A stretch of 64,000 nucleotides of DNA from Shinella zoogloeoides. Its GTDB lineage: Bacteria > Pseudomonadota > Alphaproteobacteria > Rhizobiales > Rhizobiaceae. A model generated the notes under the pieces. That model was not told where the DNA came from and ran no database searches. It saw only the letters and a list, made by a program, of their open reading frames with translations. The stretch's first letter is position 1, and each line of letters opens with the position of its first letter. Of this stretch, positions 1 through 64,000 are shown piece by piece. The stretch lies in contig NZ_CP132311.1 in the NCBI RefSeq assembly GCF_030733845.1, positions 1,615,501 through 1,679,500 on the forward strand, in the 5' to 3' direction. The position numbers and the translations under genes were made by a program.

Positions 1-466
1 CGCCATTCTCCACGAGCAAACGCCCGTAGCCGGTCGGGTCGGCCGTCCGGAAGCCAATGACGACGACGTCTGCGCCACGGGCAAGACCGTCGCGCGCGGC
101 GATCAGCGGCGCCTCGGTGATGAGCGGCGTATCGCCGAAGACGACGAGCACGTCGTCATATCCCTTGGCGATGGCATCGCGCGCGGCGAGCACGGCATGC
201 GCCGTGCCGAGCCGCTCGGTCTGGATATGGACGGTGCTGCTGACCGCCGCGCTCCTCGCTGCGGCCTCGACCTTCTCTGCGTCGCGGCCGAGCACCAGCG
301 CGATATCGGAAATGCCGGCCTTGGCGAGCGCATCCACCACATGGGCGATCATCGGCCGACCGGCGACGGGGTGCAGCACCTTCGACTGCGACGACTTCAT
401 CCGCGTGCTCTCGCCGGCCGCCAGGATTACGGCAAGGCAGGTGCGTTTCGTCCGGTCTGCGGTCAT
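1..466 (-). CDS. glmU: GlmU, N-terminal uridyltransferase part (cut by window edge)
   Basis: Bifunctional N-acetylglucosamine-1-phosphate uridyltransferase / glucosamine-1-phosphate acetyltransferase, which makes UDP-GlcNAc for peptidoglycan and lipid A in the cytoplasm. Only the first 155 codons are in the window; the rest runs off the left edge. Translation from the ATG at 466 gives a nucleotidyltransferase start with the signature [11 protein letters not shown] near residue 15, then the [13 protein letters not shown] segment and the FGDTPLI strand that carries the metal-binding Asp. This is the typical GlmU pyrophosphorylase fold. It lies downstream of the Na/Pi transporter on the same strand, 79 bases away. 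The C-terminal acetyltransferase domain is not visible. Confidence 0.93.
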
Positions 467-545
467 GGGAATTCCTCGTTCATCCGTATGCGTCGCCGTT
501 CCTTAGCAAAAAGCCACGCAGGGAGACAAAGGGATTTCTCGGGTC

Positions 546-2195
546 TCAGCTGGTGCTGTTGCGCAGGCGGCTTTCGGTGAGCAGGCCGCTCTCGTCGAGG
601 ATCGGATAGGCGACGGAGACGAGATGCGCGTTGACGCGCTTCAGGTCGCGCAGCATGTCGAGATGCAGCGAGCTGGTCTGGAGGCTGTCGAGACGGCCGT
701 CGCGCAGCCGCTCCAGGTGCCGCTCGGAGGATTGCTTCTCCATGCGCCGCACATCCACCTTCACCTCCATGAGCTGACGGGCAAGGCCGGCATCGCGCGT
801 GACGAAGATCGTCTGGGCGATGCGCAGGTTCTCGATGGTCAGGTTGAAGAGATTGTCGAGTTCCTTGTAGCCGTCGTCGGAGAATTTGAGGCCGTTGACG
901 ATCTTCTTGCGCACCTGCTCCTGCAAGCCCTTCTCGATGATGTCGCCAACATGTTCGAGATTGATCGCGTAATCGATGATGATGATCGAACGGGCCGCGC
1001 ATTCGCCGCTGACGCCCTGCCGGCCGAGGCGGGAAAGGTAGATCTTCACCTCCTGCTGCAACGCATCCACCTGCCGCTCCAGTTCGCCGATGTCCTTCAA
1101 CGGCGTCAGGTTGTTGTCGTTGAAGGCGCGCATGGTGCGGATCAGCATCGCTTCGATGAGATCGCCGACGCGCAGCACTTCGCGCGTTGCGCCCGAAAGC
1201 GCCACGACCGGGCTCGAAAGCGCGGTGTCGTCGAGATATTTCGGACCCGTCTCCTCCTTCTTATCCTCTGGAACGAGCTTTTCCATGAGGCGCGACAGCG
1301 GCCCGGAAAGCGGCCAGAGCACGAGCGCGACCACCAGGTTGAAGACGAGGTGCACGTCGACCGGAAGCTTCGCGGCAGGAACCGGCAGCAGGGCGAGGAG
1401 ATCGGCGACCTGCCCCGCGAAGGGCAGGACGGCGAGACACCCGACCCCGCGCACCAGGAGATTGCCGAGCGTCACGCGCCGCGCGGAGGCGGCCGCCTTG
1501 AGCGTCGCGATGACGGGCGGCACGGCCCCGCCGAGATTGGCGCCCAGCACGAGGATGACCGTGAGCGCCGGCGACAGGATGCCCATCGCCGAGAGCGACA
1601 GGATGAGCACGACGACGGCAAGGCTCGAGGAGGAGACGATGGCAAGCACGGTCGAGAAGGCGAGTGCCGCCGGCCACGCCCCATCGAGCAGCTGAAGGAA
1701 GGCGGCCAGCGCCGGCGATTGGCGCATCGGCTCCGTCGCAAGGCTTAGCAGATGCAGCGACAGCAGCATGAGGCCGATGCCGACGAGCGCGGAGCCGAGC
1801 CCCTGCCGGGCGGTGGAGCTGGAGGATTTGTAGAGGACGACCCCGACGAGGATGATCAGCGGCGAAATCGATTCGATGCCGGTCGCGACCAGCCAGGCGG
1901 TGACGGCCGTGCCGACATTGGCGCCGAGCAGCACGATCTGCGCCATGCGCGCCCGCACGAGGTTCTTTTCCACGAAGGAAGCGATCATCAATGCCGTCGC
2001 GGTGGAGCTTTGCAGGGCCACGGTGGCGACGAAACCGGCGAAGAAGGAGCGGAAGGGCCCGCGTGTGCCGAGCGCCAGTCCGGACCGCAGCTTGACGCCG
2101 AACGCCCGCGTCATGCCGTCCTTCACCTGCGCAAGGCCGAACAGCAGCAGCGCGACCGCGCCGAAAAGGTTGATCATGACGATCGTGGATTCCAC
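546..2195 (-). CDS. Na/Pi cotransporter family protein with C-terminal PhoU-like domain
   Basis: Sodium-dependent phosphate symporter of the NptA/PNaS family in the inner membrane, 549 aa from a GTG start at 2195. I chose this start because a GGAGGA ribosome site lies just upstream and the protein then begins directly with the first membrane helix (MESTIVMINLFGAVALLLFG). The upstream in-frame extension is Arg-rich and not family-like. Residues about 1-310 hold many hydrophobic helices and the two inverted Na/Pi repeats, marked by QSSTATALM and SSSSLAVVV. After about residue 340 the protein is soluble and helical with a PhoU-like domain (DDTALSSPVVAL, ENLRIAQTIF). The promoter must lie in 2196-2478, shared divergently with ppiD. 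Confidence 0.9.
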   Translation of the reverse strand: MESTIVMINLFGAVALLLFGLAQVKDGMTRAFGVKLRSGLALGTRGPFRSFFAGFVATVALQSSTATALMIASFVEKNLVRARMAQIVLLGANVGTAVTAWLVATGIESISPLIILVGVVLYKSSSSTARQGLGSALVGIGLMLLSLHLLSLATEPMRQSPALAAFLQLLDGAWPAALAFSTVLAIVSSSSLAVVVLILSLSAMGILSPALTVILVLGANLGGAVPPVIATLKAAASARRVTLGNLLVRGVGCLAVLPFAGQVADLLALLPVPAAKLPVDVHLVFNLVVALVLWPLSGPLSRLMEKLVPEDKKEETGPKYLDDTALSSPVVALSGATREVLRVGDLIEAMLIRTMRAFNDNNLTPLKDIGELERQVDALQQEVKIYLSRLGRQGVSGECAARSIIIIDYAINLEHVGDIIEKGLQEQVRKKIVNGLKFSDDGYKELDNLFNLTIENLRIAQTIFVTRDAGLARQLMEVKVDVRRMEKQSSERHLERLRDGRLDSLQTSSLHLDMLRDLKRVNAHLVSVAYPILDESGLLTESRLRNSTS

Positions 2196-2478
2196 GTCTG
2201 CTGTCCTCCCTGCCTGCCGATCGCGAACGGACTCAACCCGGCGATCGCGCATCCGATCACGAATTTTCAAATTATGACAGTGCAATTCAGCCGGAATATG
2301 CCAATAATTTCAAAAAAATTTCATTCGCCGGCAAAGGAAATCGGCGAATTCAGGTCGATTTGCGGCAGGGTCGATTTTCCCGCGCATTGCGCGCATGTTG
2401 CGCACTTCAATTCGCGCGAACTTTCGGTTAAGAGACGACGTCCGGCCATGCGGCCGCATATATGAGGAAATTTAGACG

Positions 2479-4368
2479 ATGCTCGACGCCCTGAGACGCG
2501 CTTCCCAGACCTGGGTGGCAAAAGCCCTGCTGATCGTACTGGTCGGTTCCTTCGCGGTCTGGGGTGTTTCGAGCTCTCTCGTCACAGGCACGTCGAACGC
2601 CGTCGTCACCGTGGGCGACGTCAAGGTTTCACCGACGGACTTCCGCCTCGCCTACGAGCGCCAGGTCGCCACCATGTCGCAGCGCTTCGGCACGCGGCTA
2701 ACGGCCGAGCAGGCGCGCGCCTTCGGCATCGAGAACCAGGTCTTCGCCGAACTCGTCGCCGGCGCCGCGCTCGACCAGCTTTCGCGCGACATGAATCTCG
2801 GCCTCTCGGAAGGCCGCCTCGCCCAGTTGATTGCCGACGACCCGGCCTTCCGCGGCGTCAACGGCCAGTTCGACCGCACCGCCTTCTCGGCCGTGCTGCG
2901 CAATGCGGGCCTGCGCGAAAACGACTATATCAACAACCGCAGCCAGGTGGCCATCCGCACGCAGGTCGTGGAAGCCGTCTCGGACGGGTACAAGGCCCCG
3001 GATGTGCTGACTAGTGCGCTGCGCCAGTACCGCAGCGAAGCGCGCACCATCGATTTCCTGTTGCTGTCCAACGCCAATATCGATCCCGTCAAGGCGCCGG
3101 GCGACAACGTGCTCGCCCCCTGGTTCGAGCAGAACAAGGCTAAATACCGCGCACCGGAATACCGCAAGTTCGTCTATGTCTCGCTCGAGCCGAAGGACAT
3201 CATGGACACCGCCGCCATCACCGACGAGGCGCTCAAGGCCGATTACGAGAAGAACAAGGAAAAGTACCGCACGCCGGCAACGCGCACCATCGAGCAGCTG
3301 ACCTTCAAGGATCGCGCCGCCGCGGACGCAGCGGCTGCCAAGCTCGCCTCGGGCACCACGTTCGATGCCATCGTCGCCGAGGAAGGCAAGACCTCGACGG
3401 ACGTCCTGCTCGGCGACTTCACGCAGGCGAACGTGCCGGACCAGAAGCTGGCTGAACCCGCCTTCGCGGTTGCCGCCAACGGCGGCACGACGCCGGTCAT
3501 CGACGGCACTTTTGGCCCGATCATCCTGCGCGTGACGAACATCCGCCCGGAAACCCTCAAGACCTTCGACGAGGTGAAGGAAGAGCTGCGCAACGAGCTT
3601 GCGCTCTCCGAGGCGGCCGACGGCATCCTCGCCGTCCATGACCGCATCGAGGACAGCCGCGCCGAGGGCCTCACCCTTGCCGAGGCGGCCGCGAAGAACA
3701 ACCTGAAGGCCGTGACGGTCGATGCCGCCGATGCCCAGGGCAACGACCAGAAGGGCGAGGAGATCAACGGCCTGCCGGAAGAGGCCGCCCTTCTCGGCGA
3801 GGTCTTCAAGACGGAAGTCGGCATGGAAACCCAGCCGCTCAATGTCGGCCGCGAAGGCTATGCCTGGTTCGAAGTGCTCGACGTGATTCCCGATCGCGAC
3901 CGCACGCTGGACGAGGTGCGCGAGCGCGTCGTCGCCGACTGGACGGCCGAACAGCAGCGCCAGACGCTCGCCAAGAAGGCGGAAGAGCTGGCCGAGCGCG
4001 TGCGCAAGGGCGGCGACCTCGCCGCGATCGCCACCGAACTCGGCATGGTCGTCGAAAACAAGACGGGTGTTCATCGCGGTGCACAGGATCCGGTCCTCGG
4101 CCCGGCGGCCGTCGCCGCTGCCTTTGGAGGCGCCGTCGGCCACGTCGCCAACACGCCCGGCGTCGATGGCGAAGGCCAGATCCTTCTCAAGGTGACCGAA
4201 GTGAACGCGGACACGGCCACCGATGCCCTTTCCAACGAAGACCAGCAGATCGCGGCCGTCGCGCGCGCCAGCGGCGACGATATCCTCGACCAGATGGTCA
4301 ACTCGCTGCAGACGGCCTACGGCGTCTCGATCAACCGCACGCTCGCCGAGCAGAGCATCGCGCGATAA
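2479..4368 (+). CDS. ppiD: PpiD-like periplasmic peptidyl-prolyl isomerase/chaperone
   Basis: Inner-membrane-anchored folding factor of the SurA/PpiD type, 629 aa. A single N-terminal membrane anchor (about residues 15-35, [19 protein letters not shown]) is followed by a SurA_N-type chaperone domain (about 40-190), a parvulin-type PPIase region (about 250-380) and a helical C-terminal chaperone part. The start follows a GAGGAAA ribosome site. It is the first gene of a plus-strand run: trpD begins 16 bases after its stop, an order common in Rhizobiaceae. Parvulin catalytic residues are poorly conserved, as in many PpiD proteins, so a mainly chaperone role is possible. Confidence 0.88.
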
Positions 4369-4384
4369 GGGAGGAAGGAACCGC

Positions 4385-5407
4385 ATGTCCGACCTGAAAT
4401 CCTATATCGCCAAGGTCGCCGCCGGCAACGCGCTCGACCGCGAGGAGGCCCGCGGCGCCTTCGAGATCATCATGTCGGGCGCGGCCACGCCCTCGCAGAT
4501 CGGCGGCTTCCTGATGGCTCTGCGCGTGCGTGGCGAAACCGTGGACGAGATCTACGGCGCCGTCGGCTCCATGCGCGCCCGCATGCTGCCGGTCGCCGTG
4601 CCGACTGACGCCATCGACATCGTCGGCACCGGCGGCGACGGCGCGGGCACCTACAATATCTCGACGCTCGCGGCGATCATCGTGGCGGGCGCCGGCGTCC
4701 CCGTCGCCAAGCACGGCAACCGGGCGCTCAGCTCCAAGTCGGGCACCGCGGACGCCCTCTCCTGCCTCGGCGTCAAGCTCGACATCGGCCCGGCGGAGAT
4801 CGCCCGCTGCGTACACGATGCCGGCCTCGGCTTCATGTTCGCCCAGCTCCACCATCCCGCGATGAAGCATGTCGGCCCCTCGCGCGTCGAACTCGGCACG
4901 CGCACGATCTTCAACCTGCTCGGCCCTCTTTCCAATCCCGGCGGCGTCAAGCGCCAGCTTCTCGGTGTCTTCGCGCCGCAATGGCTGGTGCCGATCGCCG
5001 AAGTGATGCGCGATCTCGGCTCGGAAAGCATCTGGGTCGTGCATGGCGAGGGCCTTGACGAGATCACCACGACGGGCACCACGCAGGTCGCGGCGCTGGA
5101 GGACGGCAAGATCCGCACCTTCGAACTGACGCCCGCCGATTTCGGCCTGCCGCAAGTCGCGCTCGACGACCTTCGCGGCGGCGACGGCGCGCACAATGCC
5201 GCCGCCCTCCTCTCCGTTCTCGGCGGTGCGCACATGCCCTATCGCGACATCTCGCTTGCCAACGCCGCCGCCTCGCTGGTCGTTGCCGGCAAGGCGCAGA
5301 CGCTTGGCGAGGGCATGAAGCTTGCGACCGAAGCGCTCGAAAGCGGCCGCGCCCGCACCGTGCTGGAACGCCTTGTCTCGGTTTCCAACGAAGCTTCGGC
5401 GGAGTAG
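4385..5407 (+). CDS. trpD: Anthranilate phosphoribosyltransferase
   Basis: Transfers phosphoribosyl from PRPP to anthranilate, the second step of tryptophan synthesis. The protein is 340 aa, normal for the family. The ATG at 4385 sits 7 bases after a GGAGGAAGG ribosome site; a longer upstream reading overlaps ppiD and is not credible. Visible motifs are the glycine-rich PRPP loop [14 protein letters not shown] (about residue 79), [15 protein letters not shown] (substrate and Mg binding), and the LLGPLSNPG and GLDEIT segments. It is followed 8 bases later by trpC, so the two are surely cotranscribed. Confidence 0.98.
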
Positions 5408-5415
5408 GATTGGCC

Positions 5416-6231
5416 ATGACCGATATCTTGAAGAAGATCGAAGCCTACAAGTTGGACGAGATCGCCGCCGCGAAGGCGCGCGTCGCGCCCGCAGAGCTTC
5501 GCGCCCGCATCCGCGACCAGGAGCCGCCGCGCGGCTTCTTCGCGAGCCTCAAGGGCAGGAAGGCCGAAGGCCGCTTCGGCCTGATCGCCGAGATCAAGAA
5601 GGCAAGCCCTTCCAAGGGCCTCATCCGCCCGGATTTCGACCCGCCGGCGCTCGCGAAGGCCTATGAGGCGGGCGGTGCCGCCTGTCTTTCTGTGCTGACC
5701 GACACGCCGAGCTTTCAAGGCGCCCCGGAATTCCTGACCGCCGCGCGTGAAGCCTGCGCGCTGCCCGCGCTGCGCAAGGACTTCATGTTCGACAGCTACC
5801 AGGTGCTGGAAGCCCGCGCCTGGGGGGCGGACTGCATCCTCCTCATCATGGCTTCGCTCAGCGACGATGCGGCGAAGATGCTGGAAGACGCCGCCTTCTC
5901 GCTCGGCATGGACGTCCTGATCGAGGTCCATGACGAAGAGGAGATGGAACGCGCACTGAAGCTGAAATCCAAGCTCGTCGGCGTCAATAACCGGAACCTG
6001 CGCACCTTCGAGGTCGATCTCGCCGTTTCGGAGACGCTGGCCCGCATGGTGCCGGACGACCGGCTGCTCGTCGGCGAAAGCGGCATCTTCACCCATGCCG
6101 ACTGCGAACGCCTCGGCAAGGTCGGCATTTCCACCTTCCTCGTCGGCGAAGGCCTGATGCGCAAGGACGACGTAGCGGCCGCGACGCATGAACTCCTGAC
6201 CGGCAAGGCCGGCATGCTGGCAGCGGAATGA
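5416..6231 (+). CDS. trpC: Indole-3-glycerol phosphate synthase
   Basis: Closes the indole ring in tryptophan synthesis (CdRP to indole-3-glycerol phosphate plus CO2). It is a monofunctional 271-aa TIM barrel without a fused TrpF domain. The ATG at 5416 is preferred to an in-frame TTG at 5410 because rhizobial TrpC proteins begin MTDILKKI and GGAG lies 11 bases upstream. Key segments are [12 protein letters not shown] (catalytic Lys), [32 protein letters not shown] and VGESGIF. Its TGA overlaps the moaC start (ATGATGA), indicating translational coupling. Confidence 0.98.
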
Positions 6232-6725
6232 TGACGGGCGACGATCGCACGCTCACCCATATCGATGCGTCGGGCGAAGCCAACATGGTGGATGTCGGCG
6301 ACAAGGCGGAAACGGTCCGTATCGCCGTCGCCGAAGGCTCCATCCGTATGGCGCCGGCAACGCTCGACCTGATCCTCAAGGGCGATGCCAAGAAGGGCGA
6401 CGTGATCGGCACGGCGCGTCTTGCCGGCATCATGGCCGCCAAGCAGACGTCCAGCCTCATCCCGCTCTGCCACCCGCTGATGCTGACCAAGGTGTCGGTG
6501 GAAATCCGCGAAGACCGCGCCCTGCCCGGTCTCAGGGTCGAGGCCATGGCGAAGCTGACCGGGCGTACCGGCGTCGAGATGGAGGCGCTGACCGCCGTCA
6601 GCGTCGCCTGCCTCACAATCTACGACATGGCCAAGGCGGCCGACCGCGAGATGGAAATCGGCGGCGTGCGGCTGCGCGAAAAATCCGGCGGCCGCTCCGG
6701 CGATTACAAGCGGGAAGACACCTGA
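6228..6725 (+). CDS. moaC: Cyclic pyranopterin monophosphate synthase accessory protein MoaC
   Basis: Converts the MoaA product to cyclic pyranopterin monophosphate in molybdenum cofactor synthesis. The protein is 165 aa, normal length. Motifs include [14 protein letters not shown], the conserved [13 protein letters not shown] block and [21 protein letters not shown]. Two ATGs stand in tandem at 6228 and 6231, and the first overlaps the trpC stop. The last base of its stop is the first base of the moeA start, so trpC-moaC-moeA are coupled. Mixing trp and Mo-cofactor genes in one run is a known rhizobial arrangement. Confidence 0.98.
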
Positions 6726-7945
6726 TGTCGCTTCTGCCCGTTGCCGACGCCCTCGAACGCCTTCTGACGGCCGCAAAGCCGATGCAACGGACGGAGAGGG
6801 TTCCCCTGCACCAGGCAGAGGGCCGCGTGCTGGCGGAAGATATCGCCGCCCGCCTCACCCAGCCGCCCTTCGACAATTCCGCCATGGACGGCTACGCCGT
6901 CCGCCACGCGGACATCGCCGAACTGGGTTCAGTCCTCAGCGTTGTCGGCACTTCGGCCGCCGGCCATGCCTTCGAGGGAACCGCCGGCCCCGGCGAGGCC
7001 GTGCGCATCTTCACCGGCGCCCCGCTCCCCGGCTTTGCTGATACGGTGCTTCTGCAGGAGGATGCGGAGGTGCTGGAGGGCGGCCGCATCCGCACAACCT
7101 ATCTCACGCCGAAGGGCCGCCATATCCGCCCGCGCGGCCAGGATTTTACCGAAGGCGAGGTGGTGCTGAAGGCCGGCGCCGTGCTCGATCCCGGCCGCCT
7201 GACGGTCGCCGCCGCGATGAACCACCCCGAACTCACGGTCTACGCCCGCCCGCGCGTCGCACTGCTGGCGACCGGCGACGAGCTCGTCACGCCCGGAACA
7301 CCGCCCGGCGCAAGCCAGATCATCGCGTCCAATACCTACGGCGTCGGCGCCCTCGCCCGCGCGGCCGGCGCCGAAATCGTCGACCTCGGCATCGTCGCCG
7401 ACGACAAGCAGGCGATCCTCGAAGCGGTGCGTGGCGCGCTAGCGCGCGATATCGACGTGCTCGTCACGCTTGGCGGCGCCTCGGTCGGCGATTTCGATCT
7501 CGTGCAGCCCGTGCTCGGCGAAGCCGGCATGGAACTCGATTTCTGGCGCATCGCCATGCGCCCCGGCAAGCCGCTGATGGTCGGACGCCTCCGCGCCGTC
7601 CAGGTCGTCGGCCTGCCCGGCAATCCGGTTTCCAGCCTCGTCTGCGCTCTGCTCTTCCTCGAACCGCTCGTCCGCCGCCTTGCCCACCTGCCGCCGGCAA
7701 GCCGCCTGCGCCAAGCGGTGGCCGCCGTGCCGCTCAAGGAAAACGACCACCGGCAAGACTATATCCGTGCAAGCATCGCCCGCGCGAACGGCGAGCTTGT
7801 CGTCAAGCCCTTCGACAAGCAGGATTCGTCGATGATGAAAATCTTCGCCGCATCGGAAGGCCTGCTGGTCCGCCTGCCGCATGCCCCGGCCGCGCCCGCA
7901 GGCGCGGCTTGTGAAGTCCTTCTGCTGCGCGATCCCACCGCCTGA
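6725..7945 (+). CDS. moeA: Molybdopterin molybdenumtransferase MoeA
   Basis: Inserts molybdate into adenylylated molybdopterin, the last step of molybdenum cofactor assembly. The protein is 406 aa. Family signatures are PPFDNSAMDGYAV near residue 50, the MPT-binding-like domain with LLATGDELV, TLGGASVGDFD and AMRPGKPLMVG, and the VGLPGNPVSS loop, followed by the C-terminal barrel domain. It starts on the last base of the moaC stop. The SOS boxes of lexA lie directly after its stop at 7945, so lexA probably has its own promoter rather than being only read through. Confidence 0.97.
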   Translation: MSLLPVADALERLLTAAKPMQRTERVPLHQAEGRVLAEDIAARLTQPPFDNSAMDGYAVRHADIAELGSVLSVVGTSAAGHAFEGTAGPGEAVRIFTGAPLPGFADTVLLQEDAEVLEGGRIRTTYLTPKGRHIRPRGQDFTEGEVVLKAGAVLDPGRLTVAAAMNHPELTVYARPRVALLATGDELVTPGTPPGASQIIASNTYGVGALARAAGAEIVDLGIVADDKQAILEAVRGALARDIDVLVTLGGASVGDFDLVQPVLGEAGMELDFWRIAMRPGKPLMVGRLRAVQVVGLPGNPVSSLVCALLFLEPLVRRLAHLPPASRLRQAVAAVPLKENDHRQDYIRASIARANGELVVKPFDKQDSSMMKIFAASEGLLVRLPHAPAAPAGAACEVLLLRDPTA

Positions 7946-7975
7946 ACAGTATTATTGTTCCCTCGGCCTCTTGCG

Positions 7976-7990
7976 GAACACATATGGAAC
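7976..7990. promoter_or_regulatory. LexA-binding SOS box, perfect direct repeat, in front of lexA
   Basis: GAAC at 7976-7979, seven bases, then GAAC at 7987-7990. Read on the other strand this is GTTC-N7-GTTC, the LexA box of alphaproteobacteria. It lies 49-63 bases upstream of the lexA ATG, which fits autorepression of lexA. Confidence 0.85.
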
Positions 7991-8001
7991 AGATAGTGTC
8001 T

Positions 8002-8016
8002 GTTCTGGATTTGTTT
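8002..8016. promoter_or_regulatory. Second, imperfect SOS box in front of lexA
   Basis: GTTC at 8002-8005, seven bases, then GTTT at 8013-8016. This is one mismatch from the alphaproteobacterial LexA box, in the opposite orientation to the perfect box 11 bases upstream and 22 bases before the lexA start codon. A pair of sites would allow tighter or graded autorepression. Binding is inferred. Confidence 0.5.
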
Positions 8017-8038
8017 CACGATTCTCGCTGGAGAGGCC

Positions 8039-8755
8039 ATGCTGACGCGCAAACAACAGGAACTGCTCCTGTTCATTCATGAGCGTATGAAGGAATCCGG
8101 CATTCCGCCGTCCTTCGACGAGATGAAGGACGCCCTGGACCTTGCCTCCAAGTCCGGCATCCATCGCCTCATCACGGCGCTGGAGGAACGCGGTTTCATC
8201 CGGCGCCTGCCCAACAGGGCGCGCGCATTGGAGGTCATCAAGCTGCCGGACGCCTATTCCCCGAGCCTGCAGCCCCGTCGCGGCTTTTCCCCCTCCGTCA
8301 TCGAAGGCAGCCGTGGCAAGCAGCCCGCGCCCGCCGCCCCGCCTCAGCGCACGCCACAGGAAATGTCCTCGTCGGTCTCCGTGCCGGTCATGGGCCGCAT
8401 CGCCGCCGGCGTGCCGATTTCCGCCATCCAGAACAACACGCACGAGATCACCGTCCCCGCCGAGATGATCGGTAGCGGCGACCACTATGCGCTCGAGGTC
8501 AAGGGCGATTCGATGATCGAGGCCGGCATTCTCGACGGCGACACGGTTATCATCCGCAATGCGAGCACCGCCAATCCGGGCGAGATCATCGTCGCGCTCG
8601 TCGACGACGAGGAAGCCACGCTGAAGCGCTTCCGCCGCAAGGGCGCCTCCATCGCGCTGGAAGCCGCCAACCCCGCCTACGAGACCCGGATCTTCGGGCC
8701 GGATCGCGTCAAGATCCAGGGCAAGCTCGTCGGGCTCATCCGCCGCTACCATTGA
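8039..8755 (+). CDS. lexA: SOS regulator LexA (repressor and self-cleaving protease)
   Basis: Repressor of the SOS DNA-damage response, 238 aa. Residues 1-70 form the winged helix-turn-helix ([39 protein letters not shown]). A Pro/Ala-rich linker follows, then an S24 protease-like domain. The cleavage site is Ala123-Gly124 (GRIAAGVPI), with the catalytic dyad Ser158 (KGDSMIEAG) and Lys196 (EEATLKRF). A GGAGAGG ribosome site precedes the ATG. Two SOS boxes upstream indicate autoregulation. Its last 20 bases overlap the 3' end of the convergent comEC gene. Confidence 0.98.
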
Positions 8756-11234
8756 TCGCCGGTTCGGCTTCGAACTGCCCGATGCGCCAGTCATAGGTGC
8801 GATGGCGCGACCAGGGCCGGTCGAGCGTTTCGACGGCCGGCAGGAAGGTTGCTTGCGATAGGGAAGCGTTTGCCATTCCGTCCGCGGGCATGATTTCCAG
8901 AGCGCCCGTCCGGCGCAGATGCCGGGCCGTCACCAGCCGGGCGCCCGAGCGGCACGTATCGATGCGCAGCGGAAACGGTACGACGACGAGGTCTGCGGCG
9001 TCGCAGGCCGTGCCGAGAAAGGCGCTGTCTTCCAGCGCCACGACGCGCCAGCCGCTCGGCGAGATGGCGGCGCAGAACGCCTTTGCCTCGCACACGAAGC
9101 CGCCGCGCTTCCCCGCAGTCTCGAAGGCTGCGGACAGGGCATCCTTAGCCTTCTGCCGATCAGCCTTGCGGCGGGGGCGTTTGCGCTCTCCTACGGCCGG
9201 CATTTCTTCCGTCGCCTCCTCCAGCGTCAGCCCTGCCGTCTTGCGCATGTCCGGTTTCACGAGATCGCCGAGCCGCAGGGCGCGGCGCCATTGGTCATAG
9301 ATGAAATCCGGCGGCCGCGTGCGGTTCGTCGCAACCCTGTCGCCGCGCAGGACGGCGACGAGGCGGCCGTCCTCGGAGACCAGAACTTCCGGCCCAGCCC
9401 GGCCGCCCGGCCAGAAGGCGACGCCGAGCCCGAAGAGAACGAGCACCGTCCCGGCATGGCGCAGCCGCGTACGCAGCAGGCAGACCAGCCCGCCGCCGAC
9501 GCCGATGAGGACGAATGCGAGCGGCGAAATGCGGCCGGTCACGATCTCGCCCTTCCACCCGGCGACCCACGTCGACAGGGCGATCATCCATTCGATGCCC
9601 TTGCCCATGATCTCAAAGGGGATGGCGTCGAGACCGAAGGGCATCAGCAGCACGGCGATCAGGCCGAACGGCATGACGATGACGCTGATGACGGGCATGG
9701 CGAGCAGGTTGCCTGCAAGCCCATAGGCGGGAATGCGGTGGAAGTGGCCGATGGAATAGATCAGCGTCGCAAAGCCGCCGATCAGCGAGGAGAGCAAAAG
9801 CCCGCCGAAGAACCGGCCCGCCGCGCCGCCGAAGAGCTGGAACGGCCCGCCCCGGCTCTCCGTCCGCACCGGCCGCTCCCGCCAGGCGGCATAGCCCGCG
9901 ACAAGGCCGAGTGTTGCCGCATAGGACATCTGGAAGCCGGGATTGGTGACGGCCGACGGCGTCAGCAGCAGGATGAGGATAGCCGAAAGCGCCACGTTGC
10001 GCAGGCTGATGGCCGAGCGGCCGAAGAGCACGGCGATCAGCATGACGCAGATCATGATCCACGAGCGCACGGCCGAAATCGCCCCGCCCGAGACGAGGAT
10101 ATAGAGCGTCACCATGACGAGCGCGCCCGCGGCGGCGATCTTCTTCGACGGATACCGCTCGGCAAAGCCGGGGATCAGCGCCATCGCCATGCGCGCGCCG
10201 ACGAGGAAGGTGCCAGCCGCGAGCACCATGTTGAGCCCCGAAATGGCGAGCACATGGGCAAGCCCTGCCTGCCTCAGCGCCTCCACCGTCTCCGCGCCGA
10301 TCGCCCGCTGTTCCGCCGTCACCAGCGCGGCGGCGATCGCCCCGGCATCGCCACCGATACGGCCGCGAATATGCTCGGTAAGATTGTTTCGCCAGGTAGC
10401 GATCGTTTCGCGAATCCGCCCATCGAGCCCGGTATCCACGGAAGCGACGGTGCTCGGTGCACCGTAGAAATAGCCGATGGCGCCATTGCCGGCAAAATAG
10501 GCGTCGAAGGTGAAGTCGTTGAGGCCGGAAAGTGCCGGCCCGGAGGGCGGGCCGAGCCGGGCGCGGCCGCTGATGCCGTCGCCGATGGCGATCGGCGCAT
10601 GCCGGCTGCGCGCAAGGAGCGTCACGATCCGCGGCGCACGCTTCAGGACCGGATCGCGCGTCGTCTCGAGTGCGATGCGATAGCGGATCGCCCCGCGCTC
10701 GTCGCTCTCGCGCGACAGGACGCGGCCGCTGATCTCGCTCGTCACCGGCGCATCTAGGATGACCGTGTCCAGCCTCGCACTTTCGAAAGCGGCGAGCAGC
10801 ATGCCGACGGGAACGAGGAAGGCAGCAGCGGCGGTAAGCGCCGTCCAGTCCTCCCGATGCCGCAATCGCAGGGCCGGCCAGAGCGTCGCGCAGGCAAGCA
10901 GCGCGAGAGCAAGGAGCGACGGGTCGGATACGCCGGCGAACCAGAGGGCTGCGCCGATGCCGAGAAAAACGGGAACGAGGAGGAAGAAATGGCCATGCGC
11001 GCGCTCGGCAGCGAAGGCCGTCGCGATGGGCCATTCCGATACCGCCAGCCGAACGCGGCCCGCCGTCTGGAGAACTGCGGCAACGGACATCCTCCGGCTT
11101 GGTGTCTCGCGCAGCGGCGCCGGCAAGACGCCGTCGTCGGCCACCGCCCGGAAGGCATAGGCCTCGGGCACGTCCCTCCGCTCCCCGACATCCACCTTGG
11201 CCATGGCCCGGCCCCGCTTTCCCCATTCCATCAT
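8736..11234 (-). CDS. comEC: ComEC/Rec2 family DNA-uptake channel protein
   Basis: Large inner-membrane protein of the ComEC/Rec2 family, which moves single-stranded DNA across the inner membrane in natural transformation. About 832 aa. A hydrophobic N-terminal part contains a DUF4131-like OB-fold region (about residues 90-260). The Competence domain follows, marked by [26 protein letters not shown] and [12 protein letters not shown], with a run of membrane helices. The C-terminal 200 residues are soluble, Lys/Arg-rich in part, and contain no HxHxDH motif, so any metallo-beta-lactamase domain is degenerate. The start is uncertain: tandem ATGs lie at 11234 and 11231, another at 11201, and none has a strong ribosome site. 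Tail-to-tail overlap with lexA. Confidence 0.88.
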
Positions 11235-11508
11235 GCAATCGAACGGAGAAATCTGCAATCGGCAGTAGGCTCCAAAATTGCTAAGCCTGCCAGAAGGGAT
11301 GCGCCCTCCATGATTTGAGGGACACTCTCAAAGGTTGCTTGCAAGTTCACGGAAACGGTAGATATTGCGTTGCCGGAACGTCCATTTCCGCACTGCACAA
11401 TTTGCCTTTGGTATTGCTTGGCAGGGCATCGCAAATGGGTTAGCAAAACGAGCATGTTCACGGCCCGGCACAACTTCGTGCCGCCATTCGAAACAACGGA
11501 GGATCGTT

Positions 11509-12798
11509 ATGACAGGAAACAGCGCGGATGTATCGTTCGGTGGCAAGACAGTCGAACTGCCGACGCGGTCTGGGACGATCGGCCCCGATGTGATCGACAT
11601 CGGCACCCTCTACAAGAACACCGGTGCCTTCACCTACGACCCCGGCTTCACCTCCACCGCGTCGTGCGAATCGAAGATCACCTATATCGACGGCGACGAA
11701 GGCGTGTTGCTGCACCGCGGCTACCCCATCGAGCAGCTTGCCGAACACGGCGATTTCCTCGAAGTCTGCTACCTTCTGTTGTACGGCGAACTGCCGACCA
11801 AGACCCAGAAGGACGATTTCGACTATCGCGTCACGCACCACACCATGGTGCACGAGCAGATGTCGAAGTTCTTCACCGGCTTCCGTCGCGACGCCCACCC
11901 GATGGCCGTCATGTGCGGCGTCGTCGGCGCGCTCTCGGCCTTCTACCACGACTCGACCGACATCACCGATCCGCACCAGCGCATGGTCGCCTCGCTGCGC
12001 ATGATCGCCAAGATGCCGACGATCGCCGCCATGGCCTACAAGTACCATATCGGCCAGCCCTTCGTTTACCCGAAGAACGACCTCGACTATGCGTCGAACT
12101 TCCTGCGCATGTGTTTTGCCGTTCCCTGTGAGGAATACACGGCGAACCCGGTGCTCTCGCGCGCCATGGACCGCATCTTCATCCTGCATGCCGACCATGA
12201 GCAGAACGCCTCGACCTCGACGGTCCGCCTCGCCGGCTCCTCGGGTGCCAACCCGTTCGCCTGCATCGCGGCCGGCATTGCCTGCCTCTGGGGCCCGGCC
12301 CATGGCGGCGCGAACGAAGCGGCCCTCAACATGCTCGCCGAAATCGGCTCGGTCGAGCGCATTCCGGAATATGTCGCCAAGGCCAAGGACAAGAACGATC
12401 CCTTCCGCCTGATGGGCTTCGGCCACCGCGTCTACAAGAACTACGATCCGCGCGCCCGCATCATGCAGAAGACGACGCACGAGGTTCTCGGCGAACTCGG
12501 CATCAAGGACGATCCGATGCTGGAAGTCGCCATGGAGCTCGAGCGCATCGCGCTGACGGACGAGTATTTCATCGAGAAGAAGCTCTATCCGAACATCGAC
12601 TTCTACTCCGGCATCACGCTGAAGGCGCTGGGCTTCCCCACCACCATGTTCACCGTGCTCTTCGCGCTCGCCCGCACGGTCGGCTGGATCGCCCAGTGGA
12701 ACGAGATGATCGAAGATCCGGAACAGCGCATCGGCCGTCCGCGCCAGCTCTATATCGGCGCACCGAAGCGCGATTACACGCCCGTCTCCAAGCGTTGA
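11509..12798 (+). CDS. gltA: Citrate synthase
   Basis: Type II citrate synthase (oxaloacetate + acetyl-CoA to citrate), entry enzyme of the TCA cycle. The protein is 429 aa, the usual length for rhizobial GltA. The ATG at 11509 is preceded by GGAGGAT. Catalytic regions are [31 protein letters not shown] (active His) and [13 protein letters not shown] (His and the substrate Arg). The 250-base region upstream (11259-11508) contains no gene I can support and must carry the promoter. Many related genomes have gltX just before gltA; it is not present here. A strong hairpin terminator follows the stop. Confidence 0.98.
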
Positions 12799-12819
12799 TT
12801 CCAGCGCACCGAACAGAAG

Positions 12820-12847
12820 AAAGCCCGGTCAGTTTCGACCGGGCTTT
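12820..12847. terminator. Bidirectional intrinsic terminator between gltA and lpxB
   Basis: An 11-bp perfect stem AAAGCCCGGTC / GACCGGGCTTT around a 6-base loop, with T-rich flank on the plus side and A-rich flank for the minus side. It ends gltA 22 bases after its stop and overlaps the final codons of convergent lpxB. Confidence 0.9.
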
Positions 12848-14007
12848 TTCTTTGCGAGAAGATCGAGGACGACCATCGCCCCGGTCTCGCCCGGTGGCCG
12901 CTCGGTCTGCATGCGTGCGTTGACGAGGTCGTAGCCTTCCAGCATGGCGCGGCGGTGCGCGGTGTCCACCGAATGGCGCTCGAACCAGCGCGTGAGCGTC
13001 CCGGGCCGCACCTGCTCGTTGAGATATTCCGGCACCACGGCATAGTCGGCGATGAGGTTCGGGATCGCCGCCGTCCAGACCTTTATCTTCTTCACGAAGA
13101 AATTGGCGATCCAGTCGAAGCGGTAGGTCGAGACAACAGGCACGCGCGCCAGCGCAAGCTCCAGGATGACCGTGCCGGAAGCGGCGATCGCCGCATCGGC
13201 CTCGGCAAAGGCCTGCCACTTCGCCTCTGGGGTAACCGTGATATCGGGCTTTACCGGCCAATCCGCCGTCAGTTGCCGCACCAGCGCCTCCTGCCGCGGC
13301 ACGGTGGGCAGGGCGAAGCGCATGCCGGGATGGCGCGCGGACAGTTCTTTCACCGTCTCGCCGAACACCGGCAGCAGCCGGTTGATCTCCGTGCTGCGCG
13401 AGCCGGGAAGCAGCAGGCAGAGGCGCTCGCTGGCATCGCGGTCCACGCGCGTGAGCCGGGCGGCGCGGATCCGCTGGATATCGGGATCGCCAATCAGCCT
13501 ATGACCGACATAGGTGGTCGCGGGTCCTCCGAGACGCTCCATCGTTGCCGGCTCGAATGGCAGCAGCGCGAGAACATGATCGACATAGGCGCGCATGCGC
13601 GGCGCGCGCTCTTCTTTCCACGCCCAGACGCTGGGGCAGACATAGTTGACCACCGGCAGGTCCGGCAACGCCTTGCGCACCCGCCTTGCGACCCGGTGGG
13701 TGAAATCGGGGCTGTCGATGATCAGAAGCACGTCCGGACGCGCGGCGATCAGCGCATCCGCCGTCTGGCGGATCCGGCGAAGCAGCGACGGCAGGCGCTT
13801 CAGCACCTGGGAAATGCCCATGATGGAGAGTTCGGAGAAATCGAACAGGGATGTCAGCCCCTGCTTTTCCAGCGCCTCCCCGCCGACGCCGACGAGTTCG
13901 ACATTGCCGGGATAGGCCGCACGCAACGCCGCGATGAGGTCACCACCGAGAAGGTCGCCGGAGACTTCGCCGGCAATGACGCCGATCCTGATCGTCCCGT
14001 CCGTCAT
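12829..14007 (-). CDS. lpxB: Lipid-A-disaccharide synthase
   Basis: Glycosyltransferase (GT19) that joins UDP-2,3-diacylglucosamine and lipid X into the lipid A disaccharide at the inner membrane. The protein is 392 aa. Signatures are GEVSGDLLGGDLI near residue 13, the VGVGGEALEKQGL segment, IDSPDFTHRVARRVRK, YVCPSVWAWKEERAPRM, LLPGSRSTEI and ASGTVILELALARVPVVSTYR. Its start overlaps the lpxI stop by 4 bases (ATGA). It is the last gene of the lpx block. Confidence 0.98.
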   Translation of the reverse strand: MTDGTIRIGVIAGEVSGDLLGGDLIAALRAAYPGNVELVGVGGEALEKQGLTSLFDFSELSIMGISQVLKRLPSLLRRIRQTADALIAARPDVLLIIDSPDFTHRVARRVRKALPDLPVVNYVCPSVWAWKEERAPRMRAYVDHVLALLPFEPATMERLGGPATTYVGHRLIGDPDIQRIRAARLTRVDRDASERLCLLLPGSRSTEINRLLPVFGETVKELSARHPGMRFALPTVPRQEALVRQLTADWPVKPDITVTPEAKWQAFAEADAAIAASGTVILELALARVPVVSTYRFDWIANFFVKKIKVWTAAIPNLIADYAVVPEYLNEQVRPGTLTRWFERHSVDTAHRRAMLEGYDLVNARMQTERPPGETGAMVVLDLLAKKKPGRN

Positions 14008-14882
14008 TGTACGATCTCCGTTCTTTCCGGCACGATCCCCGTCACGAAAAGGCCGTGCGCATCCGCCTCGGCGACGAGCGCCCCGCGCTCCAGCACCAGC
14101 GAGCGACCGGCCTCGACGGCGATACCGGCAAGCCCGGCGGCCTCTGCCCGCCGCAGGGTTTCGAGGCCGATCGCCGGCAGGTCGGCCCGCAGATCCTGCC
14201 CGGGCTTGCAGAGCTTGACCAGCACGCCCCTGCGGCGCTGCGAGATGCGGCCGGCGGCGCGAAGCGCGGCGACACGCTCCAGCATCCCGTCGGTCCCTTC
14301 CGCGCCTTCGAGCGCCACCACGCGCCCGCCGACGGCGACAGCGCCCTGCCCCACGTCCAGCCGGCCGAGCGCCAGCGCGGCCGCGGAAGCAGCGGCAATA
14401 TCGGCCTCAGCCGCCGTATCCGGCGTGACCACGCCGAGCGGCCCCTCGGTGCCGAGAAGGTCCGGCACGATTTCGTGTGCGCCGACGATGCGCACGCCCT
14501 CGGCCTCGATGAGCCGTATGACCATTTTCAGCACGGCGTCGTCACCGCCGCGAAGCAGCGTGCGCACGACCGCGGGGACGGCGAGCAGCGCCTTGAAGGG
14601 CGCATGGATGTCGCGCCATTCCGGCCGGCGGCGCACCCAGCCGGAAAGAACCGCGCGGCCGATGCCGTGCCGGCGGAAGGCGGCGCCGATGCCGGCATAA
14701 TTTCCGATGGAGATGATCTCGTGGTCGAAGCCGGACCAGTCTTCGCCGGATTCGTTGCTGAGCGCGAGAATATAGGGGCTTTCGCCGCGTGCCCGGGCGG
14801 CATCGGCAACATAGCGCGGCAGCATGCCGCCGCCGGCGATGATGGCCAGCCGGTCGCGCAATTCGGGCCGGCTTTCCGCCAT
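14004..14882 (-). CDS. lpxI: UDP-2,3-diacylglucosamine pyrophosphatase LpxI
   Basis: Hydrolyses UDP-2,3-diacylglucosamine to lipid X and UMP. This is the alphaproteobacterial replacement for LpxH. The protein is 292 aa. The N-terminal domain begins RLAIIAGGGMLPRYVADAARARG. The C-terminal DUF1009 catalytic domain has EGVRIVGAHEIVPDLL, GQGAVAVGGRVVALEGAEGTDGML and the KLCKPGQDLRADLPAIGLETL block with its conserved Asp. It lies between lpxA (5 bases upstream) and lpxB (overlapping), exactly where LpxI is found in relatives. Confidence 0.96.
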   Translation of the reverse strand: MAESRPELRDRLAIIAGGGMLPRYVADAARARGESPYILALSNESGEDWSGFDHEIISIGNYAGIGAAFRRHGIGRAVLSGWVRRRPEWRDIHAPFKALLAVPAVVRTLLRGGDDAVLKMVIRLIEAEGVRIVGAHEIVPDLLGTEGPLGVVTPDTAAEADIAAASAAALALGRLDVGQGAVAVGGRVVALEGAEGTDGMLERVAALRAAGRISQRRRGVLVKLCKPGQDLRADLPAIGLETLRRAEAAGLAGIAVEAGRSLVLERGALVAEADAHGLFVTGIVPERTEIVQ

Positions 14883-14887
14883 GGCGG

Positions 14888-15697
14888 TCAGCCCTTGCCC
14901 CGGTTGGGGGACGAGAGCGCCCGGTCGCTTTCGGCGGCGATGAAATCGAGGATCTGCATGACGGGAACGCTGTGCGCATAGTCCGCACGGATCGCCGCCG
15001 CATTGTTCCTGACCGAGCCCTCGCCCTCGAAGATCTGCTTGAAGGCGCGGCGGACCTCGTGGATCGCCGGCTTGTCCATGCCGGCGCGCGCCATGCCGAC
15101 GACGTTGAGACCGCCGAGGATGCCGGGATTGCCGTTCAGCATGCCGTAGGGGATGACGTCGTAGGAAACCGCCGAGAGACCGCCGATGAAGGCCTGGCGG
15201 CCGATGCGGGTGAACTGGTGCACGGCCGAGCCGCCGCCGAGGATGACGCGGTCCTCGACCTTCACATGGCCGGCCAGCATGACATTGTTCGACATGACGA
15301 TATGGTTGCCGAGGATGCAGTCATGCGCGACATGGGAATTGGCAAGGAAGAGGTTGTTGTCGCCGACGATGGTCTTGCCGCCGCCCTCGGTCGTGCCGGT
15401 GTTGACCGTCACGCCCTCGCGGAAGGTGCAGTTCTCGCCGACCGTCAGCGTCGTCTCGGCGCCGTCATGATGCAGGCTCTGCGGGTCGCCGCCGATGACG
15501 GCGTTGGCGAAGATGCGCGTGCCACGCCCGATGACGGTGCGGCCGGTGACCACCACATGCGTCAGAAGTTCCACGCCATCGTGGAGAACGACCTTGGGCC
15601 CGACATGGCAGAAGGGACCAACGACGACGTTCTCACCGATGACCGCGCCGTCCTCGATGACGGAAAGCGGGTGGATCTTCGCACTGGCGGCAATCAT
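14888..15697 (-). CDS. lpxA: UDP-N-acetylglucosamine O-acyltransferase LpxA
   Basis: First step of lipid A synthesis: transfers a 3-hydroxyacyl chain from ACP to UDP-GlcNAc. The protein is 269 aa, almost all left-handed parallel beta-helix hexapeptide repeats ([22 protein letters not shown]...). The region [20 protein letters not shown] contains the catalytic His, and a helical C-terminal domain starts near residue 200. It begins two bases after the fabZ stop. Confidence 0.97.
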
Positions 15698-15699
15698 CT

Positions 15700-16170
15700 T
15701 CAGGCATCTTCCTTTTTCACGATCATCGCGCCGATATCAGCTTCGGCGGCAAGTTGCCCATCAACTTTTGCGTCGCAGTGAAACTTCCAGATATTGCCGC
15801 GCTGCTTCTGCTTCGTGACATGGAATTCCACCCGGTCGCCCGGCACGACGGGCTTGCGGAAGCGGGCATTGTCGATCGTCATGAAATAGACGAGGTTCGA
15901 GCCCGTGCCGGCCTTGCGCGCGCAGATCGCGCCCGCCGTCTGCGCCATGCCCTCGACGAGCAGGACGCCCGGCATGATCGGATGATCGGGGAAATGGCCC
16001 ATGAAGTGCGGCTCGTTCACCGTCACGTTCTTGATGCCGATCGCCGATTGGTCCCCATCGATCTCGATGATCTTGTCGACCATCAGGAAAGGATAGCGGT
16101 GGGGAAGAAGCGTGAGGATTTCACGCAGGTCGGCTACACCAAGCGTCGCCTTGGTCTCTTCACTCATCAT
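15700..16170 (-). CDS. fabZ: 3-hydroxyacyl-ACP dehydratase FabZ
   Basis: Dehydrates 3-hydroxyacyl-ACP in fatty acid elongation; it competes with LpxA for the same substrate, which explains their pairing. 156 aa from the first of two tandem ATGs (16170; the other is 16167), just after an AAGGGGG ribosome site inside the end of lpxD. The hotdog fold has [14 protein letters not shown] and the catalytic [19 protein letters not shown] (His and Glu). It overlaps the lpxD 3' end by 11 bases. Confidence 0.97.
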
Positions 16171-17224
16171 TGCCCCCTTTCTTCTGGGTTCGAGTACCGG
16201 AACGCATGACGATCTCCGCCATGTCGCGCAAGAAATCACGCATCGGCCGCGCGGGAATGCCGCCGTATTTTTCACCGGCCGGGATGTCCGACACCACGCC
16301 GCTCATCGCCGCGATCTGGACGCCGTCGCCGATGGTGATGTGGCCGTTGATGCCGGAAGCGCCGCCGATCATCACGCCGTCGCCGATCCGCGTGCTGCCG
16401 GCGATGCCGACGCCGCTGACGATGCCGCAATGGCGGCCGATCCGCACGTTGTGGCCGACCTGGACCTGGTTGTCGATCTTGGTCCCCTCGCCGATCACCG
16501 TGTCGTCCATCGTGCCGCGGTCGATCGTCGTGTTGGCGCCGATCTCGACATGGTCCTGGATGATGACACGGCCGATCTGCACGATCTTGATCATGCCCGG
16601 CTTGGGGCCCGGCGCATAACCGAAGCCGTCCTGGCCGATCCGCGCGCCGGGATGGATGATGACATTGTTGCCGATCAGCGCGTACTGCACCGTCGCCCCT
16701 GCCGAGATCGTGCAATCGCGGCCGATCCGCACATCCGCGCCGATGACGGCGCCGGGGCCGATATGGCTGCCCTCGCCGATCTCAGCGCCCTTGCCGATCA
16801 CTGCCATGGGTTCCACCGTCACGCCCGGTTCCAGGCGCGCCTCGGGATCGACATAGGCGCCCGGCGCAATGGCGGACGTCGAAGTCATCACGTCGGGGCT
16901 CATGGCGGAGGAATGCAGCAAGGCACCGGCCTGGGCGAAGGCGGTATGCGGGCGCTTGGAAAGGAGTACGGAAATGTGCGCCGGCACGAGGGAGGCTAGC
17001 GACGGGTCGCAGAGGATCGCGGTGGCCGCGCTGGTGTCCAGCTCGGCGCGCATTTTTCGCGACAGGATGTAACAGAGATCGCCTTCCTTCGCCCGGTTGA
17101 CGGGCGAAACGCTGCGCACGATGCGATCGGCATGCGCAGCATCGGCAAGTTCCGCCCCAAGCGCTACAGCCAGGTCACCCAGACGAATCCCGTCATGGGG
17201 CGGAAAAAACCAGTTATGCTCCAT
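16160..17224 (-). CDS. lpxD: UDP-3-O-(3-hydroxyacyl)glucosamine N-acyltransferase LpxD
   Basis: Adds the N-linked hydroxyacyl chain in lipid A synthesis. The protein is 354 aa. An N-terminal uridine-binding domain (about 1-110, with [12 protein letters not shown] and [10 protein letters not shown]) precedes a hexapeptide-repeat beta-helix (about 115-320). The latter holds the active-site His region ([22 protein letters not shown]) and ends at [16 protein letters not shown]. It starts 48 bases after the bamA stop and overlaps fabZ by 11 bases. Confidence 0.97.
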
Positions 17225-17272
17225 GGCACGGCTCCAGAACGTCTATGTTCTCGCAGTTCTGGACGAAATGCC

Positions 17273-19612
17273 TCAGAACTGGGTTGCGATGCCGAACTTG
17301 AAGCGCTGGACCTCGTCGAACGATTCCTTCTTGAAGGGAACCGCATAGTCGAACCGCAGCGGGCCGAACGGCGACGCCCAGATGATGCTGGCGCCGACGG
17401 AGGCGCGCAGGCTCATGTCCGTACCGACGACCTTGTCCGCGGCAACAACATTCACATCGTTGCCGTACAGTGTGCCGGCATCGACGAAGACGGCGCCACG
17501 GAAGCCCGAGTCGCGCGGCAGGATCGGCAGCGGGAACGACGCTTCGGCAGAAGCCGTGAAGTAGGTCGTGCCGCCGAGCGAGTCGCCCGTCGAGGTCGCG
17601 CGCGGACCGATGCCGCCGGACTCGAAGCCGCGGATTTCGGAAGCCTTCAGCGTGAACTGGTCGTAGACCTTCGTGTCGTCGCCCGTGCCCCACATATGGC
17701 CGCCGGCGACGGCGATCGAGCCGATCACGTCGGCATCTTCCATCAGCATATGGAAGTAACGCGCCTTGCCCGAGACCTTGTAGTAGTCGGAATCACCGCC
17801 GAGACCGGCAAATTCATGCGTGATCTGCGCGAAGATGCCTTCACGCGGCAGCTGGCGGTCGTCCAGCGTGTCGTAGGTCAGGCTCTGCGAAACGGCAGAC
17901 CGGGTCCACGGACCGTCGGTGACGACGTGCTGGTAGGGCGATGCAAGCTGGCTGAGGTCGCTCGACGTGTAGTCAAGCTTCGCATAGCTGTAGCGGAACG
18001 TGGTCGACAGCTCTTCCGTGATCGGCGCCGTCACGCGCAGCGTGAAGCCCTTCGTATTGACGCTGTAGAAGTCTTCGCTCTCGTCTTCGTCGCTGAATAT
18101 GTCGAAGCCGGCTGCCAGACGGTAGCCGAGGAAATACGGCTCCGTGAACGACAGGCTGTAATTGCGCGATTCGCCGCCACGGCCCGCGGAGACACGGATG
18201 TACTGGCCGCGGCCGAGGAAGTTCTTCTCCTCGATGGAGGCTTCGAGTTTGAAGCCGCCGCTGTTGCCGGTTTCATAGCCTGCGCCGATACCGAACGAAC
18301 CGGTCGACTGATCCTGGACGTCGACGACCAGCACAACGCGGTCGGGCTGGCTGCCCGGCGCGGTCGTGATGTTGACCGACGAGAAGAAGCCAAGGGCTTC
18401 GAGGCGGCGCTTCGCACGCGCGATGACTTCCTGGTTGAAGGCGTCGCCTTCACCGATATCGAACTCGCGGCGGATGACGAAGTCGCGCGTGCGGGTGTTG
18501 CCGCGGATTTCGATACGTTCGACATAGGCGCGCTCGCCCTGGTCGACGAGATAGTCTACGGCGATCGTGCCATTGCCGAGGTCGCGGTTGCCGCGCGGCG
18601 TCACGCGGGCGAACGGGTAGCCCTTCGCGGCGACGCGCTGCGAAATCTCCGACATCGTCTCCTGGACGTCCTTCGCGCGGTAGACCTTGCCCGGACGGGA
18701 TTCGATCAAGCCCTGCAGCTCTTCGGCATCGACGCCTTCGACAGTCGATTCCACGTTGACGTTGCCGAAGTCGTAGCGCTGACCTTCCTCCACCGTGAAG
18801 GTGACGACATATTCGTTCGAGGCTTCGTCAAGCACGGCTTCCGAGGAAATGACGCGGAAGTCGGCATAGCCGGAGTTGAAGTAGAACTGGCGCAGCGCCT
18901 CTTCGTCGGCGCGCAGCTTCTCTTCGCTATAGACATCCTTGCGGGTCAGGAACGAGAGGAAGTTCGACTTCTTGGTCATGATGACCGAACGCAGGCGGCT
19001 GTTGCTGTAAGCCTCGTTGCCGACGAAGTTGATCTGCGAAATCTTCGTGCGGTCGCCTTCGTCCACGACGAAGGCAAGGTTCACGCGGCCGTTGCCGAGC
19101 GGATAGGTCTGCGTGGTGACGGTGGCGTCGCTGCGGCCGATCGCGGCATAGGCATCGCGGATCGCCTGCTTGTCGGCCTCGATCGTCGTTTCGCTGTACG
19201 GGCCGAGCGAGCGCGAACGCAGCACGTTCTGCAGCTTGTCGTCCTTGATCTTGCGGTTGCCGTTGATGACGACTTCGTTGATCAGCTGGTTTTCATTGAC
19301 GACGACGACGAGCGTGCCGCCGGAAACCGAGATCTTGACGTCCGAGAAGTAGCCAGTCGCATAAAGACGGCGCACGGACTCGTCGATGTCGGCATTGGAG
19401 AAGTTCTTGCCAGGCGCGATGGAGATATTGGCCTTGACCGTATCGGCGCTGACGCGATCGGCGCCGCGCACCTGGATGCTACGGATCACCGCAGCCTCGG
19501 CGCCCGTGGCGGAGACAAGCGTGGCAACCGAGCCGCCCGTGACAACCATACTCGCCGACAATGCAACGGCAGACACGGCGTTCAAAAAGTTTGAACCAGC
19601 TTTCATCTTCAC
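17273..19612 (-). CDS. bamA: Outer membrane assembly factor BamA
   Basis: Core of the BAM complex that inserts beta-barrel proteins in the outer membrane. The protein is 779 aa. It has a signal peptide (about residues 1-41, cleaved near GAEAA-VI), five POTRA domains (about 42-420, the first starting IRSIQVRGADRV), and a 16-strand Bac_surface_Ag barrel. The barrel ends in the C-terminal Phe of KFGIATQF, the usual barrel signal. Two possible starts, M1 and M3 (MKMKAGSN), differ by two codons. Located between rseP and lpxD. Confidence 0.97.
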   Translation of the reverse strand: MKMKAGSNFLNAVSAVALSASMVVTGGSVATLVSATGAEAAVIRSIQVRGADRVSADTVKANISIAPGKNFSNADIDESVRRLYATGYFSDVKISVSGGTLVVVVNENQLINEVVINGNRKIKDDKLQNVLRSRSLGPYSETTIEADKQAIRDAYAAIGRSDATVTTQTYPLGNGRVNLAFVVDEGDRTKISQINFVGNEAYSNSRLRSVIMTKKSNFLSFLTRKDVYSEEKLRADEEALRQFYFNSGYADFRVISSEAVLDEASNEYVVTFTVEEGQRYDFGNVNVESTVEGVDAEELQGLIESRPGKVYRAKDVQETMSEISQRVAAKGYPFARVTPRGNRDLGNGTIAVDYLVDQGERAYVERIEIRGNTRTRDFVIRREFDIGEGDAFNQEVIARAKRRLEALGFFSSVNITTAPGSQPDRVVLVVDVQDQSTGSFGIGAGYETGNSGGFKLEASIEEKNFLGRGQYIRVSAGRGGESRNYSLSFTEPYFLGYRLAAGFDIFSDEDESEDFYSVNTKGFTLRVTAPITEELSTTFRYSYAKLDYTSSDLSQLASPYQHVVTDGPWTRSAVSQSLTYDTLDDRQLPREGIFAQITHEFAGLGGDSDYYKVSGKARYFHMLMEDADVIGSIAVAGGHMWGTGDDTKVYDQFTLKASEIRGFESGGIGPRATSTGDSLGGTTYFTASAEASFPLPILPRDSGFRGAVFVDAGTLYGNDVNVVAADKVVGTDMSLRASVGASIIWASPFGPLRFDYAVPFKKESFDEVQRFKFGIATQF

Positions 19613-19842
19613 TACTTACCTTCGTTTTATCGCCCGGCAGGCATGCCCGATTCCGAACACGTTTGCCGTTTTAACCGCTTTTGCCATCTAAGCAAGGTCA
19701 CGTGTTAATTTCTGTTTACTTCAATTCAAACCGTGGCCTGAAGGCCACTACATGCTTTTCATTACGGTAAACAAACCCTTAGCGTGATTGCCTTCTGGTC
19801 TGCGGCTCCCCTTATCGAATTCTCGCCGGCTTTGCCGGCCTC

Positions 19843-20976
19843 TCAGCCGAGAAGCATGGATATGTCGTTCCAGGTCGCGAAGACCATCAGCATGAGCACC
19901 AGCGCCATGCCGATGCGAAATGCGATCTCCTGCGCCCCGGGGCCGACAGGCCTGCCTCGGATAGCCTCCACCGCATAGAACATCAAGTGGCCGCCATCAA
20001 GTACCGGAACCGGCATCAGGTTCAAAAGTCCAATGGAAACAGAGAGCACGGCGGCAAGCTGCAGCAATGCGGCAACACCTAGCGTCGCCATCTGGCCGGA
20101 AGCCTGAGCCACACGGATCGGTCCGCCGAGCTGATCGGCCTTCATCCGGCCCGTCACGAGGTTCGAAAGATAGTCGAACGTGCCCGTCACGATGTGCCAG
20201 CTCTGCAGCGCGCCCTGCCCCACGGCTTCCAGCGGTCCGTATTCGACCACACGGAAATTGCCGGTCTCCTGGTTGGTGACGATGCCGATCAGGCCGAGTT
20301 CGATCTTGTTGCCGAACTGGTCGGTGATCTCGGTGCGCTTGGGCACCATGGGAAGGTCGAGATCCGCACCGTCGCGGCGCACCGTCACGGTGATCGTCAG
20401 CTCCGGGCGCACGCTGACATAGCGGCGAACGTCGTCGAAGGTGGCGACCGGATTGCCGTCGAGGGCGACGAGGAGGTCGCCGGGGCGCACGCCCGCCGCT
20501 TCCGCCGCGCTGTCGGGGCGCACTTCCGCAACAATCGGATCGGCGACCTGCCGGCCGTAGATGGAGAACATCACGGCGAAGATGGCGATCGCGAGGATGA
20601 AGTTGGCGATGGGGCCGGCAGCGACGGTCACCGCCCTTTTCCACAGGGCCGCGCCGAGGAAGGTGCGCTTGCGCACCTCTTCCGGCAGGCTAGCGACGGA
20701 GTCATAGTCCGGAATGGAGGCCGGATCGTCGTCGCCGAGGAATTTCACATAGCCGCCGAGCGGAATGGCAGACAGCTTCCAGCGCGTTCCGTGCCGGTCG
20801 GTGAAGCCGAGCAGCTCCGGGCCGAATCCCACCGAAAAGGCCGTGATGCCGATGCCCGACCAGCGGCCGGCAAGGTAGTGGCCCATCTCGTGCACGAAGA
20901 CGATCAGCGTCAGCACGAGCAGGAAAGGAACGATATAGCCCGTCAAGAAACCGACGGAGCCTGCCAGCATATCCAT
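19843..20976 (-). CDS. rseP: RIP metalloprotease RseP (site-2 protease)
   Basis: Intramembrane zinc protease of the RseP/YaeL family, which cleaves anti-sigma factors and remnant signal peptides in the inner membrane. The protein is 377 aa. The zinc motif is H29-E30-x-x-H33 (VHEMGH) in the first membrane helix, with the third ligand in PVPVLDGGHLMF near the C-terminus. One PDZ domain is clear at about 150-225 (AEAAGVRPGDLLVALDGNPV), whereas gammaproteobacterial RseP has two. The 230-base gap after its stop carries the bamA promoter and no gene. Confidence 0.96.
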   Translation of the reverse strand: MDMLAGSVGFLTGYIVPFLLVLTLIVFVHEMGHYLAGRWSGIGITAFSVGFGPELLGFTDRHGTRWKLSAIPLGGYVKFLGDDDPASIPDYDSVASLPEEVRKRTFLGAALWKRAVTVAAGPIANFILAIAIFAVMFSIYGRQVADPIVAEVRPDSAAEAAGVRPGDLLVALDGNPVATFDDVRRYVSVRPELTITVTVRRDGADLDLPMVPKRTEITDQFGNKIELGLIGIVTNQETGNFRVVEYGPLEAVGQGALQSWHIVTGTFDYLSNLVTGRMKADQLGGPIRVAQASGQMATLGVAALLQLAAVLSVSIGLLNLMPVPVLDGGHLMFYAVEAIRGRPVGPGAQEIAFRIGMALVLMLMVFATWNDISMLLG

Positions 20977-21002
20977 TCTTTACAATCCCCAGTCTTTCGG
21001 GA

Positions 21003-21839
21003 TCACGGGCCGAAAAGGAACACGCCCGCAGGCGAATTCGCGGTACCCGATACGATCGCGTCGCCAAGCGCAATGAGGAACGCGGCGAAGCAGGCGAAAA
21101 CAAGGCCGTCGACGCGATCCATGACGCCGCCGTGTCCCGGAATGAGGCGGCTCGAATCCTTGACGCCGAAACGGCGCTTGATGAAGGATTCGAAGAGATC
21201 GCCGATCTGGCTGAACACCGAGAGCACCAGCGCGATCAGCGGCACCCAGAGGCCGTTCAGCGAAAAGAACGCCATGTGCACCAGCGTGCCGGCGATGACG
21301 GCGGCGATCGTGCCGCCGATCGCGCCCGACCAGGTCTTGCCGGGCGAGATGGGCGGCGCCAGCTTCGGTCCGCCGATGGCGCGTCCGACGAAATAGGCAA
21401 GGATGTCCGTCGCCCAGACGACGGCGAAGATGAAGAGCATGGCGGCGAAACCATGGGCCGTGTCGCCGCGGATGGCGGCCAGCGAGATCACCGTAAGCCC
21501 GGAATAGACGATGCCGCCCGCAAGCCAGCCGCTCCCCTTCATCGCCAGCGCATAGACAATGCCGGCGGCGGTAGCGGCGAGGAGAACGGGCAGCGCGAGG
21601 TCGTCGAAGCCGAAGAGAACCAGCGCGGCGATGAGCGAGACCGACAGCCAGCCGAAGGCATTGCCGCGGAAATCCGTTTCGGGAAGCCGCGTAATCGTCG
21701 ACCATTCGTAATAGACGAGCAAGGCGATGGCGGCGGCAAGCGCGCGGAAGGCGAGCCCGCCGAACCACGTCGCGGCAAGCACGACGACGGCCAGGACGAT
21801 GCCGGACACGATGCGCAGGCGCAGTTCACTCTGCATCAT
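21003..21839 (-). CDS. cdsA: Phosphatidate cytidylyltransferase
   Basis: Makes CDP-diacylglycerol from phosphatidate and CTP, the branch point of phospholipid synthesis. 278 aa, about eight membrane helices. The family signature is in the C-terminal third ([34 protein letters not shown]), with the Asp of MDRVDG binding metal. Its start overlaps the uppS stop by four bases, and rseP follows 26 bases downstream. Confidence 0.97.
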
Positions 21840-22588
21840 GAACCCACCGCCAGCGTGGCCGCAGGCTGCAGACCGCCGAACCGGCGTTCGCGCATGGCAT
21901 AGCGCGAAAGCGCGGACAGGAAGGTTTCGCGGGAAAAATCCGGCCAGAAATCGGGAATGAACATCAGTTCCGCATAGGCTGCCTGCCAGAGCAGGAAATT
22001 GGAGAGCCGTTCCTCGCCGCTGGTGCGGATGATGAGGTCGGGATCGGGAATGCCTGACGTATCCAGGCTGGCGCCGATGCGCTCCGGCGTGATGTCACCC
22101 GCATCGAGCCGGCCGGCGGCGACGTCGGCGGCCAGCGCGCGCATGGCGCGGGCGATCTCGTCGCGAGAGCCGTAGTTGAAGGCGATCACCAGCGTGATGC
22201 CGGTGTTCGCGCGCGTCGTGTCCTCGGCCTCCAGCAGCAGCGGCAGAATGTCACCGGAAAGGTTCTCCCGGTCGCCGATGACGCGGATGCGCACGTTCTG
22301 CTTGTGCAGCACGGCAAGGTCGCGCCGGATGAAGGTCTTCAGGAGACCCATCAGGTCCGACACTTCGCTCTCCGGCCGGTTCCAGTTTTCCGAAGAGAAG
22401 GCGAAGAGCGTGAGATAGGAGACGCCGCATTCGCCGGCGGTCCGCACCGCCTCGCGCACGGCCTCGACACCCTTGCGGTGCCCCATGGCGCGCGGCAGGC
22501 CGCGGGCGTTCGCCCAGCGTCCGTTGCCATCCATGATGATGGCGACGTGTGCCGGTACGGTGCTGGGCGAAAGCTGGTTCATGGGCAA
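21836..22588 (-). CDS. uppS: Isoprenyl transferase (undecaprenyl diphosphate synthase)
   Basis: Cis-prenyltransferase that makes the C55 lipid carrier for peptidoglycan and polysaccharide export. The protein is 250 aa. Motif [14 protein letters not shown] contains the catalytic Asp, and [11 protein letters not shown] and the C-terminal [25 protein letters not shown] with FWPDF complete the family pattern. The start is near NQLSPSTVP. It lies between frr (36 bases upstream) and cdsA (overlapping). Confidence 0.98.
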
Positions 22589-22624
22589 TCCGGAAAAGAG
22601 AAAGGAATGCAGGCGGCCGGAGCC

Positions 22625-23185
22625 TTAAACCTGCATGATTTCCTTTTCCTTGTCGGCAAGCAAGCGATCGACGTCCAAAATCGTCTCGTCGGTCATCTTC
22701 TGCACCCTTTCCGACTGGCTACGGGAGAGATCCTGCCCGATATCGCCATCCTTTTCGGCTTTCTTGAGGTCGTCCATGCCGTCGCGGCGGACGTGGCGGA
22801 TCGCCACCTTCGCCTTCTCGGCATAGTCGTGGGCGACCTTGACGAGCGACTTGCGGCGCTCCTCGTTGAGCTCGGGCAGCGGAATGCGCAGGTTCTGGCC
22901 GTCGATGATCGGGTTGAGGCCGAGGTTCGATTCGCGGATGCCGCGCTCGACCGCGCCGACCATGCCCTTGTCCCAGACGGAGACCGACAGCATGCGGGGC
23001 TCGGGAACGGAAATGTTGGCGACCTGGTTCAGCGGCACGCGCGAACCGTAGGCTTCGACCTGCACCGGATCGAGCACGTTGGCCGAGGCGCGGCCGGTGC
23101 GCAGCGACGCGATGTCGTTCTTGAACGCGTTGATCGCGCCGTCCATGCGGCGCTTCAGTTCCTTCAGGTCAATACCTTCACTCAT
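22625..23185 (-). CDS. frr: Ribosome recycling factor
   Basis: Splits the post-termination ribosome together with EF-G. 186 aa from the ATG at 23185 ([22 protein letters not shown]), which matches the standard RRF length; the 12 in-frame codons further upstream are not needed. Three-helix bundle with the hinge region [38 protein letters not shown] and the C-terminal [17 protein letters not shown] helix. It follows pyrH by 57 bases, the usual order. Confidence 0.98.
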
Positions 23186-23242
23186 CGGAATACTCCCGTT
23201 TTCAGTCGTGGCCGCACGCAAGGCGCGTGCACGCCTCCAGAA

Positions 23243-23965
23243 TCAGTTGTCGGTTACGATGGTACCGCGTCCGCCGCCGGTCAATATTTCGGCAAATCCG
23301 CCCTTTTCATGGATGGAGAAGACGATGATCGGGATGTGGTTTTCACGCGCCAGCGCGACGGCGGCGACGTCCATGACGGCAAGGCCCTTTTCGAGCACTG
23401 CGCTGTGCGTCAGGCGGTCGAACCGGGTGGCGGCCGGGTCTTTCTTCGGGTCGGCGGAATAGATGCCGTCGACCTGCGTACCCTTGAAGATCGCCTCCGC
23501 GCCCATTTCGGCGGCGCGTAGCGCTGCGGCCGAGTCGGTCGTGAAGAACGGGTTGCCCGTGCCGCCGGCGAAGATCACCACGCGGCCGAGCGACAGGTGA
23601 TAGAGCGTCGCGCGCTGGGAAAAGCTTTCGCAGATCTCCGGCATGGCGATGGCCGAGAGGACGACGGTGTCGATGTCGAGCTTGCGTAGCGAGGTGGCGA
23701 GCGCCAGCGCGTTGATCACGGTCGCCAGCATGCCCATGTGGTCACCGGTCACCCGGTCGCCGCCCTTCGAGGCCACGGCGACGCCGCGGAAGATGTTGCC
23801 GCCGCCGACGACGACGCCGACCTCGACGCCGAGCGCGCGGGCTTCCGCGATGTCGGATGCGATGCGATCGGCGACGGCGACGTCGATGCCGAAGCCTTGC
23901 GATCCCATCAGCGCCTCGCCCGAGGCTTTCAGCAGAACACGTTTGTAGATTGGCTTGGCCGTCAT
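23243..23965 (-). CDS. pyrH: Uridylate kinase
   Basis: Phosphorylates UMP to UDP (amino-acid-kinase fold, hexameric). 240 aa from the ATG at 23965 (MTAKPIYKRVLLKASGEALMG). Signatures are KASGEAL, VVVGGGNIFRG, DHMGMLATVINALAL, GTGNPFFTTDSAAALRA and KGTQVDGIYSADPKKDP. A 206-base gap to the tsf stop upstream holds a strong hairpin, so pyrH-frr may have its own promoter. Confidence 0.98.
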   Translation of the reverse strand: MTAKPIYKRVLLKASGEALMGSQGFGIDVAVADRIASDIAEARALGVEVGVVVGGGNIFRGVAVASKGGDRVTGDHMGMLATVINALALATSLRKLDIDTVVLSAIAMPEICESFSQRATLYHLSLGRVVIFAGGTGNPFFTTDSAAALRAAEMGAEAIFKGTQVDGIYSADPKKDPAATRFDRLTHSAVLEKGLAVMDVAAVALARENHIPIIVFSIHEKGGFAEILTGGGRGTIVTDN

Positions 23966-24097
23966 GGTCGCTCCTGAACTTGCGCGCCTGCTCGCCCGAT
24001 CCCGCAGCCGGGCAGAACCGGTAGCGGTCCTGCGAAGGGCAGCCCTCGCCGCAGATGAGATTTCGGGGCAGGCATTTCGGCAAGCCGGATACACGAA

Positions 24098-24123
24098 GGG
24101 CGCCGCGTTGTCACGCGGCGCCC
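24098..24123 (-). terminator. Hairpin downstream of tsf
   Basis: Perfect 10-bp GC-rich stem GGGCGCCGCG / CGCGGCGCCC with a 6-base loop, 49 bases beyond the tsf stop. There is no long T tract on the minus strand, so it may act as an attenuator or mRNA stabiliser between tsf and pyrH rather than a full stop. Confidence 0.6.
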
Positions 24124-24171
24124 TCACCTTTTCCCAATGGGGCCGTCTATTTCCCAAGAAGAATGGGAAAA

Positions 24172-25098
24172 TCAGCCCTTGGCGACGGCTGCGACTTCGG
24201 CGGCGAAGTCGGTTTCTTCCTTTTCGACGCCTTCGCCGAGCAGGAGACGGGCCATGCCGACGACTTCGATCGGTGCGCCGACGGTCTTTTCAGCTTCCTT
24301 GACGGCAGCGCCGACCGTGAGGTCGGGGTTCATGACGAAGGCCTGCGACAGCAGGGCGACTTCCTCGAAGAACTTGCGCATGCGGCCTTCGACCATCTTC
24401 TCGATGATGGCTTCCGGCTTGCCGGAGGCGCGGGACTGCTCGATGAAGACATTGCGTTCGCGCTCTGCGACGGCGGCGTCGACTTCTTCGGCGCGGATGG
24501 CGAGCGGCGCGGTCGCGGCGACGTGCATGGCGACCTGGCGGCCGATCGTGTTCAGGGCTTCCTTGTCGCCGGTCGACTTGAGCGCGACGAGAACGCCGAG
24601 CTTGCCGAGGCGGTCAGCGGCAGCGTTGTGGATGTAGGTCGCCACGACGCCGTCTTCGACCGACAGCAGCACCGAGCGGCGCAGGTTCATGTTCTCGCCG
24701 ATGGTGGCGACGGCGTCCTTGATCGTCTCGGTGACCGACTTGCCGGTCGCCGGATAGGTGGCCGCGCCAACGGCTTCGACGGTGCCGTCGGTGGTGAGCG
24801 CTACGTCTGCAACGCCGCGGACGATCGTCTGGAAGGCCTCGTTGCGGGCAACGAAGTCGGTTTCGGAGTTGACTTCGACGACGACAGCCTTGGTGCCGGC
24901 GCTGGCGACGCCGATCAGGCCTTCGGCTGCGGTGCGGCCCGACTTCTTGTCGGCCTTGGCGATGCCCTTGGCGCGCAGCCAGTCGATTGCCGCTTCGATG
25001 TCGCCGTTGTTTTCAGCCAGCGCCTTCTTGCAGTCCATCATGCCTGCGCCGGACTTTTCGCGCAGTTCCTTCACCAGTGCAGCGGTGATTTCAGCCAT
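24172..25098 (-). CDS. tsf: Elongation factor Ts
   Basis: Nucleotide exchange factor for EF-Tu. 308 aa from the ATG at 25098 ([27 protein letters not shown]). The UBA-like N-terminus is followed by the [10 protein letters not shown] signature, the core domains, and the C-terminal [21 protein letters not shown] segment. It is the second gene of the rpsB-tsf unit. The 232-base spacer from rpsB contains a terminator-like hairpin that probably lowers tsf expression relative to rpsB. Confidence 0.98.
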
Positions 25099-25255
25099 TG
25101 TGAGCCTCTTGTCGGTTCTTGTTGCGTGCCGCCGGAAAACCTCGGCGAACTCAAGGTTTTGGGAACGAATGTACCCGGAAATATGACAGGGTGATGAAAA
25201 CCACCTCCGACCTGTCCGATCCGTCGGATCGTCAAAGACAAGGTCGTAAAACAAG

Positions 25256-25286
25256 CCGAGGCCAGGGATCGTCTCTCTGGCCTCGG
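25256..25286 (-). terminator. Attenuator/terminator hairpin between rpsB and tsf
   Basis: Perfect 10-bp stem CCGAGGCCAG / CTGGCCTCGG with an 11-base loop, followed on the minus strand by a T-containing stretch (CTTGTTTTAC). It begins 45 bases after the rpsB stop. Hairpins here are common in rpsB-tsf operons and allow partial readthrough into tsf. Confidence 0.7.
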
Positions 25287-25330
25287 TTGAACAGGAAAGC
25301 AGGAACGAAGGTTTCGTTCCGACCTTGGCC

Positions 25331-26092
25331 TTACGCTTCGGCTTCGAGAGCCGGCTCGACCGGAACTTCAGCCGACGCGCCGAGGTCACGGCCCGAGGCG
25401 CCCTGCTGGCGCGCGATGCCGTCGATGGCGGCGCGGGCGATCAGGTCGCAGTAGAGGGCGATGGCGCGCGAGGCGTCGTCGTTGCCGGGGATCGGGAAGT
25501 CGATCGGGTCCGGATCGCAGTTCGAGTCGATCACGGCGACGACCGGGATGCCAAGGCGCTTGGCTTCTTCGATCGCGATCGATTCCTTGTTGGTGTCGAT
25601 GATGAACATCAGGTCCGGCGTGCCGCCCATGTCGCGGATACCGCCGAGGGCCTTGTCGAGCTTGGCGCGTTCGCGCTCGAGGTTCAGGCGTTCCTTCTTG
25701 GAGTAGCCCGAGCCTTCCGAAGCCAGGATCTCGTCGAGCTTGCGCAGGCGCTGGATCGAGTTGGAGATCGTCTTCCAGTTCGTCAGCATGCCGCCGAGCC
25801 AGCGGGCATTGACGTAGTACTGGGCCGAACGCTTGGCAGCGTCAGCGATGATGTCGGATGCCTGGCGCTTCGTGCCGACGAAGAGAACGCGGCCGCCGCC
25901 GGCGACCGTGTCGCTGACGACCTGAAGGGCGCGCGACAGCATCGGAACGGTCTGTGCCAGGTCGATGATGTGAACGTTGTTGCGGTCGCCGAAGATGTAG
26001 GGCTTCATCTTCGGGTTCCAGCGGTGGGTCTGGTGGCCGAAGTGAATGCCGGCTTCGAGGAGCTGGCGCATAGAGAAATCGGGCAATGCCAT
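25331..26092 (-). CDS. rpsB: 30S ribosomal protein S2
   Basis: Small-subunit protein needed to bind S1 and complete the 30S head. 253 aa with [50 protein letters not shown] and [37 protein letters not shown]. It has an acidic Ala/Glu-rich C-terminal tail of about 25 residues, typical of alphaproteobacterial S2. First gene of the rpsB-tsf unit. The 186-base upstream leader (26093-26278) holds no gene. Confidence 0.98.
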
Positions 26093-26278
26093 GCCTAGTT
26101 ATCCTTTTCCGGTTGAACCTCCGCAAGGCAAACAGCATCCCGTCAGGAATGCCACCGGGCGGAACGGTCCGGATTTCTCCCGGACAATCCCATGCCTCAC
26201 GTGTGGAATGGCTGCCCCTTAACCGCAGTTTCCCGGCAAATCAAGGGCAGCGGGATAAAAAACACGATCGAGCCGCGC

Positions 26279-27106
26279 TTACTTGCAGTCCTGCGCCTTG
26301 AACATCTCCAGCTTGGCGAGCTTGCCGCTCAGCACGAACTCGCCGTAGTCCATGGTGAGGTCGCGCGTGATGCCGTTTTCGTAGAGCTTGAAGGACATGC
26401 GGTAGACGGGCAGCGCGTCGCCCTCGCTCGTGTCGTTGTAATAGGCGATGGAGACAGGCCAGACGGCCTCGCTCGAGAAGCCGCCCGCCTTGTCGGCATC
26501 CGGGTCGCCTGCCTTCGGCGTTTCCTTCTTGCCGACGACGGCGGTCGTCATCAGCGTCTTGTCGCCCGAATCCGAGCCGTCGAAGATGCGCGATTCGAAG
26601 AAGCGCTCGCCCTTCTTGGCACGCGCGATAACCTCCAGCATGTGCTCGGTCGGGAAACGGCTTGCGGCAAGATCCACCTGCTTGGCATCGGGCGCGGTGA
26701 GGTCGACGCTGACGCCTTCCTTCTCCTCGCGCGCCGAGCCGCGCACTTCCTTGTCCAGCTTCTCGTCGGTGAAGGAGCGGGTGAGGAAGCGGAAGCTGCC
26801 GCTCTTCAGGTCCTCGTAGGTCGTCGTCTGCTGGTCGGTGAGGCGCGTCTCCTCGCCGGTGTTGATCTGCGTGACGAAGCGAAAGCTTACCGTATAGCCG
26901 TCGCAGGGGCTGCCGTTGAACTCGTAGACCATGCGGCCGTACATGCCGACGATGCCCGAGCGCTCGGTCGCATCCTTGAGCTGGAGGTCATAGACGGCGC
27001 GGTGCGGCGCAAGCCCGGTCGCCGGCGTGGCAAAGGCGCTTGTCGTGCCGCTGCCGGCGAAGCATGCCCCGGCCGCAAGAGCCGTGACAATGGCTGAACG
27101 AAACAT
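26279..27106 (-). CDS. eipB: EipB family cell-envelope integrity protein (DUF1849)
   Basis: Periplasmic protein of the EipB/DUF1849 family, conserved in alphaproteobacteria and required for envelope integrity in Brucella. 275 aa from the ATG at 27106, preceded by an AGGAGGAAA ribosome site. A signal peptide (about 1-26, ending SAFA) is followed by LAPHRAVYDLQLKDA, the conserved beginning of the family's spiral beta fold. Two cysteines, Cys68 (SPCDGY) and Cys274 near the C-terminus, match the pair that forms the conserved disulfide. Transcribed divergently from the RidA-like gene across 27107-27252. Confidence 0.88.
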   Translation of the reverse strand: MFRSAIVTALAAGACFAGSGTTSAFATPATGLAPHRAVYDLQLKDATERSGIVGMYGRMVYEFNGSPCDGYTVSFRFVTQINTGEETRLTDQQTTTYEDLKSGSFRFLTRSFTDEKLDKEVRGSAREEKEGVSVDLTAPDAKQVDLAASRFPTEHMLEVIARAKKGERFFESRIFDGSDSGDKTLMTTAVVGKKETPKAGDPDADKAGGFSSEAVWPVSIAYYNDTSEGDALPVYRMSFKLYENGITRDLTMDYGEFVLSGKLAKLEMFKAQDCK

Positions 27107-27252
27107 CCGTTTCCTCCTGTTGAAGTCGGTCGCGATGTTATATGAACTCTTTCGGCAAAAGCGAGGCAATAACCACGCGATGCAACATTCATTTCGATAT
27201 CGCGACGGCACGCCGCAGCGATACGTAAAACAGGCCAGCAACGGAGACTGCA

Positions 27253-27717
27253 ATGTCCGCTGAAATCGAAAAACGCGTCAAGGAACTGGGCTACGACATT
27301 CCCGTGGCGGCGGCGCCCGCCGCCAATTACGTGCCCTTCGTCATCAGCGGCAACGTGCTTCACATCTCCGGCCAGCTGCCGATGCAGGACGGCAAGCTCG
27401 CCTTTACTGGCCATCTCGGCCGGAACGTCGATGTCGCCGGCGGCCAGAAGGCGGCGGAACTGTGCGCGCTCGGCCTGCTCGCCCAGGCCAAGGCCGCGCT
27501 CGGCGATCTCTCGCGCATCAGGCGCGTCATCAAGATCAACGGCTTCGTCGCCTCCACGCCCGATTTCGTCGAGCAGCACCTCGTCATCAACGGCGCGTCC
27601 AACTTCCTCGTCGGTGCGCTGGGCGAGGCCGGAAAGCATGCCCGCGCGGCCGTCGGCATGGCCTCGCTCCCGCTGAACGCCGCCGTCGAGATCGACGCCA
27701 TCATGGAAATCGCCTGA
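27253..27717 (+). CDS. RidA/YjgF family protein
   Basis: Member of the Rid superfamily, 154 aa. RidA itself deaminates reactive enamine/imine intermediates, but this longer subfamily is not proven to do so. The conserved parts are HISGQLPMQDGKLAFTGHLG, GQKAAELCALGLLAQAKAALGDLSRI and the C-terminal RAAVGMASLPLNAAVEIDAIMEIA, which contains the Arg and Glu of the active-site region. Its stop overlaps the following GDPD gene by one base (TGATG), so the two are coupled. Confidence 0.9.
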   Translation: MSAEIEKRVKELGYDIPVAAAPAANYVPFVISGNVLHISGQLPMQDGKLAFTGHLGRNVDVAGGQKAAELCALGLLAQAKAALGDLSRIRRVIKINGFVASTPDFVEQHLVINGASNFLVGALGEAGKHARAAVGMASLPLNAAVEIDAIMEIA

Positions 27718-28442
27718 TGCACAAGTTCAACTGGCTGACCGAGAGGCCGATCGCCCATCGCGGCTATCACGACCTCAACCGGAACGTCTGGGAAAACACG
27801 CTCTCCGCCTTTGCCCGCGCGGTCGATGCGGGCTTTGCCATCGAATGCGACCTGCAATATGCCGCCGATGCCATCCCCGTCGTCTTCCATGACGACGACC
27901 TGAAGCGGCTCTGCGGCATCGAAGGGGACGTCCGCCAGCGCACCGCCGCCGAACTCGGGCTGCTGACCATCGGCGGCACGGCCGACAAGGTGCCGACGCT
28001 GCGCCAGCTCCTCGATCTGGTGAAGGGCCGCGTGCCGCTCGTGCTGGAGCTGAAGGGCCGCAAGGGTGACGACGACGGCTTCGCCATGGCCGTGCTCGAC
28101 GCCATCGAGGACTATGACGGCCCCGTCGCGCTGATGAGCTTCGACCAGTGGCTGCTGAAGGACCTCAAGGAGATCGGCACCAGCCGCCCCGTCGGCCTGA
28201 CGGCGGACGGCCCCCGCCCGGAGAATTTCGCCGTGCACGAGCAGGCGATGCAGCTCGGCCTCGACTTCATCTCCTATTATTACGGCCACCTGCCGAACGC
28301 CTTCGTCAGCCGGCAGCGCGACCTCGGCCGGCAGGTCATCACCTGGACCGTGCGCGACGACGAGGCACGCACGATCACGGCCAACAATGCGGACCAGATG
28401 ACCTTCGAGGGTTTCGATCCGCGCGAAGCCCTGACGGCCTGA
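27717..28442 (+). CDS. Glycerophosphodiester phosphodiesterase family protein
   Basis: Cytoplasmic GDPD, 241 aa, cleaving glycerophosphodiesters to glycerol-3-phosphate and an alcohol; no signal peptide. The catalytic signature IAHRGYHDLNRNVWENTLSAF (HR...EN) is followed by IECDLQYAADAIPVVFHDDDLKRL (E.D...HD), together the His pair and metal ligands of the family, and VPLVLELKG. Coupled to the RidA-like gene upstream; the next gene begins one base after its stop. It could be a UgpQ-like enzyme for lipid turnover. Confidence 0.92.
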   Translation: MHKFNWLTERPIAHRGYHDLNRNVWENTLSAFARAVDAGFAIECDLQYAADAIPVVFHDDDLKRLCGIEGDVRQRTAAELGLLTIGGTADKVPTLRQLLDLVKGRVPLVLELKGRKGDDDGFAMAVLDAIEDYDGPVALMSFDQWLLKDLKEIGTSRPVGLTADGPRPENFAVHEQAMQLGLDFISYYYGHLPNAFVSRQRDLGRQVITWTVRDDEARTITANNADQMTFEGFDPREALTA

Positions 28443-28443
28443 C

Positions 28444-29634
28444 GTGGCGGAACCGGTGCGGATCCGCGTCGAAACGAGCTTCGCCGACATTGCGGCGGAG
28501 GACTGGGGGCGCCTTGCCGGTGCCTCCAGGGCCGATGCGCAGACACCCTACAATCCCTTCGTCAGCCATGCCTTCCTCTCCTCGCTGGAGGAATCGGGCT
28601 GCGCCGTGGCCGAGACCGGCTGGCTCGGCCAGCATCTCCTGCTGGAAGGCGACGACGGCGCGGTGCGCGGCGCCCTGCCCGTCTATCTCAAGAGCCACAG
28701 CCAGGGCGAATATGTCTTCGACCATGGCTGGGCCGATGCCTTCGAGCGGGCGGGCGGGCAATATTATCCCAAGCTGCAGGCCTCCATCCCCTTCACCCCC
28801 GCGACCGGCCCGCGCCTCCTCCATCGCGCCGATCAGCCCGTCGTCGAGACGCAGGCCGCGCTTGCCGAAGGCCTGAAGGAGCTGACCCGGCGGCATGGCG
28901 CGTCCTCGGCGCATGCGACCTTCGTGCCGGAAGCCGAGATGCCGGTCTTTGAGGCGGCGGGTTATCTGCACCGCACCGACCAGCAGTTCCACTTCATCAA
29001 CGAGGGCTACGGCTCGCACGACGACTTTCTCGCAACGCTCGCCTCCCGCAAGCGCAAGGCCTTGAAGAAGGAGCGCCGGTCCGCGCTGGAGCACGGCATC
29101 GAAATCGACTGGCTGACGGGAAAGGACCTCACCGAAACGGTCTGGGACCAGTTCTTTGCCTTCTACATGGACACCGGCAGCCGCAAATGGGGCCGGCCCT
29201 ATCTCAACCGGCGCTTCTACAGCCTGATCGGCGAGCGCATGGCGGAGGACATCCTGCTCGTCATGGCGAAACGCGACGGTCGCTACATTGCCGGCGCGAT
29301 CAACTTCATCGGCGGCGACACGCTCTTTGGCCGCCACTGGGGCTGCATAGAGGACCACCCCTTCCTGCATTTCGAGGTCTGCTACCACCAGGCCATCGAT
29401 TTCGCGATCGCCAAGGGACTGGCGCGCGTGGAGGCCGGCGCGCAGGGCGAGCACAAGCTGGCGCGCGGCTACCTGCCCGTCACCACCCATTCCGCCCACT
29501 ACATCGCCCATGCGGGCCTGCGCCGCGCCGTGGCCGATTATCTCGAACGCGAGCGCCGCGACGTCGAGATGATGGGCGACTATCTTGCCGACCACAGCCC
29601 CTTCCGCCGCAATGCGGACCATGAGACAGACTAA
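28444..29634 (+). CDS. FemAB/GNAT-fold protein (DUF482, peptidogalycan-type)
   Basis: GNAT-superfamily protein of the DUF482 group, 396 aa, with a GTG start one base after the GDPD stop. No signal or membrane segment. Typical blocks are PYNPFVSHAFLSSLEESGCA, GRPYLNRRFYSLIGERM and the conserved LFGRHWGCIEDHPFLHFEVCYHQAIDFAIAKGLARVEAGAQGEHKLARGYLPVTTHSAHYI. The substrate is unknown; relation to FemAB transferases suggests an aminoacyl- or acyl-transfer role, which is inference. Part of the same plus-strand run. Confidence 0.86.
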   Translation: MAEPVRIRVETSFADIAAEDWGRLAGASRADAQTPYNPFVSHAFLSSLEESGCAVAETGWLGQHLLLEGDDGAVRGALPVYLKSHSQGEYVFDHGWADAFERAGGQYYPKLQASIPFTPATGPRLLHRADQPVVETQAALAEGLKELTRRHGASSAHATFVPEAEMPVFEAAGYLHRTDQQFHFINEGYGSHDDFLATLASRKRKALKKERRSALEHGIEIDWLTGKDLTETVWDQFFAFYMDTGSRKWGRPYLNRRFYSLIGERMAEDILLVMAKRDGRYIAGAINFIGGDTLFGRHWGCIEDHPFLHFEVCYHQAIDFAIAKGLARVEAGAQGEHKLARGYLPVTTHSAHYIAHAGLRRAVADYLERERRDVEMMGDYLADHSPFRRNADHETD

Positions 29635-29653
29635 GCATCATTGGGAGACGAGC

Positions 29654-30079
29654 ATGACCGCCTATGACACAAACAACATCTTCGCGAAGATCCTGCGCGG
29701 CGAGATCCCCTCGCACCGCGTCTACGAGGACGAGCACACCGTCGCCTTCATGGATGTGATGCCGCAGGCGAACGGCCACACGCTCGTCATACCCAAGGCC
29801 CCCTCGCGCAACATCCTCGATGCCGATCCGCAAACCCTCGCCCGCCTGCTGCCGGTCGTGCAGAAGGTGGCGGTCGCGGCCAAGGAAGCCTTCGAGGCCG
29901 ACGGCGTCACGGTCATCCAGTTCAACGAGCCGGCCGCCGGCCAGACCGTCTACCACCTGCATTTCCACGTCATCCCGCGCATCGAGGGCCTGCCGCTGAA
30001 GCCGCATTCCGGCACGATGGAAGACCAGGGCGTGCTGGCGGCAAATGCCGAGAAGCTCAGGAAGGCATTGGCCCAATGA
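29654..30079 (+). CDS. HIT family nucleotide-binding hydrolase
   Basis: Histidine-triad protein of the HinT type, 141 aa, a nucleoside phosphoramidate hydrolase fold. The ATG at 29654 follows GGGAGACGAGC. Visible motifs are NIFAKILRGEIPSHRVYEDEHTVAFMD at the N-terminus and the triad HLHFHVIP (His-x-His-x-His) near residue 100. Its stop overlaps the next start by four bases. Confidence 0.95.
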   Translation: MTAYDTNNIFAKILRGEIPSHRVYEDEHTVAFMDVMPQANGHTLVIPKAPSRNILDADPQTLARLLPVVQKVAVAAKEAFEADGVTVIQFNEPAAGQTVYHLHFHVIPRIEGLPLKPHSGTMEDQGVLAANAEKLRKALAQ

Positions 30080-30522
30080 GCGCCTTTACCCGCCGCACGC
30101 TCCTGCTCGGGCTCGCGGGCATCGCCCTCGCCGCCGCGCTGCCGGCTTTCCCCGTCTTCGCGGCGGAGCGCCCGGAAGCGATCGTCGAGACGATCTACGC
30201 CGCCTACGACAACAACGGCAACGGCCCGCAGGACGTGCCCTACCTCCCGGAGATCGCCGAGCAGCTTTCCGGCGAGAACCATCCCGGCTTCGATTTCTTC
30301 ATCGACGCACAGGACTTCGACAAGGTCTCCGCCACCGTCTCGCTCGTTTCGGAGAACGACAAAGGTGCCCTCGTGCGTGCCGAGGTGACGAATTTCGGCG
30401 AGAAGAAGACGGTCGAGATCGATTTCGTGAAGACCGGCGGGGACTGGAAGATCGCCAATGTGCGCTATCCCGTCGCCAACGGCTTCGACCTGCGCCAGAG
30501 CCTCGGCCTTTCGCCGCTCTGA
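30076..30522 (+). CDS. Exported DUF3828-like protein of unknown function
   Basis: 148 aa. The N-terminus (TRRTLLLGLAGIALAAALPAFPVFA) has a twin-arginine pair before a hydrophobic stretch, so export by Tat is plausible; cleavage is near residue 30. The mature part (IVETIYAAYDNNGNGPQDVPYLPEIAEQL... GDWKIANVRYP) resembles DUF3828 proteins, small periplasmic proteins with no assigned function. It is coupled to the HIT gene by a 4-base overlap and ends one base before the stop of the convergent azlD. Confidence 0.75.
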   Translation: MSAFTRRTLLLGLAGIALAAALPAFPVFAAERPEAIVETIYAAYDNNGNGPQDVPYLPEIAEQLSGENHPGFDFFIDAQDFDKVSATVSLVSENDKGALVRAEVTNFGEKKTVEIDFVKTGGDWKIANVRYPVANGFDLRQSLGLSPL

Positions 30523-30867
30523 TCAGGTTCCCGTCAGCGCCAGTCCCGCGGCCAGGAATGCGATGGCCGCGGCAATGCCGAGGATTTGCCGGAAGCGCCC
30601 GCCAAGGAAGAAACACAGCGCGCCGAACACCACTGCGCCCAGCCGCAGCCAGAGCGGCGAGGTTTCGAGCGTGCCCGTCGGGAAGAAGATCATCTTGGCG
30701 ATCACCGCGGCCACCAGCGCCGTCGCGACCGCCCTCACCCAGTTGAGGATTTCGGACCGCTCGTCGATCCGGTTGCCGGCGAGCACACCCGCCCAGCGCC
30801 AGAGATCGGTCGCCAGCCAGCCGGCGATGGCGATGTAGATATAGGGCCAGAGACCGTCGAAACTCAT
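30523..30867 (-). CDS. AzlD domain protein, small subunit of branched-chain amino acid exporter
   Basis: Small hydrophobic protein of 114 aa with three to four membrane helices, AzlD/YgaH family. Signatures are YIYIAIAGWLATDLWRWAGVL and NWVRAVATALVAAVIAKMIFFPTG. It pairs with the AzlC gene just upstream (4-base overlap), as in exporters of branched-chain amino acids. The substrate here is inferred from the family only. Convergent with the DUF3828 gene. Confidence 0.88.
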   Translation of the reverse strand: MSFDGLWPYIYIAIAGWLATDLWRWAGVLAGNRIDERSEILNWVRAVATALVAAVIAKMIFFPTGTLETSPLWLRLGAVVFGALCFFLGGRFRQILGIAAAIAFLAAGLALTGT

Positions 30868-31598
30868 CGGCTGCCCTCCTTGCGGCGCAGCATGCGTTCA
30901 CCCCACCAGGCCAGCGTGCCGCCCAGGACGCCGGCAAGCAGGATGTCGTATTCCGGCGCGATCACGGCAAAGAGCCAGCCGAGCGCAAGGCCGATTCCGA
31001 GCGCCCAGTAGATCACGCGATGGCGCGCGGAAATCCAGATCGAGGTGAGGAAGTAGACCGGCGTCAGGAAGAACAGGCAGCCGGAGACGATCGGCGGGAA
31101 CTCGGAGACCGCACCGTAGACAAGGCCGACCAGCAGGATGTTGGTCAGGGTCAGCGTCATGCCGAAGCCGGCGAAGAAGGCGACGCGCCCGTTGCGCGGC
31201 ACGTCCCGCACCCGCTCCATGGCGAAGACCCAGGCGGTGATGGCGACGAAATGGGAGACAAGCAACAGCAGCCAGGTCGGCGTGCGGCCAGTGCGGATTT
31301 CCGGCACCAGCGCCGCGACCATCGGCATCATGCGCACGGAAGAGAGCGTCACGGCGATGAAGGCCGTCGCGACATGCGCGCCCGACAGCATCGAGCCGAC
31401 AAGGATCACCTTGGCCGGCAGCGCCCAGACCATGCCGGTCATGAACATCACCTGGTCGACCGGCACCCCCGCCTCCGCCGTGAAGGCGGCAAAGCCCACG
31501 AAGGACAGCATCAGGATGATCGCCGGCAGGCTGAAAAGGCCGCACATGCCTTGAAGAAACCAATGCGTCTGGGAATGGGGGTCTGGCGCGGCGGTCAT
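30864..31598 (-). CDS. AzlC family branched-chain amino acid permease, large subunit
   Basis: Inner-membrane permease of the AzlC/YgaZ family, 244 aa from the ATG at 31598 (MTAAPDPHSQTHWFLQGM). The open frame continues upstream into a RIME-like repeat, which is clearly not coding, so the downstream ATG is chosen. About seven helices. Conserved segments are MLSFVGFAAFTAEAGV, WALPAKVILVGSMLSGAHVATAFIAVTLSSVRMMPM and FFAGFGMTL. Overlaps azlD by four bases. Confidence 0.9.
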   Translation of the reverse strand: MTAAPDPHSQTHWFLQGMCGLFSLPAIILMLSFVGFAAFTAEAGVPVDQVMFMTGMVWALPAKVILVGSMLSGAHVATAFIAVTLSSVRMMPMVAALVPEIRTGRTPTWLLLLVSHFVAITAWVFAMERVRDVPRNGRVAFFAGFGMTLTLTNILLVGLVYGAVSEFPPIVSGCLFFLTPVYFLTSIWISARHRVIYWALGIGLALGWLFAVIAPEYDILLAGVLGGTLAWWGERMLRRKEGSR

Positions 31599-31620
31599 GA
31601 ACGTCTCTTGCAGCGAGGAG

Positions 31621-31742
31621 CCCCCCTCATCCGGCCCTTCGGGCCACCTTCTCCCCGAGGGGAGACGGGAGGAAGGAGATGCGCCCTCTCGTTTTTCTCC
31701 TTCTCCCCTCGGGGAGAAGGTGCCGGCAGGCGGATGAGGGGG
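31621..31742. repeat. RIME-like palindromic intergenic repeat, copy 1
   Basis: Mosaic repeat between clpA and azlC. The outer edges are inverted copies (CCCCTCATCCGGCC... and ...GCAGGCGGATGAGGGGG). Inside, paired segments CCTTCTCCCCGAGGGGAG and CTTCTCCCCTCGGGGAGAAGG can fold into two hairpins. The same architecture recurs at 39173-39293 and 40496-40652. Such elements are typical of Rhizobiaceae intergenic DNA (RIME family); exact family assignment needs a database search. Confidence 0.8.
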
Positions 31743-31799
31743 TATCGACAAGGCAAGGCCGAGCAGTTTCCCGCCCGGCCCCTGTCATCTGCAAAACCG

Positions 31800-34307
<2,508 letters not shown>

Positions 34308-34316
34308 GTTCGTTCC

Positions 34317-34667
34317 TCATTTCTTTTCCATGACACATTGCAGCGGGTGCTGGTGCTGGCGGGAGAAATCCATCACCTGTGTCACTTTGGTTTCGGCAAC
34401 CTCGTAGGTGAACACGCCACACTCGCCTACGCCATGATTGTGCACATGCAGCATGATCCGCGTGGCCGCTTCACGGTCCTTCTGGAAGAAACGTTCCAGA
34501 ATGTGAATCACGAACTCCATGGGAGTATAATCGTCATTGAGAAGCAGGACGCGATAGAGGCTCGGCTTCTTGGTCTTGGGCTTCGTGCGGGTAATGACGG
34601 AGGTGCTGCGACCGGGAGTGTCGCCGCCCTCGTCACCGTCCTGCATCCGGACCCGTCTCACATCCAT
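34317..34667 (-). CDS. clpS: ClpS adaptor protein
   Basis: Adaptor that delivers N-end-rule substrates to ClpA, 116 aa. A flexible N-terminus (about 1-35) precedes the core [49 protein letters not shown] and the C-terminal [10 protein letters not shown]. The N-degron pocket residues Asn-Asp-Asp and His are present. A second in-frame ATG at codon 8 is an alternative start. The upstream 262 bases (34668-34929) hold its promoter and the phasin terminator, with no gene seen. Confidence 0.97.
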
Positions 34668-34865
34668 GCGTGCTCATTCCCTTGATTACAGTCATTTGCC
34701 TTGGCGCATTTCGCCGGGGCTGCCTTCTGGAACTGTTATCTAATGTCTCGGCCCACGATTGTAAGACCCTCGCTTCGCACTGCAATCATAATCGCGGGCC
34801 ATCCGAAGGAAATAGCGAAATTTGCCGCCGCTACGTCAGCCTCGCGCAATCCCCGAAACGCGCAA

Positions 34866-34895
34866 AGGCCGGCTGCGGTTGCCCGCATCCGGCCT
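34866..34895 (-). terminator. Terminator of the phasin gene
   Basis: A 13-bp stem with one mismatch (AGGCCGG-C-TGCGG / CCGCA-T-CCGGCCT) and a 4-base loop, 35 bases beyond the phasin stop on the minus strand, followed by a short TTT. Confidence 0.65.
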
Positions 34896-34929
34896 GTAAA
34901 CGTTATGCGCGCAGGCTGATCGGGAAGGA

Positions 34930-35283
34930 TCAGGCCGCGACGGCAGCCTTGGCGGCAGAGGTGGCCTTGGCGACCGGTGCTTCGTAGGGCTTGTAGGCGC
35001 CCTTGGCGAGGTCGGCATACATTTCCGTAAGCTTCGTGGCTTCGGCGACGAAGCCTTCGTAGGAGGACTTCACGAATGCCGTCTGCAGCTCGAGGGCAGC
35101 TTCGACGCTCTTGACGCTCGAGAGCTTTTCGAAGTGGGCAAGACCGTTTTCGAAGGACTTCTTCGAGTAGTCGGTCGTCTCGCTGGCGATTGCCTGCCAG
35201 CCCTGGGCGGCCGTCGTGTAGCTCTTGACGAGCGTGTCCACGGCTTCCTTGCCCTTCTTGTTTGCTTCATCGAAATTGAACAT
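34930..35283 (-). CDS. Phasin family protein
   Basis: Polyhydroxyalkanoate granule-associated protein (phasin_2 type), 117 aa from the ATG at 35283 (MFNFDEANKKGKEAVDTLVKSYTTAAQGWQAIASETTDYSKKSFENG). Almost entirely amphipathic helix with a short Ala-rich tail (SAAKAAVAA). Phasins coat PHB granules and limit their size. A GGATCCAAAGGAGA ribosome region lies just upstream. Two TGC-N3-GCA sites in the promoter resemble PhaR-type operators, which suits control by stored polymer. Confidence 0.88.
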   Translation of the reverse strand: MFNFDEANKKGKEAVDTLVKSYTTAAQGWQAIASETTDYSKKSFENGLAHFEKLSSVKSVEAALELQTAFVKSSYEGFVAEATKLTEMYADLAKGAYKPYEAPVAKATSAAKAAVAA

Positions 35284-35325
35284 CGAAGTCTCCTTTGGAT
35301 CCCGGGGATATGGCAGGAAACTATA

Positions 35326-35364
35326 TGCAACGCACAAAAAAGTCAATGCGAATGCTGCAATGCA
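35326..35364. promoter_or_regulatory. Candidate phasin promoter with two TGC-N3-GCA operator-like sites
   Basis: TGCAACGCA at 35326-35334 and TGCAATGCA at 35356-35364 share TGC-N3-GCA, the pattern of PhaR/AniA-type repressor sites that control phasin genes. On the minus strand a TTGACT (35346-35341) followed by CATATAG near 35322 could form the promoter, with the first site inside the spacer. The repressor gene itself is not in the window. Confidence 0.45.
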
Positions 35365-35450
35365 ATATTTCGCAGGCAAAGCAAGGCCTTGCGAGATAGG
35401 TATGATCATTGACGCTGACAAACCGCAATCTGTCGCAAAACAATAATAGA

Positions 35451-35480
35451 AAGGCCCGGCGCCAAGGGCTGCCGGGCCTT
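35451..35480. terminator. Terminator after the DUF3126 gene
   Basis: Perfect 10-bp stem AAGGCCCGGC / GCCGGGCCTT with a 10-base loop, 24 bases past the DUF3126 stop, with A/T-rich flanks on both sides. Confidence 0.8.
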
Positions 35481-35503
35481 ATAGTCCTGCAGGACGCGAC
35501 AGA

Positions 35504-35707
35504 TCAGAGATCGATGTCGAGGATCGCCATGGAGAAATTGTAGGACAGCTCGCCGTCCTCGTCGTCGCGGAAGATCACGCCCAGGAACTCGTCTGCGAGA
35601 TAGACTTCCGCCGATTCATCCTTGCGCGGGCGGGCCTTGATGACGATCTCCTTGTTGAGATTGCGCTTGAAGTAGGCCTCGAGCTTCCTGATTTCTTCCG
35701 GCTTCAC
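35504..35707 (-). CDS. DUF3126 family small protein
   Basis: 67-aa protein of the DUF3126 family, found throughout Hyphomicrobiales and of unknown function. The sequence MKPEEIRKLEAYFKRNLNKEIVIKARP starts with a helix, then beta-rich segments (AEVYLADEFLGVIFRDDEDGELSYNFSMAILDIDL). Compact, soluble, no cysteines. It lies between cysE upstream and its own terminator downstream. Frequent linkage to cysE in relatives gives a weak hint of a shared context only. Confidence 0.85.
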   Translation of the reverse strand: MKPEEIRKLEAYFKRNLNKEIVIKARPRKDESAEVYLADEFLGVIFRDDEDGELSYNFSMAILDIDL

Positions 35708-35856
35708 GATATGTCTCCGTAACGGTTGGGTTGGCGCGCTTCTCGCACCTGCTCCGGGGTGTGTAAACCCTCGAATTCCACGAGAAAGCGACTTTTCCCT
35801 GTTAAGGGCGGACCGATATCGAGTTCAGGCCGGCATTCGCCGAATGGCGATCCGTC

Positions 35857-36690
35857 CTAGAGATCGTAGTCGAAGGCGGCCAGCAGCTGGTCCATGGCGC
35901 GCGACGGCTCGTTGCAGCCGGCCTCGCCAACGACCCTCGCCGGCACGCCGGCGACCGTCGATTTCGGCGGCACGGGCTTCAGCACCACCGAGCCTGCCGC
36001 GATGCGCGAGCAATGGCCGATATGGATGTTGCCGAGGATTTTCGCGCCGGCGCCGATCATCACGCCGTCGCCGATCTTCGGATGGCGGTCGCCGCCCTCC
36101 TTGCCGGTGCCGCCGAGCGTGACGTTGTGGAGGATCGACACATTGTCGCCGATGACCGCCGTCTCGCCGACGACCAGGCCCGTCGCATGGTCGAGGAAGA
36201 AACCCTTGCCGATATGCGCGGCCGGGTTGATGTCGGTCTGGAAGACACTGGAGGACCGGCTCTGCACGTAGAGCGACAGGTCGCGCCGGCCCTTGCCGTG
36301 CAGCCAGTGCGCCAGGCGATGGGTCTGGATGGCGTGAAAACCCTTGAAGTAGAGCACGGCATCGAGGAACCGCAGGCATGCCGGGTCGCGGTCGTAGACG
36401 GCCTGGATGTCGACGCGCAGGATGCTCCCCCATTCCGGCCAGTCCTCCAGCATCTCGTCGAAGATCTGGTGCAGCAGGTTTGCCTGCAGGTCCGGATGGT
36501 CGAGGCGCTCGCAGACACGATGGATCACGCTTTCCTCCAGCGAGCGGTGGTTCAGCACCGTCGAATAGAGGAAGGCTGCCAGCAGCGGCTCGACCTGCGC
36601 GGCAACGCGCGCTTCCTCGCGCAGGCTGTCCCAGATCGGATCCATGGCCTTGAGCTTGTCGTCGGCCCGCAGTTCGTTCGTCGCGACCAT
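35857..36690 (-). CDS. cysE: Serine O-acetyltransferase
   Basis: Makes O-acetylserine from serine and acetyl-CoA, the first step of cysteine synthesis. 277 aa from the ATG at 36690, preceded by AAGGAGTG. Helical N-terminal domain (about 1-140: DPIWDSLREEARVAAQVEPLLAAFLYSTVLNH, the serine acetyltransferase signature). A hexapeptide beta-helix follows, with [55 protein letters not shown], including the active-site His residues. The C-terminal tail is less Ile-ended than feedback-complex-forming CysE. Confidence 0.97.
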   Translation of the reverse strand: MVATNELRADDKLKAMDPIWDSLREEARVAAQVEPLLAAFLYSTVLNHRSLEESVIHRVCERLDHPDLQANLLHQIFDEMLEDWPEWGSILRVDIQAVYDRDPACLRFLDAVLYFKGFHAIQTHRLAHWLHGKGRRDLSLYVQSRSSSVFQTDINPAAHIGKGFFLDHATGLVVGETAVIGDNVSILHNVTLGGTGKEGGDRHPKIGDGVMIGAGAKILGNIHIGHCSRIAAGSVVLKPVPPKSTVAGVPARVVGEAGCNEPSRAMDQLLAAFDYDL

Positions 36691-36780
36691 CGCCGCACTC
36701 CTTGGTATCGTACTCGTCAGAATATAGAGCAAAGCCCGGCCGAACGAAATGGCTGGGCGACTATTGTCGTAAACGCCGCA

Positions 36781-37566
36781 TCAGCGGCCGCCGATCTGCG
36801 CATAGAATTCCAGCACGGCGCGCTTGAACACCTTGTCGCCGACCGCCAGCATATGGTCGCGGCCGGGAATGTCGAGGGCGCGGGCGTCGGGCATGAGGTC
36901 GGCGAGCGGCTGCGGCGCGCCGGCGATATCGTCCTTCGTGCCGACGCCGATCAGCGCGGGCACGTCGATGCGCGCCATGTCCGCTTCGGTCAGGAGATCG
37001 CGCGAGGTCATGATGCAGGCGGCAAGCGCCTGCCGGTCGGATTTCGTCTGGTCGGCGAAGGCGCGGAACATGCGGCCGCGCTCGTGGCTCACCACGTCCA
37101 GCGAAGGCGCCAGCAGCGCGTCGGCGATCGGATCCCAGTCGCCGACACCCTCGACCATGCCGATGCCGAGGCCGCCGAAGACGACCGAGCGCACACGGTG
37201 CGGATGGGCGAGCGCCATGAAGGCCGTGATGCGCGCGCCCATGGAATAGCCGAAGACATGCGCCTCGGGAATGGCGAGGTGATCGAGCAGCGCCGCCGCG
37301 TCGCCCGCCATCAGCGGCGGAGTGTAGAGCGCCGGATCGTGCGGCTTGGCGCTGGCGCCATGGCCTCGGTTGTCCAGCGCGATGACCCGGTAGCCGGCGT
37401 CGCCCAGCGTCTTCAGCCAACCGGGAAACACCCAGTTGACACTGGCGCTGGAGGCAAAGCCGTGGATCAGCAGCACCGGATCCCCGGACGGCTCGCCCTC
37501 GTCGAAGAAGGCAAGCTCCAGGCCGTCATGGGTAAAGCGGGAAAAGGGTGGGTTGTCGAGGTTCAT
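36781..37566 (-). CDS. Alpha/beta fold hydrolase
   Basis: Soluble alpha/beta hydrolase, 261 aa from the ATG at 37566. Typical order: oxyanion HGFASSASVNW near residue 35, VIALDNRGHGASAKP, the nucleophile elbow GYSMGA (Ser108), a cap region and the catalytic His in DIPGRDHMLAVGD. The substrate cannot be told; closest in style to small esterases or homoserine-acetyltransferase-unlike lactonases. Divergent from the zinc-finger gene, with 166 bases between starts. Confidence 0.88.
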   Translation of the reverse strand: MNLDNPPFSRFTHDGLELAFFDEGEPSGDPVLLIHGFASSASVNWVFPGWLKTLGDAGYRVIALDNRGHGASAKPHDPALYTPPLMAGDAAALLDHLAIPEAHVFGYSMGARITAFMALAHPHRVRSVVFGGLGIGMVEGVGDWDPIADALLAPSLDVVSHERGRMFRAFADQTKSDRQALAACIMTSRDLLTEADMARIDVPALIGVGTKDDIAGAPQPLADLMPDARALDIPGRDHMLAVGDKVFKRAVLEFYAQIGGR

Positions 37567-37732
37567 CGCGGGCGTCTTTCGTTTTCCTGCCTTGCACATA
37601 ATGCCGTTCGGCCATCGAGAAAACCTGAGGCGGCCGAAATCTCGCAAGGCGCGACGGTTTTGCATCTACACATTTCAGGCGAACGCGACTATGGTCCGCG
37701 CCAGAAAAGACGGTATTGCGACGGAGCATGAC

Positions 37733-37981
37733 ATGGCTGGGCACAGCATTCCCCATTTCCAGAACGACGGCGGCCATCGCACGATCGAGATCGGCGTGAA
37801 GGAATTCATGTGCGTCGGCGCGTCCGTGCCCTACGACCATCCGCACGTCTTCCTCGACATGGGCGACGACAACGAGAAGGTCTGCCCCTACTGCTCGACC
37901 CTCTTTCGCTTCAACCCGGCCCTGAAGGCCACCCAGACCGATCCGGTCGGCTGCACCTTCACCAACCAGGTCGCGGCGTAA
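37733..37981 (+). CDS. zf-CHCC zinc-finger domain protein (NDUFS6-like)
   Basis: 82-aa protein from the ATG at 37733, with GGAG 7 bases upstream. The motif uses Cys27, His36 or His38, Cys51 and Cys54 (CPYC), the zf-CHCC pattern shared with the NDUFS6 subunit of respiratory complex I. A role as a complex I accessory zinc protein is possible but inferred. It precedes the FAD monooxygenase by 22 bases. Confidence 0.87.
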   Translation: MAGHSIPHFQNDGGHRTIEIGVKEFMCVGASVPYDHPHVFLDMGDDNEKVCPYCSTLFRFNPALKATQTDPVGCTFTNQVAA

Positions 37982-38003
37982 CGGCCGAAAGGCCGGTATC
38001 CTC

Positions 38004-39161
38004 ATGTCGTCCGTAAGATCCACGACCATCGTCGGCGCCGGCATTGCCGGCCTGACGGCGGCGCTGGCGCTCGCCCGCAAGGGCATCGCCTCGCACATCC
38101 TGGAACAGGCGCCCGCCCTCGAAGAGGTCGGCGCTGGCCTGCAGCTTTCCCCAAACGCCTCGCGCATCCTCGCCGAACTCGGCCTTCTCGATGCGCTCAG
38201 CGCCCGGTGGACGGAGCCGGACCATATTCTCCTGGCTTCGGGACTATCGCTGGCGCCCCTCGCCTCCGTTCCCGCCGGCCAGGCCGCCCGCAGTCGGTGG
38301 GGTGCTCCCTACGGCGTGCTGCACCGCGCCTCGCTGCAAGCCGTGCTTCTCGATGCCGTTCGCGCAGAACCGCTGTGCACACTCACGATGGGCGAGCGAA
38401 TCGAAAGCGCCGACGCGGCCCGTGCTGCCGCTCCTGCGGACGTCCTGATCGCCGCCGATGGTGTCTGGTCGCGGCTCAGGCAGGCGGTGCCCGGCGCCCT
38501 GCCCGCGCGCTACTCCGGCAATGTCGCCTGGCGTTTCCTCGTGCCCTATGCCGCCGCGCCGCGCTTCCTCGATCCGCGTGCCGTCACCGCCTTTCTGGGA
38601 CCGCGCGCCCATCTCGTCGCCTATCCGCTCGCGGAAACGCAGGCCTTCAACATCGTCGCGATCCATGCCCAGCCGAAGGCGCCGCCCGAGGGCTGGCTGC
38701 GCAAGGGCGACATCGCGGCCCGCGAAAGCCTGGTCGCCGCCTTTGCCGGGTGGAACACGGAAATCCGCCGCCTCCTCTCGGAGGCGCGCGAACCGCTGAT
38801 CTGGCCGCTTTTCGGCTGCCCGGATGGCGCATGGACGGATGGAAAGACCGTGCTGATCGGCGACGCCGCCCACGCCATGACGCCCTTCGCCGCACAGGGT
38901 GCGGCGATGGCCATCGAGGACGCAGCGCTGCTCGCAAGAGTACTTGGACAGGCATCTGATACCGGAGAGGCCCTGCGGGACTTCGAGAAGACGCGCCGTG
39001 CGCGCGTCGCCCGCGTGCGCAGCCGAGGCGCGTTCAACCGCTTCGCCTATCACGCCCGCGGCCCGGTCGCGCTCGCCCGCAATCTCGTGCTGTCCATGCG
39101 AAAGCCGGAGAGCCTTGCCGCCGATTTCGACTGGCTCTACGGCTACCGCACGCCGGATTGA
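38004..39161 (+). CDS. FAD-dependent monooxygenase (salicylate hydroxylase/UbiH-like)
   Basis: Class A flavoprotein monooxygenase, 385 aa. N-terminal Rossmann motif TIVGAGIAGLTAALALARKG, the DG motif region ADVLIAADGVWSRLRQ, and the GD motif VLIGDAAHAMTPFAAQGAAMAIEDAALLA. Complete at both ends. The substrate is unclear: aromatic compounds are typical of the group, and ubiquinone-type hydroxylation is an alternative. Follows the zinc-finger gene in the same direction; RIME-like repeat copy 2 starts 12 bases after its stop. Confidence 0.9.
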   Translation: MSSVRSTTIVGAGIAGLTAALALARKGIASHILEQAPALEEVGAGLQLSPNASRILAELGLLDALSARWTEPDHILLASGLSLAPLASVPAGQAARSRWGAPYGVLHRASLQAVLLDAVRAEPLCTLTMGERIESADAARAAAPADVLIAADGVWSRLRQAVPGALPARYSGNVAWRFLVPYAAAPRFLDPRAVTAFLGPRAHLVAYPLAETQAFNIVAIHAQPKAPPEGWLRKGDIAARESLVAAFAGWNTEIRRLLSEAREPLIWPLFGCPDGAWTDGKTVLIGDAAHAMTPFAAQGAAMAIEDAALLARVLGQASDTGEALRDFEKTRRARVARVRSRGAFNRFAYHARGPVALARNLVLSMRKPESLAADFDWLYGYRTPD

Positions 39162-39172
39162 GGATGCCTTCC

Positions 39173-39293
39173 GTCATCCCTCTGCCGGGACCTTCTCCCC
39201 GCGAGCGGCAGGGCAATCGCATATGAAGTGAACTATTGCGGCTTGTCCCCTTCTCCCCGGCGGGGAGAAGGTGCCGGCAGGCGGATGAGGGGG
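39173..39293. repeat. RIME-like palindromic repeat, copy 2
   Basis: Same architecture as copy 1: a degenerate left edge (CGTCATCCCTCTGCCGGGACC), CTTCTCCCCGCGAG, then CCTTCTCCCCGGCGGGGAGAAGG and the right edge GCCGGCAGGCGGATGAGGGGG. It lies 44 bases to the left of the IS110-family element. Confidence 0.75.
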
Positions 39294-39375
39294 ATGCCGA
39301 AGGCAAAAGGACAACGTTTCCCGCCGCATCACCCCCTTGCATGTTCATTTTGCATTGATTGCTTGATGATCGATG

Positions 39376-39409
39376 CGCACTCCGGCGGATGGCCATCCGC
39401 CGGAGTGCG
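39376..39409. repeat. 34-bp perfect palindrome in the IS left end
   Basis: Two 17-base arms with no loop, centred between 39392 and 39393 (arm core ACTCCGGCGGATGG). In RNA it would form a very stable hairpin at the 5' side of the proposed bridge RNA; it may also help protein binding or limit transcription from outside. Confidence 0.9.
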
Positions 39410-39525
39410 GACGGTCGGGACCGCGACCCCCTTGGCTTGAACCGGGGATGAGCTTGGTCCGGCCGTCCTTCGCGTTTGTCCTGAACAGATGATGGGGAGC
39501 AAGTCCCGCATGCAAGGCAAGGTAT
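39376..39525 (+). ncRNA. Candidate bridge RNA of the IS110-family element
   Basis: Left-end noncoding RNA with the layout known for IS621-type bridge RNAs: a 5' hairpin (39376-39409), then two internal loops. Target loop: outer stem GGACC (39418-39422) / GGTCC (39456-39460), left guide ACCCCCT (39426-39432) identical to the left target, right guide GGATGAG (39446-39452) complementary to CTCATCC of the right target. Donor loop: outer TTG-CCT / AGGCAA, inner GGG / CCC, left guide ACAGATGAT (39485-39493) matching 8 of 9 bases of the right end ACAGATGCT, right guide CATGCAAG (39509-39516) exactly complementary to CTTGCATG at the left junction. RNA ends are estimated. Confidence 0.8.
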
Positions 39526-40478
39526 CGTCAAAACCAAACGCGGCACCAGTTTATGTCGGTGTCGATGTCTGTAAAGAGTGGCTCGACATTCATTTGCATC
39601 CGCTGGGCCGCGACCTCAGGCTCGCCAATGGCAAGGCCGGGCTGCAAGCGCTGAAGCGGCTACTGCGCGGGCTGCAGCCGGCCTCTATCGTGATGGAGGC
39701 GACGGGCAAGTTTCACCGACTGGCCCATCGCAGTCTGCATGAGAGCGGCTTTCCGGTCGCTATCGTCGATCCGTATCGCGCCCGCATGTTCGCCAGAGCC
39801 TGCGGCCACTTGGCCAAGACCGATCGGCTGGATGCCCGCTTTCTCGCCATTCTCTCGCAAATGCAGCAGCCAGCGCCCACCGCGCCTCCCGACAAGCTTC
39901 TGGAAACACTTGGCGAACTGATCAATGCGCGCTGCGCGGCCGCAGCCGATCTGGCGGCGCACAAGAACCGCCTGAAAGCGACGGATAGTGCTTTCCTGCG
40001 CCAGCAGCTCGGCAAGCTGGTCATAGCCTTGCAGCGGCATATCGAAAGCTTGGACAAGGAGATCGCCCAGCGCATCGCCGAGGATCCCGAGCTTTGCCGC
40101 AGGGTGGAAATCCTGACCTCCGTTCCCGGCGTCGGCGCCGTCACGGCTCATTGCCTGGTCATCGGCCTGAGCGAGTTGGGGCACTGCAATGCCAAGCAGG
40201 CGGCCATGCTGGCCGGCTTGGCGCCGATCGCCAACGACAGTGGCGCGCGCCAGGGGCAGCGCTCGATCAGTGGCGGCCGCAAGACGCCGCGCAACGCCCT
40301 CTACATGGCGGCGCTGTCGGCCTGCCGCTACAATCCGGATATGAAAACCTTCGCCACACGGCTGAAGGACAACGGAAAGCAGGCCAAGGTCGTTCTCACC
40401 GCCGTCATGCGAAAACTCGTCGTCCTCGCCAACACGCTTCTTACCCAAAATCGATGCTGGACGCCAAATCCACCTTGA
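39510..40478 (+). CDS. IS110-family transposase (DEDD recombinase)
   Basis: RNA-guided recombinase of the IS110 family, 322 aa from the ATG at 39510; an alternative ATG at 39489 would add seven codons but lies in the left donor guide. N-terminal RuvC-like domain with acidic residues Asp19 (YVGVDVCKEW), Glu63 (VMEATGK), Asp105 and Asp108 (KTDRLDARF). A coiled helical linker follows, then the Transposase_20 domain (ILTSVPGVGAVTAHCLV) with the catalytic Ser in RSISGGRKTPRNALYMA (Ser254). Intact with no frameshift, so the element may be active. Confidence 0.93.
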   Translation: MQGKVSSKPNAAPVYVGVDVCKEWLDIHLHPLGRDLRLANGKAGLQALKRLLRGLQPASIVMEATGKFHRLAHRSLHESGFPVAIVDPYRARMFARACGHLAKTDRLDARFLAILSQMQQPAPTAPPDKLLETLGELINARCAAAADLAAHKNRLKATDSAFLRQQLGKLVIALQRHIESLDKEIAQRIAEDPELCRRVEILTSVPGVGAVTAHCLVIGLSELGHCNAKQAAMLAGLAPIANDSGARQGQRSISGGRKTPRNALYMAALSACRYNPDMKTFATRLKDNGKQAKVVLTAVMRKLVVLANTLLTQNRCWTPNPP

Positions 40479-40495
40479 CCTTCAACACAGATGCT

Positions 40496-40652
40496 CATCC
40501 GACCCTTCGGGCCACCTTCTCCCCGCCGGGGAGAAGGGAAAACCGCAAAGCCCTGTCATAGGCGATAGCCCTGCCGCGAGCGGGGAACAGTTACCTTCTT
40601 CTTCCTTCTCCCCGTTTGCGGGGAGAAGGTGGCCGGCAGGCCGGATGAGGGG
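40496..40652. repeat. RIME-like repeat, copy 3, interrupted at its left edge by the IS
   Basis: Begins CATCCGACCCTTCGGGCC right after the IS and ends GGCCGGATGAGGGG. Its missing left bases (CCCCCT) are found on the other side of the IS at 39332-39337. Internal hairpins CTTCTCCCCGCCGGGGAGAAG and CTTCTCCCCGTTTGCGGGGAG match the other copies. It lies 12 bases past the metC stop. Confidence 0.82.
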
Positions 40653-40664
40653 CAACGGCGCCCC

Positions 40665-41855
40665 TTAAACCGCCCGCGCCGCGGCAAGGCCGCGTTCGAT
40701 GTCGGCCTTGATGTCCTTGACATCCTCGAGCCCGATCTGGAGGCGCAGCACCGGCCCCTCTTCCGGTCCCTTCGCGACGCGGCGGTCGGAGAGGTTCACA
40801 TGCACCGCGAGGCACTCGAAACCGCCCCAGGAATAGCCGAGGCCGAAAATGCCGAGCGCATCGAGGAAAGCATGCGCCTTCGCCTTGTGGCGCTCCGGCG
40901 AGCCGCCGTCGAGCACGATGGAGAAGATGCCGCTCGCGCCCTTGAAGTCGCGCTTCCAAAGCTCATGCCCCGGAAAGCTCGGCAGCGCCGGATGCAGCAC
41001 GCGGGATACGTCGTCGACACCCTCCAGCCAGCGCGCCAGCGCCAGCGCGCTCTCCTGGTGACGCTCCAGGCGCACGCCCATGGTACGAAGGCCGCGCAGC
41101 ACCTGATAGGCGTCATCGGGCGAAGCGCAGGTGCCGAGCGTGATCTGCGTGTCGTGCAGCTGCTCCCAATGGGTCGCATTGGCCGACACGGTTCCGAACA
41201 GCACGTCCGAATGGCCGGCCGGGTATTTCGTCGCCGCATGGATGGAGATATCGACGCCGAAATCGAGCGGGCGGAAATAGAGCGGTGTCGCCCAGGTATT
41301 GTCCATGGACACGACCGCGCCGTGCTTGTGCGCGGCGGCGGCGATGGCCGGGATGTCCTGCATCTCGAACGTATTGGAACCCGGTGCCTCCGTGTGCACG
41401 AGCTTCGTGTTCGGCCGGATCAGCGCCTCGATGCCCGCGCCGATCGTCGGATCGTAGTATTCGACCGTCACGCCGAGGCGCTTCAGCATCGTGTCGCAGA
41501 AATGGCGTGTCGGGTGATAGACCGAATCCACGATGAGCGCATGGTCGCCGGCCGAAAGGAAAGCGAGGAACGGCACGGTGACGGCGGCAAGCCCCGAGGG
41601 CACGAGGATAGTGCCGGCCGAGCCCTCCAGCTCGTCGATCGCCGCGCAAAGCGCGTCGGTCGTGGGCGTTCCGCGCGTGCCGTAGGTGTATTTCTGCGCG
41701 CGGTTCTCCATCGTCGCCGCATTCGGGAAGAGCACCGTCGAGGCGTGCACGACCGGCGGATTGACGAAACCGTGATAGTCCGCCGGGTCGTTTCCGGCAT
41801 GGGCCAGGCGGGTGTTCACGCCGGCGCCGGCGAGGATTTCGTCTCTGTTTTTCAT
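40665..41855 (-). CDS. metC: Cystathionine beta-lyase (MetC type, PLP-dependent)
   Basis: Cys/Met-metabolism PLP enzyme, 396 aa from the ATG at 41855 (MKNRDEILAGAGVNTRLAHAG). Sequence order: VNPPVVHASTVLF, YTYGTRGTPTTDALCAAIDELEG, PSGLAAVTVPFLAFLSAGDHAL, DNTWATPLYFRPLDFGVDISIHAATKYPAGHSD (the Lys of TKY binds PLP), and SWGGFECLAV. The SWGGFE segment fits cystathionine beta-lyase better than gamma-synthase. Divergent from aapJ. Confidence 0.93.
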   Translation of the reverse strand: MKNRDEILAGAGVNTRLAHAGNDPADYHGFVNPPVVHASTVLFPNAATMENRAQKYTYGTRGTPTTDALCAAIDELEGSAGTILVPSGLAAVTVPFLAFLSAGDHALIVDSVYHPTRHFCDTMLKRLGVTVEYYDPTIGAGIEALIRPNTKLVHTEAPGSNTFEMQDIPAIAAAAHKHGAVVSMDNTWATPLYFRPLDFGVDISIHAATKYPAGHSDVLFGTVSANATHWEQLHDTQITLGTCASPDDAYQVLRGLRTMGVRLERHQESALALARWLEGVDDVSRVLHPALPSFPGHELWKRDFKGASGIFSIVLDGGSPERHKAKAHAFLDALGIFGLGYSWGGFECLAVHVNLSDRRVAKGPEEGPVLRLQIGLEDVKDIKADIERGLAAARAV

Positions 41856-42210
41856 GGGGTTCAATCCGGAGAATGCGAGGAGTTTGGAAGGGCCGACTTT
41901 TCGCCAGCGGGCCGTCGAGGTCAACCCCATATGACAGGATGAAACGGCGCCCAAAGCGCTTCCGGTGCGCGCGACGCGGATTTTCTGAGCGATTTATTGC
42001 ACAAATCCCCGATCATTCGCCCAAATTTCGAACAAATGCCGACAAATTTAGGTTACCGACCGGAAAATGGCGCCCCTCCCTTGACCCTGCGGAAATTTGA
42101 GAATGAGATAAGCAACCTCGCGCCGGGAGGGTGGCGAGTTCCATGGGCGCGCCCGAAAGGGTGCGGGGCCTGCGGACAAAACAAAGACAACAGAAAAAGG
42201 TTGTGAAAAA
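41856..42210. other. Intergenic region between metC and aapJ, promoters only
   Basis: 355 bases with no credible gene. It must hold the divergent promoters of metC and aapJ. A TTGACC at 42081-42086 with GAGATA at 42105-42110 (18-base spacer) is a weak candidate aapJ promoter. The stretch 41990-42060 is more AT-rich than its surroundings. No clear riboswitch or operator palindrome was recognised. Confidence 0.5.
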
Positions 42211-43239
42211 ATGGCAAAAAAAATCGTGACGGCGCTCGTCGGTGCCGCCGTACTGGGGCTTGGCGCAACGGCAGCACAGGCGGACACGCTCTCTGACGTG
42301 AAGGCCAAGGGCTTCGTGCAGTGCGGCGTGAACGGCTCGAACCTCGCCGGTTTCGGCGCGCAGGATTCGACGGGCAACTGGGCCGGTCTCGACGTCGATC
42401 TCTGCAAGGCCGTGGCGGCAGCCGTCTTCGGCGACGCCACCAAGGTGAAGTACACGCCGCTCTCGGCCAAGGATCGTTTCCCGGCCCTGCAGTCCGGCGA
42501 AATCGATATTCTTGCCCGCAACACCACCTGGAGCGTCAGCCGCGATTCGCAGCTCGGCTTCGATTTCCGCGCCGTGAACTACTATGACGGCCAGGGTTTC
42601 ATGGTGAAGAAGGAACTCGGCGTGAAGTCCGCGCTGGAGCTCAGCGGCGCTTCGGTCTGCGTCCAGTCCGGCACGACGACCGAACTCAACCTCGCCGACT
42701 ACTTCCGCTCGAACAACATGGACTTCAAGCCGGTCGTCTTCGAAGCGCAGGATGAAGCGGACGCCGCCTACAATGCCGGCCGTTGCGATGCCTACACGAC
42801 CGACGCCTCGGGCCTCTACTCGATCCGCCTGAAGATGGCCAACCCGGACGACCACATGGTTCTGCCGGAAATCATCTCCAAGGAGCCGCTCGGCCCGGCC
42901 GTTCGCCAGAACGATTCCAAGTGGTTCGACATCGTGACCTGGTCGCACTACGCGATGGTGGCCGCCGAGGAATTCGGCATCACCACGGCGAATGTCGAGG
43001 AAATGAAGAAGTCCGCCAACCCGGACATCAAGCGCTTCCTCGGCGAAGAAGCTGACTCGACCATCGGCGCCGATCTCGGCCTGCCGAAGGACTGGGCCGT
43101 GCAGATCATCAAGGCGGTCGGCAACTATGGCGAATCCTTCGAGCGCAATGTCGGCGAAGGCTCGCCGCTCAAGATCGCTCGCGGCCTGAACGGCCTGTGG
43201 ACGAAGGGCGGCCTGCAGTACGCACCGCCGGTCCGCTAA
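42211..43239 (+). CDS. aapJ: General L-amino acid ABC transporter, periplasmic binding protein AapJ
   Basis: Solute-binding protein for the broad-specificity L-amino acid importer of rhizobia, 342 aa. Signal peptide MAKKIVTALVGAAVLGLGATAAQA (cleaved near residue 24), then the SBP_bac_3 fold with FVQCGVNGSNLAGFGAQDSTGNWAGLDVDLCKAVAAAVFGD, DILARNTTWSVSRDSQLGFDF and GRCDAYTTDASGLYSIRL. First gene of aapJQMP; a hairpin after its stop probably raises its expression over the membrane genes. The aap system is nitrogen-controlled in Rhizobium. Confidence 0.97.
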   Translation: MAKKIVTALVGAAVLGLGATAAQADTLSDVKAKGFVQCGVNGSNLAGFGAQDSTGNWAGLDVDLCKAVAAAVFGDATKVKYTPLSAKDRFPALQSGEIDILARNTTWSVSRDSQLGFDFRAVNYYDGQGFMVKKELGVKSALELSGASVCVQSGTTTELNLADYFRSNNMDFKPVVFEAQDEADAAYNAGRCDAYTTDASGLYSIRLKMANPDDHMVLPEIISKEPLGPAVRQNDSKWFDIVTWSHYAMVAAEEFGITTANVEEMKKSANPDIKRFLGEEADSTIGADLGLPKDWAVQIIKAVGNYGESFERNVGEGSPLKIARGLNGLWTKGGLQYAPPVR

Positions 43240-43260
43240 GCGGTCGCTTGACGCCATTGC

Positions 43261-43284
43261 GGGAGGGCAAGTCGTTGCCCTCCC
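43261..43284 (+). terminator. Attenuator hairpin between aapJ and aapQ
   Basis: Perfect 10-bp stem GGGAGGGCAA / TTGCCCTCCC with a 4-base loop, 21 bases after the aapJ stop, followed by CCTTTAAA. This placement after a binding-protein gene commonly stabilises the upstream mRNA and reduces readthrough to the permease genes. Confidence 0.75.
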
Positions 43285-43335
43285 CTTTAAACCAACGTCC
43301 GGAAAACAGGACGAGAACAACGTCAGGGGAAATGC

Positions 43336-44544
43336 ATGGCACTTGCGGATGCCCGAACAGGGTCCGGCGAACCGCCGAAGGTATCGCTACTCTACAATCC
43401 AGCGCTGAGAAGCGTCGTTTATCAGGTCGTGACGATCGTCGTGATCGTCGGCGCCGTGTGGTATGCGTGGAACAACGTCGTCCAGAACCTCGCCCGCGCC
43501 AACATGTCGGCCGGCTTCGGTTTCCTGAATAGCCGCGCCGGTTTCGACCTCGCGCAGACGCTGATCGCCTATTCCAGCGACTCGACCTATTTCCGGGCGC
43601 TGCAGGTCGGCCTCATCAACACGCTGGTCGTTGCAGCCGCCGGTATCGTCACCGCGACGATCGTCGGCCTTCTGGTCGGCGTCGGGCGCCTGTCGCATAA
43701 CTGGCTGATCGCGCGGCTGTGCACGGTCTATGTGGAAATCTTCCGCAATATCCCGCCGCTGCTGGTCATCTTCTTCTGGTATCTCGGCGTCCTTGCCCTG
43801 CTGCCGTCGATCCGCACCATCTTCCAGCACCTGAAGGACGATCCCGACGCAATCTTTTTCATCTCCAACCGCGGCATCTACATGCCCGCGCCAGTGTTCG
43901 GCGAAGGCTTCGGCACGGTGCTGGCTGCCTTCGCGATCGGCATCGTCGCCGCGATCGCCTTCACGATCTGGGGCAATGCCCGTCAGCGCGCCACCGGCAA
44001 GCGGCCGCCCGTGCTCTGGGGCAATCTCGGCCTGATCGTGCTGTTCCCGCTCATCGTCTTCGTCCTGATGGGCAGCCCGCTCACCTTCGACTATGCGGTC
44101 CCGGGCTCCTTCAACATGAAGGGCGGCATGGTGATCGGGCCGGAATTCCTCGCGCTCTACCTCGCGCTGTCGCTCTACACGGCCTCGTTCATCGCCGAGA
44201 TCGTGCGCGCCGGCATCCGCGGCGTCTCCAAGGGCCAGTCGGAAGCCGCCTTCGCCCTTGGCCTGCGGCCGGGCCACACCACCCGCCTCGTCGTGCTGCC
44301 GCAGGCGCTGCGCATCATCATTCCGCCGCTCACCTCGCAATATCTCAACCTCATCAAGAACTCCTCGCTCGCGGTGGCCGTCGGTTATGCCGATCTCGTC
44401 GCGGTCGGCGGCACGATTCTCAACCAGTCCGGCAAGTCGATCGAGATCATCTCGATCTGGATGCTGATCTATGTCTCGATCAGCCTCATCACCTCATTGC
44501 TCATGAACTGGTTCAACGCCAAGATGGCCCTGGTGGAGCGCTGA
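43336..44544 (+). CDS. aapQ: General L-amino acid ABC transporter, permease AapQ
   Basis: Inner-membrane permease of the HisMQ family, 402 aa. A first helix near residue 30 ([15 protein letters not shown]), a long periplasmic insertion, then the permease core with the N-terminal block [29 protein letters not shown] and [19 protein letters not shown]. The EAA loop follows near the C-terminus ([51 protein letters not shown]). One base separates it from aapM. Confidence 0.97.
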
Positions 44545-44545
44545 G

Positions 44546-45700
44546 ATGACCGAGAGCACTACTTACGTTCGCGATCGGTTCCTCGAAGCCGAAAAGCCGC
44601 CGGCCTCCGAGAAGTCGGCCATCGCCTGGATCCGCAACAATCTCTTCGCCTCGTGGAAGGACAGCATCCTGTCCATCCTCGCCATCACGGCGATCCTCTA
44701 CTATGTGCCGAAAGCCCTCAACTGGCTGTTCGTCTCGGCCGTGTGGACGGGTGAGAATCGCACCGCCTGCCTGACCGTCGATCAGGGCGGCGCGCTTCCG
44801 TCCGGCTGGAACGGCGCCTGCTGGGCCTATGTGAACGACCGCTTCGTGCAGTTCATGTTCGGCTCCTATCCGCGTGACGAGCTGTGGCGGCCGCTGCTGG
44901 TCGTCGCCATGTTCGTGGCGCTGCTCGTCCCCTTCCTGATGCCGAAGGTGCCGCGCAAGGGCCTCAACGCCCTATTGCTGCTGGCCGTCTTCCCCGTCGT
45001 TTCCTTCTTCCTGCTGCTGGGCGGCACGTTCGGCCTCAGGCATGTGGAGACGTCGCTCTGGGGCGGCCTGATGGTGACGCTCATCCTCTCCTTCGTCGGC
45101 ATCGTCGTCTCGCTGCCGGCCGGCATCCTCCTGGCGCTCGGGCGGCGCTCGCAGATGCCGATCATGAAGACGGCCTGCATCGTCTTCATTGAGCTGATTC
45201 GCGGCGTGCCGCTGATCACCGTGCTTTTCATGGCGAGCGTGCTGCTGCCGCTCTTCCTGGAACCGGGCAACAACATCGACAAGTTCCTGCGCGCGCTCAT
45301 CGGCGTGTCGATCTTCGCATCGGCCTATATGGCGGAGGTTATTCGCGGCGGTCTTCAAGCCATTCCGAAAGGACAATATGAAGCGGCCGATGCACTTGGT
45401 CTAAACTACTTCCACAAAATGACCTTCGTCGTGCTCCCGCAGGCCATCAAGCTCGTGATTCCCGGCATCGTGAACACCTTCATCGGGATGTTCAAGGATA
45501 CCTCGCTGGTCACGATCATCTCGATGTACGACCTGCTCGGCATCGTGAAGGCGAGTTTTGGGGATTCGGGCTGGATCACGCCTGTCACGCCGTTGACCGG
45601 CCTGATCTTCGCCGGCTTCGTGTTCTGGATTTTCTGCTTCGGCATGTCGCGCTATTCGGCCTTCGTGGAACGCCGGCTCGACACGAGCCACAAAAGATAA
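44546..45700 (+). CDS. aapM: General L-amino acid ABC transporter, permease AapM
   Basis: Second permease subunit, 384 aa. A cytoplasmic start, early helix ([23 protein letters not shown]), periplasmic insertion with two Cys, then the HisMQ core with [46 protein letters not shown] and the EAA loop [51 protein letters not shown]. Pairs with AapQ to form the heterodimeric channel. Confidence 0.97.
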
Positions 45701-45716
45701 CTGAGAGGAAACAACA

Positions 45717-46493
45717 ATGGCCAACCAAGCCCAGGCACAACAGATGGCAGTCTCCGCGACGGACGTCGCCGTCGAGATCGCCAACATGAACAAGTGGTAC
45801 GGCGAGTTCCACGTTCTGCGCGACATCAATCTCAAGGTGATGAAGGGCGAGCGCATCGTCATTGCCGGCCCTTCGGGCTCCGGCAAGTCGACGATGATCC
45901 GCTGCATCAACCGCCTCGAAGAGCACCAGAAGGGATCGATCGTCGTCGACGGCATCGAGCTGACCAACGACCTCAAGAAGATTGACGAAGTGCGCCGCGA
46001 AGTCGGCATGGTGTTCCAGCACTTCAACCTCTTCCCTCACCTGACGATCCTGGAGAACTGCACGCTCGCCCCGATCTGGGTGCGCAAGATGCCGAAGAAG
46101 GACGCCGAGGAAGTGGCGATGCACTACCTCAAGCGCGTCAAGATCCCCGAGCAGGCCCACAAATATCCCGGCCAGCTCTCCGGCGGCCAGCAGCAGCGCG
46201 TGGCGATCGCCCGTTCGCTCTGCATGAAGCCGAAGATCATGCTGTTCGACGAACCGACCTCGGCGCTCGACCCGGAAATGGTCAAGGAAGTGCTCGACAC
46301 CATGGTCTCGCTCGCCGAGGAAGGCATGACCATGCTGTGCGTCACGCACGAAATGGGCTTTGCCCGCCAGGTCGCCAACCGCGTCATCTTCATGGACCAG
46401 GGCCAGATCGTCGAACAGAACTCGCCGGCCGAGTTCTTCGACAATCCCCAGCACGAGCGCACCCGGCTCTTCCTCAGCCAGATCCTGCACTAG
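45717..46493 (+). CDS. aapP: General L-amino acid ABC transporter, ATPase AapP
   Basis: ATP-binding subunit, 258 aa, preceded by GAGAGGAAAC. Walker [10 protein letters not shown] (about residue 55), Q-loop [17 protein letters not shown], signature [15 protein letters not shown], Walker [15 protein letters not shown] and the switch His in [20 protein letters not shown]. Last gene of aapJQMP; a strong terminator follows 23 bases after its stop. Confidence 0.98.
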
Positions 46494-46516
46494 GCGGATC
46501 GGCAGTCGGAATAAGG

Positions 46517-46542
46517 AAAGGCGGGCTTACGGGCCCGCCTTT
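46517..46542. terminator. Bidirectional terminator between aapP and the GlxA-type regulator
   Basis: Perfect 10-bp stem AAAGGCGGGC / GCCCGCCTTT with a 6-base loop and a T-rich plus-strand flank (TTTTTC). It serves aapP and, from the other side, the convergent regulator. Confidence 0.88.
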
Positions 46543-46543
46543 T

Positions 46544-47518
46544 TCATTTCGCCCGCAACTCTGCCCGCAGCTTCAGCGGGCTTGCGCCGAAATGGTTGCG
46601 AAAAGCGCGGGAGAAGGCCGACAGGCTGTCGAAGCCGCTGCGCAGCGCCACGTCCTGAATGGAGAGCGACGTATCGCGCACCATCCGTTGCGCGGCCGTC
46701 AGCCGCAGCCGCAGGTAATACCTGCCTGGCCCGATGCCGAGGCCCGCCGTGAACAGGGTTTCCAGCTTGCGCGTGGAGAATCCGAGACGCCGCGCAAGGG
46801 CCGCGATGGTCAGCGGCCGGTCGATCGTGCGTTCCATAAGGCGGATGGCGGCGGCAAGGTCCGGCTGGTGCTCGCCGAGCCGCCCCAGCGAGACGAGCGG
46901 CTGTGCATCGGTCGCCGCGTGGACTTCGTCATAGACGAAGACGCTCGCCACATCGAGCGCGACGGCCGAGCCGAATTGCTCGCGCACCAGATGCAGCATC
47001 ATGTCGAAGGTCGGCGAGGCGCCGCCGGAGGTCCACAGCGGCCCGTCGGTGACGAAACGGTCGGCCCGCACATTGAGGGCGGGAAACGCGGCGGCAAAAT
47101 CCTCCAGTTCCTCCCAGTGCGCCGTCGCGTCCCGCCCGTCCAGAAGGCCGGAGCGGGCAAGCAGCCAGCAGCCCGATTCGATGCCGGCGACGACGCCGAA
47201 CCGGCGCGACACCTTCTTGAGCCGGGCGACGAAGGAACGGTCGGCATGGCGGTCCTGGTTGAAGCCGGCGATGAGGAGCAGCGCGTCGCCGCTCGTCACG
47301 TCGGCAAAGGCCCCGTCCACGCGGATCTCCACGCCACAGGTCAGCGTGACGGGCTTGCCCTGCGGCGACAGGATCTGCCAGCGGAAAACCGGCTCCGGCA
47401 CGACGCGGTTGGCCGCGCGCATGGGATCGAGCGCCGAGGCGAGCGACATGATCGACGACTCGGGCAGAAGGACGATCGTGACGTCGAGCGGCCCCTGCCG
47501 CGGCGGTTTCTTGCTCAT
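46544..47518 (-). CDS. GlxA-type transcriptional regulator (DJ-1/PfpI + AraC HTH)
   Basis: AraC-family regulator with an N-terminal amidotransferase-like DJ-1/PfpI domain, 324 aa. Residues 10-195 form the class I GATase-like fold (VTIVLLPESSIMSLASALDPMRAANRV, GVVAGIESGCWLLARSGLLDG, TSGGASPTFDMMLHLV). Residues 225-320 hold the two helix-turn-helix motifs (LTIAALARRLGFSTRKLETLF, LSIQDVALRSGFDSLSAFSRAFRNHFGASPLKLR). The group includes regulators of carnitine, choline and glycine betaine use, but the ligand here is unknown. No obvious target operon is adjacent except aap. Confidence 0.9.
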   Translation of the reverse strand: MSKKPPRQGPLDVTIVLLPESSIMSLASALDPMRAANRVVPEPVFRWQILSPQGKPVTLTCGVEIRVDGAFADVTSGDALLLIAGFNQDRHADRSFVARLKKVSRRFGVVAGIESGCWLLARSGLLDGRDATAHWEELEDFAAAFPALNVRADRFVTDGPLWTSGGASPTFDMMLHLVREQFGSAVALDVASVFVYDEVHAATDAQPLVSLGRLGEHQPDLAAAIRLMERTIDRPLTIAALARRLGFSTRKLETLFTAGLGIGPGRYYLRLRLTAAQRMVRDTSLSIQDVALRSGFDSLSAFSRAFRNHFGASPLKLRAELRAK

Positions 47519-47579
47519 GTGGAAATTGTCAAAAAAGATGCGCTTTCTGTCAATCGGTAAAAACCCGTTCGGGCATGAT

Positions 47580-47704
47580 CGGCCTCACAGGAGATCTGGA
47601 GATGCAGCCGGATCATGGTGAGAACCCCTGTACCCCGAACACCCTGATCCGAGACTTACCGGAACGGGTTGGCGAGCCGAAAGGCGGACCAACCCGTTTT
47701 TTTT
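47580..47704 (+). ncRNA. Candidate small regulatory RNA with intrinsic terminator
   Basis: An intergenic stretch without coding capacity that ends in a textbook Rho-independent terminator: stem AACGGGTTGG (47663-47672) / CCAACCCGTT (47689-47698), a loop with a small inner hairpin, then a run of eight T (47697-47704). Before it comes an unstructured C/A-rich segment (CCCCTGTACCCCGAACACC) that could pair with mRNAs. No gene ends just upstream on the plus strand, so the terminator needs its own transcript. Possibly of the suhB/alpha-r8 class of alphaproteobacterial sRNAs, which I cannot confirm. The 5' end is a guess. Confidence 0.6.
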
Positions 47705-47788
47705 GGCATTTTTCAAATGAAATCAGGGGCCGTGGAACACGGACGGCTTTTTCGCGTTATCGCTTCGAACAGCCAGAAAGGTCTATCC

Positions 47789-48211
47789 ATGTTGAAGCTC
47801 AGGACGTGCCTTGCCGCAGGCACTCTCTCCGTCGCCCTTGCCCTCACCTCGATCGTTCCCGCCCAGGCGATCACCTTCGCCCGCGTGCCGGTGCCAGAGG
47901 CGTCCTCTGTCGAAAAGGTCCAGTATCGCTATGATCGCCGCGAACGCCGGGCCGAGCGCCGGTGGCATGGACACCGCGGCTACCGGGACCGCCGGCCGGG
48001 CTATCGCCGCCATTCGGATGGCTGGTGGTATCCGCTGGCAGCCTTCGGTCTCGGCGCGGCAATCGGCGGCGCTCTCAGCAACGACCGCCAGGCCGGCGGC
48101 TCGCACGTAAACTGGTGCTCGAACCGCTACCGTTCCTACCGGGCCTACGACAACACGTTCCAGCCCAACTACGGGCCCCGCAAGGCTTGCATATCGCCCT
48201 ATTCGCGATAA
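47789..48211 (+). CDS. BA14K family protein
   Basis: Exported protein of 140 aa from the ATG at 47789. Signal peptide MLKLRTCLAAGTLSVALALTS with cleavage near AQA (residue 28). An Arg/His/Tyr-rich middle (RRERRAERRWHGHRGYRDRRPGYRR), one Gly/Ala-rich hydrophobic stretch, and the C-terminal BA14K block NWCSNRYRSYRAYDNTFQPNYGPRKACISPY with two Cys. BA14K proteins are Brucella immunogens with lectin-like activity; the role in free-living relatives is unknown. The stop lies 6 bases before the end of the convergent TetR gene. Confidence 0.88.
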   Translation: MLKLRTCLAAGTLSVALALTSIVPAQAITFARVPVPEASSVEKVQYRYDRRERRAERRWHGHRGYRDRRPGYRRHSDGWWYPLAAFGLGAAIGGALSNDRQAGGSHVNWCSNRYRSYRAYDNTFQPNYGPRKACISPYSR

Positions 48212-48217
48212 GCCGCA

Positions 48218-48838
48218 TCACCACCGACGGGGCCCTTGAGGCCCCGTCATTCCTTTGATCCGCAACCCATCCAGCAATGTCCGGAAGCCGTCGACGGCAC
48301 GCCTGGATGTCTCCTCGGGCTTTTCCGATTTCGCGATCCACAAAGCGGCATGGCTGCTCGCGCCATTGATCAGCCGCGCGGCCGCCTCCGTATCGATCTC
48401 GGCCATCACGCCATCCGCCTTGAGCTGCTCGATGCTGCGGCTGAGCGCGGCGATGCAGCCATTGTTGGTCGGCCATTGCGACACGTCGCCGAGCACGGCC
48501 GGCCCGTCGCGGAACATGATTCGCTGGATTTCCGGCTCCAGCGCCATCTCGATATAGGCGACGCATTCGGCGACAAACCCTTCCCACCGGTTCGCCGCCG
48601 CGGCTGAAATCCGGTTTAGCCGGGTCGTCATCTCGGCGTCGATCTCCTGGATGACCGCCTGCAGAAGCCCCTTCTTGTCACCGAAATGATGATAGAGCGC
48701 GCCGCGCGTCAGCCCCGCGCCCGCCGTGAAATCGTCCATCGACGCTTCGGCATAGCCCACCGTGCCGAAGGCGGCTCGTCCCGCGGCAATCAGCTTGGCG
48801 CGGGTTTCGGCGATCATTTCCTCGCGCGGCTTGCGCAT
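48218..48838 (-). CDS. TetR family transcriptional repressor
   Basis: 206 aa. N-terminal TetR helix-turn-helix (AETRAKLIAAGRAAFGTVGYAEASMDDFTAGAGLTRGALYHHFGDKKGLLQAVI, residues 11-64) and a helical ligand-binding domain. Transcribed divergently from an MFS transporter gene, with three copies of a palindromic operator in the 118 bases between their starts. This strongly suggests that it represses both itself and the transporter, released by a transported compound. Confidence 0.93.
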   Translation of the reverse strand: MRKPREEMIAETRAKLIAAGRAAFGTVGYAEASMDDFTAGAGLTRGALYHHFGDKKGLLQAVIQEIDAEMTTRLNRISAAAANRWEGFVAECVAYIEMALEPEIQRIMFRDGPAVLGDVSQWPTNNGCIAALSRSIEQLKADGVMAEIDTEAAARLINGASSHAALWIAKSEKPEETSRRAVDGFRTLLDGLRIKGMTGPQGPRRW

Positions 48839-48854
48839 GGCTTCTCCTTTTCAC

Positions 48855-48921
48855 ATACGCCGCGTATTTTATTTGACATACGTTCCGTATGCAACTATTT
48901 CTCCAACATACGCCACGTATG
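48855..48921. promoter_or_regulatory. Three palindromic operators CATACG-N3-CGTATG between tetR and MFS genes
   Basis: Sites at 48855-48869 (CATACGCCGCGTATT, last base degenerate), 48878-48892 (CATACGTTCCGTATG) and 48907-48921 (CATACGCCACGTATG), spaced 23 and 29 bases apart. A promoter toward the MFS gene, TTGACA (48874-48879) with TATTCT (48897-48902) at 17 bases, overlaps the middle site, so bound repressor would block RNA polymerase. Confidence 0.85.
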
Positions 48922-48956
48922 TAAGTGGTGGAACCGCCCGTTTACAGGAGCAGGCC

Positions 48957-50183
48957 ATGTCCAATCCGTACAAAGAGATTTTCAGCGTACCGGGAACGCG
49001 CGGTTTTTCCGCCGCCGGTTTTCTTGCCCGCCTTCCCATCGCCATGGCGCCGATCGGCATTGTCGCCATGCTGTCGCAGACCCACGGCGAATACTGGCTT
49101 GCCGGCGCCGTATCTGCCACCTTCGCGCTCACCAACGCCCTCATCGCGCCGCAGGTCTCCCGCTTCGTCGACCGCTTCGGCCAGGCTGCGGTGCTGACGC
49201 CCGCGACCATCGTTTCCGTCATCGCCTTTCTCGCGCTGATCGCCAGCGCCAACCAGCGTTGGCCGGTCTGGACGCTGTTCGCTTCCGCCTTCCTCGCCGC
49301 CGCCATGCCCAGCATGCCCGCCATGCTGCGCGCCCGCTGGACAGATATCTTTCGCGATCGGCCGGAACTGAACACCGCCTTCGCCTTCGAATCGGCTGCG
49401 GACGAGCTGGTCTACATCGCCGGCGCCTCGCTCTCGGTCGGCCTTGCCGTGGCGCTCTTCCCCGAGGCCGGCATGCTGATCAGCACCGCCTTCCTGGCGG
49501 TCGGCACGCTCGCCTTCGTGCTGCAGCGGTCAACCGAACCCGCGATCCGCCACGTCGCCGGCAGCGCCCCGCAGAAATCGGCGATCCGCCTGCGTCCCGT
49601 GCAGATCATCACGCTCGCTCTCGTCTTCGTCGGCTCGACCTTCGCGACGGCCGAGGTCAGCGCCGTGGCGATCACCAAGGAACTCGGCCAGCCCAGCGCA
49701 GCGAGCCTCGTCATCGGCGTCTATGCTGTCGGCTCCTTCGCCGTCGGCCTCATCCTCGGCGCGCTGAACCCGAAGATGGCGCTCCAGAAGCAATTGATGA
49801 TCGCCGTCTCCGTGCTGGCGCTCACCGCACTGCCGCTGCCCTTCGCCGGCACGGTGCCGCTGCTGGCCGTCGCCGTCTTCGCCAGCGGCATCGCCATCTC
49901 GCCGACCTTCATCACCGCCTTCGGCCTCGTCGAGCGCCGCGTGCCGGAAAGCATGCTGACGGAAGGCGTCACCTGGGTCACCACCGGCATCGGCATCGGC
50001 ATGGCCCTCGGCGCCTTCGCTGCCGGCTGGGTGGTCGACAACTTCGGGGCGCAGAACGGCTTCTGGGTCTCCGTCGTGGCCGGCATCGCCACCGTCCTCA
50101 CCATCACCCTCGGCCAGCGCACGCTAGCGGGCGAGGATTGCGACGACGGTGGCGTCTGCCCACTGCCGCAAGCCGCAGAATGA
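48957..50183 (+). CDS. MFS transporter, probable drug/metabolite efflux
   Basis: Major facilitator with about 12 helices, 408 aa from the ATG at 48957 after ACAGGAGCAGGCC. Starts RGFSAAGFLARLPIAMAPIGIVAML, with ALIAPQVSRFVDRFGQAAVL as the loop 2-3 motif. The second half begins near residue 215, and the Cys-containing hydrophilic tail ends GEDCDDGGVCPLPQAAE. Controlled by the adjacent TetR repressor, a layout usual for efflux pumps; the substrate is unknown. Confidence 0.9.
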   Translation: MSNPYKEIFSVPGTRGFSAAGFLARLPIAMAPIGIVAMLSQTHGEYWLAGAVSATFALTNALIAPQVSRFVDRFGQAAVLTPATIVSVIAFLALIASANQRWPVWTLFASAFLAAAMPSMPAMLRARWTDIFRDRPELNTAFAFESAADELVYIAGASLSVGLAVALFPEAGMLISTAFLAVGTLAFVLQRSTEPAIRHVAGSAPQKSAIRLRPVQIITLALVFVGSTFATAEVSAVAITKELGQPSAASLVIGVYAVGSFAVGLILGALNPKMALQKQLMIAVSVLALTALPLPFAGTVPLLAVAVFASGIAISPTFITAFGLVERRVPESMLTEGVTWVTTGIGIGMALGAFAAGWVVDNFGAQNGFWVSVVAGIATVLTITLGQRTLAGEDCDDGGVCPLPQAAE

Positions 50184-50184
50184 C

Positions 50185-50210
50185 AAAAGCCCGGCGCGAG
50201 CCGGGCTTTT
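50185..50210. terminator. Terminator after the MFS gene and before the end of pyrG
   Basis: Perfect 11-bp stem AAAAGCCCGGC / GCCGGGCTTTT with a GCGA tetraloop, directly after the MFS stop. Its A-rich side gives a T tract on the minus strand too, so it can serve convergent pyrG. Confidence 0.9.
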
Positions 50211-50243
50211 CGTATTCCGTTGATTGATATGCCGAAAATGTCC

Positions 50244-51956
<1,713 letters not shown>

Positions 51957-51969
51957 TTACACAGAAGAA

Positions 51970-51995
51970 GGCCGGTTGGTTTGAGCCAACCGGCC
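51970..51995 (-). terminator. Hairpin terminator downstream of secG
   Basis: Perfect 10-bp stem GGCCGGTTGG / CCAACCGGCC with a 6-base loop, 23 bases past the secG stop, followed by TTCTTCT on the minus strand. It separates secG from pyrG. Confidence 0.75.
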
Positions 51996-52018
51996 GGTTC
52001 GTTTTTGGTTCTTGCGGC

Positions 52019-52519
52019 TTACTGGCCGCTCGGGACGCCGGAGTTCTGCTCCGTGCCGGTCGCGCCGCCCGTCGTCCCGGTGCCCGTCGTCGTGGACGTG
52101 TTGCCGGTGCCGGTTGCAGCGCCGCCTTCGGTCGGAACGGCATCCGTGCCGGTCGTCGCGGGCGTCTGGTTGGTCGTGTTGTTCTGCGTGCCCTGGTTCT
52201 GCTGGCCGCCATTGGTCTGTTCGCCGCCGCCGAGCGCGTCGAGGACGCCGCCCGTGCCGGTCGTGCCCGGAATGCGGTCGAGAATGTCGGTCGGCTGCGT
52301 CTCGTAGCGGGCGTAGATGCCCATGCCGAGCGCCAGGACGAAGAACAGCGTGGCGAGGATCGCCGTCGTGCGCGTCAGGGCGTTGGCCGTGCCGCGCGCC
52401 GACATGAAGCCGGAGCCGCCGCCGATGCCGAGGCCGCCGCCTTCCGAGCGCTGGATCAGCACGACGCCGATCAGCGCGACGACGACCATGAGATAGATGA
52501 CGAGCAAGATGGTCTGCAT
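52019..52519 (-). CDS. secG: Preprotein translocase subunit SecG
   Basis: Small SecYEG subunit in the inner membrane, 166 aa from the ATG at 52519. Two helices (ILLVIYLMVVVALIGVVLIQ and TAILATLFFVLALGMGIYA) flank the conserved QRSEGGGLGIGGGSGFMSARGTANALTRTTA. The C-terminal 75 residues are an unusual low-complexity tail of Gly, Thr, Asn, Gln and Ala; E. coli SecG is only 110 aa. It lies 128 bases after the tpiA stop. Confidence 0.95.
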   Translation of the reverse strand: MQTILLVIYLMVVVALIGVVLIQRSEGGGLGIGGGSGFMSARGTANALTRTTAILATLFFVLALGMGIYARYETQPTDILDRIPGTTGTGGVLDALGGGEQTNGGQQNQGTQNNTTNQTPATTGTDAVPTEGGAATGTGNTSTTTGTGTTGGATGTEQNSGVPSGQ

Positions 52520-52647
52520 GTTTTCCAAGATCCCGGCCAGGCGGCCCAATTTTCAGGTTTGCGGCTCAATATACCAAGCCGTGCGCCATTCCAAGCCCTT
52601 ACCCGTCAATCGGCCCGCCCTTTTGCGCAAAGGCGAGCCGTTCGGTC

Positions 52648-53418
52648 TCAGGCGGTCAGCGCTTCGTATGCGCGGTAGATGGCAAGGAAATCGTCCGATT
52701 TCAAGCTCGCCCCGCCGATCAGCGCGCCGTCGACATTGGCGACGCCCATCAGTTCCTGTGCATTGCCGGGCTTGACCGAGCCGCCGTAGAGGATGCGCAT
52801 CTTCGCGCCCTCGCCGGCAAGGCGGGCTGTCAGCTCGGCGCGCATGAAGGCGTGGGCTTCCTCCACGTCCGCCGCCGTCGGCGTCAGCCCGGTGCCGATC
52901 GCCCAGACCGGCTCGTAGGCGATCACGGTGTTCTCGGCCGTCGCGCCGTCCGGCACGGAGCCGGCGAGCTGGGTCTTCAGCACGTCGAGCGTCTTGCCGG
53001 CCTTGCGCTCGTCGCCGGTCTCGCCGATGCACACGATCGCGACGAGGTCGTTCTGATGCGCGATCTCGGCCTTGGCGCGCACGAGCGCGTCGCTTTCCGC
53101 ATGGTCCGTGCGGCGCTCGGAATGGCCGACGATGACATGGGTGCCGAAGCAGTCGGCGATCATCTCGGCGGAGACGTCGCCGGTATGGGCGCCGGACGCA
53201 TTTTCATGGCAGTCCTGCGCGCCGATCTGGAGCGGGCTGTCGTCGCAGAGCGCGGTTGCCACGTAGAGCAGCGTCGCCGGCGGGCAGATCAGCGTCTCGA
53301 CCTTTTCGGAGAGCGGTCCCTTCACCCCCTCGGCCATCGCCTTGATCTGGTCGAGCGATGCGCGCGTGCCGTTCATCTTCCAGTTTCCGGCAACGAGCGG
53401 TGTAACGTCCGGGGTCAT
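52648..53418 (-). CDS. tpiA: Triosephosphate isomerase
   Basis: Interconverts dihydroxyacetone phosphate and glyceraldehyde-3-phosphate, 256 aa from the ATG at 53418 ([22 protein letters not shown]). Active-site residues visible: Asn/Lys of AGNWKMNG, His of VIVGHSERR, Glu of [15 protein letters not shown], and the phosphate loop [12 protein letters not shown]. The short 5' neighbour gap separates it from a hydrolase gene on the same strand. Confidence 0.97.
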
Positions 53419-53509
53419 GAGGCCTCTCCATCCACGAATATCGGTCGGCATGGGGCGTAGCAAATCGGCGCCGCCAAGAAAACAGGAAAAGCGGCGCTCC
53501 CCGCCCTCG

Positions 53510-54394
53510 CTACCGGGCAAACAGCCAGTTGAGCGTCTCGCGCCAGTCGGTCATGCGCACGGGCGTGCCGTGCCCGCCGGTCTGGAACAGCACGAAACGC
53601 GTCGGCACACCCGCCTTGCGCAGCCTGCGGAAAACGGCGATCTGGTCGTTGGCGGCATAGACGCTGTCGCTGTCGCCATGGGTGAAGAACACCGGCAGTT
53701 TCGCCTTGAAGGCCGGCGTCTTCGCATAGTCGCCATCCGCCGCCCCGCCCATCAGCACCATGCCCGAAAGGCTCTTCACGGCGGTCGCATCGCGCACCAC
53801 GCGCGCGCAGATGAAGCTGCCCATCGAGGCGCAGGCGAGGATGACCGGCGCCTTCGGGGAAAGCGCCTTGGCGGTGAGGATGAGGCCGGAAACGCGCGCC
53901 GCGCCGGCATCGTCGAAGGAGGGCACGCTCGGCGCGTAGTAGACGCCGCCGTTCTGCACGGCGAGGTTCTTCAGCCGGTTGAAATTGCCCCCGAAGCTCC
54001 AGTCGTTGCTGCCGAGCCGCCGGTCGCCGCCGCGGCCGTGGATGAAGATGACGGTGAAGGCGGCCCCCTCGCCCTTGCCGGTCATGGCGACGTCGATTGG
54101 GCCGGCGGGCGTGTCGATCGTCACGTTCGCCTGGGCCCTCTTCACCGCCGTCGAGACATAGGCGGACTTCACCCGCCGCTCCGGCACCTGGTCGCGCCCG
54201 TTGATGTCGCGCAACTCCTGGTAATCGACCACGCGCAGCGCCTCGCCGTCGCTGGTCTCGACCACCTGGCCGTAGCCGAACAGCTCATCCTTCCAGGGCT
54301 TCAGCGTCAGCGCCGCGGCGTCCTGCGCGGCAAGGCCGGCGAAGATCGCGGCGAAAACCAGCCGGTAAAAGCAATGAACTGTGGACTGAGGCAT
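53510..54394 (-). CDS. Exported alpha/beta hydrolase
   Basis: 294 aa from the ATG at 54394 ([28 protein letters not shown]), with a likely signal peptide cleaved near residue 28. Alpha/beta-hydrolase features: [18 protein letters not shown] (oxyanion loop), the nucleophile region [16 protein letters not shown] (Ser in ASMGS), [11 protein letters not shown] (Asp) and GGHGTP (His). Probably a periplasmic esterase or lipase-like enzyme; the substrate is unknown. The longer open frame upstream runs under the parE promoter region and is not used. Confidence 0.82.
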
Positions 54395-54617
54395 GAACTG
54401 GCGCTCCCTTGCGGTGGCGATACTTGCCATCCGCCCGCGCGCAACGCAATCCTCCGCCATCGGTATCGCGCGTCCCGGCATCGCGAAAACCCACGGAATC
54501 TGGCAGAGTCGCCAGTGATTCGCCCCAGTGATTAGACGACGACCTATTTGTGCCATGCTCCCGATCCCGACGGATCGGCGGGAAGAACCGGCAAACGGAA
54601 CAAACTCTGAACGGCCC

Positions 54618-56681
<2,064 letters not shown>

Positions 56682-56752
56682 GGGATCATACGCCTTATTT
56701 TCGCGGCATTGCCGGCCTCTAAACGGGGCCATTCGAAGCGGAAGGGACGGCC

Positions 56753-57184
56753 ATGAAAGCTGCGCTCATCGTCATGACGATCATGGGCTGCGACGACAGC
56801 GCGACCCAGTGCCATTACATCGACACAGCCAACCAGAGCTGGCAAACTGTGGCGCTCTGCGACGCGCAGGCCGAGACCTATATCAACCGTCACCAGAACA
56901 AGAACTATCCCGTCATCGTTGCCGTCTGCGAAAGCTCCGGCGACCGCATGACGGCCGAGGTGACGGAACCCGATCCGGAAAAGACCCCGGCCGACACCAC
57001 GGCTCAGGCAGGCGTTCCGGTCCCGGTCGAAACGCCGGAGGAAAAGCGGGGCCTTGCCGCCCGCACGCTGAGCTTCGTCAAGAAAGCGATCCCCGACGCC
57101 GCCTCCCTCAAGGCCGCCGTCACCACGCCGGTGCGTTATGCCGAGGACGGCTATTCCTGGGTCGTGAAGCGCTTCGCAAACTAG
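56753..57184 (+). CDS. Uncharacterised small protein, rhizobial type
   Basis: 143 aa, not assigned to a known family by me. The N-terminus (MKAALIVMTIMGCDDSATQCHYIDTANQSWQTVALCDAQAETYINRHQNKNYPVIVAVCES) contains four Cys and reads like a compact domain. The middle is Pro/Glu/Thr-rich and the C-terminus amphipathic (ARTLSFVKKAIPDAASLKAAVTTPVRYAEDGYSWVVKRF). The start follows GGAAGGGACGGCC. It lies 71 bases after parE and could be read from it. Codon use matches neighbours, so it is likely a real, conserved gene. Confidence 0.7.
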   Translation: MKAALIVMTIMGCDDSATQCHYIDTANQSWQTVALCDAQAETYINRHQNKNYPVIVAVCESSGDRMTAEVTEPDPEKTPADTTAQAGVPVPVETPEEKRGLAARTLSFVKKAIPDAASLKAAVTTPVRYAEDGYSWVVKRFAN

Positions 57185-57227
57185 GGCTGGGCCTGGTTGG
57201 GAACAGCTTCAAACCACCCCCGACGTC

Positions 57228-57250
57228 ATCCTCGGGCTTGACCCGAGGAT
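57228..57250. repeat. REP-like short palindrome
   Basis: Perfect 9-bp arms ATCCTCGGG / CCCGAGGAT around CTTGA, inside GACGTCATCCTCGGGCTTG-type sequence that recurs in rhizobial intergenic DNA. It lies between the convergent ends of the small gene at 56753 and the DUF2336 gene and may act as a terminator. Confidence 0.65.
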
Positions 57251-57288
57251 CCATGCTTCACGCCCGACCATGACGAGGAAAAGTCCTG

Positions 57289-58416
57289 TCAGGCCGCTTC
57301 CCGCGAGGCGATGAGCGCATAGCTGCGCGCCGTCTGGCGCTGCTCGGCGATGGCAAGCCGCTCGACCAGTTCCAGCATGGACTGGCAGGACGCGTTGCCG
57401 GTCTGCCGCGCGCGGGAGAGCAGGCGCTCGGAAACCGAGAGCAGGTCGTCCCCGCTCTTCGCCTCGCGCCGCCAGAGCATCGTCGCCTCGGCGAAGAGCG
57501 CGCTGATATCGCGACCGAGGCCGGCCGTCTCATAAAGCGCTCTCACTGCCGCCTCGCGGCCGTCGGACAGGATGGAGCGGACGCGCGTCGTCGCCTGCCC
57601 CGAAAGATTGGTGATGGCGGCGGCGAAGAACTCGACGCGGCCGGTGCAGAGCGCATGCATGAGGAAGACCGGCGTCAGCCGTCCGGTGAGCCGCAGATGC
57701 TCGACCAGCGCCGGCATCTCCGCGGCCGTCACCTCTCCCACCATGCCGATCGTCGCGACATCGCAGGCTTCGCGCGTGATGCGTTCGACGCGGCCGGAGC
57801 CGACGGCCGCCTGGATGAGCCCGAAGCCCGCCAGCGCCGTACCGATCTTCTCGACGAGCGCATGGCGCGCATCGCTCGGCAGGTCGTCGCGGTCGAGCAG
57901 CAGCGCACGGATTTCCGCGTCGTGGCCGAGCCGGTCGGCAATGCGCGTCAGGCTGCGGCGGGAGATTGCGGCGCCCTCGTTTTCGAGCAGGACGAGCACG
58001 TCGGCCACATCGCCGATTTCCGCGAGCGCCGCCGAAACGGGCCGCGAGACGAAGGCGCGATGCGCGATCAGCATGCGCGTCACGTCACTGCCCTTGGCGG
58101 CAATATCCACGAGGTCGGCATCGGTCAGCAGCGACGAACGCAGGAGGATGTGAGCGGCGATTTCCGGCTGGTCCTCGGCAAGCGGCAGGATGACGGCGCG
58201 CGGCGCATCCTCGCAATCGGCCAACGCCTCGGCCAGCGCCAGCCGCACCTTCGGGGCCGGATCGTCGAGCAGGAAGATCATCGCCATTTCGGCCGCATGC
58301 CGGTCCTCGGCCGCGATCCGCGACCGGGCGTAAGCCCGCGCCAGAACGCTGGCGGCCTTCGCCCTGTCGGCGGCCCGCGCGGTCTCGACCCAACGGAGAA
58401 ATGCATGAACGATCAA
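57289..58416 (-). CDS. DUF2336 domain protein
   Basis: About 375 aa, DUF2336 family, alpha-helical HEAT-like repeats with no known activity. Repeated Leu/Ala-rich helices, for example FLLDDPAPKVRLALAEALADCEDAPRAVILPLAEDQPEIAAHILLRSS. The N-terminus IVHAFLRWVETA is shared with relatives, but no ATG is available. TTG codons at 58416 or 58428 are the likely starts, so the 5' end is uncertain. No signal or membrane segment. Downstream of the flavin reductase gene on the same strand. Confidence 0.78.
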   Translation of the reverse strand: MIVHAFLRWVETARAADRAKAASVLARAYARSRIAAEDRHAAEMAMIFLLDDPAPKVRLALAEALADCEDAPRAVILPLAEDQPEIAAHILLRSSLLTDADLVDIAAKGSDVTRMLIAHRAFVSRPVSAALAEIGDVADVLVLLENEGAAISRRSLTRIADRLGHDAEIRALLLDRDDLPSDARHALVEKIGTALAGFGLIQAAVGSGRVERITREACDVATIGMVGEVTAAEMPALVEHLRLTGRLTPVFLMHALCTGRVEFFAAAITNLSGQATTRVRSILSDGREAAVRALYETAGLGRDISALFAEATMLWRREAKSGDDLLSVSERLLSRARQTGNASCQSMLELVERLAIAEQRQTARSYALIASREAA

Positions 58417-58508
58417 TGGACGCCCCAAACGCCTGAAAACGCTACTGGCATCAGGCTAGCGCCAAAGTGTTTAAGATTGGTTCACCATGTCCGTTAACCC
58501 GCTGGTGA

Positions 58509-59129
58509 TTACGCTTTCGGGCGCATCATGGCGAAGACATCCGCCCCGCCATCGCTGTAGTCCATATAGCCCATCCGCCCGAGCGGGCGGGCGACCGCCA
58601 TGTCGAGCAGTCCGTCGCGGATGATCTCCGGGCTGATATGGATGCCGACGACCTGGCCGAACACCACCCAGTTGCCCGATTCGCGCCCGTCGACATCGAC
58701 CGGCCGCAGGATCTGCGTCATCCGGCATTCCAGCGCGGCATAGGCTTCGCCCACATAGGGCGCATCGACGAGACGGCCGGTGACTGCCGTCAGCTTGGCG
58801 ATGTCGAACTCGTCGACCCCATGCGGCACGGCGACCGAGCTTGCATTCATCTGAGACGCCAGATGCCGGCTCGCCAGCGAGCAGGTGAAGACGCCGGTTT
58901 CCTCGATGTTCGTCACACTGTCCTTGTGCCCGCTCGAGGAGAACATTACGAGCTTTGGCCTGTCGCTGACCGCGTTGAAGAACGAGTAGGGCGATAGGTT
59001 CCGCCGCCCGTCCGCCGCTTTCGTACCGATCCACCCGATCGGACGCGGCGCGACGATCGCCTTGAACGGATCGTGCTTCAGGCCGTGGGCATTCGCGCCC
59101 GTCTCGTAGAACAGCGCGTCAGGCGTCAT
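58509..59129 (-). CDS. Flavin reductase family protein (FMN-binding)
   Basis: FMN-binding split-barrel protein, 206 aa from the ATG at 59129 ([72 protein letters not shown]). The [10 protein letters not shown] and NLSPYSFFN blocks and the TCSLAS segment are typical of the flavin reductase-like/DIM6-NTAB group. Its start overlaps the end of the nitroreductase gene by 11 bases, so both are cotranscribed and may share FMN chemistry. The reaction is unknown. Confidence 0.9.
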
Positions 59130-59703
59130 CGCCCACCCATGTGACGATTTCGGAAAGCTCCGGGCGCGGCCGTTCGGTCGGCGGCACGGTGGGCGTTCCG
59201 ATATGGATGAAGCCGGCGACTTTCTCGCCTTCGCCGACGCCGAGGATCGCATAGGCGCGCTGGTCGAAGGCGTACCATTCGGTCAGCCAGTTCGAGGCAA
59301 AGCCATGCGCGTTCGCCGCCATGACGAGGTTGAGGCAGACGGCGCCGGCGGACATCACCTGCTCCCATTCCGGGATCTTGAAATGCGGCGCGGCGCGGCT
59401 GACGACGGCGACCACCACCGGCGCGCGGGTAAGTCGCGTGTTCTCCACCTTAACCATCTCGTCGGAAAGGTCCGGCTTGTCGGCCATCGCGATCTTCGCC
59501 AGTGCTTCGCTGATGCGCCGGCGCTCCTCGCCGCGATAGACGATGAAGCGCCAAGGGGCGAGCTTGCCGTGATCGGGCACGCGCGAGGCGAGCGTCAGCA
59601 TCTCCTCCACCTCCTCCTTCGAGGGGCCGGGCTCGCCCATCTGGAAGGCAGGGATCGACCGGCGGGTCGAAAGATAATCGATCAGCTTGATTTCGGTTTT
59701 CAT
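59119..59703 (-). CDS. Nitroreductase family protein
   Basis: FMN-dependent oxidoreductase of the nitroreductase fold (YdjA-like short form), 194 aa from the ATG at 59703. Key segments are [58 protein letters not shown] (FMN phosphate binding) and [30 protein letters not shown]. The same frame stays open far upstream, but that part is antisense to the gene at 59803 and is not coding. First gene of a pair with the flavin reductase. Confidence 0.92.
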
Positions 59704-59802
59704 CGGGAGGGAGTTCCAATACCTTGGCCGCGGACGCGGCCTTGAAAATGCCATTAGCCGGGTCTTCAAGTGGAGCCTTACAGTCAGGAAGTCAACCATT
59801 CC

Positions 59803-60795
59803 ATGCGCATGCGTATTCGCCCCGCCATTGCCGCAAGCCTCGCCGCGGCGAGCCTTGCCTTGTCGTTCGCACCGGCCGGCGCGCAGGATACCGTTGAGAG
59901 CTTTTCGCAGGCCACCACGCCGCTGAAGGGCGGCAAGATCACCTCCTTCAACCCCATCATCACCGGCGAGGCGACGCCGACCAACCTGCGCGACGTCACC
60001 TGCGAGGCGCTGCTGACCAAGGACGGCCAGCCGATGCAGCACGGCCTGACCTGGCGCGTCTTCTCGCCCATCCCCGGCGCCGACGGCAAGCTGCCGCTGC
60101 TCGCCACCTCCGAGGGCGGCTCGGCGGCCTTCCAGCTCGTGCCCGGCGAATATTTCGTCAATGTCGCCTTCGGCCGGGCCGGCGCCACAAAGAAGCTCGT
60201 GGTGCCCGGCGAAGGCACTGTCGACAAGCAGGTAATGGTGCTCGATGCCGGCGGCATCATGCTGAACGCCGTGTCGGGCTCCGACGTGCGCATCCCGCCG
60301 AAGGAGCTGAGCTTTTCCGTCTATGCCGCGGAAGTGCGCGAGGACGGCGAGCGCAACCTCGTCATGGACAAGGTGAAGCCGAATTCCGTCGTGCGCCTCA
60401 ATGCCGGCACCTACCATGTCGTGTCCGACTACGGCACGGTCAACGCCGTCATCCGCGCCGACATCCAGGTCGAGGCCGGCAAGCTGACGCGCGCGACGAT
60501 CCAGCACCGCGCCGCCAAGCTGACGCTCAAGCTCGTCTCCGAGCCCGGCGGCGAGGCGATCGCCGATACCGCCTGGTCGATCCTCACCTCCTCGGGCGAT
60601 ACGGTCTCCGAAAGCGTCGGCGCCTTCCCCACGCTGGTTCTGGCGGAAGGCAGCTACATCGCCATCGCCCGCAACAAGAACAAGATCTACCAGCGCGACT
60701 TCCAGGTGAAGGCCGGCGTCAATACCGATGTCGAGGTGCTGCTCGACGAGAAGGCGAACGAGCAGAAGGCCGCCGCCGAGGACGTCGTCGACTAG
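59803..60795 (+). CDS. Exported uncharacterised protein, beta-rich
   Basis: 330 aa from the ATG at 59803 (a GTG at 59770 is an alternative). Signal peptide [28 protein letters not shown], cleaved near residue 28. The mature part looks like three or four beta-sandwich repeats with similar phrases ([47 protein letters not shown]... [57 protein letters not shown]). This resembles CarboxypepD_reg or Ig-like folds. No catalytic motif. Conserved-looking but of unknown role. Convergent with, and overlapping by 4 bases, the acyltransferase gene. Confidence 0.75.
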
Positions 60796-61628
60796 CCCGC
60801 CCTGCGAAGAAACGGCTTGCGCCCCGGCGCCATGGCGAAGACGGCCTCGTAGAGGCGCGCCGTGATGTTCTTGCGGTCGCCCGCATCCAGCGCCGCCCAG
60901 GGGATGACGCCGCCGATGCGCGCCGCGATGGTCGAGCCGGACAGCCGGCGGAACTCGCGGATCAGCAGCGACAGCCGCAGCGTCAGCGAGACCTTGCTGG
61001 CAAGGTGGAAGAGCCGCCCGTTCTGCCCCTCGAAATAGACCGGGATGACGCTCGCCTGCGCCGCCTGGATGAGCTTTGCCGGAAACATCTTCCACGGCAG
61101 GTCCTCCGCCCGGCCGAAGACCTTCTTCGCCGTCGCCACGCCGCCCGCCGGAAACACGATCACCGTCGTGCCCTCCTTCAAGAGCCGCACCGCCTCGGCC
61201 CGCGTCCTCATGTTGAGTGCCAGCGCCTCCTTCGTCTCCTCGAAGGAAACCGGCAGCGCATAGGGCCGCATTTCCGGCACTTTCAGCAGGTCGTTATGGA
61301 TCAGCACCTTGAACGGCCGGCCGAGCTGCTCGGCGAGCGCCAGCACCGCGATGCCGTCGCCGATGCCGAACGGATGGTTGGCGACGATGACGACCGGGCC
61401 TTCCGGCAGGTCCGGCGGCGGCCAGGCGCCCTCGACGCGAAGGCGCACGTCGATGAGGTCGAGCATGTCGCCGAAGACCCGCGCGCTGGTTCCGACGATG
61501 GAGGTGCGCCAGGTGGCGTAGAGCCGCGCGTAGCGGTCACGCCCGGCAAGGCCTTCCATGGAGCGGATGAACCATCGTTTGAGGCGCGGGTCGTTCTCGT
61601 TGGCGTAGGACAGTTCCCTGAACCGCAC
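60792..61628 (-). CDS. Lysophospholipid acyltransferase family protein (PlsC-like)
   Basis: Glycerolipid acyltransferase, about 278 aa. The GTG at 61628 is preferred (GGGGA six bases upstream); a TTG at 61640 is the alternative. The NHx4D-type motif is [24 protein letters not shown], followed by [46 protein letters not shown] (the second acyltransferase block) and [15 protein letters not shown]. The lack of long membrane helices suggests a peripheral enzyme, possibly of the ornithine-lipid OlsA-related group; the substrate is inferred only. Confidence 0.87.
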
Positions 61629-61702
61629 GGCAGTCCCCAAAATAAAGATCCCGCACTGGCTAGCACGGGATCATTACAGTTTTCAGACAGTCGCGACGGC
61701 CG

Positions 61703-63673
61703 TCAGGCCTTGCCGAGCTTGCGCTTCAAATCCGGCGGCATGGCTTCGAGCGACAGCGTCTCGATCGCCTCGTCCAGCGACATCGCCGTCTGGTTCTGCG
61801 AACCGAGGCGGCGGATGTTGACGGAGCGTTCCTCCGCCTCGCGCTTGCCGCAGACGATGATGACCGGCACCTTGGTCACCGAATGCTCGCGGACCTTGTA
61901 GTTGATCTTCTCGTTGCGCACGTCGACCTCGACGGTCATGCCGGCCTCGCGCAGCTTGTCGGCCACCTCGCGGGCATAGTCGTCCGCCTCGGAGGTGATG
62001 GTCGCCACGACCACCTGCATCGGCGCGATCCACAGCGGCATGTGGCCGGCGAAGTTCTCGATGAGAATGCCGAGGAAACGCTCCATCGAGCCGCAGATGG
62101 CGCGGTGGATCATCACCGGCTGGCGCTTTTCCGAGGCCTGGTCGATGTAGAAGGCGCCGAACCGCTCCGGCAGGTTGAAGTCGACCTGCGTCGTGCCGCA
62201 TTGCCATTCGCGGCCGATGGCGTCCTTCAGCGTGTATTCGAACTTCGGCCCGTAGAACGCGCCCTCGCCCGGCAGGATGCCCGTCTTGATGTTGTTCGAC
62301 TGCTGCTGGATCGTGTTCAGCACCTCCGTCATCACGCCCTCGGCGCGATCCCAGAGATCGTCCGAGCCGACGCGCTTGTCCGGCCGGGTGGAGAGCTTGA
62401 TGGTGATCTCCTCGAAGCCGAAATCCTTGTAGACCGAGAGGATGAGGTCGTTGATGCGCAGGCATTCCGCCGCCATCTGCTCGTCGGTGCAGAAGACATG
62501 CGCATCGTCCTGCGTGAAGCCGCGCACGCGCATCAGGCCGTGCAGCGCGCCCGAGGGTTCGTAGCGATGCACGTTGCCGAATTCCGCAAGGCGGACAGGC
62601 AGTTCGCGATAGGACTTCAAGCCATGCTTGAAGATCTGCACATGGCCCGGGCAGTTCATCGGCTTCAGCGCGAAGACGCGCTCGTCGTCGGTCTCGTCGC
62701 CGGCGACGGTCACCTTGAACATATTGTCGCGATACCAGCCCCAGTGGCCGGAGGTCTCCCAGAGCGACTTGTCGAGCACCTGCGGCGCGTTCACCTCCTC
62801 ATAGGTGCCCGCGAGACGCCGACGCATATAGGCGACGAGCGTCTGGAACATGCGCCAGCCCTTGCCGTGCCAGAAGACGACGCCCGGCCCTTCCTCCTGG
62901 AAATGGAAGAGGTCCATCTCGCGCCCGAGCCGGCGATGGTCGCGCTTCTCGGCCTCGGCGAGGATGTTGAGATAGGTGTCGAGCTCCTCCTGCGTGCGCC
63001 AGGCGGTGCCGTAGATGCGCGTCAGCATGGGATTGTTCGAATCGCCGCGCCAATAGGCGCCGGCGACCTTCATCAGCTTGAAGGCCGTGCCGATCTGGCC
63101 GGTCGCGGCCATGTGCGGCCCGCGACACAGGTCGAACCAGTCGCCCTGGTAGTAGATCTTGAGGTCCTGCCCCGCCGGGATCGCATCGACCAGTTCGACC
63201 TTGTAGGCCTCGCCCTTGGCGGAGAACACCTCCTTCGCCTTGTCGCGCGACCAGATTTCCTTGGTGAACGGCTTGTTGCGCTGGATGATCTCCTTCATGC
63301 GCTTTTCGATGACAGGCAGATCGTCGGGCGTGAAGGGCTCGTCCTTGGCGAAGTCGTAGTAGAAGCCGTTGTCGATGACCGGGCCGATGGTGACCTGCGT
63401 GCCGGGCCAAAGCTCCTGCACGGCCTCGGCCATCACATGGGCGGCGTCGTGGCGGATCAGTTCCAGCGCGCGCTCATCCTCGCGGGTGACGATCTCGATC
63501 CGCCCGTTGGAAACGGGATCGGAGAGATCGCGCAGCTCGCCGTCGAGCGCAATCGCGATCGCCTTCTTGGCCAGCGACTTGGAAATCGCCTCGGCCACAT
63601 CACGCCCCGTCGAGCCCGCGGGATATTCGCGGACGGAGCCATCGGGAAAAGTCAGGGAAACAGGTGCAGACAT
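61703..63673 (-). CDS. thrS: Threonyl-tRNA synthetase
   Basis: Class II aminoacyl-tRNA synthetase, 656 aa from the ATG at 63673 ([46 protein letters not shown], the TGS domain). The editing domain carries the [34 protein letters not shown] block, and the [13 protein letters not shown] segment follows. The catalytic core has [61 protein letters not shown], and the anticodon-binding domain ends with [11 protein letters not shown]. Full length. Confidence 0.98.
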
Positions 63674-63922
63674 AAGGAATCTCCTATCCAGTCCCGCCAA
63701 CGAATGCGGGTGGTATGCGAGGGTAAAGGCCGGATGCGCCGGCGCGTAGCGCGTGCGGTATACGGGGAAATCGGGGGGATTGGAAGGGAGAGAATCGTTA
63801 GCAAATGCTATGCGGACTTTCTATTGTTGCCAGCATTAAGTATGCATGTCGGGAAATCGCAACGTGCGAGATTCAGGCAGCGAAAAGCACACCTTGTGTT
63901 AACTCGTTTTTTTGAGATTTCC
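63674..63922. other. Intergenic region marking a shift to AT-rich DNA
   Basis: 249 bases with no gene. The left part is GC-rich like the core genome and holds the thrS promoter. From about 63780 the DNA becomes clearly AT-rich (for example CTCGTTTTTTTGAGATTTCC at 63904-63923). No tRNA or obvious attachment repeat is visible. It looks like the junction between core chromosome and an acquired segment. Confidence 0.6.
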
Positions 63923-64000
63923 ATGATCAGAGAAATAAAAATCCAAGATTGGAAAAGCTATAAATTAGCATCCATTCCATTTGATCAATTAACGGTGCTA
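63923..64000 (+). CDS. Start of a RecF/OLD/SMC-like AAA ATPase (cut by window edge)
   Basis: The final 26 codons read MIREIKIQDWKSYK followed by LASIPFDQLTVL. This is the usual first beta strand and helix of AAA ATPases of the RecF/OLD/AAA_15 group, in which a P-loop (normally L-IG-N-GSGKS) would come directly next, beyond the edge. The codons are AT-rich (AAA, ATA, TTA), unlike every other gene here, which suggests horizontal transfer. Many phage-defence ATPases begin this way, but the partner genes are out of view. Confidence 0.6.
   Translation, partial: MIREIKIQDWKSYKLASIPFDQLTVL

Follow-up and report, generated by a model that had tools for sequence, protein, structure and literature searches.

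An IS621-like insertion sequence of Shinella zoogloeoides with a predicted bridge RNA whose donor-binding loop contains the probable recombinase start codon

A stretch of 64,000 nucleotides from Shinella zoogloeoides (the window, in whose positions all coordinates below are given) carries an IS110-group insertion sequence in which a noncoding left end precedes the recombinase gene. Does this left end encode an RNA that specifies both the target and the ends of the element, and where does the recombinase reading frame begin relative to that RNA? Bridge RNAs of IS110 elements are already established (PMC11208160, PMC11208158, PMC11187229), so an RNA of this kind in the window adds to a known class. 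The features are collected in Table 1.

The dinucleotide CT at 39336-39337 and at 40494-40495 forms a core common to both ends of the element. Because CT stands on both sides, the ends can be written as 39338-40495 or, equally validly, as 39336-40493. The noncoding part comprises 172 nt on the left up to the ATG at 39510 (151 nt to the ATG at 39489) and 17 nt on the right (40479-40495). Five copies of 1158 bp each (L001 to L005) were found in the genome (5.18 Mb, 4 contigs), and none differs from the window copy by more than one base: L002 is identical, three others are one base off, and L003 is two bases apart from L004 and L005. All five are inserted at CCCCCT^CATCCG. The base before CCCCCT is A, G, C, A, and A in L001 to L005, respectively, and the A that the left target guide has at target position 3 is mismatched in two of its five own copies, L002 and L003, which have G or C there. 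The left flanks of these two copies diverge from the others immediately 5' of CCCCCT; on the right, CATCCG comes first in all five flanks, and L003 diverges from the rest right after it. The first-pass annotation of the window had proposed an IS110-family element with the ends 39338 and 40495. Both the element and its ends are borne out by the shared unit: the flanks diverge outside the target edges, and no differing ends were found among the five copies. That the genome holds five copies could not be seen in that pass, which was confined to the window.

When the two flank edges are joined, they read CCCCCTCATCCG, and 41 exact uninterrupted sites of this sequence exist elsewhere in the genome, compared with 0 sites for a reversed-pattern control. 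Many of the 41 sites are arranged as facing pairs. A scarless target combined with a shared dinucleotide core is a feature of the IS110 group and is present here. The element is surrounded, at 39250-39337 and 40496-40650, by inverted REP-like repeats of the form CCTTCTCCCC...GGGGAGAAGG with CCCCCTCATCCG edges. The region C2:0.70-0.94 Mb holds 21 of the 41 uninterrupted target sites and four of the five insertions.

Table 1. Features of the element and of its predicted bridge RNA (window coordinates).
Feature	Position	Strand	Basis or remark
IS110-group element	39338..40495	+	1158 bp with one CT core; same ends in five copies
Second target copy (CCCCCTCATCCG on the - strand), uninterrupted, facing the occupied one	39282..39293	-	genome site search
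Left target, 9-nt frame, CT core last (39336-39337)	39329..39337	+	string match
Right target CTCATCC	40494..40500	+	string match
Left donor sequence, ACAGATG and CT core (right end)	40487..40495	+	string match
Right donor sequence, CT core and TGCATG, pairs with right donor guide	39336..39343	+	string match
14-pair 5' stem-loop of the predicted bridge RNA	39377..39408	+	alignment; changes on both sides at every pair among relatives
Target-binding loop with stem 39409-39423 / 39455-39468	39409..39468	+	alignment
Left target guide, CGACCCCCT in the 9-nt frame, of which the final 7 nt match the left target	39424..39432	+	string match, covariation
Right target guide GGATGAG	39446..39452	+	string match, covariation
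Handshake base C, partner of G at donor position 7	39453..39453	+	covariation
Donor-binding loop, basal stem CCU/AGG 39480-39482 / 39520-39522	39480..39522	+	alignment
Left donor guide ACAGATG	39485..39491	+	string match
GGGGAG, 5' arm of donor-loop apical stem and putative Shine-Dalgarno-like site, 10 nt before ATG 39510	39494..39499	+	alignment; function inferred
Right donor guide CATGCAAG, contains likely start codon ATG 39510-39512	39509..39516	+	string match, gene tables of relatives
Handshake base G, partner of C at target position 7	39517..39517	+	covariation
Recombinase CDS, 322 aa from ATG 39510 (329 aa from ATG 39489)	39510..40478	+	open frame; PF01548 and PF02371
TTGACC, -35-like box, putative promoter part	40475..40480	+	sequence; overlaps recombinase stop codon TGA
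CATGTT, weak -10-like box, putative promoter part	39340..39345	+	sequence; spacing of 17 bp to TTGACC in the circular form

Four guides can be read directly from the left end, all at the places given in the first-pass annotation: ACCCCCT at 39426-39432 is identical to 39331-39337 in the left target, GGATGAG is the reverse complement of CTCATCC at the right junction, and CATGCAAG is the reverse complement of CTTGCATG at 39336-39343. The fourth string, ACAGATGAT (39485-39493), matches ACAGATGCT (40487-40495) at 8 of 9 positions. A small correction is to take only the 7-nt ACAGATG as the left donor guide and the bases behind it as a linker, because the latter vary among relatives (AT, CT, GT, AA, or TC) and a linker (A131-U132) is found at the same place in IS621 (PMC11208158). 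The left donor guide of IS621 (A123-C130) pairs with the core C (PMC11208158), whereas that of the window does not. When the 176-nt leader (39352-39527) was shuffled 20,000 times with its dinucleotide composition kept, ACCCCCT occurred in 176 shuffles, GGATGAG in 1090, ACAGATG in 224, and CATGCAAG in 44, corresponding to 0.2 to 5.5% per string, and all four occurred in order in none. Chance matches were ruled out as the source of the guides by these shuffles and by the guide-target covariation described below.

The structure around the guides was derived from an alignment of 14 left ends (13 distinct sequences). In the structure used for covariance model R1, 93.6% of the 518 cells are paired and 23 of the 40 pairs are changed on both sides. 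The RNAalifold pairs 60-61/81-82 had been swapped for GG/CC 64-65/77-78 in this structure, because they join both target guides. Sliding the partner by 1-3 columns brought the paired cells to 48% or less, a comparison that favours the R1 structure, which was derived from the same sequences as those tested; shuffled alignments, which ignore relatedness, were as good on any of five measures in 0 of 500 cases. Very little variation is seen in the donor loop, where a single basal-stem pair (1 of 13 rows) and a single apical-stem pair (3 of 13) show double changes. Folded alone, the window sequence has a minimum-energy structure with a z-score of -4.29 that departs from the consensus in places. At the DNA level, the 5' stem-loop region (39376-39409) is a perfect 34-base palindrome, the arms of which change together among relatives.

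R1 was searched against 99 sources, that is, the window and 98 loci chosen for encoding relatives of the recombinase (L155-L197 and some others were left out). At E ≤ 0.05 it matched 95 of the 99, including its own building sequences, and gave no match in L019, L021, L027, and L114; the E-values are rough, the calibration having been short. Its single match in the window, 39375-39527, lies upstream of the recombinase. With filters off, R1 also matched the left end of IS621 with a low score (L198 407-580, model positions 1-154, 14.6 bits, E = 0.0023), and this match sits directly before the annotated CDS start of IS621 at 583. An Rfam search found no family at threshold at the element, where weak sX15 and mir-2830 hits scored far below the cut-off. 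The first-pass annotation had described an IS621-type bridge RNA with two loops, flanking stems, and four guides in the IS621 order, and had suggested a covariance search; the conserved structure, the 95 matched sources, and the match to the left end of IS621 uphold that description. Two further observations were made in these searches. An extra hairpin resembling the 5' stem-loop is located just past the right end of the element in L075 (3060-3092), at the contig end, where a second adjoining IS110 element is possible. Elsewhere in the window, 26096-26205 (-) matches the Rfam rpsB sRNA family RF01815 with 42.9 bits against a cut-off of 40.

If the RNA chooses the target, guides and targets should change together among relatives, and the first-pass annotation had named this as a point on which its reading could fail. 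For each of 102 R1 matches, the ends of the element were placed from the donor guides alone, and the target test is therefore independent of end placement. Of these matches, 92 were kept after ten had been set aside, six for covering the model only in part and four for lack of a recombinase hit immediately downstream. For 76 elements, with 71 distinct RNAs, the right end could be placed uniquely at ≥6/7. Across the five non-core positions, the right target guides of these 71 agreed with their own right targets at 299 of 355 positions, compared with 120.7 ± 8.9 after permutation (0 of 20,000 as high), and the match was perfect in 34 of the 71. On the left side, where a left end at ≥7/8 was required (n = 42) and the best of two registers was taken for own and permuted pairs alike, 205 of 294 positions agreed, compared with 115.0 ± 7.7 (0 of 20,000). 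Duplicate RNAs were removed for these permutations, which do not model relatedness. The signal persisted with one element per distinct guide (right, 182/215 vs 63.4, n = 43; left, 187/273 vs 106.2, n = 39). Among near relatives (at least 45% protein identity), it was again seen on the right (58/70 vs 33.5, n = 14, 0 of 20,000) and was weaker on the left (60/84 vs 47.2, n = 12, 3 of 20,000 permutations as high). Agreement is low at the outermost left positions (position 1, own 0.38 vs others 0.23). As individual examples, the right target of L041 is the reverse complement of its guide CTCTCCC, and L078 has the left target guide TGCATCCCT and the left target CGCATCCCT. Automatic placement of the right end is wrong for some elements, and no manual correction was applied: L075 was kept in the right-side test with a wrong target, which counts against the claim, and L078 and L083 were dropped by the fixed threshold. 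At the left end of L087 / L044, the first bases of the element apparently stand in tandem (TTGCATATTGGATAGGCC twice), giving two candidate left borders. The guides thus track the targets in both the right and the left sets, and the check on which the first-pass reading could have failed turned out in its favour.

The bases that adjoin the right guides of IS621 form pairs with positions 6-7 of the other DNA (PMC11208158). Across the elements, the handshake base just past the right target guide finds its partner in 65 of 71 (31.8 expected by permutation), and that just past the right donor guide in 32 of 41 (14.1 expected), with 0 of 20,000 permutations as high in either case. At position 6 (T and C) the window has no such pairing, its second handshake bases being T and C. 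This check is separate from the guide evidence and had been left unused in the first pass. We consider it very probable that the locus is a recently mobile, IS621-like insertion sequence of the IS110 group with an IS621-type bridge RNA.

The recombinase frame is open over 39489-40478, and PF01548 and PF02371 are both above the cut-off. D26, E70, D112, D115, and S251 (329-aa numbering) are invariant in 9 aligned proteins and, in the alignment with IS621, stand opposite its DEDD residues and its serine. The DEDD residues and the serine are the catalytic residues of the IS110 family (PMC11208160, PMC11208158). The only matches among solved structures at E ≤ 0.01 were IS621 (8WT6, 2.2e-36) and ISCro4 (9T56, 2.7e-34). 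The transposase is intact, as had been claimed, and its conserved catalytic residues together with the near-identical copies suggest a working recombinase. A search for viral relatives found none in a single-protein scan and 43 loci, with identity of 46% or less, in an alignment scan; a plasmid DNA search gave six records, the best places having 73-80% identity. Hosts of the relatives are mostly alphaproteobacterial. Four relatives of 39-42% identity (L093, L117, L140, and L146) come from bins labelled Planctomycetota, Chloroflexi, or Myxococcales, and these outlying labels may reflect either transfer or misbinning.

From these data, the following course of events can be proposed. The left end would encode a bridge RNA of about 170-175 nt, consisting of the 5' stem-loop, the target-binding loop, and the donor-binding loop; a promoter formed at the circle junction would drive its transcription, and the recombinase would bind and carry it. 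The target loop would pair with both strands of the repeated palindromic element at ACCCCCT/CTCATCC and the donor loop with the joined ends of the circular form, ACAGATG-CT-TGCATG, followed by strand exchange at the shared CT. Translation of the recombinase would start inside the donor loop. We are highly confident in this explanation as a whole, a recently mobile IS621-like element guided by a bridge RNA, in which transcription, RNA-protein binding, and present-day activity are presumed from the sequence. A promoter rebuilt across the circle junction is suggestive only: TTGAC is present in 16 of the 32 elements with both ends placed, and the relative L042 has TTGACG-17-TATATT, but the -10 box of the window, CATGTT, is poor. 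This weak box would suit a silent element, in which the bridge RNA architecture is real and no longer in use; the near-identity of the five copies (at most one base from the window copy), the open frame, and the intact catalytic residues speak against silence, which we regard as unlikely.

Could the conserved leader instead be a structured 5' untranslated region that controls only the translation of the recombinase, the guide matches being by-products of insertion into repeats? A Shine-Dalgarno-like site and a start codon do lie in the donor-loop stem, and the leader of ISPpu9 hides the ribosome-binding site (PMC8450116). However, a purely regulatory leader would not track its own target as the right-side guides do, the handshake bases covary, and the leader resembles the left end of IS621, an element for which others have tested the RNA; a solely regulatory leader is thus very improbable. 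That the locus belongs to the IS1111 group, which falls in the same protein superfamily and also combines a DEDD recombinase with RNA-guided target choice (PMC11187229), is scarcely conceivable, since the seekRNA of that group lies in a long right end, in a noncoding region downstream of the recombinase (PMC11187229), whereas here the RNA is upstream, the right end has only 17 noncoding bases, and a left end longer than the right is the IS110-group layout (PMC11208160).

The bridge RNA of the window departs from that of IS621 in its relation to the reading frame. All possible recombinase starts (39489, 39492, and 39510) are within the donor loop, and no in-frame ATG, GTG, or TTG is present in the window between the end of this loop and the first catalytic motif. 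The start is probably the ATG at 39510 and not that at 39489, because the gene tables of three relatives (L199, L200, and ISMno29, L201) use the equivalent ATG, inside the right donor guide. The start position could be scored in 72 of the 92 elements: in 14 of these no start follows the loop, in 57 an ATG does, and in 1 there is only a GTG or TTG. Two of the 57, L076 and L077, group with the window and have an ATG 20 nt past the loop, the in-loop ATG also being kept. On a protein tree built without the N-terminus by a quick method with SH-aLRT support only, the 14 in-loop elements fall in two clades, one of 9 rows including L076 and L077 (support 97) and one of 7 rows (support 97). With L076 and L077 unscored, the tree requires the trait to change twice, which is compatible with two gains as well as with a single gain followed by a loss.

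The apical donor loop contains GGAG or AGGA in 9 of 9 members of the window clade, 6 of 7 of the second clade, and 5 of 56 others, a stricter pattern picked after the result of a looser one (GGAG, GAGG, AGGA, or GGGG; 13 of 14 in-loop elements vs 32 of 58 others) had been seen. A ribosome-site-like motif precedes the post-loop ATG in 47 of the 55 elements having such an ATG. Among 12 members of the window group, same-residue pairs share the same codon in 166 of 187 cases at codons 9-11, which lie in the loop, in 121 of 166 at codons 12-20, and in 3327 of 7064 at codons 21-322; of 51 three-codon segments with enough pairs, codons 9-11 included, 1 is as high as codons 9-11. RNA-level and protein constraint therefore appear to overlap at these codons.

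We tentatively propose, as a reading with a little less than an even chance, that in the window clade one RNA segment is both guide and message, with the Shine-Dalgarno sequence in the apical stem and the start codon in the right donor guide. Folding of the guide or binding of the recombinase would then block translation, a feedback that would tie the amount of recombinase to the guide supply, and the ends could not change without changing the first codons. That the donor loop may block translation is argued by analogy, the ISPpu9 leader providing the precedent (PMC8450116). No description of a start codon within a donor guide was found in the open-access papers searched. The term 'start codon' is absent from PMC11208160, the authors of which included 50 bp of CDS in the folded flanks. 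The layout may be new, and specialists may already know it. We call it a variant on account of where the starts lie elsewhere: in IS621 (whose CDS in L198 starts after the RNA match) and in most of the relatives that could be scored, the start codon follows the donor-binding loop, whereas the window recombinase has no such start.

Several known systems resemble the element. IS621 of E. coli, the founding bridge RNA element, shares with it the DEDD/Ser recombinase (2.2e-36), a left-end RNA in which loops and guides follow one another as they do here, the CT core, insertion into repeated palindromes, the handshake bases, and the R1 match; the target and donor guides of the two differ. ISMno29 of Methylobacterium nodulans is the nearest IS-named element among the 40 plasmid matches listed (51.5% protein identity). 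It has the same donor guides and an annotated CDS start at the ATG inside the right donor guide, but another target, which its guides largely match by eye (left target guide TCTCCCTCT vs left target GCTCCCTCT; right target guide GGGAAAG vs right target CTTTCCC). ISRm19 of Sinorhizobium meliloti is likewise an IS110-family element of a rhizobium, with 4 of 4 copies in REP repeats (PMC1525189); the likeness is drawn from its published description, and the accessible text of the 2006 paper does not mention a guide RNA. ISPpu9 of Pseudomonas putida shares the IS110-family recombinase, the location in REP repeats, and the leader hiding the ribosome-binding site, but is regulated by the small RNAs Asr9 and Ssr9 (PMC8450116).

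With this element the IS110 family gains a compact bridge recombinase that is well supported and whose target and donor are both readable, and the aligned guides and targets of its relatives (71 right and 42 left) can help in working out programming rules. Because donor guide and start codon overlap, the sharing of one transcript between guide RNA and recombinase in IS110 elements becomes directly testable.
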